A stretch of 38,124 bases of DNA from the IMG/VR virus record IMGVR_UViG_3300010391_000016, positions 1 to 38,124 of that record; one strand, 5' to 3'. The notes under the pieces are model-generated. The model did not search any database. It saw only the letters and a program-made list of their open reading frames with translations, and was not told the DNA's origin. The stretch comes from a virus. The position numbers and the translations under genes are program-made. Below are positions 1-38,124 of the stretch, piece by piece. Position 1 is the first letter of the stretch; the number at the start of each line of letters is the position of its first letter.

Positions 1-700
1 CAGGAAGAGTTTTCAGTACATGCCCGGCAATGCCCCCGCCAGTGGCACTGTAGAAAGCACCCATGGGAGCGCCTTGGGCCAACCGCGAAGCGCCTTCGAC
101 CAGGCCGGCAACTGGGGCCACGACTTGCCCAGCTGATCTTGCGGCGTTGTAGGTCTTGCCTGCTCCACGCACAATCGGCGGGAGTGCTTTCGCGAGTGTT
201 CCCCGCACCATAGGCGCGCCACGCACAAGGCCTTCCGGCGCAAGGGCTGCCACTGCTTGCGCTGCGCCTTCCCCCGATGTCTCCTGTGCTACCTTGGCAT
301 ATGTGCCCCGCGGATCTGGCGAAGCGTTGATGTCGCTGACTGCCCCAGGGACTTGCGCGATCGCGCCGGGTGCTCCCATTAGGCTGCTGACTGTGCCGCG
401 AACGATTCGATGTAGCCCTCTGCTGAATGGATCGTCCGGTTGAGTCCCGCCAGCCGCTTCCATTTGTTCGCGGTGGGCTTTCTCTTCCGGCGTCTCCGGT
501 TCCGTAAACGGCTTGACGATGCTGTCTTTGATGGTGCGGAATCCCCGGCCAAGGCTCTGGATTCCTGAGAGCGTTGCGTTGCCGTAGGAGTCAAGCAGAA
601 TCTCTTTGTCGAGAAAGCCGGGCTTCTCTGAACGGCGCTGCTGGCCCATGAATGCGTCCGGCGTGAGCTGCTGCGCCATGAATGCCTCGGGGGTCAGCAC
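1..700 (-). CDS. Ejection-type internal virion protein, N-terminal part (cut by window edge)
   Basis: An open frame without stops runs from a GTG at 700 off the left edge, giving about 233 residues. It is rich in Ala and Gly. A hydrophobic Ala/Val/Gly-rich stretch around residues 95-190 could interact with membrane, which would suit a protein delivered into the host envelope with phage DNA. It begins 1 nt after the stop of the preceding gene and is last in the structural block, where short-tailed phages usually keep ejection proteins. Start choice is open: GTG 700 has a poor ribosome site, while ATG 679 has GAGG five bases upstream. I prefer 700 because the two copies of an N-terminal 10-residue repeat differ mostly at silent sites, as expected if both are translated. 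The function is inferred from position only; that the frame is coding seems secure. Confidence 0.7.
   Translation of the reverse strand, partial: MLTPEAFMAQQLTPDAFMGQQRRSEKPGFLDKEILLDSYGNATLSGIQSLGRGFRTIKDSIVKPFTEPETPEEKAHREQMEAAGGTQPDDPFSRGLHRIVRGTVSSLMGAPGAIAQVPGAVSDINASPDPRGTYAKVAQETSGEGAAQAVAALAPEGLVRGAPMVRGTLAKALPPIVRGAGKTYNAARSAGQVVAPVAGLVEGASRLAQGAPMGAFYSATGGGIAGHVLKTLP
638..697 (-). repeat. Two tandem 30-bp units encoding LTP(E/D)AFM(A/G)QQ
   Basis: The first ten codons after GTG 700 are repeated once in frame. The copies differ at silent third positions in three codons, plus Glu/Asp and Ala/Gly changes. Each copy contains its own ATG, so the repeat also duplicates a potential start codon. 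Confidence 0.75.
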
Positions 701-701
701 C

Positions 702-2237
702 TTACTGGACTGTGTAACCGGCATCCTTGAATTCCTTTTCCGCCTGCTGCTGCATGATCGCTTTTTGCTTCGCGTAATCCATCACATGTTGATGATTTGC
801 GACCTTCTGCGCGCTGCCAGGAAGTTCCATGTCCAGCGGCTTAAACGCAGAGCCGTAATTCTGATTGACCGTTTTGAGGGTGTTCTCATACCTTGCGCGC
901 GCTCCCTCACCCTGAAGTTTCTGCATCTCCGCCATATCGTTCAGCACGCTCTCCGGGATCGATGCGCCCGTCAGAGCTTTCCCGAGATGCCCTTGCATCT
1001 TCTGCCAGAGAGAGCCGCCACCATAGTTCTGAATTTCGGTCATGTTGATCCGGTGGATGCCTTGGGAGGTGACGAGTTGCAGCGCCCCTTCTTCCGGGAT
1101 CAACTGGTAGGAAACGACATTGCCTTTCCGGGCCGCGTCCATCATGGCGTTGAGCCGTTGCGAGACGGATTGGGCTTGCGCGAACTCTGTACCGGCTTTG
1201 GTCGCTGCATCGGTCGCAGGGCCGATCAGATGTGGCGGGACATTGGCCAGTGCAGCATTCGAACCGCGGGCCGTCGCTGCTTCAATGTTGGCCCGCGCCC
1301 GACCTTCGGCGCTCGCCACGTCCACCTTGTCTTGCTGTGCTTGCTTGCGGCCTTTCTGGGCGGCTTGCCACAAGGTCTGCGCTTCGGGGTCAGTCGGGAT
1401 CTGATCAGGCCCGTACTGCTTGCCCGGGCGGTCCTGGAGTGCCTCTGGGATTCCGCCTTCGCCTTTGATGAGGGTATACTTCGGGCCCAGCGGCTTTGTG
1501 TTCTGGATCGCCTGGTCGAGTTCTTCCGGGGCGACTTGGACATCGTGGTACTGGGCAATGCGCAGGTACTTCAACTTGAGCGCGTCCGGCGAATAAACGT
1601 CCAGCGCGCGGTCTTCGAGATCCTTTTGCAGGTGGTCCATGAGTGTAGACTTTCGAGCGACCATCGGATTGTTGGCAGCCAGGTTCGCCGTCTCTTGGTC
1701 GGTATGCGCAATAGTCGATAGCTGGCCCGTCTGCCCGAGGTGCTCCTTGAAGGCCTGGCTAACTGCTCCCGCTTTCATTTGGGGCATGCCTGTGTCGTAG
1801 GCGCGCTGGGCGGCATCCTGATCCGCCCAGCGGCTGAATATCTTCGCGCCTTGTCCTGGCGTGTGATTGATGTCGCCGCCGAATTCGGCGAGGCCGCCAA
1901 ACATCGTCGCGAGAGCGCGGCGCAGCCCGGCATGCTTTCCGGTGTCGAAGTCACCGACCGGGCGTGGTTGCATGTGGGCCTGAACCGCTTCCGGGTGAGC
2001 CGTGGCGTAGTCGTTGGGATCTTCGTAGGAAGCCGGTTTAGGTGCAGGCGCGACGGGAGCGGCAGGTAGCGGCGAGGGGGTTGCAGACGTCTGCATGGGC
2101 GCTGGCGCAGCTTGCGCAGGGGGTTGAGGAGGTGGGGCCGGTTGGTCAGGGAGCGGCGGCATCATCGCCGCCTGCGGCCCGCCGAAGAGCAGCTTTTGGA
2201 TGGTCTGCGGATCGATTTGTCCGATATTCAGTCCCAT
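702..2237 (-). CDS. Internal virion / ejection-type structural protein (511 aa)
   Basis: This 511-residue protein opens with a short helix-like segment, then a Pro/Ala/Gln-rich disordered stretch (about residues 22-75). The rest is a long, mainly helical, charged region rich in Gln, Ala and Lys, ending in a Lys/Gln-rich helix. No enzyme motif was recognised. Its ATG shares one base with the stop of the upstream Hint-domain gene (TAATG), so translation is probably coupled. Position after the tail genes and before another Ala/Gly-rich protein fits the ejection-protein cluster of podoviruses. It could instead be a tail-needle or baseplate component. The coding call is secure; the role is inferred from order and composition. 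Confidence 0.75.
   Translation of the reverse strand: MGLNIGQIDPQTIQKLLFGGPQAAMMPPLPDQPAPPPQPPAQAAPAPMQTSATPSPLPAAPVAPAPKPASYEDPNDYATAHPEAVQAHMQPRPVGDFDTGKHAGLRRALATMFGGLAEFGGDINHTPGQGAKIFSRWADQDAAQRAYDTGMPQMKAGAVSQAFKEHLGQTGQLSTIAHTDQETANLAANNPMVARKSTLMDHLQKDLEDRALDVYSPDALKLKYLRIAQYHDVQVAPEELDQAIQNTKPLGPKYTLIKGEGGIPEALQDRPGKQYGPDQIPTDPEAQTLWQAAQKGRKQAQQDKVDVASAEGRARANIEAATARGSNAALANVPPHLIGPATDAATKAGTEFAQAQSVSQRLNAMMDAARKGNVVSYQLIPEEGALQLVTSQGIHRINMTEIQNYGGGSLWQKMQGHLGKALTGASIPESVLNDMAEMQKLQGEGARARYENTLKTVNQNYGSAFKPLDMELPGSAQKVANHQHVMDYAKQKAIMQQQAEKEFKDAGYTVQ
2084..2095. repeat. 12-bp palindromic sequence, copy 1
   Basis: CAGACGTCTGCA occurs three times in this window. Here it is flanked by TG, making a perfect 14-bp palindrome. 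It lies inside the 511-residue ejection-type gene, around codons 48-52. Confidence 0.7.
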
Positions 2238-3253
2238 TATTCAAGACTCCAGAAGCCCTCGACGTTGTAGCCGTGCGAGCGCTTCACGCGAAGGAAATAA
2301 CAGACCTGCGCTTCGGGCAATTGATCGACCGCGATGACACTTTCGCGGCCTTCGGTCGTATTGAGCGTTTCGCCGTGCGCCGATCCGGCACAGATATAGC
2401 CGCCGTCCGCGCGGTCGAAGGCGTGCGTCAGCGAGACGCGAACCGTGTGGGCCAGCGTGGCCACATCGCAGACCAGTTGCGGCGCGGTCTGCTCGTTTTC
2501 GACCACTTCATCCCCGACGCCGTCGATGCCGAGCACGATATCGCCGATCTTCAGGAATTCGACTTTACTCCACTCCCCGCCAGGCAGCAGGATCCGCATG
2601 CCAACGGTGATGCACATGGCCACGGCGCCAACCGCGCCTCCGGCTTGCAGACCAGATCCGATGATGCTGCCGAATTGGCTGGGGTGATACTGTCCCGCCG
2701 TGCCGTAGATCTCCGCGCTCGACTTGCCCGACTGCCCGGAGCCCTGCAACGCTCCTGACCCCGTACTGGCGGCATTCCCGCTGGCGATATTCGACGCGTT
2801 CCAGAAATTGTTGAGCGCTTCACTGTGCTGCTTGCCGAGAGCGTCCGAGAATGCGGCGCCGCGCGAGTCGGCGACGTCCGATCCCATCTTCCGCTCCTGG
2901 TCGGCCTGGAAGCCCGAAGGCGTCGAACCCGATCCCATGCCACGGTTCGCCCAGGACTGCGCGAGAGATCCCCGCGCGTTTGTGTAGTCCTTGGCCAGTT
3001 GGTCCGTGCCCTGGTTGTAGGCGGATTTGTAAGCGCCGGACAGGTTCGCATCGTTCAGCTTCGCCGGATCGAGCATGGGAGTCAGAGATCCCGAGGTCGA
3101 TCCCTTCGCGCCCGTGCCGAACAACATTCCCATCAGACGTTGCTGGTAGGCTTGGTTCTGCTTCGACAGCGCCATGTCCTGCGCTGACGCGGCCTGCTGC
3201 GAGTTGTAAGCGCCCGTCGCTTGACCTTGTTTGGCTTGACCGCCTCCGCCCAT
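2237..3253 (-). CDS. Ejection-type virion protein with truncated C-terminal Hint domain
   Basis: The ATG at 3253 follows AAGGA at good spacing. Residues 1-210 are low in hydrophobics and rich in Gly, Ser, Gln and Ala, as in podovirus internal virion proteins, ending in a small Gly/Ala-rich hydrophobic segment. From Cys214 the sequence changes to a Hint (hedgehog/intein) fold: a Cys-led block A with the 'VGxxI...GDIVLG' pattern, then S-L-T-H at 274-277, matching intein block B (TxxH). The protein stops at residue 338, just after the block-F-like GYNV segment, so the terminal His-Asn and the following nucleophile needed for full splicing are missing. N-S acyl shift and N-side cleavage at Cys214 would still be conceivable. 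A second, complete Hint domain lies nearby in the gene at 3905-5050. The domain call is good; activity is unknown. Confidence 0.8.
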   Translation of the reverse strand: MGGGGQAKQGQATGAYNSQQAASAQDMALSKQNQAYQQRLMGMLFGTGAKGSTSGSLTPMLDPAKLNDANLSGAYKSAYNQGTDQLAKDYTNARGSLAQSWANRGMGSGSTPSGFQADQERKMGSDVADSRGAAFSDALGKQHSEALNNFWNASNIASGNAASTGSGALQGSGQSGKSSAEIYGTAGQYHPSQFGSIIGSGLQAGGAVGAVAMCITVGMRILLPGGEWSKVEFLKIGDIVLGIDGVGDEVVENEQTAPQLVCDVATLAHTVRVSLTHAFDRADGGYICAGSAHGETLNTTEGRESVIAVDQLPEAQVCYFLRVKRSHGYNVEGFWSLE

Positions 3254-3254
3254 G

Positions 3255-3668
3255 TTATAGGTCCTTTCCGAAGAACTGTGATCTGCGGTACACGCGCAAC
3301 ATCCCAAAACTCATGGCCAGCTTCTGCATGATCCGGCCCCGGATGGTGCAGAAGTAGGAGTAGATCCCACTGACGTTCTTGCTGCGATCCGCGAGCCACG
3401 CATCCAGTTCGCGGATCAGCAGATAGGTCGCCTTCTGCCGGGCAAAGAGTGGCGCCGTCTTCGAGAAGAGGGGATCGAGCAGAATGGGCTCGATCTGCCA
3501 GATTACGCGCGCCGCCGAGAAGCCGACAATTTCTCCCTGGTATTCCGCCACGAACACAATCGAGTGAGTTAGAAGCTGCTGCTCGAAGTAGCGCCGCTGT
3601 TCATGGAGCATCGAACGTAGAATGAGCAGATCTTCGAGCCGCGCCGGCCTTACCGTGACCTGACTCAT
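3255..3668 (-). CDS. GNAT-like acetyltransferase-fold protein
   Basis: The 137-residue protein has the outline of a small GNAT domain. An N-terminal 'VTVRPARLEDL' strand-helix is followed by a mid-protein 'VFVAEYQGEIVGF' strand pair, then a helical region and a C-terminal aromatic strand. The acetyl-CoA loop (Q/RxxGxG/A) is not clear, so catalysis is doubtful. Several tailed phages encode a GNAT-like protein of this size among virion genes; whether it acts on a protein or is structural is unknown. Its ATG overlaps the stop of the 3665-3901 gene by 4 nt, and its own stop lies 1 nt before the Hint gene start, so it belongs to the late operon. Confidence 0.65.
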   Translation of the reverse strand: MSQVTVRPARLEDLLILRSMLHEQRRYFEQQLLTHSIVFVAEYQGEIVGFSAARVIWQIEPILLDPLFSKTAPLFARQKATYLLIRELDAWLADRSKNVSGIYSYFCTIRGRIMQKLAMSFGMLRVYRRSQFFGKDL

Positions 3669-3901
3669 TTGCTTTTCAATCGTTGGATGTGAGCCTTGGC
3701 CCGATCGCGGGCGTGATGAAGTTTCTCCACTCGCGCCAGGTGCTCGGCAATGTCCTTGTCGATCTCGGCCTCATCGCGGTGCAGCTCGTGAAGGGTCAGC
3801 ACCGATTCTGAGGATGCGTCACCGCAGCAGCGCACTCGCACCGCCAGCAATCCGTCCCCAACTTCTTCCACCGCAACGACTTTGGCTTTGTGTTCGCTCA
3901 T
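3665..3901 (-). CDS. Small coiled-coil protein between tail genes
   Basis: A 78-residue protein. The first 40 residues are beta-like and contain a Cys pair (RVRCCGD). The rest is a charged amphipathic helix of coiled-coil type ending in Lys-rich sequence. Start at ATG 3901 lies 3 nt after the upstream stop without a good ribosome site, so coupled translation is likely. It overlaps the next gene by 4 nt (ATGA). No family recognised; a small virion-assembly or chaperone-like helper is possible. Confidence 0.6.
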   Translation of the reverse strand: MSEHKAKVVAVEEVGDGLLAVRVRCCGDASSESVLTLHELHRDEAEIDKDIAEHLARVEKLHHARDRAKAHIQRLKSK

Positions 3902-3904
3902 GAC

Positions 3905-5050
3905 TTAAGTTTTCATCGTGTTGTGGGCGGTGTAGCCATTGGAGAGTCGGAAGCAGTGCTCGTCGTCGGTTTCACCTTCGCCTTCGATCGAGAGGTTGTA
4001 GACCATGCCCTGGTAGTGCACGACCCGCTCAAAGAGCGCGTCCGCCCGGATCCATTCCAGGCCTTTGCGGAACCGATGTCCTGGCGTCACGAAACAGCCA
4101 TCCGGCATTTCCAGCAGCGGCCCGTCATACTCATGCGAGATGACGCTGAGCACTTTGCGCCAGCCGACTCGCGTCTGCACGAGATCGTCCCCGCCCAGCA
4201 ACTGAGAGATGGCGATATTGCCACGCGGCGTCCAGACTTCGGTTTCCGCCGAAAAGCACCCGCCATTGCCGCCGCCGCCGCAGCCAGTGCCACCGCCGCC
4301 AAAGGCTGGGGTCGTGATGCTGCCCAGATAGAGCCGGTGCAGACCAGCGGTCACGCTCGGGTTGGAAGTGCTTGCGATATACGCCAGCGCGCCGCCCTTT
4401 TCGGTCGGATCGTCGCAGTAGACGTAGTACTTCGTCGAATCGTTGAGCGGCGTGATCGATCCCGAGTTGTAGTTGACTTGGCCGAATGGGTACTGCACGA
4501 CAAAAGCGGCGATGTTGATCGTCGCCTGATTCGCTCCAGCGCCAGTGACCGCCGTCAAAGGCTGCGTGGTCGGCGTGAACGGCTGATTGACCGCATAGTC
4601 CTGCGTGATCTTCGCTGCAACCGGAAACTGACTGGCATCGAACAGCTGTGGGCCAGAAATGAAAACATTCGGCGCCGTCTTTGTCGAGGCCGGTACGGCT
4701 TTCAGCCAGTAGTAGGCCTTCTGCCCGGCAATCGCCTGGTCCGCATCCGAATAGGTGACCGTGATCGGGAATCTCTGCGGAGTCGAGACCAGGGAACTCC
4801 GCGGCCAGATCGCGATGATTTGCGCCGCCCCGATGTCTTGCGAGAAATTCCGCAGCAAGACAAAGGAATCGACGCCTTGCAGCGATGCGACCTGGAAGCT
4901 GATCTGGGCGCCGCGTGTCTTGATATCGGCCCGCGCCAGCAGGTTCGACAGCGGAACCGGCAGCATCCGCCCGCGGCGGTCCAGCCGATCCAGACGATCG
5001 GCCGCCTCATCGAGGGCCGTCGTGACGCCCTTGTTGGTTCCAGCTCTCAT
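3905..5050 (-). CDS. Tail-associated structural protein with complete C-terminal Hint domain
   Basis: Translation starts at ATG 5050, overlapping the nozzle-gene stop (ATGA). Residues 1-250 are mostly beta, with FN3-like segments around residues 45-130, as in tail or baseplate proteins. A Gly/Cys linker (about 251-264) leads to a Hint domain at Cys265-Asn377. It has the block A Cys, the canonical block B T-P-G-H (322-325), a block-F-like 'VYNLSIEG', and terminal His376-Asn377 followed by Thr378. These are all the residues used in protein splicing, yet only four residues (TMKT) follow, so splicing would add almost nothing. At about 113 residues it is small for an intein and fits a bacterial-intein-like or hedgehog-type processing domain. 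N-terminal cleavage or cross-linking is plausible. Domain call strong, outcome inferred. Confidence 0.85.
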   Translation of the reverse strand: MRAGTNKGVTTALDEAADRLDRLDRRGRMLPVPLSNLLARADIKTRGAQISFQVASLQGVDSFVLLRNFSQDIGAAQIIAIWPRSSLVSTPQRFPITVTYSDADQAIAGQKAYYWLKAVPASTKTAPNVFISGPQLFDASQFPVAAKITQDYAVNQPFTPTTQPLTAVTGAGANQATINIAAFVVQYPFGQVNYNSGSITPLNDSTKYYVYCDDPTEKGGALAYIASTSNPSVTAGLHRLYLGSITTPAFGGGGTGCGGGGNGGCFSAETEVWTPRGNIAISQLLGGDDLVQTRVGWRKVLSVISHEYDGPLLEMPDGCFVTPGHRFRKGLEWIRADALFERVVHYQGMVYNLSIEGEGETDDEHCFRLSNGYTAHNTMKT

Positions 5051-6993
5051 TGCGCGCTCGCCGCCACGGGGTTCCACTTCACGGCGGCATTGAAAACTTT
5101 CTGCGGCTGATCATCGACGGGGAATTCGATGAACCAGCGCACGAAACGGCCGGTGCTGACACCGGGCAGTTCCATCTTCGCCCGGAAGCAGGTCGGGTCC
5201 ACCGGAGATGCTGGCATAACGCCGATCGGCAGCGCGTAGGAGATTGCCTCGACATCGACACCATCTGTAGCCAGCGCCGAGGCGTGAAACTTGTCTTTCG
5301 CCGCCGGGTTCGAGGTGCGCACGTCCATGAAGCGGAAATGCTTCTGAAATTCGGGCAGATCGCAGTCGGAGAACTCGGAGCCGCCAACCGGCGAAAATTG
5401 CACGTCCGCGTCGGTCCACCCGTCCGGCCACCGGAAGAGGTTCCCGGCATTGTCGGCCAGCCAGATGTAAGCCTTCGACCCGACCAGCACATCGCCCGAC
5501 GTCAGCATGCGGTGAGAGAAAAACGCATCCGACTCAGCCGCGCCGAGCAGCCGCCCATCTTTGGTCAGCTCTCCCATGGGGCCGGAAGGCCCGGTCAGGA
5601 TCGAGATGTCCCAGAGCTGGCACCAGTCGAAGTATCCGAGCTGCGGTTGGGTTGCAACCAGCAGCATGAGGATGTTGTAGCGGCCGAAACTGTACCAGCG
5701 CAGTTCGCCCTGCGAGAGCTGATCTTCGGCGATCGACTCCATCGAGAGCTGATTCGAGCCATCGGCACGGGCAATCTTCCAGCTGATCTCGACCGGGTCC
5801 CCATACCCATTCCATGCCCATATTTTTTTATCCGGGCCGACCCAAGCCATCCATTGCGGCGTGGTGCAGAGGAGCTTTGAACCGGCGCATCCGGGCTTGA
5901 TGATGAAATCCCGCTGGGTGAAGGTTTCGGCCGAGAAGCCCGTCGCCCGGGTCCAGCCGAGTTCGGTAGCCAGCATCGCGCCCTGATTGAATTCACAGCC
6001 GGCCGTAATGGCCTTCGTCCCGCCGGGCACGTTGAAGAACACCGATGTCGGCGCCGTTTCCTGTGGAATGCCGAGCGACACTTCCTCGAGGCCTGTGGCC
6101 TGGACCAGATCGGGCTTGCCGGGGATGCCTGCCAGCACCATTCGGCCCTGATACTCAAAGATAATCCGCGCGGCCGGTGGCGGCGTGTTGTTGTACGGAA
6201 TCAGCCGCGTGATATCGAGTGCCGAGTCCAGGAGCGCATCGCCATAGCTGGCCGTGCCGTTGGCTACTTCCGCCAGGAAGGTGAGGACCGAGGTGCTGTT
6301 CGCCGGGGTGTCGTTGGTCGCCCAGATCCAGAGATGCGTCACCTGCGCGTCTACAGACGCCGCCAGGTTGCCGACGGTGACGACCTGGTTGGTGAATGCC
6401 CCGGTGTGCGCCGAGAGCGGCGAGGGTGGCCCGACATGAACGCGCGTCACACCCTGCGCGTCGGTCCACTTCGACACCCAGCTGTAGGCATATTGCCGAC
6501 CGTAGGTGAGGGTCAGCCCGCCAGCGATCAGCGCGACCGTAGGCGCCGCCGCGGGGGCGACGATGCCCCACTTATACTTCGTCAGCACGCCGGCGACATC
6601 GACAAACCGATAGGCATTGATGCCGTTCGAGCCGTAAAGCCCGAAAACGTTGGTTGCAAATGTCCAGCGCGCGGCCGGATCTTCGCCGGCAACAATCTGC
6701 CGGTAGGCCGCGATCCCATCGGCGCCCAGAATCCCGATCTGCCCGGATCCGGCCAGGACAACCATTTGCTGTGCATCGACATGGCGCCGGAAGTCGAAGA
6801 TCTTCTGGACGTTGAAGCCGACGTTTTTGACCAGCGTGTAGCCTGGCCGCTTGTGCATCACGCCATCGCCCGGGAAGATGAGCTGCGCGGCGACCAGGAG
6901 ATGGTCATCCGAAATCTTCGCGATATTCGAGCGGGTATAGCGGCCGCCGCGAAATGAATCCCAGACCTTCGCCTGCAACTCGCGGATCGCCAT
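5047..6993 (-). CDS. Tail nozzle/hub-like structural protein (648 aa)
   Basis: This is the largest protein of the left structural block. It is almost wholly beta-rich, with many aromatic and Gly-Asn turns and repeated strand patterns that could build a propeller or barrel. The N-terminus (ELQAKVWDSFRGG, then a 'KRPGYTLV' segment) resembles the opening of podovirus tail nozzle or stabilisation proteins. Its place after the adaptor gene and before ejection-type genes also fits. ATG 6993 follows AAGGA at 8-9 nt spacing. A run of seven A near the middle (codons for DKKI) keeps frame. It might alternatively be a fibre-attachment protein. Gene certain, exact role moderate. Confidence 0.7.
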   Translation of the reverse strand: MAIRELQAKVWDSFRGGRYTRSNIAKISDDHLLVAAQLIFPGDGVMHKRPGYTLVKNVGFNVQKIFDFRRHVDAQQMVVLAGSGQIGILGADGIAAYRQIVAGEDPAARWTFATNVFGLYGSNGINAYRFVDVAGVLTKYKWGIVAPAAAPTVALIAGGLTLTYGRQYAYSWVSKWTDAQGVTRVHVGPPSPLSAHTGAFTNQVVTVGNLAASVDAQVTHLWIWATNDTPANSTSVLTFLAEVANGTASYGDALLDSALDITRLIPYNNTPPPAARIIFEYQGRMVLAGIPGKPDLVQATGLEEVSLGIPQETAPTSVFFNVPGGTKAITAGCEFNQGAMLATELGWTRATGFSAETFTQRDFIIKPGCAGSKLLCTTPQWMAWVGPDKKIWAWNGYGDPVEISWKIARADGSNQLSMESIAEDQLSQGELRWYSFGRYNILMLLVATQPQLGYFDWCQLWDISILTGPSGPMGELTKDGRLLGAAESDAFFSHRMLTSGDVLVGSKAYIWLADNAGNLFRWPDGWTDADVQFSPVGGSEFSDCDLPEFQKHFRFMDVRTSNPAAKDKFHASALATDGVDVEAISYALPIGVMPASPVDPTCFRAKMELPGVSTGRFVRWFIEFPVDDQPQKVFNAAVKWNPVAASAQ

Positions 6994-7088
6994 TTATAAT
7001 GTCCTTGCATGCTTACGTGGGAAGAGGTAGGACGACTCCGAGCGCGCCGAGAAGAGGGCGCAACGATCGTGCGCCGCAAGTCGACCTA

Positions 7089-7565
7089 TCAATCTAAGTC
7101 GTCTACATAGGGTTCAACTTCTCGCCCGTGCTGCTGCTGCCGGTTGCGGGCGAGCTTCAGATACTGCGTCTTGTGGATGCCGCCCTTCGTTTCGAAGCGC
7201 TCGGCATTATCGTCATCCTGGGCCGCCAGCAGCTCGGCCGTGGCCAGGTACTTCAGCGCATTGTGTCCTGGGGGATCGATCAGCAAGGGTGATTCGGCGC
7301 CGACGATCTCGATGTGCTTCGCCGTATAGAGCAACTCAACGAAGCGCGGGCCATCGAGCGGCATCGGAGAAATTCGGATCGTCTTTACGTAAGTTCCGGC
7401 GACGGCGTCAGACTGCTTTTCATATGGCCCGGAGTACATGAAGGTCGACAATTCCGTATGGACACTCGGAATGAACTGTGCCGACGTTACCGACTGGGAG
7501 TTGATGTCCGCTGGCGTGACAAGACGCCATGGCTCCGTTGCCAGCAGCCGTTCGCGCATGCGCAC
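7089..7565 (-). CDS. Head-tail adaptor protein, 3' part (frame -1 relative to the 5' part)
   Basis: This frame continues, in sense and composition, the protein begun at 7780. The upstream frame runs to 'TLPATVENL' and this frame supplies 'VRMRERLLATEPWRLV' directly afterwards. Joined, they give about 230 residues, the usual size of a podovirus head-tail adaptor, with helical start, beta centre and helical C-terminus. Read alone it would start at GTG 7565 without a convincing ribosome site. One missing base at about 7565-7567 (CTG read as if CTGG) explains the break. The single-gene reading is strong. Whether the shift is a sequencing error, a mutation or programmed cannot be told from sequence. 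Confidence 0.75.
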   Translation of the reverse strand: MRMRERLLATEPWRLVTPADINSQSVTSAQFIPSVHTELSTFMYSGPYEKQSDAVAGTYVKTIRISPMPLDGPRFVELLYTAKHIEIVGAESPLLIDPPGHNALKYLATAELLAAQDDDNAERFETKGGIHKTQYLKLARNRQQQHGREVEPYVDDLD

Positions 7566-7780
7566 AGGTTCTCGACCGTCGCCGGCAGCGTGTACTCCTC
7601 GGTGTTGGCGACAAGCGTCATCGAAATCGCGTCGAACACCCAGAAGTAGCCGCGGTTCTCATTGAGGACTTCGGTGTAGAGCTGCAGGGCGGCCGTGTTG
7701 ATGGCCGCCCAGACCTCTTCCTCGTCGCGCGAGAAGTAGCTTTTCTGGTTGCACCAGGCGAATAGTTGCTGCAGGGTCAT
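7487..7780 (-). CDS. Head-tail adaptor protein, 5' part
   Basis: ATG 7780 is preceded by TAGGA at good spacing, part of which forms the stop of the upstream gene. The first 78 residues (helices with 'EEEVWAAINTAALQLYTEV', then strands) are typical of the start of head-to-tail connector adaptors, which sit under the portal and link it to the tail tube. After 'PATVENL' the frame runs on into 'CACANGCW...', which looks like out-of-frame sequence, while the -1 frame continues the family-like protein (7089-7565). The real product is most likely one protein of about 230 residues over 7089-7780. A true split gene is less likely. Confidence 0.7.
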   Translation of the reverse strand: MTLQQLFAWCNQKSYFSRDEEEVWAAINTAALQLYTEVLNENRGYFWVFDAISMTLVANTEEYTLPATVENLCACANGCWQRSHGVLSRQRTSTPSR

Positions 7781-7786
7781 GGCGTC

Positions 7787-8596
7787 CTAGAGTGCTGCGA
7801 CTGCCGCTTCCGAGCGGTCTTTCTTGCCTTTGACTTTCCGGTCGTAGGCTTCAGCGTCTCCACCAGATCCCCGCAGACTGTGATCAACCGGCTTGGCGAC
7901 TTTGCCGGTCATCACGCCCGTGGTCAGGGAGTCGGGCGTTTTCGCCGGCTCCATCTGCGCTTTCAGCTGCTCGGGATCGAGCTTCTGCCCGCTGGCCAGG
8001 GCGATGACGATGGCCATCATGCTGTTCATCATCTGGCCTTGCTGCACCAGGATGGCCTTCACATCATCGCTGACTCCGGCGCCGTGGCCATTGCCTGCCT
8101 GACCCTTCTGCAGGTTCAGGAAGTACTGTTCTCCCGGATCCTGAATGTTCAGCGCCTTCAGGGCATTCCTGGTAAAGCCGGAAGCGGCCCGTGGAGCGCC
8201 GCCGGCCGCCATTGCCGATTGACAATCGGCCAGATGGCCTTCCACGACCTTACGCAAGTACAGATTCCAGAGCTTCTGGGCGCGCTCCACGACAAGTTCT
8301 TCCGTCGGCGCGAATGGATACTTCCAGAGTTCGAGTTCGGGATCCTCTTTTGCCGGATCCCACAGGGGATCGAGCATGGCGATACCGCGCGGCCCGAATT
8401 TCTGCTTGATGTCCCGGATGAACTGGACCGAGATCGTCGTGTTCTGGACTTCCAGCTCCGAAGGGACTTCAAACCAGCTCTCTTTCGGGGCGCGCAACGG
8501 CCAGCGGCCAATATAGTGAATGTCGCCGCCTTCGGGCAGGGAGAAGGCGATAGTTTCGTCGATGCGGTGACCGGCATTGTAGAAGCGAGCGTTCAT
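7787..8596 (-). CDS. Structural protein of head-tail region (269 aa)
   Basis: ATG 8596 follows CAAGGAG at good spacing. Residues 1-125 are a mixed alpha/beta domain with many aromatics. After that come Gln/Met-rich helices and a Gly/Lys-rich tail ending in Ala/Val. No enzyme motif seen. It sits directly before the adaptor gene, so a head-completion or capsid-decoration role is plausible, but no family was recognised. A stem-loop lies just upstream of the ribosome site. Confidence 0.65.
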   Translation of the reverse strand: MNARFYNAGHRIDETIAFSLPEGGDIHYIGRWPLRAPKESWFEVPSELEVQNTTISVQFIRDIKQKFGPRGIAMLDPLWDPAKEDPELELWKYPFAPTEELVVERAQKLWNLYLRKVVEGHLADCQSAMAAGGAPRAASGFTRNALKALNIQDPGEQYFLNLQKGQAGNGHGAGVSDDVKAILVQQGQMMNSMMAIVIALASGQKLDPEQLKAQMEPAKTPDSLTTGVMTGKVAKPVDHSLRGSGGDAEAYDRKVKGKKDRSEAAVAAL

Positions 8597-8609
8597 GGTT
8601 CTCCTTGTG

Positions 8610-8649
8610 TTCGGCGGTTAGACGGCCCGGAGGCTCGATCCCCGCCGAA
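8610..8649 (-). other. Intergenic stem-loop upstream of 269-aa gene
   Basis: Arms TTCGGCGG and CCGCCGAA pair perfectly around a 24-nt loop, between the collagen-like gene and the next ribosome site. There is no T-run, so it is not a typical terminator; it may protect the 5' end of the downstream message or be chance. Confidence 0.35.
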
Positions 8650-8652
8650 GAG

Positions 8653-9099
8653 TTATGGAAGTAAAAGCGTGCAATTGCTGGTGAACCCTTTGGGGACGCT
8701 GCCGGTTGATGGCAGACAGGTCAGGGTGATTTTGGTCGGGAATACAGCGTCTTTCCCGGGAGGTCCCGCCGCTCCGGGTTGGCCGTCTTTTCCGTCCATG
8801 CCCGGAGGCCCTACTATCCCTGCTTGACCGTCTTTGCCGTCCACACCGTTGTTCCCGGCTATGCCTGGGTCGCCCTTGTCGCCCTTCAGTGGCAGTGGAT
8901 TTCCGAACGGAGCGCCGGCGATCGAGACGTGCACGCCATCATTGGCAAAGCACAAGCCGGTCTGATGTGCGACCTGGTCCGGTACGCATAGCGATGGATC
9001 GATCGGGCCGCCCTGCATCGGACCCAGGTAGATGATCTGTGCCGCAGCCGGAAGCGAAAGCGCGACAGCGATCAGGACAACGGAAAGAGCAGATTTCAT
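8653..9099 (-). CDS. Exported collagen-like protein
   Basis: A Sec-type signal peptide (Lys at residue 3, hydrophobic core about 5-17, cleavage after Ala20 leaving Gln) is followed by a short Cys-containing domain. Residues 73-117 hold fifteen uninterrupted Gly-X-Y triplets (for example GPPGMDGKDGQPG). A C-terminal beta-like segment contains two Cys. Collagen-like triple helices occur in phage tail fibres as trimeric rods, but those lack signal peptides. Here the protein would be exported, so it may be a host-surface or late-assembled fibre. Its ATG overlaps the stop of the 9096-9632 gene (ATGA). Gene and repeat are certain, location inferred. Confidence 0.8.
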   Translation of the reverse strand: MKSALSVVLIAVALSLPAAAQIIYLGPMQGGPIDPSLCVPDQVAHQTGLCFANDGVHVSIAGAPFGNPLPLKGDKGDPGIAGNNGVDGKDGQAGIVGPPGMDGKDGQPGAAGPPGKDAVFPTKITLTCLPSTGSVPKGFTSNCTLLLP

Positions 9100-9632
9100 T
9101 TGTTGGGCCTCATGTCGTGCCGCTCGATCAGGTTCACCAACCGATTGAAGGCGAGCCGATTGAAGCGCCGATTATGCGCAGTGACATCGTCTCTGTTCTT
9201 TTCTCGCCTGGCTTCGAGCTCGGCATCGAGGTTGTTGGAGTGCTGGATGAAATTAGCGCGGCCGCGTTCCGTCTGACCGCCAAACGATTCCGAGTAAGTG
9301 CGCATCTCGCGCAGCTTCTCCAGAACGTGATCGCCGAGCGGCAACGGGGTGCCCTCATCGTCCTGCACCATCGTCACGTAGCTGCGCTGACACAAGTGCG
9401 AGTGCTTCGGCCGGCCATCCGGCCAGAGCTCCCCGGCATGGTGCTGGATGCACATTTCAATCTTCCAGCGGCCGGGCTTTTGGCGCATGTGCGGCGGCAG
9501 GTGCCAGGCGACGATCAGATCCTTGTCCAGGGTCTGCAGACGCCGGTTGAATTCTTCCGGGAACGATGGCGTCTGCTCGCCAATGACTTCGACGCGCCGC
9601 GGCGGCCGCTGATCGTAGACGAGCTTCTTCAC
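9096..9632 (-). CDS. Conserved-type phage protein, unknown function (178 aa)
   Basis: GTG 9632 overlaps the stop of the preceding frame (GTGA) and has GGGAG 7 nt upstream. The protein starts with a beta-alpha region, then a Trp/His/Cys-rich middle, and ends in a long charged helix (about residues 120-178) rich in Arg, Asn and Glu. The general shape (RLQTLDKDLIVAW, then an 'LREMRTY' helix) is like small head-associated proteins I have seen in tailed phages, but I cannot name the family. Gene order between exported proteins and capsid genes suggests late expression. Confidence 0.65.
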   Translation of the reverse strand: MKKLVYDQRPPRRVEVIGEQTPSFPEEFNRRLQTLDKDLIVAWHLPPHMRQKPGRWKIEMCIQHHAGELWPDGRPKHSHLCQRSYVTMVQDDEGTPLPLGDHVLEKLREMRTYSESFGGQTERGRANFIQHSNNLDAELEARREKNRDDVTAHNRRFNRLAFNRLVNLIERHDMRPNK

Positions 9633-9790
9633 CAACACTCTCCCAGCCAGCTTGCACCGCCGCGCAGGTGCAGCTGGACTCCATATGCTGCCCAGGCTGG
9701 ATAGATCCACGAGGCCCACCCCTTCTTCGGCAGCACTTTGGACACAAACATCCCGCCAACAATCACCGGCAGATGCGTCTCGACAAAATC
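9629..9790 (-). CDS. Exported small membrane-type protein, 3' part (-1 frame)
   Basis: From about 9790 the -1 frame continues the protein begun at 10149: '...ALTFLKIL' joins '(F)VETHLPVIVGG', then 'LPKKGWASWIYPAWAAYG' and a short His/Arg/Gly end. The pattern NPxxG, then LPKK and a second aromatic helix looks like a single small membrane-protein family. Its stop overlaps the next gene's GTG start (GTGA), as elsewhere in this genome, which supports real translation of this frame. One missing T in a TTTT run (9785-9788) would account for the shift. Alternatively, GTG 9766 overlapping the upstream TGA starts a separate 45-residue protein. Confidence 0.6.
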   Translation of the reverse strand, partial: DFVETHLPVIVGGMFVSKVLPKKGWASWIYPAWAAYGVQLHLRGGASWLGECW

Positions 9791-10149
9791 TTGAGGAAGG
9801 TCAGAGCCGTCGGGTCCTGTCCGATGTTTGGGTTGGCTTCGATGCATTTCCCTTTGTCGAGTCCGATCCGAGTGATGGCGTAATCAAATGCCGTGGCGCC
9901 CGTCAACGCGAGTGTCGAGCACCAAAAGCGGCAATCTGTCACTACATCCCGCAGTGGTCGATTCGGGAACTTCCAGCAGCCACCGAGCCAGGCCGGCCCG
10001 CAGGTCGGTTCAACCGTAATGGGCGGTTGGACAGTGCTGGGGGCGTCGGGATCCGGTGCAAGGATCTCCAGTGGGAAGGTAAATGCCGGGCGTAGCTCCT
10101 GCGCGGCTGTGCAGATAGATATCAACAAGACTGTAATTAGAATTTTCAT
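9763..10149 (-). CDS. Exported protein, 5' part (signal peptide, Cys-rich)
   Basis: ATG 10149 begins a short signal peptide (MKILITVLLISICTAAQ, cleavage after Ala leaving Gln). A Pro-rich stretch and a Cys/Trp-rich segment (CGPAWLGGCW, CRFWC) follow, then a hydrophobic helix and 'EANPNIGQDP'. The frame ends with RRICR soon after a -1 shift point, while the shifted frame carries the natural continuation (9629-9790). A strong terminator lies directly upstream, although no separate promoter was recognised. The function is unknown; the joined product would be an envelope-located protein of about 170 residues. Confidence 0.7.
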   Translation of the reverse strand: MKILITVLLISICTAAQELRPAFTFPLEILAPDPDAPSTVQPPITVEPTCGPAWLGGCWKFPNRPLRDVVTDCRFWCSTLALTGATAFDYAITRIGLDKGKCIEANPNIGQDPTALTFLKILSRRICR

Positions 10150-10155
10150 GAGAGT

Positions 10156-10189
10156 AAAAATCGGGGCCGCCGGTTACCCGGTCGGCCCC
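10156..10189 (-). terminator. Strong intrinsic terminator
   Basis: Minus-strand RNA forms a 7-bp GC stem (GGGGCCG/CGGCCCC) with a single bulged A, a further 4-bp CCGG stem and a GTAA tetraloop, followed by GATTTTT. It lies after the HNH gene and ends transcription of the capsid block. Confidence 0.85.
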
Positions 10190-10229
10190 AGTGCAGTTCA
10201 CTTCGGAGGCCTCCCTCTTGGGGGAGAGA

Positions 10230-10694
10230 TTAGCGGACGTGATCCCAAGTGCGGCGATAGATCAGATCACAAATCGTCGCTTTGGTCACGCCAAACTCTT
10301 TAGCTAGATCAGAGTTGCGCTCACCCGACGCAAAGCGCTGTCGGATGTGCCGAACTTGGTCAGCGGTCAATTTCGCAATATAATGCCCGTCACCGCGAGG
10401 CGTACGGTCCCGCCCTCGCGCGAATTTGTCGCGCATGTTCTCAAGCTGCGTGCCGGTATAGAGATGGTCCGGCCGCACGCAGTTCGCGTTGTCGCAATGA
10501 TGTAGAACATATTCGCCCGGCCTCAACGCGCGTCCATTGATCAGTTGCCACGCGATACGGTGGGACTGAATGTTTTTCCCGCGCCACTTGAAAGAGCCGT
10601 AGCCGTTAGGGAAATGACCTGCGTTCCATTCCCAACACTTGGGCGTCGCTTTTACTTTTGTCCAAAATGAAGCCGCTTCAAGAGGGGTAAACAC
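10230..10694 (-). CDS. HNH homing-type endonuclease with C-terminal HTH
   Basis: GTG 10694 follows AAAGGAG. The 154-residue protein has the HNH_3 pattern: an N-terminal Trp-rich strand region (CWEWNAGHFPNGYG), a 'SHRIAW' helix, and the core 'LHHCDNANCVRPDHL' (about residues 66-81) with its His and paired Cys. A C-terminal helix-turn-helix (KLTADQVRHIRQRF, then AKEFGVTKATI) is typical of free-standing homing endonucleases that bind phage DNA. It is lodged between the major capsid gene and a strong terminator, a frequent insertion point for such elements. It nicks or cuts DNA to spread into related phages. Confidence 0.85.
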   Translation of the reverse strand: MFTPLEAASFWTKVKATPKCWEWNAGHFPNGYGSFKWRGKNIQSHRIAWQLINGRALRPGEYVLHHCDNANCVRPDHLYTGTQLENMRDKFARGRDRTPRGDGHYIAKLTADQVRHIRQRFASGERNSDLAKEFGVTKATICDLIYRRTWDHVR

Positions 10695-10744
10695 GGGGGT
10701 TGCTCCTTTCGAACAACCCCCATATTGTACTACCTCAATGGAAA

Positions 10745-11971
10745 CTACCGCACGTACACGGCAGGCACGGCGAGTGCCTCAACTCGGCCCGAAGCATTGG
10801 GTCTCGGCCATGCGTAATTTCCATATTCACGCATGATCGCCTTGTACGCAGCATAGCCGGCATCCCACTTCAGGATGCTGCCCTCTTCCTCCATCCACGA
10901 GAGCGGCGTGACTACGCCGTTCTGGCAGTACTCGGAGTTGAGAGCGAAGATTGTGGCCGGGGAAGCATCGACATCCTTCAGGAAGGGAATCCCGTTGTAG
11001 TCGAGCTCCTGGAAGCCGCGATCCAGCTTCTGCGTGTTGACGTAGCGCTTCAGCGACTGGCCGAGCGATACGTAGGCATCCCACTGGGCATTGCCGCAGA
11101 GGAAACGATCGGGTGTTTCCCCAGACGACATTTCGCAGAGCGAGATGATCTGCTGCAAGTGCGTCTCGGCAAGAGCCGCGCCGCCGGCAGCCACCACGTT
11201 GCCGCGCAGGATCGGATAGGTCGCGCGCGACAAGGCCTGGAATGTGACGCTCGAAGAATTGTCGGTTGCGAGCTGCAGGCCGACATACTCTTTGTTGACG
11301 GAGTTTGCCCGCACGACCACGTCGTTCTGCGTGAGCGTGAGAGCCTGCGACACCGTCACCGTCTGCGTGGTCGGATCGACGGCCGTGATCTGCACACCGC
11401 CGCCCGGCGTCCGCTGCGTGACCAGCGTCGAATCCCAGACGTCGATCTGGTCGTTCAACTGCAGATAGCGCGTTCCGAACTGACCAAACGCGGTGCCGAC
11501 TTTCCCGACAAACTGGGTCGCGGCCGACGTGTTCGCGTTGACCAGCGTCAGAGTGCCGGTGCCGTCGCCATAGGTCATGATGTTCATGTGCTTCATGACG
11601 TCTTTGGCGATCTGCGTGACTTCATCGTCCAGGTGGTTGATGAAGGCCTGCTTGTTGTCTTTCGAGTTCTGGATGTCCTTGTCGAAGACGCGGATCACCC
11701 CGAACACTGCGCGATCGAAGATCTGGAACTTTTTCTCCTGCTGGCGCAGGGGAGTGGGCAGTTGGTCGTCCGAGTTGCGAGCACCTACGCCGGCGCGGTT
11801 CCCACCCACGCGAATCGACACCTCGTAGTGATCGCCACCCAGGCGGACGCCTTTCGCTTTGGTGAAGAGCTTGCGCGCCACCGCTGCGAGGTTCTGCTGT
11901 TCCACGATCGCGTCGGAATACACGTTTTTCAGAATGCCGCCGATGCGGTTAATCGTGTTTTGATCAGCCAA
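10745..11971 (-). CDS. Major capsid protein
   Basis: The 408-residue protein follows the scaffold gene and has the look of an HK97-fold capsid protein. A helical N-arm (residues 1-35) is followed by an extended E-loop-like region rich in Gly and Arg, then a 'FINHLDDEVTQIAKDVMKHM' spine helix, beta-rich insertions (about 140-240), and a C-terminal part with 'PDRFLCGNAQWDAYVSL' and aromatic strands. It forms the head shell. The start codon is TTG at 11971, with AGGAG eight bases upstream and no in-frame ATG nearby, which is unusual for an abundant virion protein. The long antisense frame over this gene is only a shadow. Confidence 0.88.
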   Translation of the reverse strand: MADQNTINRIGGILKNVYSDAIVEQQNLAAVARKLFTKAKGVRLGGDHYEVSIRVGGNRAGVGARNSDDQLPTPLRQQEKKFQIFDRAVFGVIRVFDKDIQNSKDNKQAFINHLDDEVTQIAKDVMKHMNIMTYGDGTGTLTLVNANTSAATQFVGKVGTAFGQFGTRYLQLNDQIDVWDSTLVTQRTPGGGVQITAVDPTTQTVTVSQALTLTQNDVVVRANSVNKEYVGLQLATDNSSSVTFQALSRATYPILRGNVVAAGGAALAETHLQQIISLCEMSSGETPDRFLCGNAQWDAYVSLGQSLKRYVNTQKLDRGFQELDYNGIPFLKDVDASPATIFALNSEYCQNGVVTPLSWMEEEGSILKWDAGYAAYKAIMREYGNYAWPRPNASGRVEALAVPAVYVR

Positions 11972-12044
11972 GGTCGTTTCTCCTGTTGGGGAATCGCACC
12001 GCGAGATGCATGCGGCGCAGGTGGACGTAGGACGGGCTCAGGGG

Positions 12045-13142
12045 CTACAGCAGATCGGCTGCGGCTTGCCGACGCCGCTCGCTATTCGCAGCCGCTTCTT
12101 CGCGGTTGGTTGCGAGCTTGCGCGTCGGTTGACCGGCCGGCGCCGGAGGCGCCCCGCCAGCAGGAATCTTCGGGTTCCCGGCCTTGCCGGCCTGGGTCCG
12201 AGACTGCGCGGCCGAAAAGCGCGACATGCGCTTCACTTCCGCGTTGTGAACTTGGGTAAAGAGGCGCTGAATATCGACGAAGTTGTTCTTCTCGACGCGC
12301 CCGATGACAGCAGGGTTTCCGTTGACCAGGGCCGCCACCTGATTGATGTAGTAGCCGACATCTTCGGGGTCCGCGACGCCTTTCTGTTTACAGAACTCGC
12401 CGATCTTGTCGGTGACGTTCTTGAAGACCGTCTGCTGATGCGCCTGGCGCTCGGGCGTCTGCTGCTGTGTTTTGCCGTCTGCAATCGTCTTTTCGAGCGA
12501 TGCAACCTTGTCGGCGAGCGGATCGTCGAACTTGCGCTGCCCGTCTGCACCAGCCGCCGGCTTTCCCTGGCCATCCTTCAAATAGCCATTCGTGGTGAGC
12601 CAGCCGATCAGGTTCTGGGCGATGGCCGACTTCTGCTCGTTCGACCAGGAGGCATTCTGGGCCATGACATCGAGCAGCTGGGCCGGGGAGCCCTTGCCCT
12701 GCATGATGTCGTAGAGCACCTGGCTGTCGGCGAGCTGGAGGCCCAGCTCTTTCGAGTCGGGGATTCCGTGCTCGTCGAGCACTGGCTGGATCGAATCATG
12801 GAACGTGCTGAGTTCCTGGTAGCGGGGATCGGCGGCGAGCTGTTCTTCCGTTAAAGCCCCCGCGGCTGCGTCCGGCTGGCCGTCCTGCGGCCCTTCAATG
12901 CCCGCAGTCCCTGAACCATCACCGGCGGCCTGATCGCCGTCCTGAGAGCCTCCTGCAGCGTTTGCACCGTCAGCGGTGGAATTAGCCGCATTGAACATGG
13001 CGAGCGCGGCTTCGGAGCGATCCTGGGAATCCATGACCCCGGCTCCTTCGCCAGCCGGCGGATCTTCCAGAAAGCCTTGGTAAGCGGGGAAACCTTCGCC
13101 GCCCCAATTGAGATCGAGTTTCGTGATGTCCATGATGTCCAT
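12045..13142 (-). CDS. Scaffolding protein
   Basis: ATG 13142 follows AAAGGAG. The 365-residue product has an acidic, Gly/Ala/Gln-rich disordered N-terminal third. Helical segments rich in Gln, Asp and Lys follow, and the C-terminus is strongly basic and helical (TRKLATNREEAAANSERRR). Acidic disorder plus a basic C-terminal helix, directly before the capsid gene, is the classic layout of an internal scaffold that guides prohead assembly and then leaves. A terminator-like hairpin lies just upstream of the ribosome site. Confidence 0.85.
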   Translation of the reverse strand: MDIMDITKLDLNWGGEGFPAYQGFLEDPPAGEGAGVMDSQDRSEAALAMFNAANSTADGANAAGGSQDGDQAAGDGSGTAGIEGPQDGQPDAAAGALTEEQLAADPRYQELSTFHDSIQPVLDEHGIPDSKELGLQLADSQVLYDIMQGKGSPAQLLDVMAQNASWSNEQKSAIAQNLIGWLTTNGYLKDGQGKPAAGADGQRKFDDPLADKVASLEKTIADGKTQQQTPERQAHQQTVFKNVTDKIGEFCKQKGVADPEDVGYYINQVAALVNGNPAVIGRVEKNNFVDIQRLFTQVHNAEVKRMSRFSAAQSRTQAGKAGNPKIPAGGAPPAPAGQPTRKLATNREEAAANSERRRQAAADLL

Positions 13143-13169
13143 AGTGTTCTCCTTTGTGCCGCGCCCAAT

Positions 13170-13192
13170 GAAAAAGGCCGCTCGCGGCGGCC
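13170..13192 (-). terminator. Intrinsic terminator upstream of scaffold gene
   Basis: On the minus strand GGCCGC/GCGGCC pair around a 5-nt loop (CGCGA), followed by TTTTTC. It stands only about 30 nt before the scaffold start, leaving no room for a new promoter. It probably acts as a partial terminator or message-end stabiliser. Confidence 0.75.
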
Positions 13193-13218
13193 TCTCTGGG
13201 CTTACGGTTGTAATTCAA

Positions 13219-13413
13219 CTACTCGAAGTAGCTGTCGAAATTGATCCCAGCTCCGCCGCCGGTCCCGGGCTTCTTGGGGCCACGTTTCGGGTCACTGGGG
13301 TTGATCTGCTTCAGCGGTGGCGCCGGCAGCGTCGGTTTGTTGCCGTCATAGGAATCGTGATTGTTGTGACTGCCTCGGGATCCAGCCATCGGGAAAGTGC
13401 GGAGTGCAGACAT
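13219..13413 (-). CDS. Tiny Gly/Pro/Lys-rich protein between two hairpins
   Basis: A frame of about 64 residues from ATG 13413 (an ATG at 13389 is also possible). It has no hydrophobic segment and is rich in Gly, Pro, Asn and Lys, ending in 'INFDSYFE'. GGGG abuts the start codon, so the ribosome site is poor. It is bracketed by two terminator-like hairpins. Similar small disordered proteins sit between portal and scaffold genes in many phages, but no family was recognised. Real coding is likely but not proven. Confidence 0.5.
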   Translation of the reverse strand: MSALRTFPMAGSRGSHNNHDSYDGNKPTLPAPPLKQINPSDPKRGPKKPGTGGGAGINFDSYFE

Positions 13414-13417
13414 CCCC

Positions 13418-13448
13418 AAAATCAAAAGGGCCGCAGCCTCGTGGCCCT
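13418..13448 (-). terminator. Intrinsic terminator after the 182-aa gene
   Basis: Minus-strand AGGGCC/GGCCCT arms close a 10-nt loop and are followed by TTTGATTTT. The hairpin lies in the 70-nt gap between two genes of the capsid block. Confidence 0.7.
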
Positions 13449-13497
13449 AGGCTCTGGCGATTCTCCCGCAACCTCCTTTCTCGAACGAATTAGACAA

Positions 13498-14046
13498 CTA
13501 CCCGTGGAACGAATCTTTCGGCACGCCCGTGCCCCGCGGCCCGTGCAGCGCCGGGGCTTCCACAGGCTTTGAATAGTCGACCACGTCCGGGATCCGCGCG
13601 CCGTGCTTGTCGTGGCCCTGCGGCGTGACCTCGAACGTTCCTTTTTGATCGCCGCGGGAGTCGTGGGCGGCCGTGGAGGCGTAGAGCGGCTTCTTTGCAG
13701 CCTCCGCGGCGGCGGCGGTTACGGCGCGGTCCTCGGCCAACATGGAATCCTGTGGCAGGTTCTTGCCCCGCGGACCCATCGCCAATTCTTTATCGTCTTT
13801 GGCATGCCCCAAGTCGTCGAACTTGTCGGTGTCGAGCGAAGGCTGCGTCGGCCCTCCCGGAATGGCTGTGACGAAGCTGTGTGGGTTGGGAAGGGAAGCG
13901 GGCGCAGCGTCAGCCGCTGCAACGTTCTCCGGTTCCTTCGTTTCGACGGGGGCAAGCGCAGCAGACGTCGTCTCTACTGTCGTCTCATCGGAGGCCGGTA
14001 TCGTTTCGGCCTCGACCGGTGCGGAGGAAATTTCTACGTTTTCCAT
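13498..14046 (-). CDS. Acidic disordered protein downstream of portal
   Basis: ATG 14046 follows AAGGAG at good spacing. The 182 residues are rich in Ala, Glu, Pro, Thr and Asp with no predicted hydrophobic core. The first 60 residues are acidic and Ala/Thr-rich; the rest has Gly-Pro turns such as 'AMGPRGKNLPQDSM' and, near the C-terminus, the related 'LHGPRGTGVPKDSF'. That similarity suggests an internal GPRG-x-PxDS repeat. Located between portal and scaffold, it might assist head assembly. Function not recognised. Confidence 0.65.
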   Translation of the reverse strand: MENVEISSAPVEAETIPASDETTVETTSAALAPVETKEPENVAAADAAPASLPNPHSFVTAIPGGPTQPSLDTDKFDDLGHAKDDKELAMGPRGKNLPQDSMLAEDRAVTAAAAEAAKKPLYASTAAHDSRGDQKGTFEVTPQGHDKHGARIPDVVDYSKPVEAPALHGPRGTGVPKDSFHG

Positions 14047-14057
14047 GGATCATCTCC

Positions 14058-16553
14058 TTAAGGAACTTGCGCCGCAACGTTCGCGGCTTCCGCAGTGGCG
14101 CCCTGGCCGGCGCCTTCCGCGGTCATATCGACGCCAGGCACTCCATTCATCCCTTTGCCCTTGCCTTGCTTGTTTCGCATGGCGCCGGCCAGGCTTGCCG
14201 CGATTGGCGGCGCAGCGGCTTGCGCGATCTGGGCCACCTGCGCGGCCATCATTGCCTGCTGGGCCGCCTGGAGCTGCTGGACATACAGCATGATCATTTG
14301 CTGGGCCTGCGGGGCGATGCCTTCAAATTCTTCGGTCAGCGTGAAGTCGATGAAGATCTTCAACTGGATCTGGACATCGACGTTCGGATTCGGAATCGGC
14401 ATCTGGCCTTCGAGCACGGTGTCGAGATCGCGCTCGGCTTTCAGGTACTGCAAGTGGTTGGTCAGATTAACGTCGTCCAGGTTCGCAAGCTGCGAGATCA
14501 CATACTCCCGGGTCTGCGAATCGGTCGGATCGATCATGCCGCCCTCGAGCAGCAACTGGAAGGCCTGCTCTTTTTCGGCCAGCGTCTTCGGCCGCGAGCT
14601 GTTGGGCTGGATCTCCAGGATGTATTCGCCTTCCAAATCCCGGCCAAAGAGCTGCTTCATGCCCCAGCGGCCATTGAAGCCGGCCACTTTGACCTTGCGT
14701 TCTTCGGTCCAATTCTTCCGCGCCAAACAGAGTGCCTTGCGATAGCGCAAAGCGTGCGCCGTCTCCCAGAGGAAGCGCTGCGTTGAGATCTGCTCATCGG
14801 CTTTTGCGCCGAGATAGGCCAGGCCCCGAAAGGCAGTCACTCCTTGCGGGTTCATGCCCTGCTGGACGCCCTGCGTCATTCCGATCTGCTGGAAGTCCAT
14901 CAGGATCGCCGCGCGCAGCGTCCAGGCCGATGCGTGGATCGGCGTGGGCAGTACAAAGCTCGGCGCGATCTTGCCGTCGCCGATCGGATCGTATTCCACC
15001 ACATCCGACGGTGATCCTGTCGGTGGTTTCGTGGTCTGCGTCGTCGGCCACAACCACTTGCCGGCCGCGTTCGACATGAACGCAAGCTCAATCAGGGAGT
15101 CGAGCCGATTCAGCCGCTTCTGCAACGGGACCAGGTCAACGCCCAGGCCTTTCGGATAGACGTTCGCCGGGTCCAGTTCCCACAGATAGAACGTGAACGG
15201 CGTATCGTCTTCGAGGGGCGAAATCCCCCAGTCAAGGACTTTGCCGCCGCCTTCAATCAGGAAGATCCCCCACTGTTCGAGCTGTTGGATAGGATCGAGT
15301 TCCCCGTCGGGCGCTTCAAACAGATCGTTCTCTTCGCCGTCATCACCAGCAGCTTCTCCCCCAGCGTCGAGACTACGGTTATCGCCTGCACTGGCGGCTC
15401 CGTCTGCGCCAGATGCGCTAGCAACTGGTCCAGCGTCAGCGCTTGTTCCGCTGGATTCAGCTCCGCTCTGGGCGGGTTCGTCGCCTTCGTCGTCATCGCC
15501 TTTGTCCTGACTCAGCACGGCTTCGCGTAAGGTCTCTTGCAGTTCTTCGGGGAGCTGATCGAATTTTGCCCAGGTCTCGGTGATCGTCACCGACTCCGCA
15601 GTCTGGTCGTGCATGTAGTTGTAGTTAACCAGGCTGCGCAGAGCTTCGAGATAGATCTCGTGGATCTCCAGCTTGGTGTCGGCCTTTAGGTCGTCGGCCG
15701 CATCACCCCAGAGCCGTTTCGCTTCTCCCAGTGGCAGGCGATAGCGGTGTTGCAGCTTGCGCGCCAGATTCGGATTCTGGCAGTTCCGCGGGACAAAGAC
15801 TTCGAAGATCGGCACAACCTGCGTGCAGAGCTTTCCCTTCGAGAATTCTTTCACTTCGGTGACGACCGGCTCGATGCCATCCCAGCTCACGGTATTCATC
15901 GAACCACAGCCTGGACACGGCGCTTCTTGCTGGCCGGGCTGCGTCGCGCCAGCGTTGGCCATCATTACAGCCGAGAGATCGGTGGTCTCGCCACAATCGA
16001 GGCAGCCGAGCGTTTGCGAATTCTTCAACTCGATTTGCGGCACGCGCACCGTGCCGTTCGCCAAGGACGTGTCGTAATAGTCCTTCGTCACGCCAATCCC
16101 CCAAAGCGTTGCGTGCTTGCCCAGGAGTGGCACCAGGAGTTCGAAGTTAGTCTCGCGATCAATGGCGCGGATTGCCGTCTCGCCAAATTCGGCTGCGCGC
16201 CGGTTCGTATTCGAATCGTCGGTCGGGACCGCGTACACCTTCACGCGGCCGGACGACAGCTGGTTGGCCGTCGCGTTCACCGTCCTCGCAAAATGATTCG
16301 TCACCGGCATCGGCCGCGGCTTTGTCGGGTCCTGCTTCACCAGAGACCAGCGTCGGTTCGAGTTGTCCCACTTCAGCCACTGGCGGCGCTGGTAGAACAA
16401 TGCTGTTTCATACCACTCGCGCTCTTCTGCAAAACGGTTGCGCGAGAGGTCCTGGTGCAGCATCTGCGAGTAGCTCAACAGGGCGGAGTGCACGTCGCCG
16501 CCGGCGGTACGCGACATCGCCTGCGCTTCGACTTGGCTTGGTTGCTTGGGCAT
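14058..16553 (-). CDS. Portal protein (P22-like) with zinc-ribbon and acidic insertions
   Basis: The 831-residue protein has portal features: an N-terminal helical part with 'PMPVTNHFARTVNATANQL' (82-100), a wing region, the clip/stem area (about 450-600, 'YPKGLGVDLVPLQKRLNRL' and 'AFRGLAYLGAKADEQ'), and a Gln/Ala-rich C-terminal helix that may form a barrel. A dodecamer of it forms the DNA gate of the head. Two insertions stand out. Cys184, Cys187, Cys213 and Cys216 form a zinc-ribbon pattern, and residues about 350-420 are an acidic Gly/Ser/Ala-rich disordered stretch. ATG 16553 directly follows the upstream stop (TAAATG) with a weak ribosome site, so coupling is likely; ATG 16517 is an alternative start. 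Confidence 0.88.
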   Translation of the reverse strand: MPKQPSQVEAQAMSRTAGGDVHSALLSYSQMLHQDLSRNRFAEEREWYETALFYQRRQWLKWDNSNRRWSLVKQDPTKPRPMPVTNHFARTVNATANQLSSGRVKVYAVPTDDSNTNRRAAEFGETAIRAIDRETNFELLVPLLGKHATLWGIGVTKDYYDTSLANGTVRVPQIELKNSQTLGCLDCGETTDLSAVMMANAGATQPGQQEAPCPGCGSMNTVSWDGIEPVVTEVKEFSKGKLCTQVVPIFEVFVPRNCQNPNLARKLQHRYRLPLGEAKRLWGDAADDLKADTKLEIHEIYLEALRSLVNYNYMHDQTAESVTITETWAKFDQLPEELQETLREAVLSQDKGDDDEGDEPAQSGAESSGTSADAGPVASASGADGAASAGDNRSLDAGGEAAGDDGEENDLFEAPDGELDPIQQLEQWGIFLIEGGGKVLDWGISPLEDDTPFTFYLWELDPANVYPKGLGVDLVPLQKRLNRLDSLIELAFMSNAAGKWLWPTTQTTKPPTGSPSDVVEYDPIGDGKIAPSFVLPTPIHASAWTLRAAILMDFQQIGMTQGVQQGMNPQGVTAFRGLAYLGAKADEQISTQRFLWETAHALRYRKALCLARKNWTEERKVKVAGFNGRWGMKQLFGRDLEGEYILEIQPNSSRPKTLAEKEQAFQLLLEGGMIDPTDSQTREYVISQLANLDDVNLTNHLQYLKAERDLDTVLEGQMPIPNPNVDVQIQLKIFIDFTLTEEFEGIAPQAQQMIMLYVQQLQAAQQAMMAAQVAQIAQAAAPPIAASLAGAMRNKQGKGKGMNGVPGVDMTAEGAGQGATAEAANVAAQVP

Positions 16554-18227
16554 TTAGAGGGCTTCGAGCTTGAAATGGACGGCGTACTGCATGGTTGTGG
16601 CTGGAGTCGACGCATAGGTCGTTCCGCCAGTGCACTGGGAACCGGTTTTCACTTGAACATTGGTCGATGCTTTGGCCGAGATGATGGCAATCGCCTGCGC
16701 GAAAGTCGTGAGCACGTTACCCGTGCTAGAGGCCGTCGTATTGAGATTCTGCGCTGTATTGTTGTCGTTGTCCGTCCAGGTGACGCAGGTGGTCGGCATC
16801 GTGGACGAGGTGCCCGCCACGGTGGTAACGATGATGTAGACCGAAACGCGATATCGGCCAGCACCCGCTGCGGGCACAGCATAGAGCGTCTGCGCCGTGA
16901 TGTCGGCCGTGTTTGCTAGTTGGTCGAAACAGCCGAAGTTCGTCGGAACGATACCGCAGGTAGAGATGTTGTTGTACTTAGTGAATGAGGTGTTGCTTGT
17001 CAGGGACCCCGGTCCGGCCCCTGCCGATCCGGCGCCACCATTGAGTTGTACGGCGCCTCCGGGAACTCCGCCAGCCCCGCCGCTGTTGCCACCTTGCACG
17101 ATTACATCTAGCCCGTTGGAATTCCCGCCACCGATGCTATTGGTGCCACCTTTCAATGTGGCAGTGCAGACTGTACTGCTTGTGCACGTGCTCCCGACCA
17201 GCACTAATGCGCTTGCGGCTGGGGCGTTGACTTGAGGAGTTACTACCTGGGTCGGGCTAATAAGAGCCAGCAGAGTTGTCAGGTTTCCCGCGTTGTCAAG
17301 CGATAGCAGTAGACTGTTGCACGTCGAGTTCATCAGTTCCAACGCGCCCGTCGCCTGGTTGATCCTCCAGTATTTATTTGGGTTGACCGGGGCGACATCC
17401 GTGTTTTGGAGTTGCAACGAAGTTGCGCAACCCGTGCCAGAGACTCCGACAGTCAGACCGCTGCTGAATGTGAAGGGCGAGAGAAACTGCAACGATCCGC
17501 TGAAGCTAATCGCGCCGCTGAAGCTTTGTGTGCCCGTCCAAGTCTTCGTTCCGCCGATGGTCTGGTTGGAGAACACATCCACAAAGTTCTGCGCCGGCGA
17601 AGTCGTCGGCGTCGGCACAACCTGCGTCAGATCGAGCGAAGAGCCGATCGCATAGATCGTAAACGTCGAAGTGGCGACATTGGCCGGCCAGACTTTGACG
17701 ACATAGTAAGAACCGGTCGGTTGCAGCGCGGAATTCTGCGTAATGACGCACGCGCCAGCCGTCGTGCCATTCGGAGCGCCGCCGCGCAGCGCGGAAACCA
17801 CGCCGCCGCCCGAGGTTGCATTCGCCGCCGTCTGCGCATACGTGACTGTAGTCGCTGTGACGCCTGTCAGCGTGAAAGTTCCGTTGAAACTGGAGTCCGT
17901 CATCCCTGAAAGGGTGACAACATCCCCCGAGATGAACGTGTGACCCGTCAGACCGGAAATTGTGACCGAATTCGCGGCCCGAACCGCCTGATTCGTCGAA
18001 ACCGCCGCCTGGTTGATGGTGCAGGTGACGGTATTCGCGACAAACCGCGCATATCCACTGATCGTGGTGTCCCGCGAGGGCGCCAGAGCAAAAGTAACCT
18101 TCCCGGAGGTCACCAAGACCTGGGAAAGGTCGCGAATTACGGCTGTGACGGTCGTCGTGGTCTGCGCCACGGCCAAAGTGCAGCCGAGGACTGCAAAAAG
18201 CACGGTTTTGAGGAACCTACATCTCAT
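16554..18227 (-). CDS. Exported fibre-like protein (557 aa)
   Basis: ATG 18227 follows AGAGGAG. A signal peptide (MRCRFLKTVLFAVLGCTLAVAQ, leaving Gln) leads into beta-rich sequence. Residues up to about 210 include FN3-like and Thr-rich strands. A stem-like 'TIGGTKTWTGTQSFSG' region, typical of phage tail-fibre shafts, follows at about 220-250, then Gly/Ser/Asn-rich turns and a C-terminal beta domain ending in 'YAVHFKLEAL'. It lies between small genes and the portal, whose start codon follows its stop directly. Shaft-like repeats argue for a receptor-binding or surface fibre, while the signal peptide argues for export. Both are supported by sequence; how they combine is unknown. Confidence 0.8.
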   Translation of the reverse strand: MRCRFLKTVLFAVLGCTLAVAQTTTTVTAVIRDLSQVLVTSGKVTFALAPSRDTTISGYARFVANTVTCTINQAAVSTNQAVRAANSVTISGLTGHTFISGDVVTLSGMTDSSFNGTFTLTGVTATTVTYAQTAANATSGGGVVSALRGGAPNGTTAGACVITQNSALQPTGSYYVVKVWPANVATSTFTIYAIGSSLDLTQVVPTPTTSPAQNFVDVFSNQTIGGTKTWTGTQSFSGAISFSGSLQFLSPFTFSSGLTVGVSGTGCATSLQLQNTDVAPVNPNKYWRINQATGALELMNSTCNSLLLSLDNAGNLTTLLALISPTQVVTPQVNAPAASALVLVGSTCTSSTVCTATLKGGTNSIGGGNSNGLDVIVQGGNSGGAGGVPGGAVQLNGGAGSAGAGPGSLTSNTSFTKYNNISTCGIVPTNFGCFDQLANTADITAQTLYAVPAAGAGRYRVSVYIIVTTVAGTSSTMPTTCVTWTDNDNNTAQNLNTTASSTGNVLTTFAQAIAIISAKASTNVQVKTGSQCTGGTTYASTPATTMQYAVHFKLEAL

Positions 18228-18615
18228 GGAACTCCTCTTGATGCCGTTCCGAAGGCGGCACTTCCCCGAATTGCTCCTGGAAGAGCGCATGGAACTGAGT
18301 TTCCAGCGCTTTGCCTCGATCCACTTGCGCCGCTACGAGTTCGGCATCTGCGTCTGAGTCGAAAACCGTCACGTCGGACATCTCGGGATCGATTGCCGGA
18401 GAAAGGATCTGTTTGTCGGCCCGATCGCTGGTGACGACCGGGCGAAAGAACCGCTCATCGATCACGGCCTGCACCATCCCGGCCAGCTTCTCTTCGCGCC
18501 GCGCCGATTGCTCCAGCAGCAGTCGCAGATCCTTCACATACCGCGCATACAGGCGCTCAGTAGCGGTCTGCGAACGCGTCCGAGTGGCGCTCAAGCGTTT
18601 TGTCGATGCCTTCAT
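18217..18615 (-). CDS. Helical charged protein, unknown function (132 aa)
   Basis: ATG 18615 follows AGGTGAAG. The first 60 residues form a basic helix, then an acidic segment (PEMSDVTVFDSDADAELV) and a Gln/Glu-rich helix. It overlaps the upstream gene by 59 nt and the next gene by 11 nt. No motif recognised. The acidic-basic split could suit a small packaging or head-assembly partner, but this is a guess. Confidence 0.6.
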   Translation of the reverse strand: MKASTKRLSATRTRSQTATERLYARYVKDLRLLLEQSARREEKLAGMVQAVIDERFFRPVVTSDRADKQILSPAIDPEMSDVTVFDSDADAELVAAQVDRGKALETQFHALFQEQFGEVPPSERHQEEFHEM

Positions 18616-18829
18616 GCTTCACCTGCTCGGCGGTGACGTGGATGCCGCCCTTTTCCCAGAGTCCATGAACGCCATCCACGGGCCGGAACCCTGCGATCCG
18701 TAGCTGCTCCTCGCCGATTGCACTCTCGACGGCATGCGCTTTGCGGCAGTCATCGGAACAGTAGAGGTCGACGCCAGGATCTCGCGGGAAGTCGCGCCCG
18801 CAGTGACGGCACTGGAGTGGTTGGGCCAT
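18557..18829 (-). CDS. Small zinc-ribbon protein
   Basis: ATG 18829 directly follows the upstream stop. The 90-residue product begins with CRHCG and a 'YCSDDCR' pair (Cys at about 7, 10, 24, 28), a treble-clef-like zinc site seen in many short phage and bacterial proteins. An acidic helix and a 'GGIHVTAEQV' segment follow. It could bind DNA or serve as a structural zinc knuckle; the partner is unknown. Confidence 0.65.
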   Translation of the reverse strand: MAQPLQCRHCGRDFPRDPGVDLYCSDDCRKAHAVESAIGEEQLRIAGFRPVDGVHGLWEKGGIHVTAEQVKHEGIDKTLERHSDAFADRY

Positions 18830-19351
18830 CTAGACTGCCTGGCCGGCTCCCTGCTTTTTCTTGAGTGCGGATTTCGGAATGCGGACGTTGATGTGGGTGT
18901 CATCTTCTTCCGCGCCGATGGGCTCAATTTCGCTTGTGGCCGCTTCCGTGTTGTTGCCGGGGATGCCAAGCTCACGCGAACTTTTCGCGGTGCTCTGGAT
19001 GTGGGCATCGCTGACGCCAGCGCGAGCACCTCGGCCTGAAGTGTCGGTGCCGTCAGGGGTGCCGATCGTGCCGGCGCCTTGCTTGTTCTCGCCGCCGCCA
19101 GCGCCGCCATCCTTCGCGGCCGGCTTCTGTTTCCCGGTTTCGAGGCCACGCATGCCACTGGCATAGACGCGATCGGTGTGGGGGACGCCATCGGGGTCGC
19201 CAACGACCGTGCTGGGGCCTTGTTTCTTCTCGCCGCCAGCAGTTGCGCTGTCGGTCTGTCCATAGGTTCCGCCATGCGCGCCTGCAATCGTGGGCTTCTC
19301 GCGCCCGCGAATGCCGGAAGCGAATGCCGAATTCTTGCGGGGATCCCTCAT
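18830..19351 (-). CDS. Disordered Gly/Lys-rich protein (173 aa)
   Basis: ATG 19351 follows AAAGGAG. The protein is low complexity, rich in Gly, Lys, Ala, Asp and Thr. Two related segments, 'FASGIRGREKPTIAG' and 'YASGMRGLETGKQKP', suggest an internal duplication. The end is Lys-rich (SALKKKQGAGQ). No membrane or signal segment. It sits between the lysis block and the zinc-ribbon gene. Function unknown. Confidence 0.6.
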   Translation of the reverse strand: MRDPRKNSAFASGIRGREKPTIAGAHGGTYGQTDSATAGGEKKQGPSTVVGDPDGVPHTDRVYASGMRGLETGKQKPAAKDGGAGGGENKQGAGTIGTPDGTDTSGRGARAGVSDAHIQSTAKSSRELGIPGNNTEAATSEIEPIGAEEDDTHINVRIPKSALKKKQGAGQAV

Positions 19352-19376
19352 GTTTTCTCCTTTTTCTGAGTTACGC

Positions 19377-19598
19377 CTACTGCTTGCCGAACGCGGTGGT
19401 GAATTTGTTCGCGCCGTAGAGGACGCTGATAAACAGGGCCAGTCCGGCAAAATCGGGAAGCGCGTGCGTCTTCCACACCAGGTGCGTGACCCAGCCGATC
19501 GCGAAGCACACGAGCAGCCCCGTGAAGACCCGCGCAAAGCTGGGCGTCCCATCCGATTCAGAGAACATCCAGCGCCAGAAAGGTTTCTTTGGTTCCAT
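19377..19598 (-). CDS. Holin-like membrane protein
   Basis: ATG 19598 follows GAGG. The 73-residue protein has a short basic/aromatic N-terminus (KPFWRWMF) and two hydrophobic helices (about residues 22-42 and 48-65), ending 'LYGANKFTTAFGK'. Size, two membrane spans and the cytosolic-facing basic ends match a class II holin, which opens the inner membrane so the endolysin can reach peptidoglycan. It is the last gene of the lysis block (endolysin at 20315-20734). Confidence 0.7.
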   Translation of the reverse strand: MEPKKPFWRWMFSESDGTPSFARVFTGLLVCFAIGWVTHLVWKTHALPDFAGLALFISVLYGANKFTTAFGKQ

Positions 19599-19606
19599 GT
19601 GAGCCT

Positions 19607-19705
19607 CTAGGCCTTGGAAATCAGGGCGCGCAGTTTGGCGATGCCAACCACGGCCAGCTGTCCACCAATCGCGCCGACAATGACGCCAATCCAGAATCCA
19701 GACAT
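19607..19705 (-). CDS. Tiny membrane protein (32 aa)
   Basis: ATG 19705 has GGAGGAG immediately upstream at good spacing. The product is 32 residues, mostly one hydrophobic, Gly-rich helix (FWIGVIVGAIGGQLAVVG) with a basic end. It stands between the two-ended membrane protein and the holin, so it may be a holin partner or antiholin. The strong ribosome site supports translation. Confidence 0.65.
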   Translation of the reverse strand: MSGFWIGVIVGAIGGQLAVVGIAKLRALISKA

Positions 19706-19716
19706 AGCTCCTCCTC

Positions 19717-20304
19717 TCAGCGGTGACTTGCAGCGACGGCGCCCACCGCTCCCACTCCGGCGCCGATCAACAGCCACTTTGAATTTCTGCGAATCCGCTG
19801 CAACCAGGTTCCGCCGCGGATAGTTTGAACAGCCAGGTCTCGGTCCTTCTCGACGATTTCCACTTTCTGAGTCAGGGCGTCGCGATCAAGCTGACAGGCG
19901 CCGAGTAGAACATCGTGTTCCTTACACTCCGCAAGCTTCGCGAAGAGTGGCAGGATGCTTTCATGCGGGATGCCCGCATCGGGAAGCTCGGAAGACTGTG
20001 GGACTGGGGCCTCCATATAGATCGGCTTCGGAAGCTCAACGATCTGTGGCAGCGCGCCAACTGCCTGCTGGGGAGTCTTGATCTTGGCGGCCGCTGCGCG
20101 GAGCGCCGCAACCTGATTCTCGGTCTCCTTGTCGCGAGCCGCGATTGCCTGGTCGAGATCGTGGATCTGATGCGCATCGATCGCGAGCTGTGCCTCGAAT
20201 GCCGCCCGGACTTTGATCTGTTCGACATAACTGATGCCAGCGACAAGCGAAACTGCGAGCAGCAATCCGAGCAGGATCGCGAGAATGTAGCGTTCCGTTG
20301 TCAT
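19717..20304 (-). CDS. Spanin-like two-ended membrane protein
   Basis: ATG 20304 follows GAGGACAG. Residues 1-25 form an N-terminal membrane helix. A charged coiled-coil-like middle follows (about 35-75), then a Pro-rich stretch, a Cys-containing segment (ECKEHDVLLGAC), a second helix and a C-terminal Gly/Ala-rich hydrophobic segment (about 173-192). An inner-membrane anchor followed by a periplasmic coiled coil resembles an i-spanin (Rz). The C-terminal hydrophobic end is atypical and may contact a second membrane. It lies directly after the endolysin gene, as spanins do. Confidence 0.6.
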   Translation of the reverse strand: MTTERYILAILLGLLLAVSLVAGISYVEQIKVRAAFEAQLAIDAHQIHDLDQAIAARDKETENQVAALRAAAAKIKTPQQAVGALPQIVELPKPIYMEAPVPQSSELPDAGIPHESILPLFAKLAECKEHDVLLGACQLDRDALTQKVEIVEKDRDLAVQTIRGGTWLQRIRRNSKWLLIGAGVGAVGAVAASHR

Positions 20305-20314
20305 CTCTCTGTCC

Positions 20315-20734
20315 TCAAATAGATGGGTACAGCACGGGCGTCACGAGCGCGGAAATGGATAGATAGACTCCCTTTTTTCGAGCCCAACGCGACCGATGCC
20401 CGCGCACATCGACGTGGATAAACTGACCGTCATAGACACCGATCCCGCCATTGCGAAAGCGTGCGACCGTTTCGGCGCGTTCATACATTTGCTGTAGTAG
20501 CAGCCCGACGATCTCCAGATCGGCGGCGATCCCGACAATATGCTGACTATCCTTTACGCCGCCCACCGCCTCATTGTGTTCGGGGCAGCGACAGCCGGCG
20601 TGAACGATGATCGGCTGGGGCCCGAGCGCGCGAAGCTCTTCGAGCGCTTCGATCAGGTTGCCCGATATGTTGCAGACCCCGCAGTGCTTGCAGGCAAACT
20701 CCGAGCGCGAAAAGTGCGGCGACAGGTCCCCCAC
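20315..20734 (-). CDS. Endolysin, peptidase M15 family
   Basis: GTG 20734 follows TAGGAG at 5 nt; a longer frame to 20824 would overlap the upstream gene and lacks a ribosome site. The 139-residue domain has the M15/VanY zinc pattern: His65 with the 'SQHIVGIAADLE' motif (Asp72), and His107 in 'HVDVRG'. A Cys-rich N-terminal segment (CKHCGVC) and 'GCRCPEHNE' are typical of the M15_3 group. It would cut peptidoglycan cross-links or stem peptides during lysis. No signal peptide, so release depends on the holin. Confidence 0.85.
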   Translation of the reverse strand: MGDLSPHFSRSEFACKHCGVCNISGNLIEALEELRALGPQPIIVHAGCRCPEHNEAVGGVKDSQHIVGIAADLEIVGLLLQQMYERAETVARFRNGGIGVYDGQFIHVDVRGHRSRWARKKGVYLSISALVTPVLYPSI

Positions 20735-20742
20735 AAAGGCTC

Positions 20743-20985
20743 CTACTTCCACAGGTGCGCGAAGAATTGGCGCCCGATCAGGGACGCCAAGACGGCGCCG
20801 GCGCCGGTCAGCGACCACATCCATTTTTCGATGATGCCGACGCGCTTCGTGTGGGCATCGAGGCGGAGCTTGGTCGTGCCGACAAACCCGTTGGTGCCAT
20901 CCATGCCGAAGAGCGAGACGCGCATCTCCGTGACGGTGCGGTCGATGCGCTGCAGGACTTCCGAATCGTTCGCGAACTCATTCAT
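20743..20985 (-). CDS. XhlA-like / holin-class membrane protein
   Basis: From ATG 20985 the product is 80 residues: an N-terminal helix with heptad-like pattern (VLQRIDRTVTEMRVSL), a charged middle, and a C-terminal membrane helix (about residues 54-75, 'WMWSLTGAGAVLASLIG'). This matches the XhlA/phage-holin accessory layout. GGGAG lies about 11 nt upstream. It opens the lysis block directly before the endolysin, whose ribosome site overlaps its stop. A longer start at 21042 is possible but would include a palindromic 12-mer. Confidence 0.65.
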   Translation of the reverse strand: MNEFANDSEVLQRIDRTVTEMRVSLFGMDGTNGFVGTTKLRLDAHTKRVGIIEKWMWSLTGAGAVLASLIGRQFFAHLWK

Positions 20986-21007
20986 TGGCGCCGGATCTCC
21001 CGAGGTA

Positions 21008-21019
21008 CAGACGTCTGCA
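21008..21019. repeat. 12-bp palindromic sequence, copy 2
   Basis: CAGACGTCTGCA again, here with TA before it on the plus strand, 23 nt upstream of the XhlA-like start. Confidence 0.7.
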
Positions 21020-21081
21020 AAGAACCCCCCGGGCGGCTGCAAGAACTTCGCCGGGTCCGCCCTGGTTGTTGCAGGGGAAAG

Positions 21082-21546
21082 CTACTGCCCGAAACAGACG
21101 TAGGAGAAGGTGTCCGAGCTCGACGTCGTGGTAATCGTCAAGGTGGTGGTGGTCGGAAGAGCCTTCAGCGCTCCATTGGCGGCGGTGGTCTGGTCGGTGA
21201 CCATGCAAACTGGCGCGGCCGTAAAGGCCGTGGTGAAGGTGATGACGCAGGTCGTAGCGGCCGCAGCCGTACAGGTGCCGTGCACGTCCTTATTCCCGGC
21301 GAGTGTGCCCGTCAGGAAAGCGACGTGCCCGGCAGTCGTTCGCTTCAGGCAGACGTCCGCCCCGGCGAGCGCCGAGCCCTCAAAACAGATCGGTTGGTAG
21401 AAATCGACGCCGTTTCCGGTATCGCGGTAGGTGTACGGGCCTGCGCCTTGGGCGTTCACCTTCGGCGCCGGCACGCTGACCATGATCAGAAGGGCGGCGA
21501 GCGCGATCAATGTCGCGATGGCCACAACGCGCAGGGTGGTTTTCAT
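21082..21546 (-). CDS. Exported fibre-tip-like protein (154 aa)
   Basis: ATG 21546 follows AAAAGGAG. A long signal peptide (about 33 residues) ends 'APKVNAQ', leaving Gln. Residues 36-100 are beta-like with Cys. The C-terminal 55 residues (pattern: FTxxFxxxPxC, D-x-T, then TITTTSSSDTFSYVC) match the end of the 390-residue protein at 25152-26324, so a shared C-terminal beta domain is likely. Such small domains often form fibre tips that bind carbohydrate or protein on the host. A secreted decoy or surface protein is the alternative. Confidence 0.7.
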   Translation of the reverse strand: MKTTLRVVAIATLIALAALLIMVSVPAPKVNAQGAGPYTYRDTGNGVDFYQPICFEGSALAGADVCLKRTTAGHVAFLTGTLAGNKDVHGTCTAAAATTCVITFTTAFTAAPVCMVTDQTTAANGALKALPTTTTLTITTTSSSDTFSYVCFGQ

Positions 21547-21571
21547 TTTCGATGTTCTCCTTTTGAGTTAC

Positions 21572-24500
21572 TTAGTCGGTGTAAGGTCCACTGCCGCAAG
21601 AGCCTTCACATACGTAGAGTGCCCTTGTCTGTGCCGCGTCCAACTTGGCAAAGTCCACGCCCAGCATCGTCCCATCTGTCGCCATTGTGTTCATCGGGTT
21701 GCTGGAGTGCAGCTTTAGCTGGTGGATGTCGAACGATCCCCCGGGCGGCGACTGCATCGGGCAAGCTGTAATGTCGAACAACTGGCAATCCGTCGAAGGG
21801 AATGCCGTGCCGCTCATGTAGCCCTGGAACCCGGCACAATCCGGCACTCCGTTGGTGCTGGTCACGGTTCCACTGGGGCAGGTCACAGCCGGAGGAACGC
21901 AATTGCCCGGCACGGTGCCGCTTGGGCAAATCGTTGAGCCGCTCAATCCGACCGCCGTGTACTTTGCCGCGCGCGCCGTGGTCGGCAGCAAGAAGGCGTT
22001 GTGGTGAATTTGGAGCGTGGTCTGATCCCACGCCTTGTATCCCCCGGAAGAGGCTTCTCCACCTACGTTCAGGGCACACCAGCCGCATCCGTTCGGGCCG
22101 AAGTAGAAAATATTGTTGTAGTAAGCCTGGTTTTGCATCTGGCCTAAGTAATCTTTTTGGCGCGCCCACATCTTGCCGACGTTGGTGGAAACTATCGTCG
22201 TGTGCTGCATGATGAGATTCTTCTGCCATCCTGAAGCGTTGTCGGTCGTGCAGATCACTCCCGAACTAACATCTGGCAGGCCGGCCTGACCAATCGTGTA
22301 ATAGAACGAATTGGATCCGGGATCGGTGGGAGTAACCGCCAAGGGCTGCGTTAGTACCGGCTGCACGGGCGTGTTGAAACTCGTGTCCGAGCAGTTGTAG
22401 ACGCGGATGATGTCGCCTTGCGAAATGTCCAGGTACTGGAAGGCGATAGTCGCGAAGGTCACATTCGCAGGCCCGCAGCCCGGGGGAGAAGTGGTGACGT
22501 TACTGCCTGTGCCGCTGCACAGCTTTCCGCCGTTCGGAGCGTCGGCAAAAGGCGTCCCCAGAGTACAAGCCACGTCGCGACAGCCGAGTTTCGGACAAGC
22601 CGAAGTTCCACTCACCCCGCAGTTCGAGCAAATCGCTCCCAACGTAAACCCGTCCGAGTCTCCAATTCCACCGCCACAGAGCGGCTTGTACGTGCCCGCG
22701 GCTGCAACCGTGCAGGGCAGAACGGTGCAGTCTGTCCCGATTGCCTGCATGGCACCGTATTCCGTACCTTCCGTGCCAGTACCCAGACACCCAGGAATCT
22801 TGTCGCATCCCAGAGTTGTTACTCCGCCATTGAATGGATCTTCCTGCTGGCCGCCGAACTTCACGCTCACCGTTCCAGCCAGCATGTCGAGTTCGTTGTA
22901 TGGTTTTGGATTGATGACTGCCGGGTCGCAAGTGAGTTTGGCTTTGCCGCTGGTGCGGGTCGCCTGGCAGGACGTGTACGCGGCGGACGTGCCCATACCC
23001 GAATCGACCCACTGCGCTCCCAGACTGCCGCCCCACTGCGTCTGATCGAAGCCGTAAACCAAGTCGTTTTTGAAGAGGATGTAATTCTCGCCCTGGGATT
23101 GCCCTCCGCCGTTCCCGGTACTCCCGGACCGTGCCCGATCGCCAGTCATCGAGGCCGCATTGCGAATGATGCTGTTTGTGAAGCGCAGGTTATTGGTTCG
23201 GATGATGGGGATGTTGCTCGCGTCGAAGACGGCGCAGGCGGAGCCGCCCGAACAAACGGACGGCGTAATCAGCAGGGCATAGCCGACCTGCCCGTCCGGC
23301 CAAGTGTCCTCGATGATACAACCGTCGCACATCAGCCGGTCTGCCGTTTTTAGCTCAAACGAATTCTTGATGGCCCAACTAAACGGGCAAGTATTTCCGC
23401 CCACGAAGTTGTTGCATCCGTTTGCAGGTGATCCGGGAGAATGCCCTGCAGATCCAGTCAGGGCACGCCAGCCTGCATCGCGCGTCAGTCGTCCCCGGCG
23501 CATTTCGACGTCAGTCAGAATGCCGACGCTCGGCGTAATGTTTGCCCCGGATACGAAAAACCCCTGACTGCCGCCTTCGATCCAAAAGTCCACTATTTTG
23601 GACGGTCCGTTGGCGAGACCTGTGCCGTCACCGCCTCCGACACAATGGCCTTCCGAGTTGAACCAGTGGCAGCGATTGACCAGGAAGTGCTCCATCCAGC
23701 AATCCGAGCAGTTGTCCTTGATTGCGCTTTGGACGTCATCGCCACAGCCGTTCGCGTACTGTGCGGGCGGAGTCCCAGCGCCACGCAAAGCCCACATCTG
23801 GCAAGCGCCCGCCGGCTGATGGTCCCAGCCGCGCGATCCCGATCCGTTCGGCTCCGGGTCCCAGCCGTGGGCGTAAAACCGTTCACTGCCGCAGTGGGCG
23901 CAGATGCGGTTCCAGAGCCGGAAACTATCGGCGCAATTTGCTCCAGCGCACACCGAACCAGGTCCGCCGATGGACTGGTTGATCCCGGGCAGCATGGTCA
24001 CTTCATAGTCTTTGTAGACGGTGTTGTTCCCGCCCTGGAAGACGACGGACGATCCGCTCGACGTGTTGATCGCGTCTGCCCGGAAGTAGTACATCGACGG
24101 CAGATCGTTCGTGCAGTCGGGATTCCGGGTTGCTGCACCGGAGATCAGGTCGGCATCGCTCCAGCCATGGTTGCAGGGAATGCGGCTTTGTAAAGGCGTG
24201 CTCGACTGCACCACGAAGTAGCCGGTACCGGGAGTAGCCTTGACGGGCGCACAGTAAAGCGCCGTGTTGCTGTTGCAGTTGTAAGTCGCGCCGTTGAGCA
24301 GGGAGCCAGCGGCGATTTCGACTTGCATGTACCAGTTGGTCGCCAGCCCAACCCACTCTGCCCCGGCGCTGGTCAGTCCTGCGAAGGTGGCCGGGTAATC
24401 GTTCGTGCCGAAACCTAGTTGCCGTTTTTTGCAGAGGTTCGCATCGTTGCAGGTTGCCGGGAGATTTGGATGGGCTGCATTTCCGCCCTGATTACCGTCC

Positions 24501-25216
24501 ACCCAGTTCTGCGGCTCCAGTGCCGTTACTGGGCCGGAGCCTGCGGCAAGAATCTGAATTGAAAATGCCGCCGTAGCCGAGACGGGCTGTGTATCGGTGA
24601 CTTGCACTGTGAAGTTGTAGGTTGCAGGCGTACTCGGAAAGCCAGAGAGCGTTCCCGCAGAAGTCAGCGTCAAGCCGGTTGGAATCGAGCCAACCGTGAC
24701 CGTCCAGGAATAGGCCGGAATGCCCCCGGAGGCATTGAAATTGTAGAAGTAATAGGTCTGCTGCACCGAGGGCGAGACTGGCGCCGGACTGGTCAGCACT
24801 GTCAGTGTTGGCGGAGGCGCGGCTTGCGCGGTCTGCTGGAACGTCTTCGTGGTCGCGTTGCCGGCGGAATCCTGCACCTGAATCGTAAACGTCGCCGTGC
24901 CGCTGTCGTTCGAGCACTGGCCGGAAAGAACCCCCACGGATGAGAGGGACAGGCCCGGTTGCAAAGCCCCCGAGAATAGAGACCACGTGTAAGGCTGTAC
25001 GCCGCCGGTCACGTTGAAGGTGTAGCTGAAATTGGTCGAAATAGTGCAGTTCGGTAAGGATGATGGATCGGTGATGGCTAGGACGGCAGTCGGCGTGTCG
25101 ATCACCAGACTGCCCTGCTGCACCAGGCCGCCCGAATACGAGATTTGTGCGCTAGTTGCGACCGAGGCAGTGATAATCAACCACGTCAGTCGCGCCAGCC
25201 GTCGTGAAAGTGACAC
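21572..25216 (-). CDS. Exported Ig-like plus parallel beta-helix protein (about 1214 aa)
   Basis: I start at GTG 25216, preceded by GGGG; ATG 25264 is also in frame. A short basic N-terminus and a hydrophobic stretch ending 'VATSAQ' form a signal peptide. Two putative Ig (He_PIG-type) repeats follow at about residues 45-130 and 140-225, with the 'GVQPYTWSL...GLSLSSVGVLSG' and 'GIPAYSWTV...GLTLTSAGTLSG' patterns. From about 390 to 720 there are right-handed beta-helix coils ('IVDFWIEGGSQGFFVSG', 'AIKNSFELKTADRLM', 'NLRFTNSIIRN'), then Cys-rich beta sequence. This domain pair is one I associate with secreted proteins of Acidobacteriota. In a phage it could be a tailspike or glycan-degrading surface protein. 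It overlaps the previous gene by 65 nt. Confidence 0.8.
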   Translation of the reverse strand: MSLSRRLARLTWLIITASVATSAQISYSGGLVQQGSLVIDTPTAVLAITDPSSLPNCTISTNFSYTFNVTGGVQPYTWSLFSGALQPGLSLSSVGVLSGQCSNDSGTATFTIQVQDSAGNATTKTFQQTAQAAPPPTLTVLTSPAPVSPSVQQTYYFYNFNASGGIPAYSWTVTVGSIPTGLTLTSAGTLSGFPSTPATYNFTVQVTDTQPVSATAAFSIQILAAGSGPVTALEPQNWVDGNQGGNAAHPNLPATCNDANLCKKRQLGFGTNDYPATFAGLTSAGAEWVGLATNWYMQVEIAAGSLLNGATYNCNSNTALYCAPVKATPGTGYFVVQSSTPLQSRIPCNHGWSDADLISGAATRNPDCTNDLPSMYYFRADAINTSSGSSVVFQGGNNTVYKDYEVTMLPGINQSIGGPGSVCAGANCADSFRLWNRICAHCGSERFYAHGWDPEPNGSGSRGWDHQPAGACQMWALRGAGTPPAQYANGCGDDVQSAIKDNCSDCWMEHFLVNRCHWFNSEGHCVGGGDGTGLANGPSKIVDFWIEGGSQGFFVSGANITPSVGILTDVEMRRGRLTRDAGWRALTGSAGHSPGSPANGCNNFVGGNTCPFSWAIKNSFELKTADRLMCDGCIIEDTWPDGQVGYALLITPSVCSGGSACAVFDASNIPIIRTNNLRFTNSIIRNAASMTGDRARSGSTGNGGGQSQGENYILFKNDLVYGFDQTQWGGSLGAQWVDSGMGTSAAYTSCQATRTSGKAKLTCDPAVINPKPYNELDMLAGTVSVKFGGQQEDPFNGGVTTLGCDKIPGCLGTGTEGTEYGAMQAIGTDCTVLPCTVAAAGTYKPLCGGGIGDSDGFTLGAICSNCGVSGTSACPKLGCRDVACTLGTPFADAPNGGKLCSGTGSNVTTSPPGCGPANVTFATIAFQYLDISQGDIIRVYNCSDTSFNTPVQPVLTQPLAVTPTDPGSNSFYYTIGQAGLPDVSSGVICTTDNASGWQKNLIMQHTTIVSTNVGKMWARQKDYLGQMQNQAYYNNIFYFGPNGCGWCALNVGGEASSGGYKAWDQTTLQIHHNAFLLPTTARAAKYTAVGLSGSTICPSGTVPGNCVPPAVTCPSGTVTSTNGVPDCAGFQGYMSGTAFPSTDCQLFDITACPMQSPPGGSFDIHQLKLHSSNPMNTMATDGTMLGVDFAKLDAAQTRALYVCEGSCGSGPYTD

Positions 25217-26324
25217 TCGTTGTCCCCGAATAAGTGATTTTGACCGCTGCGATCGATGTCTCATCGGACGCCGTACAGGTTGGATGTGAAGAGTAGGTGC
25301 CGGTGAACGTGTAAGTTGCCGTACCGCCACTCATGGTGAGAGTTCCATCGAGATCGGAGTTGCCAGCGATACCGCTGCCGAGCGACTTCGTTGATCCTGA
25401 ACCGATCACACAAGACCCATTCTGCTTACAGTTGAGAACGTCGGCGCCGGTGTTGTCCTGGATCTTGCCACAGCTATCGGTGGCCGCTGCTCCCGCCGGA
25501 CACTTCGCCGTAATCGGAACCACGCTAGTCGCCGTTGGCTGGATGGTGTTTGTGACGGTCAACGCGGGATTCGTGACGACCGCATTGGCGGACCCGCCGC
25601 CACCGCCCCCAGATCCGCCGAGTTGCAACTGAACCCAGCAACCGGGTGCCGCATTACAGCCCGAAGGCAGAGCGCCAGCCGGAGTCAGGATCAACTGCCC
25701 GATCTGGTTCGCTCCCTGTGTCGCTCCGGCATCCGACGCCAGGCCCGCCGTCGCAGAGATCTCCACGAAATGCCCGACAGTTGCTGCGGCATTGTCGAAG
25801 ATCACTTGGACCTGGCCGCCAGTGGCAACTGCTACCGTCCCGGTAGTCGCGCAGTTCGCGACAGCCACGCCAATGATTGAGCTCTCGCCACCGACTGTCT
25901 GTACAGCCTTGCCGTTGAATCCGACGCCCGTGGTGTCGATCTTCGCCAGGTTGTTGCAGACGGTTCCCGATGGCGAGTTTAGGTAGTAGTTCGTGATCGT
26001 GGAATAGCCGAGGAGTAAATTGCCGCCCAAAAGCTCCAGCGTGCCGGAGTACGTTCCGCTGGGCCAGAGTCCGAAGGTGTTCTTTCGCAGGTCGATGATG
26101 ACGATCCCGTTCGGGTTGGTGAACGTCTCGCTCGGGAAGGGGTAGTCCGCGGGAATGATCACCATCCCGCCGACGCCGGCGCGAGTGATCGCGTTCTGGA
26201 TGTTCGACTTGTGCGTGAACTGGACCGGCTGCGCCTCGTTGCCAACGACGACGATGTTGGCATTCGACGGATTCTGCGCCCAGGACGCCATCGCGAACAT
26301 CAGCACCACAAGAATCGTTTTCAT
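25152..26324 (-). CDS. Exported tail-fibre/spike-like protein (390 aa)
   Basis: ATG 26324 directly follows the upstream stop (TAAATG). Signal peptide MKTILVVLMFAMASWAQ leaves Gln. The N-terminal 'IQNAITRAGVGGMVIIPADYP' segment and following strands resemble the start of phage tailspike or pectate-lyase-type helices. After residue 120 it is Gly/Ala/Thr-rich beta sequence with a poly-Gly linker near residue 240 (GGSGGGGGG). The C-terminal 55 residues are paralogous to those of the 154-residue protein at 21082-21546. A fibre- or spike-like surface protein is likely; its export is unusual for a virion part. Confidence 0.75.
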   Translation of the reverse strand: MKTILVVLMFAMASWAQNPSNANIVVVGNEAQPVQFTHKSNIQNAITRAGVGGMVIIPADYPFPSETFTNPNGIVIIDLRKNTFGLWPSGTYSGTLELLGGNLLLGYSTITNYYLNSPSGTVCNNLAKIDTTGVGFNGKAVQTVGGESSIIGVAVANCATTGTVAVATGGQVQVIFDNAAATVGHFVEISATAGLASDAGATQGANQIGQLILTPAGALPSGCNAAPGCWVQLQLGGSGGGGGGSANAVVTNPALTVTNTIQPTATSVVPITAKCPAGAAATDSCGKIQDNTGADVLNCKQNGSCVIGSGSTKSLGSGIAGNSDLDGTLTMSGGTATYTFTGTYSSHPTCTASDETSIAAVKITYSGTTSVTFTTAGATDVVDYHCLGRN

Positions 26325-26681
26325 TTAGTGCGCAGTAATTTGCAGGTTGGTAGGTTGCGGCCCCATCGTATTCGACACTGACGCTTGCGCCTCAGTCGAG
26401 CAGGCGCTTTCACCGCCGTTCTGGGCCTGTGCTGATACGGCGTAAACATACGTCGTCCCGGCTGTGACAAAGTCGTCTTCGAAGGTGAGGGTGAGGATGT
26501 TGCTCGCATACGGCGTGGGCTTGCCCGCGCAGACTCCGGTCGCCGGTCCCCGGTAGACATTGAAAGCGCAAGTCGGACAAGAGTCCTGCCAGGTGAGAAC
26601 GACGTTATGACTGCCAGGCGTGTTGGCAAATGCGGCGGCCGTAAGCAGACACAACAGCGTAACCAGGAGGAGTAGTCGCAT
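26325..26681 (-). CDS. Exported single fibronectin-III-like protein
   Basis: ATG 26681 follows AGGGGAC. A Leu-rich signal peptide (cleaved near Ala-Asn at 19-20) precedes one FN3-like domain: 'HNVVLTWQDS', 'FNVYRG', 'TYVYAVSAQAQNGGES' are the typical strand B, C and F motifs. Cys in 'CPTCAF', 'GVC' and 'SACSTE' suggest disulfides, fitting the periplasm or outside. At 118 residues it is only one domain, so it may bind another surface protein or fibre. It sits between two fibre-like genes with near-zero spacing. Confidence 0.75.
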   Translation of the reverse strand: MRLLLLVTLLCLLTAAAFANTPGSHNVVLTWQDSCPTCAFNVYRGPATGVCAGKPTPYASNILTLTFEDDFVTAGTTYVYAVSAQAQNGGESACSTEAQASVSNTMGPQPTNLQITAH

Positions 26682-26689
26682 TTCGTCCC

Positions 26690-27982
26690 CTAATTGATGA
26701 TCGTGTAGTTAAGGCAGGCCGGATTCGTCGTCGGGGCTGCACTGGTAGTGATCACAAAGCTGGTGGCCGCTGTCCGCGCAGTGATTGCGTAGGTGCGGGA
26801 GATGGTGGTGTTGCAGGTTACTGACAGACGTGTTCCTAAGCTCGAATCTTCGCTGACATCAATCTGGGAGTTGGCCGTCACGGCGGTAGTCGCCACCGTC
26901 ACCGTCGTGGCCGCAGCGGCGATGGTTACCGCTCCAGAACTAGCCGCGCCACAGGTGCCCGCCGAACTCGCGCAGTTGGTGGTGGTGGTGTAGAGTTGCG
27001 CCTGAAATTTGCCGAGGCCGTCATTACAGGCGGTGTTCGCGTCCGCCCGAACTACGCCCGCTCCTTGCCGGTCAACGCAAGTGTCGTAAGCGGTTGCCGC
27101 GTTTGTCGAAGCAGCCCAACCATAAGCGCCGGCACTCGGAAGCGTGATGCCGCGACCAGTAGTAGCCCGGAAATAGCAGAGCGCCGAAGTGGTCAAACAC
27201 CAGTCGTTTGCCGCCTGCTTGAACCATCCTGCACCAGTCGCTTCCGAGGAGAACCCAAAGCTGGCCTGGGTCACGCTGCCGTCCGGTATGCCCACGCGCG
27301 GCCCAGCGCAATTGATAGCCGCGAAGGTGAGGTTGAACTGCGATGCCGCGCCAACCTGGAAGTCGAAGAGCTTTGAAGCAGCGGACGCGGCGGTGCAGGT
27401 CACATTGGAGGAAATAGCGACGTATACCACCCCACCAGTCGTCCATGTAGCTGTATGGTTCAACCAAGGCGCACTCGCTGAGATATTCCCCTGCGTGAAG
27501 TTCAGTGTCCCGCTCGTATCCACGATGGCCGTGTCGCAATTGACCGTCGATCCCGCGCCGTTGTAAAAGGCGTTACCGGCCCCGGCGCAGGCGGAGACCG
27601 TGCCCGATCCACCCCCGCCGCTCGAAGCGCGCGTCGATCCCAGCCAATTGATCGTAACGGTCGGCGAAGAGCCGCCTGTCCAGGAGGGCGTGACCGTGAA
27701 GTAATCGTAGAGACCATTCAGCGGGACCAGCGTGTTGGCGACAACCCCATAAGTATTGATCGTCGAGCAGGTCCCGCCCCGCATACAGCCCTGCAGAATG
27801 ATCGAGACGGTGCCTGGCGATCCCGTGATTACGTACTCGACCTGCGCTTGGATCTCCCCGATCACGTTGATGTGGGTGAAGATCTTGCCCGAAGTCGAGA
27901 CCGTTGCAGCGTCGGTGGCCTTGATCTGACCGAAAGCCATCGACCCTGCGAGCAGCAGCAGACACATCAGAAACTTTTTCAT
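26690..27982 (-). CDS. Exported fibre-like protein (430 aa)
   Basis: ATG 27982 overlaps the stop of the zinc gene (ATGA). Signal peptide with core 'FLMCLLLLAGSMAFG' leaves Gln. Residues 20-115 form a compact beta domain with a Cys pair, then a Gly/Ser linker near residue 120. A beta-rich region with Cys pairs follows, and the C-terminus is a Thr/Ala-rich strand region (TTVTVATTAVTANSQIDVSE). Composition and linker resemble phage tail fibres or exported surface proteins of Acidobacteria-like hosts. No catalytic motif was recognised. It is the first of the exported cluster after the terminase region. Confidence 0.75.
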   Translation of the reverse strand: MKKFLMCLLLLAGSMAFGQIKATDAATVSTSGKIFTHINVIGEIQAQVEYVITGSPGTVSIILQGCMRGGTCSTINTYGVVANTLVPLNGLYDYFTVTPSWTGGSSPTVTINWLGSTRASSGGGGSGTVSACAGAGNAFYNGAGSTVNCDTAIVDTSGTLNFTQGNISASAPWLNHTATWTTGGVVYVAISSNVTCTAASAASKLFDFQVGAASQFNLTFAAINCAGPRVGIPDGSVTQASFGFSSEATGAGWFKQAANDWCLTTSALCYFRATTGRGITLPSAGAYGWAASTNAATAYDTCVDRQGAGVVRADANTACNDGLGKFQAQLYTTTTNCASSAGTCGAASSGAVTIAAAATTVTVATTAVTANSQIDVSEDSSLGTRLSVTCNTTISRTYAITARTAATSFVITTSAAPTTNPACLNYTIIN

Positions 27983-28305
27983 GATCCCTCGCAGAGATTG
28001 AGGTAGTAAGACTCGACGTTCGATTGCCGCATCTCGCTTTGCTTCTTGCGCTCGAAGTCGCGCCGCAGAATCGACGACTGATTCAGGCAATCGCGGCAGA
28101 TCATCCGCTTCATCGCATGCCGCCCCAGGTGCTGGTAGTAACTCCAACCCTTCGTTTCGTGGTACTTCGTCAGTTCTTCCCGCCGCCGCATGTAGCGCAG
28201 CTCGATCGTCACCAGGTGTTCGACAATCGGGCGGCCCGCAAAATCGACCTGGCCCTCGCGAATGATGGTCTGATCTTCGCAACGGCAGACCGAGCAGATC
28301 CTCAC
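27979..28305 (-). CDS. Small Cys-rich charged protein (108 aa)
   Basis: GTG 28305 overlaps the preceding stop (GTGA). The N-terminus 'RICSVCRCED' and a later 'MICRDCLNQSS' give four Cys in zinc-knuckle spacing, separated by a 65-residue basic helical region rich in Arg, Glu and Tyr. It may bind nucleic acid. It directly precedes the first exported protein and follows another zinc-type gene. No family name is justified. Confidence 0.65.
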   Translation of the reverse strand: MRICSVCRCEDQTIIREGQVDFAGRPIVEHLVTIELRYMRRREELTKYHETKGWSYYQHLGRHAMKRMICRDCLNQSSILRRDFERKKQSEMRQSNVESYYLNLCEGS

Positions 28306-28544
28306 AGATTGCGCTGGCCGTCCCACGCGATTAGGGCACGCAGCGCCTGGCGCTTCATTGCGAGCGGCAGGCCACCACAACCGCACGCACACGTTGCCAT
28401 CGGCTTCTCCTCTGGCGCCGGCACTTTACAGACGTCTGCACCGCGCCCACTAGCGCAGCCTGCACAAAGCGGATCACCCTCGACAACGGTCGTCGCAGGC
28501 TCCGGCTTTCCGGCCTCGCCACATTGCAGACACCACTGTTTCAT
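28302..28544 (-). CDS. Small zinc-ribbon protein (80 aa)
   Basis: ATG 28544 follows AGGAAACC. Six or more Cys appear in 'WCLQCGEAGK', 'PLCAGCASG' and 'TCACGCGG', giving at least one zinc-ribbon pair. A Lys/Arg-rich helix ends the protein. It contains the third palindromic 12-mer in its coding sequence. GTGA overlap with the next gene supports real translation. Function unknown, possibly nucleic-acid binding. Confidence 0.6.
   Translation of the reverse strand: MKQWCLQCGEAGKPEPATTVVEGDPLCAGCASGRGADVCKVPAPEEKPMATCACGCGGLPLAMKRQALRALIAWDGQRNL
28429..28440. repeat. 12-bp palindromic sequence, copy 3
   Basis: Third CAGACGTCTGCA, preceded by TA as in copy 2. It lies inside the 80-residue zinc-type gene. 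Copies 2 and 3 share a 14-mer on the minus strand. Confidence 0.7.
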
Positions 28545-28561
28545 TTGGTTTCCTGGCCGCC

Positions 28562-28774
28562 TCATCGCATCTTGGCGATGCAGTCATAGCAAAACTTGCG
28601 GGTTGAACCCACAGCTCGCGAGAAGCTACGGCCACAAACACAACTCACTAGCTCGACCGACACGCCGATTGGGCGCTGGTTCGGATAGAGAATCCCGATG
28701 CTCAACGCTCGATAAACCTGTTCACGCTCCACGCTCCGTCGCAGATCGTCGCGAGTTACAGATCGAGCTTCCAT
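28562..28774 (-). CDS. Small zinc-knuckle protein (70 aa)
   Basis: A 70-residue product. The N-terminal half is a basic helix, and the C-terminal half carries 'CVCGRSF' and 'KFCYDC', a CxC...CxxC zinc site. Start at ATG 28774 has only a weak ribosome site. It lies just downstream of the terminase gene. Function unknown; it could be a packaging-associated zinc factor. Confidence 0.55.
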   Translation of the reverse strand: MEARSVTRDDLRRSVEREQVYRALSIGILYPNQRPIGVSVELVSCVCGRSFSRAVGSTRKFCYDCIAKMR

Positions 28775-28825
28775 TCACGTCTCGCAATCAGCACTGCTTC
28801 GAGAGTCGTCTCCAGCCAACGCTTC

Positions 28826-30319
28826 TTAATCGAGGGGGCCAAACTGACCGCCGCTTTCGCGAGATTCTTTTTCATCATGCGCAGCCCTCATCGTGGCCTC
28901 GGCCATTTCGTAGTTCATGACATCAAGCGGCACAATCGTGAGCGGCGGCCGGGTCATCAGGCCGTACCGTGCAGCGTCTGGCGCGTGATCTTCGCCCTTC
29001 GTGTCTACGTCTTCAGGGTCGTGCTCGTCATGCGTCAGGGACGGGATCGTCCGTACCAGGTCGCGACAGGTCTCAAAGATCTGCCACATCGGCGCCCGCA
29101 GGATGACGCCAGCTTCTGTCTGGTCGTAGCTGAGATACTGGCGGAGTCGAGCCCAGCCGCTCTTGCGATCGTTCTCGGCCGAGGTCATGGCCCAGCCGTG
29201 CCGCGCCATCACCTCGGCAATGGACGCGCCCTTGGTCGCGTCCCAGCAGCTCGGGTCGCCAACCTTGTAGCGGATCTGCTCGGACCCGGTCAGCTCGACC
29301 GACTTCTGCGCCAGCCAGGGCGTGTCCTTGCCTTTTACATAAAGGCAGCGGTAGGTGTAGACGCGGCCATCCGGGGCCACCGCATGCCAGAGCTGGCACG
29401 CGGGGCTGGTGAAGCCCCAGTCAAACGAACAGAAACGAACCCAGTAACTCGGAATCTCGAAGGGCTTACAGACGTGAATCCGCTTCGAGAACTCACTGAA
29501 GAACTGGCCAACAAACGATTCCCAGTCGCCGAAGAGATGCGCATCGCGTTCGGCTTCCGGCAGCGCCCAAAGCTTCCGGCCGTAGTCCGATCGGGCAATG
29601 AAGTACTGAAAGCGCTTCTTGTCGGACCAGCTGTAGTAGTCCTTCTGGGTGAGGCCATCTACGCGGAGCGCGTTCCGAGACCACTCAACATTGTCCCAGC
29701 CGTAGGCCTGGACGAAGGCGTAGTCGTTCTTGTCTTCGTTCTCTTCGTAGACCCGGTCCACCATGACGCGCTTGATGTAGTCATGACCGACATTGCCCGG
29801 GTTCATCGTCCAGAGCGTCTTCGGGACGATGGCTTTGTTGCGCGTCCAGCGGTTTACCGTATCCAGGAAGCGGAGCTGCTCCTGGTTGAAGTGCGTCGCT
29901 TCTTCAGCTAAGACAAATGCAAACTCATCGCCCTGCAAGTCGTAGATCGCTAGCTTGTTTTCTGCATAGCCAAAGACCATCTCGCTGCCATTCGGCAGGT
30001 GGATGACTGGCCAGCCCTCGCTGCTGGGTCCGCGATACCAGTGCCGCAAGGGCGGATGATCTCGCAGCAGTGGCCCAATGCAGTTCGCATAGACTTCTTT
30101 GTACGTGCTCCGAATCGCCAGACACTTGATGTTCGGATATTCCAGGCTCAGCGCCAGGATGGCTTGCCGGCCTAGATGCGACTTCGATCCACCGCGCGAT
30201 CCGCCAAAGCCGATATGCGTCGCCGGAGAATTCTTAATGAGTTGGAAGACTTCCCACTGCTTCGGCTGCCAGCGGAATTGGAAGTGCTCAACCTCACGGC
30301 TCCTGAAGCGCCGCGACAT
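28826..30319 (-). CDS. terL: Terminase large subunit
   Basis: ATG 30319 has GGAG seven bases upstream; it overlaps the small-terminase candidate by 26 nt. Residues 37-48 are the Walker A loop (GFGGSRGGSKSH), 136-140 the Walker B (VLAEE), and 'TMNPGN' near 171-176 the coupling motif. The nuclease half shows Asp300 (FDWGF) and an acidic 'EDHAPDAARYG' site at 443-453, as in RNase-H-fold terminase nucleases. It pumps DNA into the prohead and cuts concatemers. Motifs are complete, so it should be active. Confidence 0.95.
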   Translation of the reverse strand: MSRRFRSREVEHFQFRWQPKQWEVFQLIKNSPATHIGFGGSRGGSKSHLGRQAILALSLEYPNIKCLAIRSTYKEVYANCIGPLLRDHPPLRHWYRGPSSEGWPVIHLPNGSEMVFGYAENKLAIYDLQGDEFAFVLAEEATHFNQEQLRFLDTVNRWTRNKAIVPKTLWTMNPGNVGHDYIKRVMVDRVYEENEDKNDYAFVQAYGWDNVEWSRNALRVDGLTQKDYYSWSDKKRFQYFIARSDYGRKLWALPEAERDAHLFGDWESFVGQFFSEFSKRIHVCKPFEIPSYWVRFCSFDWGFTSPACQLWHAVAPDGRVYTYRCLYVKGKDTPWLAQKSVELTGSEQIRYKVGDPSCWDATKGASIAEVMARHGWAMTSAENDRKSGWARLRQYLSYDQTEAGVILRAPMWQIFETCRDLVRTIPSLTHDEHDPEDVDTKGEDHAPDAARYGLMTRPPLTIVPLDVMNYEMAEATMRAAHDEKESRESGGQFGPLD

Positions 30320-30692
30320 GCACAAACTCCACTTTGATGGTATTCGTCAGCCCACCAGACATCTCGACAGCCTGTGGCGACTTGCCATAGCCGCGCTCCG
30401 CAAGAACCGCGAACGCTCCGGCACTACCACGCTTCAAGGCTCTCAGCATGGCTCCATACACAGCATCGGGGTTCCGCTCGAACACCGCCTGCGCGATCTC
30501 CGCCGCAAAGTCTCGCTTCGGGCGGCCGCTTGGATTCCCCGACTGGCCAGGTTGGAAATGGAATGGTTCGAGGGCGGCGTTAGATCGTGCACGTGCCGCT
30601 GCCTTGTCACTGTTTGCAGTGAGCTTCGCTGTTCTCTTTTTCGCAGCTGAACCGGCCCGAAGGCTGCGGTCGCCGCTCTGCTTTTTGCCCAT
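30294..30692 (-). CDS. DUF5681-type protein, candidate small terminase subunit
   Basis: From ATG 30692 the product has 132 residues. A basic Lys/Arg-rich N-terminus leads to the DUF5681 signature 'FQPGQSGNPSGRPK' (residues about 45-58), and a helical Ala-rich region follows. DUF5681 proteins commonly lie beside phage terminases, and position directly upstream of terL supports a packaging role such as DNA recognition. GTG 30713 is an alternative start but lies in a palindrome and lacks a ribosome site. Confidence 0.7.
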   Translation of the reverse strand: MGKKQSGDRSLRAGSAAKKRTAKLTANSDKAAARARSNAALEPFHFQPGQSGNPSGRPKRDFAAEIAQAVFERNPDAVYGAMLRALKRGSAGAFAVLAERGYGKSPQAVEMSGGLTNTIKVEFVHVAALQEP

Positions 30693-30698
30693 AAATTG

Positions 30699-30713
30699 GT
30701 GGAATTGTTCCAC
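30699..30713 (-). promoter_or_regulatory. 15-bp palindrome at start of small-terminase candidate
   Basis: GTGGAATTGTTCCAC has perfect 6-bp arms around TTG. It straddles the leader of the DUF5681 gene, 7 nt before the ATG. It could bind a repressor or small terminase, or form an RNA hairpin limiting translation. Confidence 0.4.
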
Positions 30714-30722
30714 AAGGAACGT

Positions 30723-31079
30723 TTAAGCCGATTGCGGCTGAATCACCCGCCCAGCGGAAATGCAGACCGCTTTCGTGTCATGCTCATCCGGCCAGGCGTC
30801 GACTTTCGCAATCGCGCGCTCCAACGCTCGAATCGAATCCGTTGGACCGAGAGCGTGGAAGGCCCGGCCGAAAGCGTTGTGGATAGTATCAGCAACGGTA
30901 AGAGTATTCGGCGATAGGCGGATCGTCCGCTGTAGGACCACATGAGCTGCTGTGACATGCGAACGCCGGCCGCTTCCCCTCCAACTCAAGCGAACTTCTC
31001 CGGCTTCTGCCGCTGCTAACGCCTTGCCGAGCCGCATCATGCCGAGATAAACGCCCGAGTGTGAATACCATGGCACCAC
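30723..31079 (-). CDS. Unknown phage protein (118 aa) near terminase
   Basis: I start at GTG 31079; ATG 31040 is possible. The protein is mixed alpha/beta with a recognisable run 'SHVTAAHVVLQRTIRL' and 'LGPTDSIRALERAIAKV'. These look like a conserved core, but I cannot name a family. It sits between HNH and small-terminase genes. No signal or membrane segment. It may be a packaging-block helper. Confidence 0.6.
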   Translation of the reverse strand: MVPWYSHSGVYLGMMRLGKALAAAEAGEVRLSWRGSGRRSHVTAAHVVLQRTIRLSPNTLTVADTIHNAFGRAFHALGPTDSIRALERAIAKVDAWPDEHDTKAVCISAGRVIQPQSA

Positions 31080-31086
31080 GGCTTGC

Positions 31087-31521
31087 TCATTCGTTGTCAG
31101 AGCTCTTCTCGTACTCTTCCTCCGTAAGCCACATCGCCTTGCTGTCTAGATGCCCCGGACGCAATACTCCATCTTGACCGGCCTCGAAATAGCCAGGCCA
31201 CCAATAGCGCGAATGCCCGCGTTCGCTGGCCCGCTGGTTGAAAGGATTCCCCCGACTCACATGCCGATCAACCGCATTGTCGTAATGCGTCCCGAGCAGT
31301 AGATGGTCGGGATTGACGCAAGATGGGTTGTCGCACCTGTGCCGCACGATCTTTCCAGGTGGGATTGATCCGTGATGCAGTTCCCAAGAGATGCGATGGG
31401 CTCGCCTGCCGCTCAGAACACCATAACCGGCCCGATCAGTACAACCCATCCAAAGCCAGCAGAAAGTTCCGGCGTTCTTATTGACCTTTTGCCAGAATGC
31501 ATCGCCGGACGCGTTCGCCAT
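31087..31521 (-). CDS. HNH homing-type endonuclease
   Basis: The 144-residue protein has the HNH_3 core: 'CWLWMGCTDRAGYG', 'AHRISWELHHG', then 'VRHRCDNPSCVNPDHLLLG' (about residues 59-77) with the metal-site His and Cys. A C-terminal acidic tail replaces the helix-turn-helix seen in the other HNH gene (10230-10694). It precedes the terminase block and follows a candidate promoter. Such genes are typical mobile endonucleases in phage genomes. Confidence 0.85.
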   Translation of the reverse strand: MANASGDAFWQKVNKNAGTFCWLWMGCTDRAGYGVLSGRRAHRISWELHHGSIPPGKIVRHRCDNPSCVNPDHLLLGTHYDNAVDRHVSRGNPFNQRASERGHSRYWWPGYFEAGQDGVLRPGHLDSKAMWLTEEEYEKSSDNE

Positions 31522-31630
31522 CGCTTATAAGGGACTTAGCGCGTCGCAGTGCCTTCTGAGGGCGCGGCCTTTCGGCAAATGCTGGTCTATCTGTTGCGCT
31601 TTCGTGGAACCCGCCTAGCTATATAGTGTT

Positions 31631-31658
31631 TTTGTACAGCAAAGAGCGTAGGAGTCAA
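31631..31658 (-). promoter_or_regulatory. Candidate promoter for terminase/late region
   Basis: Minus-strand TTGACT (31653-31658) lies 16 bp from TACAAA (31631-31636), about 105 nt before the HNH start. The -35 is close to consensus, the -10 only fair. It lies in the longest gene-free gap nearby (31522-31726). Confidence 0.4.
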
Positions 31659-31726
31659 GCGGATTGTTGCCTTACTCGGTGGATAACTCGAACCAAACTC
31701 GTTACATTGCACCTAGTTCGGTGGAT

Positions 31727-31978
31727 TTACCGGGCCGACGTGTCCCATTCCGTCAGATGAGCTTCCCGAGACTCGCGCTTTTGATAACTCGGCCACTCCC
31801 AGTCGCCCCGTAGACGGTTGTGTGCAGACAGCAGGTGAGGGTAGCGCCAAGAACCACAGTTGCAGAGGATGGGGAGTTCTATCGGCGGGCCGGGGATGTA
31901 GCGGAAATCTTCCTTGGAAGCCTCGAACGCCCGGCGTTGCGCGTAAGCCTGAGCGGTTTCTCCGTGCGGTCGAGGCAT
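31727..31978 (-). CDS. Unknown small protein (83 aa)
   Basis: ATG 31978 follows the repeat gene with TAGGAG spanning that gene's stop. The product has a basic start, a 'LCNCGSW' pair, and an aromatic His/Trp-rich end (PHLLSAHNRLRGDWEW). Composition suggests a small globular protein, perhaps with a metal. No family recognised. It ends the early-gene run before a 200-nt gap. Confidence 0.6.
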   Translation of the reverse strand: MPRPHGETAQAYAQRRAFEASKEDFRYIPGPPIELPILCNCGSWRYPHLLSAHNRLRGDWEWPSYQKRESREAHLTEWDTSAR

Positions 31979-31992
31979 TTGTCGATTTACTC

Positions 31993-32214
31993 CTAGCCGT
32001 AGCCGTCGCCGGAGCCGGAGCCGTAGCCGGAGCCGGAGCCGTCGCCGTAGCCGTAGCCCTCGCCGTCGCCGGAGCCGTAGCCGTCGCCGGAGCCGGAGCC
32101 GGAGCCGGAGCCGTCGCCGTAGCCGTAGCCCTCGCCGTCGCCGGAGCCGGCGCCGGCGCCGTAGCCGGAGCCGTCGCCGTCGCCGTAGCCGTAGCCGTCT
32201 TTTATGCCTTCCAT
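31993..32214 (-). CDS. Pure Gly-X repeat protein (73 aa)
   Basis: The start ATG 32214 lies inside the last codons of the DUF6948-like gene (13-nt overlap) with AAGGCGG upstream. After MEGIKD the protein is nothing but Gly alternating with Tyr, Ser, Asp, Ala or Glu, ending ...SGDGYG. All repeat glycines are GGC. It has no membrane or signal segment and would be highly flexible, possibly prone to condensates through its Tyr residues. I have an unverified recollection of similar Gly/Tyr/Asp/Ser proteins next to DUF6948 genes in other phages. Translation looks real because of coupling and because the next gene's ribosome site overlaps its stop. Confidence 0.7.
   Translation of the reverse strand: MEGIKDGYGYGDGDGSGYGAGAGSGDGEGYGYGDGSGSGSGSGDGYGSGDGEGYGYGDGSGSGYGSGSGDGYG
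31996..32199 (-). repeat. 34-unit hexanucleotide coding repeat
   Basis: Thirty-four 6-bp units, each one GGC plus one variable codon. The variable codons are TAC (10), TCC (11), GAC (9), GCC (2) and GAG (2). A longer 72-bp period is visible: units E-Y-Y with flanking D/S recur 12 units apart. The pattern points to growth by slippage and unequal exchange. Confidence 0.85.
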
Positions 32215-32549
32215 ACTGGAACCGCCTTGATACTCACTTCACCATGCGGGCTCACATCGAGGATCTCGATTGCCTGCAAAAGTTCGACTCTCGAGACGGC
32301 GACGGGGAACTTGCACGAGCCTGGGTTAGACGTGCCAGCCACAGCAAGTTGAGAGAGCGATGCGGCACCGGACCAGTACCACAGACGGCGTGCATCGCTG
32401 AGAACCACCTCTTGACCATTGCGTGATTCAAAGTTGCCAGCGAAAACTCCCGCTGAGTACGTGCGCACAATCACATACCTTCTCCGGTCCCCGCCATCAG
32501 GAGCCTCGCATCGTGATTGTTTATCGTGCTGTTCTAGATTTTGTTCCAC
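32202..32549 (-). CDS. DUF6948-like phage protein
   Basis: The 115-residue protein shows the conserved pattern 'YVIVRTYSAGVFAGNF', 'LSDARRLWYWSGAASLSQLA', and 'AIEILDVS' typical of a small phage family annotated as DUF6948. The rest is beta-rich with a few basic residues at the start. It is strongly linked to the following Gly-X gene, whose start lies within it. Biochemical role unknown to me. The domain name is from memory of the family's sequence pattern and should be treated as likely, not proven. Confidence 0.7.
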   Translation of the reverse strand: MEQNLEQHDKQSRCEAPDGGDRRRYVIVRTYSAGVFAGNFESRNGQEVVLSDARRLWYWSGAASLSQLAVAGTSNPGSCKFPVAVSRVELLQAIEILDVSPHGEVSIKAVPVWKA

Positions 32550-32558
32550 TTGTTCCTC

Positions 32559-32960
32559 CTAGTTGACCGCGCCATCACCGGGCAGAATGATCCCCCGGCG
32601 GCGCTCAGTCGGTTCCTGCTGCGGTTGAGTTTCGTGCGGCACAATCGAGTTCTCCTGGGAGAGCTCTTCGACCGCCCGCTTGATATACGGCTCTTTCTTC
32701 TCGTCCTCCAGGTCGAGAAAGTTCGGGACGAGCACATCGAGGCAACGCTTCTCCGCGTAGGCTACACAGCGGTCGGTGTAGAAAATCAGCTGTGCCCGCT
32801 CAGCGATCAGGATCCGCTTCAGCGCCAGGATCTCCGCTGCCTGCTCGTCGATTGCCTTCGACACTGCCGCCATCGCTCTCCTGATTTCGGAGGCCGTGAT
32901 ATTCTTCAAATCGCGGAACCGGCGCCGCATGCCCTTGACGCCCTTCGGTTGCTTTTTCAC
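32559..32960 (-). CDS. Helical charged protein (133 aa), early region
   Basis: GTG 32960 follows GGAGG at good spacing. A basic N-terminus is followed by long amphipathic helices (residues 20-100, 'EIRRAMAAVSKAIDEQAAEILALKRI') and a Pro/Gln/Arg tail. It overlaps the zinc-type gene's frame by about 160 nt. The coiled-coil look suggests an assembly or regulatory partner. No family recognised. Confidence 0.65.
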   Translation of the reverse strand: MKKQPKGVKGMRRRFRDLKNITASEIRRAMAAVSKAIDEQAAEILALKRILIAERAQLIFYTDRCVAYAEKRCLDVLVPNFLDLEDEKKEPYIKRAVEELSQENSIVPHETQPQQEPTERRRGIILPGDGAVN

Positions 32961-33162
32961 TTGAGCTTTCCTCCGTAAACTTGTTAACGGCTTTTTGCAG
33001 ACATTCGCGGCCGCAGACGTGAAACACTCCGGGCGCGCTCGCGGCGGAGTTGCTCCAGGGCTTGATCGTGAGTGAGCCTTTCGTCGGCACCAGCAACCAC
33101 CAGTGATTCGCCTGCTGCCGCGGTTGTCTGCACTCGTCGCATCGAATCGTGATCTCGATCAT
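32800..33162 (-). CDS. Zinc-type small protein with long 3' overlap
   Basis: ATG 33162 follows GGAGG. The first 65 residues look genuine: 'CDECRQPRQQANHWWLLV' then 'VFHVCGRECLQKAV', a CxxC...CxxxC zinc site. From about 32960 the frame lies under the next gene and its sequence (Gly/Arg/Ser-rich) looks like shadow, yet no stop appears until 32800. So the protein is real at its N-terminus, while its long C-terminal tail is doubtful. Unknown function; could bind nucleic acid. Confidence 0.55.
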   Translation of the reverse strand: MIEITIRCDECRQPRQQANHWWLLVPTKGSLTIKPWSNSAASAPGVFHVCGRECLQKAVNKFTEESSSEKATEGRQGHAAPVPRFEEYHGLRNQESDGGSVEGNRRAGSGDPGAEADPDR

Positions 33163-33250
33163 GCCGGCCTCCGTCTCGTTCTCTCGCGACTTCTCTCAAC
33201 AGTTTCAGCTCAGACTTCCGGTGGAGTTGGTAGAGCTCCTGGTCGGTCAT
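32984..33250 (-). CDS. Short helical protein with long overlap (uncertain)
   Basis: ATG 33250 overlaps the replication-protein stop by 4 nt (ATGA). The first 29 residues (MTDQELYQLHRKSELKLLRE, then Arg-rich) read as a natural charged helix. Beyond 33162 the frame runs beneath the zinc-type gene, so most of its 88 residues may be a by-product. A real short helix with a long overlap, or a chance frame, are both possible. Confidence 0.4.
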   Translation of the reverse strand: MTDQELYQLHRKSELKLLREVARERDGGRHDRDHDSMRRVQTTAAAGESLVVAGADERLTHDQALEQLRRERARSVSRLRPRMSAKSR

Positions 33251-33870
33251 GCCTGCACCGTCTCGGAAGATGCGCGACCCACGCAGGCTCCGCAAAGAAT
33301 TCCAGTGCTAAATTGGAATGCTCCGGCTTTGTGGCAGTTGGTGCAGGTCAGAGAAAAATCCGGTTCTGTTTTAGTATTTAGTCTTGTAATAGTCTTGTCT
33401 TCCTTATAGGGCGTTCGCTGGGCGAACGCTGCGTTCGGATTACGTTCGGTAGGCGAACGCTCAGCGTTCGGTGGGCGAACGCTGGATGGTTGAGCGTTCG
33501 GTGGGCGAACGCTGACCAGCCTCATCTGCGCTATGGTCGGGTCCGTCAGACTCTTCACATCCGCCAGCAGATAGAGGGCAGTTTTCCGGGGTCCACCGGA
33601 CTCCCCCAGCTGTGCCAAACCCGTCTCCACGATCTTGCCCAGTGCCTGGTGTACGGTCGCCTTCGAAATCGTCAGCTGGGTCGCGATCCGGCTCATGGCG
33701 ATCCGGCATTCCCCGGTCCCGTTGATCGCCGTCCGGCACAGTGCCAGGTAGACGGCAAAGCCGTGCGCGCCGAGCTGGGGAGCGAAGATGTCGTAGACTT
33801 CGTTGTCCGCCCAGAAGTGCCCCGGCATTCGGGTGTCGCGCACCAGGAACTGATTGCCGCCTTCAGACAT
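33247..33870 (-). CDS. Replication initiator-like protein (lambda-O-like layout)
   Basis: ATG 33870 overlaps the upstream stop by 8 nt. Residues 25-110 form a winged-helix domain (AVYLALCRTAINGTGE, 'RIATQLTISKATVHQALGKI'), as in phage replication initiators. Residues 120-153 are a basic linker containing 'SVRPPNA' repeats, encoded by four palindromic DNA repeats. The C-terminus has a zinc ribbon (Cys176, 179, 193, 196) that may recruit a helicase or loader. A DNA-binding domain with its own binding-site array inside its gene is the arrangement of lambda O and ori. The protein likely opens the origin. It may alternatively be a transcription regulator. Confidence 0.7.
   Translation of the reverse strand: MSEGGNQFLVRDTRMPGHFWADNEVYDIFAPQLGAHGFAVYLALCRTAINGTGECRIAMSRIATQLTISKATVHQALGKIVETGLAQLGESGGPRKTALYLLADVKSLTDPTIAQMRLVSVRPPNAQPSSVRPPNAERSPTERNPNAAFAQRTPYKEDKTITRLNTKTEPDFSLTCTNCHKAGAFQFSTGILCGACVGRASSETVQA
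33361..33513 (-). other. Candidate replication origin: four palindromes plus AT-rich patch
   Basis: Four inverted repeats (core CGTTCG-n5-CGAACG) are centred at 33420, 33451, 33473 and 33503, i.e. 31, 22 and 30 bp apart, close to 3, 2 and 3 helical turns. Copies at 33463-33483 and 33493-33513 are identical. Directly beside them, 33361-33410 is only 34% GC in a GC-rich genome, like a DNA-unwinding element. All lie within the replication-protein gene. Confidence 0.6.
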
Positions 33871-34258
33871 TCCGCCGGCTCGCTTTCATGAGATTGCACC
33901 TTCCGTGGGCCGCACCAATGTTCTCGGCTCTGTCGTCTCGCCGCGCTCCGCCCATTCCGCGCGGGCTTAGGTGATCCGGTACAACCTCCGCGTAATCGGT
34001 CAATGGCTCGGCACAGATCGAGCAGAGCTCGCCTTGATCCTGAATCTTCCGGTTGATGACTTTCTTCATCTCCGCCGGCGACAGTTTGTAACGATAGCCG
34101 TCAGCATGGTCGGCGTGCTCGTCCCGGATCCGCCGCACTCCGGGCCGAACGGCTTCCCACTTTGCTTGCCTCTTCGCCGCGACCGCGATGAACATCTCCC
34201 GGCCGCAGCAGCCGAATTTGCGGTGGATCGGACATTTCTCATTAAGCTTCAGCTTCAT
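33863..34258 (-). CDS. HNH endonuclease (non-homing type)
   Basis: The 131-residue protein holds 'LCSICAEPLTDYAEVVPDHLSPRGMGG' (split: two Cys, then the Asp-His of the ββα-metal core) and 'ENIGAAHGRCNLMKAS', the classical HNH nuclease pattern. The N-terminus is basic with a Cys/His segment (CPIHRKFGCCG). It sits in the replication/recombination block and may nick DNA in replication, recombination or packaging. The start at ATG 34258 has a rather distant AGGA, so a later start is possible. Confidence 0.8.
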   Translation of the reverse strand: MKLKLNEKCPIHRKFGCCGREMFIAVAAKRQAKWEAVRPGVRRIRDEHADHADGYRYKLSPAEMKKVINRKIQDQGELCSICAEPLTDYAEVVPDHLSPRGMGGARRDDRAENIGAAHGRCNLMKASRRNV

Positions 34259-34276
34259 AAGCTACGCCATTCCTAG

Positions 34277-34975
34277 TTATGCCTTGAACCGCGCACTAGA
34301 TTCTGCATATACCGCCACGCCGGGGATGCACGTCTTGCCTTTGAGCCCGCGCACTACTTGACCTATAACTCGCTCATCAGGGATGAGATATTCTCGCGGG
34401 ATTAGGTCCGCATTCACGATCTTGAATTTCCAGGTCTGTTGCGAACTGACGCCCGCCGCCTTCTGCACCGAGCTCGGGAGTACCACAGGCAGGACAATCA
34501 CCTCGACTGGCGCCGGATTCGCCAGCACAGCGTCTGCGCCGAGTTGGTCTCCTGTGGCTTCCAGTCGATAGCAGTCCTCAAGGGCTTGTGTCTCGGCGAG
34601 CCGCTGCGCTTCGGCTTCCGCTTCCTTGCGGAGGTCTTCCTGCAGACGGGCTTCTTCGGCGCGGCGTATGGCTTCCATGCGCTGGTCGAAGCCGCCAATT
34701 TGCGCTGAGAGATAGCGCTTCGCCTGGTCCAGCGGGCCCCGGACTTCATGCTCCCAGGCGAGTACGCGATCCTTCGCCTCGTTGAGCGGCTTTTTGATGG
34801 CGTCGAACTTCTCTTTCGCCTGTTTGTCCAGGCCCTGAATCGCCCGCCCTAGTTCGGCGGCAGTGGTTCGTGAGCCGTTGTCAATCACTGCAAGCGCGTG
34901 CGCCTGCTGCGTCACGGTAAGCGCCTGCTCGCCGATCTGCAGTGCTTCCTGTTCAAGTGCCGTAACTGGTGTCAT
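34277..34975 (-). CDS. Coiled-coil protein beside recombination genes (232 aa)
   Basis: Residues 1-125 form a long amphipathic coiled coil rich in Glu, Ala, Gln and Lys. A beta-like C-terminal part follows (about 150-232, 'WKFKIVNADLIPREYLIPDE' and 'GLKGKTCIPGVAVY'). Similar proteins often sit beside RecT-type or exonuclease genes in phages, and here the gene follows the PD-(D/E)XK exonuclease. A single-strand DNA or protein-bridging role is plausible but inferred. Confidence 0.7.
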   Translation of the reverse strand: MTPVTALEQEALQIGEQALTVTQQAHALAVIDNGSRTTAAELGRAIQGLDKQAKEKFDAIKKPLNEAKDRVLAWEHEVRGPLDQAKRYLSAQIGGFDQRMEAIRRAEEARLQEDLRKEAEAEAQRLAETQALEDCYRLEATGDQLGADAVLANPAPVEVIVLPVVLPSSVQKAAGVSSQQTWKFKIVNADLIPREYLIPDERVIGQVVRGLKGKTCIPGVAVYAESSARFKA

Positions 34976-34985
34976 TGATAGCCTC

Positions 34986-35780
34986 CTAGACTGCTATAAG
35001 TCGTTCGGGAATATCGTCCAGCTTCAATATCCCTTTGTTCTGTTGCCAGATAGTAAGTGCCAACGAGCAATCCCATAGCTGGTAGTCGGCTGGGTCTTCG
35101 TAGGAGTGAAGTTGATAGCCGCGCGGGAATTGCAAGCCCAGTTGGACGGCCGCACGCTTTACCTTTGTGCCGCGGCCGTACTTGCCGGTTGCATATGCCG
35201 CCAACTGCACGCCCCATGCGGGATGTGTTGCCGAGCCGCATTTCAGTTCCAGAACGTGCAACGCGTCATTGATCAAGCCGGCACGATCGGGCTGCATGCC
35301 AAACACCATGCCGTGAATTTCGCCGAGCTGCCGTTCCTCGATTAGCGTGGAAACGAATCCGCAATCGAAGCGGAAGTTGATATAGCCTTCCAGATACTCT
35401 GTTACTAGCTCCGGTATCTCGAACTCTTCGAGCGACTCTCCTCTATCGTACAACTCGGCGGCTTTATGGACTAAGACACCAAGTTGCCGCTTGCGCTCAA
35501 GAACCTGCGGGTTGATCCCATCGAAATTGATCAGCCCCGAAGCTTTAAGCGCCTGCGTCACGGAAGGGACCACAATGCCTTCCGCATCGCGGTAGAGGTG
35601 CCCGATCTCGTCGAACGTGAAGGTCGCCGCTGCCATCAGATCGTATCCTTCCAGCTTCGACCCTTTGTGATATCGCAAACGGTTCGCTGCGTCACGCCAT
35701 ACATCGCGGCTATAGCGTTGCCAGCCACGCCTCGTACTCGGAACCGGGTGGCCGCAGCCGCATTGACACAGAGAGACCAC
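34986..35780 (-). CDS. PD-(D/E)XK exonuclease (RecB/Cas4-like)
   Basis: GTG 35780 has AGGA nine bases upstream and avoids overlap; ATG 35636 with AAGGA is a strong second start that would drop the first 48 residues. These carry a small Cys cluster (CQCGCGHP) of uncertain need. The nuclease part shows H105 (GVLVHKA), D165 (QPDRAG), E178-x-K180 (LELK) and the 'QLAAY' helix, the full PD-(D/E)XK set. It likely degrades one strand to feed annealing, with the 336-residue neighbour as partner. Two nested products are possible. Confidence 0.8.
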   Translation of the reverse strand: MVSLCQCGCGHPVPSTRRGWQRYSRDVWRDAANRLRYHKGSKLEGYDLMAAATFTFDEIGHLYRDAEGIVVPSVTQALKASGLINFDGINPQVLERKRQLGVLVHKAAELYDRGESLEEFEIPELVTEYLEGYINFRFDCGFVSTLIEERQLGEIHGMVFGMQPDRAGLINDALHVLELKCGSATHPAWGVQLAAYATGKYGRGTKVKRAAVQLGLQFPRGYQLHSYEDPADYQLWDCSLALTIWQQNKGILKLDDIPERLIAV

Positions 35781-35782
35781 GA

Positions 35783-36793
35783 TTAAATGTCCTTTCCTTC
35801 GGCCCAACGCGTAGCTTCCTCGTAGCGGTTGGCGGGAATCAGCCGATCGTCTTCAATGCCGAAGACCTCGCGCAGGTAGTCCTTGACCTCCTGGTCGCTC
35901 CAGCCGGTTCCCTTGCGAATGGCGTAGAAGCGCCGCGCCTGGGCTTCCGAGATTACTTTCACCGCCGGGGAGCGTGTCGGCGGCGGCACGGGCCTGGCTG
36001 GCCCAGGGTGGGGCATTGCAGACGATGCCGGCTGCAATGGCCGTACTGGCTCCGGGCGCGGCGCCACTTGTGGGGGAGGAGGGGGCGCCGCGGCTGCCGG
36101 AGTCGCCCGCACAGCAAGTGCTTCTGCCGCGCGGGGAACTGGTTGGGGATTTTTCCGCTTGATCTCAGTGGGCAATGCCGGCTCGAGTTCCGGGACAGTT
36201 TCATCCATCTCTTCCGCCGGAGTTGGCTTGTAACCGGCCACTCGGGCAACCCAGCCGAGCTTGTTCCTGCAGACCTTGGCGCACGCCCGCGTCTGTGCCA
36301 TCGAGAGCAGCTGGAAAAGCGGCGTCGGCACCGTTCCGACCTGGACCTTCTCCACTTTGTACTTCCCCGTTGCCTGGTTGAAGATCGGCTTGTTGTCCGG
36401 GCCGAGGATCTTCTTCCACTCGTACTTCGGCCGCGGCCCCCAGTTCTCCTCGTCGTTGAGACACATCGACTCCGCCCGGCTCACGACCAGGCCGGTGTGC
36501 TCGCTGATCAGAACGGCGCAGGCCTTGAATCCCTGCACGTCGCCGAATTCGACATGCTGCGTGCTTTCGACCTTCGGACAGTATCCGTAAAAGTGGGCGA
36601 GGGTTTCCCAGTCCTCGAATTCGAGGTACTGCTCGCCGTTGAACATCACTTTCTTGGGGTTCGCTTCGATGATGCGCTGCAGCTCTGCGGCTGCTTGCTG
36701 CGCCTCCATCAGGACCTGTGCCGGCGGCCGCCAGAGCTTCAATTCTCCGACTTGCGCGTCCGGCTGGTAGATCTCTAATCCGTTTGCTGCCAT
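35783..36793 (-). CDS. Conserved phage protein, candidate DNA-annealing partner (336 aa)
   Basis: ATG 36793 follows GGAGGAGG. Residues 45-195 are a conserved core ('VMFNGEQYLEFEDWETLAHFYG', split across two motifs, then 'SMCLNDEENWG' and 'LFQLLSMAQTRACAKVCRN', ending 'GYKPTPAEEM'). I recognise this core from many phage genomes without a known function. A Pro-rich linker (220-285) leads to a C-terminal 50-residue helical domain (SEAQARRFYAIRKGTGW) like those on Rad52/RecT-type annealing proteins. Directly followed by an exonuclease, it may be the annealing half of a recombination pair. Function remains inferred. Confidence 0.65.
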   Translation of the reverse strand: MAANGLEIYQPDAQVGELKLWRPPAQVLMEAQQAAAELQRIIEANPKKVMFNGEQYLEFEDWETLAHFYGYCPKVESTQHVEFGDVQGFKACAVLISEHTGLVVSRAESMCLNDEENWGPRPKYEWKKILGPDNKPIFNQATGKYKVEKVQVGTVPTPLFQLLSMAQTRACAKVCRNKLGWVARVAGYKPTPAEEMDETVPELEPALPTEIKRKNPQPVPRAAEALAVRATPAAAAPPPPPQVAPRPEPVRPLQPASSAMPHPGPARPVPPPTRSPAVKVISEAQARRFYAIRKGTGWSDQEVKDYLREVFGIEDDRLIPANRYEEATRWAEGKDI

Positions 36794-36883
36794 AGTGCAC
36801 CTCCTCCGAAAAGAAACACTGGCCGACTTTATTCTGGCAACCGGCATAACGCGCGGTATCGGCCTTCGAGCCAACCCTGTTGA

Positions 36884-36923
36884 AGCGAGAGACCATCCCT
36901 TCCAGGATCAGAGGCCTCTCGCT
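36884..36923 (-). other. Intergenic stem-loop before the 336-aa gene
   Basis: An 11-bp stem with one G-U pair (AGCGAGAGGCC/GGTCTCTCGCT) and an 18-nt loop spans the end of the Fis-type gene. There is no T-run, so it is not a clear terminator; it may limit read-through or stabilise the 3' end. Confidence 0.35.
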
Positions 36924-37183
36924 AACCCGCCGCCGGAACCGCCAGATTCTTGCGGCGAGATACTTAAACCGGGATACTTGAAAACTCGGAAGTCCATCGC
37001 GTGCTGCTCCAGGTTTCGATCGAGCGTGTTCCGATGGAGCCGGAGCAGCTTCGCGGCTCGAACCTTGTTGCCTTTGGTCTTGCGCAGGGCGGCTGCGAGC
37101 ATCGCCCCGGCAAGCTCAACCCGAGCTTCCCGTAGCGACATGCCAGATGCGACCATTGCGTCTGCAATCTCCTGAATCGTCAT
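36908..37183 (-). CDS. Fis-type helix-turn-helix DNA-binding protein
   Basis: The 91-residue product ends in a Gly/Ser-rich tail. Residues 28-58 (MLAAALRKTKGNKVRAAKLL, then RLHRNTLDRNL) match the C-terminal HTH of Fis and sigma-54 activators. It lacks the activator ATPase domain, so it probably acts as a small DNA-bending or regulatory protein. Start overlaps the upstream stop by 4 nt (ATGA). Confidence 0.75.
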   Translation of the reverse strand: MTIQEIADAMVASGMSLREARVELAGAMLAAALRKTKGNKVRAAKLLRLHRNTLDRNLEQHAMDFRVFKYPGLSISPQESGGSGGGLARGL

Positions 37184-37422
37184 GCGCGCTTGCCTGCCTT
37201 CCTCGCAGCCCGTGCAGCCTTTCGTTCAGCTCGCAATCTGTTCGCAGCGATCTCAGCCGCAAACATGAAGACCGATTCCCAATTGATTGCATACCGCACC
37301 CGAGTGCCCTTGCGGCGGATCATGCAGATCAACGGCTGAGGCTCGACGACGAGTGAACGGCCGCGCACTACGTTGTCGGTCTCAAAACTCAAGCGGGTTT
37401 TACGGCGTGACAAAGCGGTCAT
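37180..37422 (-). CDS. Small conserved-type phage protein (80 aa)
   Basis: ATG 37422 overlaps the stop of a 35-residue membrane gene (ATGA). A compact beta N-terminal part contains 'RGRSLVVEPQPLICMIRRKG' and is followed by a basic helical tail (NRLRAERKAARAARKAGKR). Such beta-plus-basic-tail proteins are common in phage early regions; function unknown. A longer frame to 37521 is out of keeping with the coupled start. Confidence 0.65.
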   Translation of the reverse strand: MTALSRRKTRLSFETDNVVRGRSLVVEPQPLICMIRRKGTRVRYAINWESVFMFAAEIAANRLRAERKAARAARKAGKRA

Positions 37423-37526
37423 CGGCTCAACCCCACCAAGCGCGCCACAACATGCAAATAGAGCGCCGCCGTACAGAACGCTCCCACCAGGATGTAGAGT
37501 ATGGAAACCACGAAAGCCCATTTCAT
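37419..37526 (-). CDS. Tiny membrane protein (35 aa)
   Basis: ATG 37526 follows AAAGGA at good spacing and overlaps the upstream gene's stop (ATGA). The product is a single hydrophobic helix (WAFVVSILYILVGAFCTAAL) followed by a short basic tail. It is one of two consecutive tiny membrane proteins with coupled starts. Function unknown; host-membrane modulation is a possibility. Confidence 0.65.
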   Translation of the reverse strand: MKWAFVVSILYILVGAFCTAALYLHVVARLVGLSR

Positions 37527-37645
37527 CGCAGCGTTCCTTTCCAGAATTCGTACAATACCCGCAACCAGAGCGGCACCGAAAACAAGAGACCCATCCAGAT
37601 CGCGCCGCCAGCTGCTTGTTTTGGCACGTGCCGCGCGGATCTCAC
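37523..37645 (-). CDS. Tiny membrane protein (40 aa)
   Basis: GTG 37645 overlaps the preceding stop (GTGA) and has GGGGG upstream. The N-terminus is basic, followed by one hydrophobic segment (AIWMGLLFSVPLWLRVLY) and a Lys/Arg end. The stop overlaps the next gene's ATG. The chain of overlaps on both sides argues that it is translated. Confidence 0.6.
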   Translation of the reverse strand: MRSARHVPKQAAGGAIWMGLLFSVPLWLRVLYEFWKGTLR

Positions 37646-37890
37646 AATTTCACCCCCGCAGCCTTCACCCAATCCTCAGTCTTCTCCGGCTCGTTAAGCG
37701 CGGAGATTACGAATTGCCAGTCGAAGGCGGCCACGCAGCGCCGCCGGCTATACCAGTGCGGTTTGATCCAGAAGCGGAGCGGCTCCCGACTCCCCATGCT
37801 CGGCGTGGTCAAGAAGTGCGCTTCCACCTCGCAGGCAAGATCCGCTGGCCTTCCCAGCAACCGCACCGTGAATACCGTCAGCTTTCGCAT
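37642..37890 (-). CDS. Unknown small protein (82 aa)
   Basis: ATG 37890 has GAGG seven bases upstream and overlaps the preceding gene by 13 nt. The product is mixed alpha/beta with a Trp/Arg-rich middle (FWIKPHWYSRRRC). No membrane or zinc pattern. Early-gene context; function not recognised. Confidence 0.6.
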   Translation of the reverse strand: MRKLTVFTVRLLGRPADLACEVEAHFLTTPSMGSREPLRFWIKPHWYSRRRCVAAFDWQFVISALNEPEKTEDWVKAAGVKL

Positions 37891-38124
37891 GGCAGAACCT
37901 CGTACAGACTCTTCGAACGATCAAGGACCCGATAGTTAACCTTGCCGCCGGCGCGCAACAGCCGCAGGATCCGGTCGGGCGAACTCGGCGCGTGCTCGAT
38001 GCCGAGGGAAGCAATGTGCTTCTGCAGCTCGGTCAGGTGGAACGTCCGGCGCTGGCCGCAGAAACCGAGAATCGCCTGGCCCATACGGCAGCGGACACGG
38101 CGCAGATCGGCATCTTGGAAAGAC
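37878..38124 (-). CDS. Winged-helix-like small protein, start cut by right edge
   Basis: The frame is open to the window edge, so the first residues are missing; an ATG at 38084 lacks a ribosome site. The visible part reads 'CRMGQAILGFCGQRRTFHL', a helix, 'APSSPDRILRLLRAGGKVNY' and 'YEVLP', which looks like a small winged helix (recognition helix, then wing). Probably binds DNA. The family is not certain. Confidence 0.55.
   Translation of the reverse strand, partial: SFQDADLRRVRCRMGQAILGFCGQRRTFHLTELQKHIASLGIEHAPSSPDRILRLLRAGGKVNYRVLDRSKSLYEVLPCES

Follow-up and report, generated by a model that had tools for sequence, protein, structure and literature searches.

Inteins are usually regarded as parasitic, and intein-type Hint domains work on their own flanks unless they are split. 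A-type BIL domains (PMC7765530, PMC4031507) are the closest described relatives of one of the domains reported here; for that class, cleavage and ligation without a +1 nucleophile are established (PMC4031507). Our fold search of BFVD returned several entries named "Hint domain containing protein" from uncultured Caudovirales (e.g., A0A6J5KSY2 and A0A8S5MW95); thus, phage Hint proteins are already known as annotations. In the open-access papers searched, we found no description of a C-terminal Hint domain on phage tail or ejection proteins, of a function for the BFVD phage Hint proteins, or of the module cassette and the His-Asn-less Hint type presented below.

Genomic setting and domain architecture

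The window, i.e., the whole stretch of DNA analyzed, is a 38,124-base IMG/VR virus record of an uncultured phage (IMGVR_UViG_3300010391_000016). Read along the minus strand, the gene order is T7-like: the large terminase subunit, the portal, and the major head protein come first, then a 648-aa protein and P1; a 78-aa gene and a GNAT-like gene separate P1 from P2, and P2 is followed by a 511-aa gene (Table 1). The 648-aa protein has a weak PHROG match to internal virion protein. From gene order rather than homology, we infer that P1 is a tail protein and that P2 takes the position of an ejection protein like gp14 of T7. A relative of the 78-aa gene (51% identical) likewise comes immediately after the P1-type gene of a prophage, L006.

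Table 1. Coordinates of P1, P2, their parts, and the genes between them
Feature	Coordinates	Strand	Remarks
P1 ORF	3905-5050	−	381 aa
P1 residues 1-149, tail-protein head	4604..5050	−	Orthologues in L046 and L048 consist of the head alone
P1 residues ~154-250, beta module	4301..4591	−	Shared with tip proteins of the lambda J type and with further phage proteins
P1 residues 251-264, Gly-rich linker	4259..4300	−	Precedes Cys265; also before Cys1 in most relatives
P1 Hint, Cys265 to Asn377	3920..4258	−	Pfam profiles and model fold matches
P1 C-terminal tail, TMKT	3908..3919	−	Directly after His376-Asn377
Small gene immediately after P1	3665..3901	−	78 aa; context
GNAT (acetyltransferase)-like gene between P1 and P2	3258..3668	−	Context; 137 aa, L046 counterpart 53% identical
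P2 ORF	2237-3253	−	338 aa
P2 residues 1-213, Ala/Gly/Ser/Gln-rich	2615..3253	−	45% identical to L046 orthologue
P2 Hint, Cys214 to Glu338	2240..2614	−	SLTH (S274...H277), RSHGYN, ending GFWSLE

The initial annotation placed Hint domains at the ends of these two neighboring ORFs, and Pfam, a profile built from orthologues, and AlphaFold models agree with it. Both C-terminal domains are Hint folds: each model shows the horseshoe fold of the superfamily, and each domain has a Cys at position 1 (C265 and C214), as do the relatives of each. A recent duplication as the origin of the pair was dropped, in line with the earlier reading, because the two domains differ strongly in sequence.

The P1 Hint domain and its relatives

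P1 consists of an ~150-residue head, an ~95-residue beta module, a Gly-rich linker, and the Hint domain, whose blocks read CFSAETEV (A), TPGH (B; residues 322-325), VYNLSIEG...HCF (F), and NGYTAHN (G). Cys265, TPGH, and the terminal His376-Asn377-Thr378, with exactly four residues behind Asn, are all as first noted. The domain matches Vint (E = 1.2e-5, residues 264-369) and Hint_2 (E = 4.5e-4) in Pfam, with scores under the curated gathering cutoffs (25.6 versus 27 bits and 21.1 versus 28.4 bits, respectively). The AlphaFold model has a middling overall pLDDT of 64.5. Foldseek matched it at probability 0.99-1.00 to the gp41-1 intein, the BIL domain of C. thermocellum, BIL2 of Tetrahymena, and Vint, and VIA-align gave Z 8.1 over 99 residues; hedgehog was among the fold matches as well. 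The beta module is well modeled and has weak fold matches to phage receptor-binding and tail-fiber proteins.

All P1 relatives found by sequence search share the beta module (mostly 44-58% identity to that of P1); in most of them a Gly-rich linker comes next and the protein closes with a Hint-like domain, and the module occurs without that domain in L014, L015, and L018-L020. Carriers of module plus Hint are diverse: one is a prophage found within an assembly of Acidobacteriaceae (L006, the same as L025), 56% identical to P1 across module and Hint, and others are lambda-J-like tip proteins, roughly 1,400 to 2,500 aa long, from phages of Microbulbifer and others. Without the module, this C-terminal domain also closes proteins annotated as hypothetical in the tail region of cultured jumbo phages, namely PhiXhv-15 (XYR93251.1), XacN1 (ORF231), and LucasX (LUCX_306), and it ends an unannotated ORF of DLP_6. 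The main text of the XacN1 virion proteomics paper does not mention ORF231. Tblastn with P1 and P2 against 50,697 phage records gave no match. The module and Hint together are a mobile cassette that recurs across unrelated phages.

We collected 25 Hint domains ending in His-Asn, which form roughly ten groups and so are not independent sequences. Cys1 is kept in 25 of 25, and every one has a tail of 3 to 8 residues behind His-Asn that includes a Lys (Lys occurs among the final five residues in 37% of background proteins). The +1 residue varies freely: it carries a hydroxyl in only two (Thr in P1, Ser in L023), is Leu in the nearest relative of P1, and elsewhere is Gly, Ile, Ala, Val, Pro, Asn, or Gln. 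Thr378 of P1 is therefore incidental, and the lack of a conserved +1 nucleophile makes P1 resemble A-type BIL domains rather than a canonical intein. The initial statement that P1 has all splicing residues is right as to their presence but overstated, since the +1 nucleophile is no feature of the family. Splicing of TMKT onto the tail protein via Thr378, as by a canonical intein, would account for Cys265, TPGH, His-Asn, and Thr+1 occurring together; we nevertheless consider it very improbable, given the free variation at +1, the mere 3 to 8 residues that follow His-Asn, and the ends of Hint-less orthologues, which lie far upstream of the Hint and not at its seam. P1 contains neither a homing endonuclease nor a sizeable downstream extein.

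The 14 diverse J-type Hints share ten invariant columns, Cys1 and His-Asn among them. They lack the block B His (SxxTP in its place), while TP[GP]H is kept in P1, L006, L022, and L042; some members may therefore be inactive or limited to C-terminal chemistry. No J-type member has a Pfam match. We assign them provisionally to the Hint domains by their position, their Cys1 and His-Asn, and an HMM of the P2 family that reaches the J-type Hint of L023 (E = 9e-4); profile-profile comparison among P1-type, J-type, and P2 Hints gave no significant link.

P2 carries a conserved Hint domain without His-Asn

The profile signal of P2 itself is marginal (Pfam E = 0.039; 5 bits with another sequence profile) and becomes firm through its orthologues. 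The family has three known members: those of the window and of two related phages, L046, reached via the neighboring 648-aa protein (51% identity), and L048, reached via a two-row alignment. P2 alone as query found no match among viral contigs or 396 Acidobacteriota genomes, and the L046 and L048 orthologues had none among phage records. The L046 orthologue matches Hint_2 from residue 214 onward (E = 1.2e-4), at 22.9 bits under the 28.4-bit gathering cutoff, and a profile from the L046 and L048 orthologues recovers the window P2 with E = 1.7e-9. The AlphaFold model of P2 (overall pLDDT 68.6, middling) finds only inteins and BIL domains as its top Foldseek matches (E = 3e-5; 15 hits at E < 0.001), with hedgehog also listed; VIA-align gave Z 10.3, and Z 8.4 for hedgehog 1at0.

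Cys214 and SxxH are present in P2 and His-Asn is absent, as originally observed; GFWSLE stands where block G normally closes in His-Asn. The window and L046 Hints are 30% identical, and all three orthologues keep Cys1, SxxH (SLTH, SVSH, SRKH), the block F Tyr, and an [FI]WSL[EI] terminus. Moreover, the P2 stop overlaps or abuts the start of the next gene in all three phages, each of which comes from a different metagenome. The conserved end and the tight gene junction argue that His-Asn was replaced by Leu-Glu or Leu-Ile and that P2 is not truncated, contrary to the initial annotation. A frameshift or assembly artefact removing block G would also leave P2 without the expected His-Asn, but its probability is next to nil: endings and junctions agree in three divergent phages, which contradicts a frameshift. 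Because the last 15 residues of P2 are modeled at pLDDT <50, the placement of Leu-Glu over His-Asn relies on the sequence alignment.

Such losses could mean that these Hints are retained as folded structural or folding-aid C-terminal domains whose catalysis is lost; C-terminal chaperone domains are known on phage fibers. The missing His-Asn of P2 and the missing block B His of the J-type relatives would fit, as would the stand-alone Hint of PhiXhv-15, which persists despite the loss of Cys1 and His-Asn. However, no Hint attached to a structural protein in our set has lost Cys1, and none of the P1- and J-type Hints has lost His-Asn, while the remainder has diverged to about 30%. Since precisely Cys1 and His-Asn are kept, structural use alone is not expected to explain the pattern, and we regard loss of catalysis as a serious though rather unlikely explanation.

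The two Hint domains segregate

In L046 and L048, the P1 orthologue (154 and 134 aa, respectively) ends ahead of the module and has no Hint; its end lies where the cassette begins, which supports a dispensable add-on. In both phages the P2 orthologue keeps its Hint, and the stretches examined contain no second one. Conversely, L006/L025 has a P1-type protein with a Hint, and its P2-position protein (230 aa) has none; only its position and its composition tie the latter to P2 (BLAST E = 2.2). P1 and P2 Hints have so far been seen together in this window only. From this independent distribution, the P2 Hint looks older and vertically kept in the lineage, and that of P1 looks like an acquired cassette.

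In the initial annotation, the two Hints were proposed to work together as an enzyme and its substrate, processing or cross-linking the tail in trans. P1 and P2 do lie close together and differ exactly by the presence or absence of His-Asn, and PhiXhv-15 and Ep032 offer a parallel: in each, a complete Hint protein has immediately behind it a stand-alone degenerate Hint with neither Cys1 nor His-Asn. However, the separate occurrence of the two Hints in relatives argues that neither depends on the other, and neither is a split half. A trans pair is thus not supported, and we rate it as highly improbable.

Proposed mechanism

We favor, by a modest degree, the reading that P1 and P2 carry different C-terminal Hint self-processing domains, each acting in cis and independently of the other. 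For both, we establish the Hint fold, the conservation of catalytic positions and of C-termini, and the independent distribution; the reactions themselves presumably take place, and processing would accompany virion assembly or entry. In P2, Cys214 together with S274 and H277 would activate the 213|214 peptide bond through an N-to-S acyl shift, which is at most what this Hint could perform. As P2 has neither a C-terminal Asn nor any residues behind the Hint, water or a nucleophile from outside would resolve the thioester, and the ejection-type N-terminal part would be released (or transferred) from the Hint by the logic of hedgehog or B-type BIL domains. In P1, A-type BIL chemistry, with an acyl shift at Cys265 and cyclization of Asn377, would release the tail protein at its Gly-rich end, which would either stay unligated or bear the short Lys-containing tail.

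A bolder version, which we consider improbable, treats the Hint thioester as an acyl-transfer warhead that would ligate the C-terminal Gly or Ala of the tail or ejection protein covalently to an amine, on contact or during assembly. Candidate amines would be the Lys of the His-Asn tails, a neighboring subunit, or an amine of the host surface; if so, tail tips would be cross-linked covalently, or fibers fixed covalently to the cell.

Both Hint types are attached to proteins of the virion type; their catalytic residues are conserved across large divergence, and features of mobile inteins are absent. This points to phages employing Hint chemistry in the maturation or attachment of virion parts. 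The C-terminal Hints of the same kind on tail-region proteins of cultured jumbo phages make this idea directly testable there.

Comparison with known systems

P1 resembles A-type BIL domains, with activity predicted from its sequence: both have the Hint fold, Cys1, TxxH, and a C-terminal His-Asn, neither the class nor the P1 family has an obligatory +1 nucleophile, and both are located in variable proteins. Unlike A-type BIL domains, the P1 type lies at the extreme C-terminus of phage tail proteins, has a short Lys-containing tail of 3 to 8 residues, and often travels with the beta module. From canonical inteins, P1 differs in having neither +1 C/S/T conservation nor a real C-extein.

P2 is likened to B-type BIL domains by its blocks and motifs: the N-terminal Cys and block B are kept and the His-Asn of block G is absent, but P2 stops exactly at the Hint end, with the conserved WSL[EI]. 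With the hedgehog Hog-Hint it shares a C-terminal Hint with nothing after it, no Asn, and the fold match to 1at0; sequence identity is low, and because no sterol-recognition region follows the P2 Hint, we do not file P2 as a Hog protein. The P2 family offers a hedgehog-like domain that is small and open to testing, on an ejection-type protein of a phage. Vint (PF14623) and Hint_2 (PF13403) are the best family matches of P1 and the L046 P2 orthologue, at sub-cutoff scores, and the annotated tailed-phage proteins in BFVD are, like P1 and P2, phage proteins with Hint domains. Relative to these systems, two details are new: an ejection-type protein with a conserved Hint that lacks His-Asn, and a mobile cassette of beta module plus BIL-like domain.

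Stand-alone Hint relatives and other genes

Next to a complete Hint protein gene, Xanthomonas phage PhiXhv-15 and Erwinia phage Ep032 each encode a stand-alone Hint relative (139 to 140 aa); both relatives lack Cys1 and His-Asn. The profile of Hint domains that end lambda-J-like tip proteins matches the PhiXhv-15 relative at E=7e-11. Each is a putative degenerate partner of the adjoining complete protein.

Features in the window and the phages compared
Feature	Location	Strand	Remarks
Stand-alone Hint relative, PhiXhv-15	L038:4423-4842		Downstream side of complete Hint protein gene
Stand-alone Hint relative, Ep032	L050:3420-3842		Downstream side of complete Hint protein gene
ORF, ~550 codons, Stenotrophomonas phage DLP_6	L039:3-1655		Record start; Hint-like domain at end
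DNA-methyltransferase-like gene, metagenomic phage	L048:3640-4511		Recognized by eye
148-aa protein	Window 8653-9099	Minus	Gly-X-Y repeat resembling collagen; matches Pfam Collagen at E=2.5e-8
1252-aa protein	Window 21572-25330	Minus	Matches He_PIG (putative Ig) in two stretches, E=2.8e-17

The GenBank record of DLP_6 carries no annotation for its ORF. In the window, the collagen-like protein has a signal-peptide-like start and its gene lies amid the structural genes; no PHROG match was found for the He_PIG protein. The short tails behind His-Asn of the collected Hint domains all contain Lys (25 of 25; e.g., window 3908-3919), most commonly as xxxKP. In L048, the methyltransferase-like gene lies between the orthologue of the 381-aa window tail protein and the GNAT-like (acetyltransferase-like) gene, indicating that gene insertion occurs at that spot.
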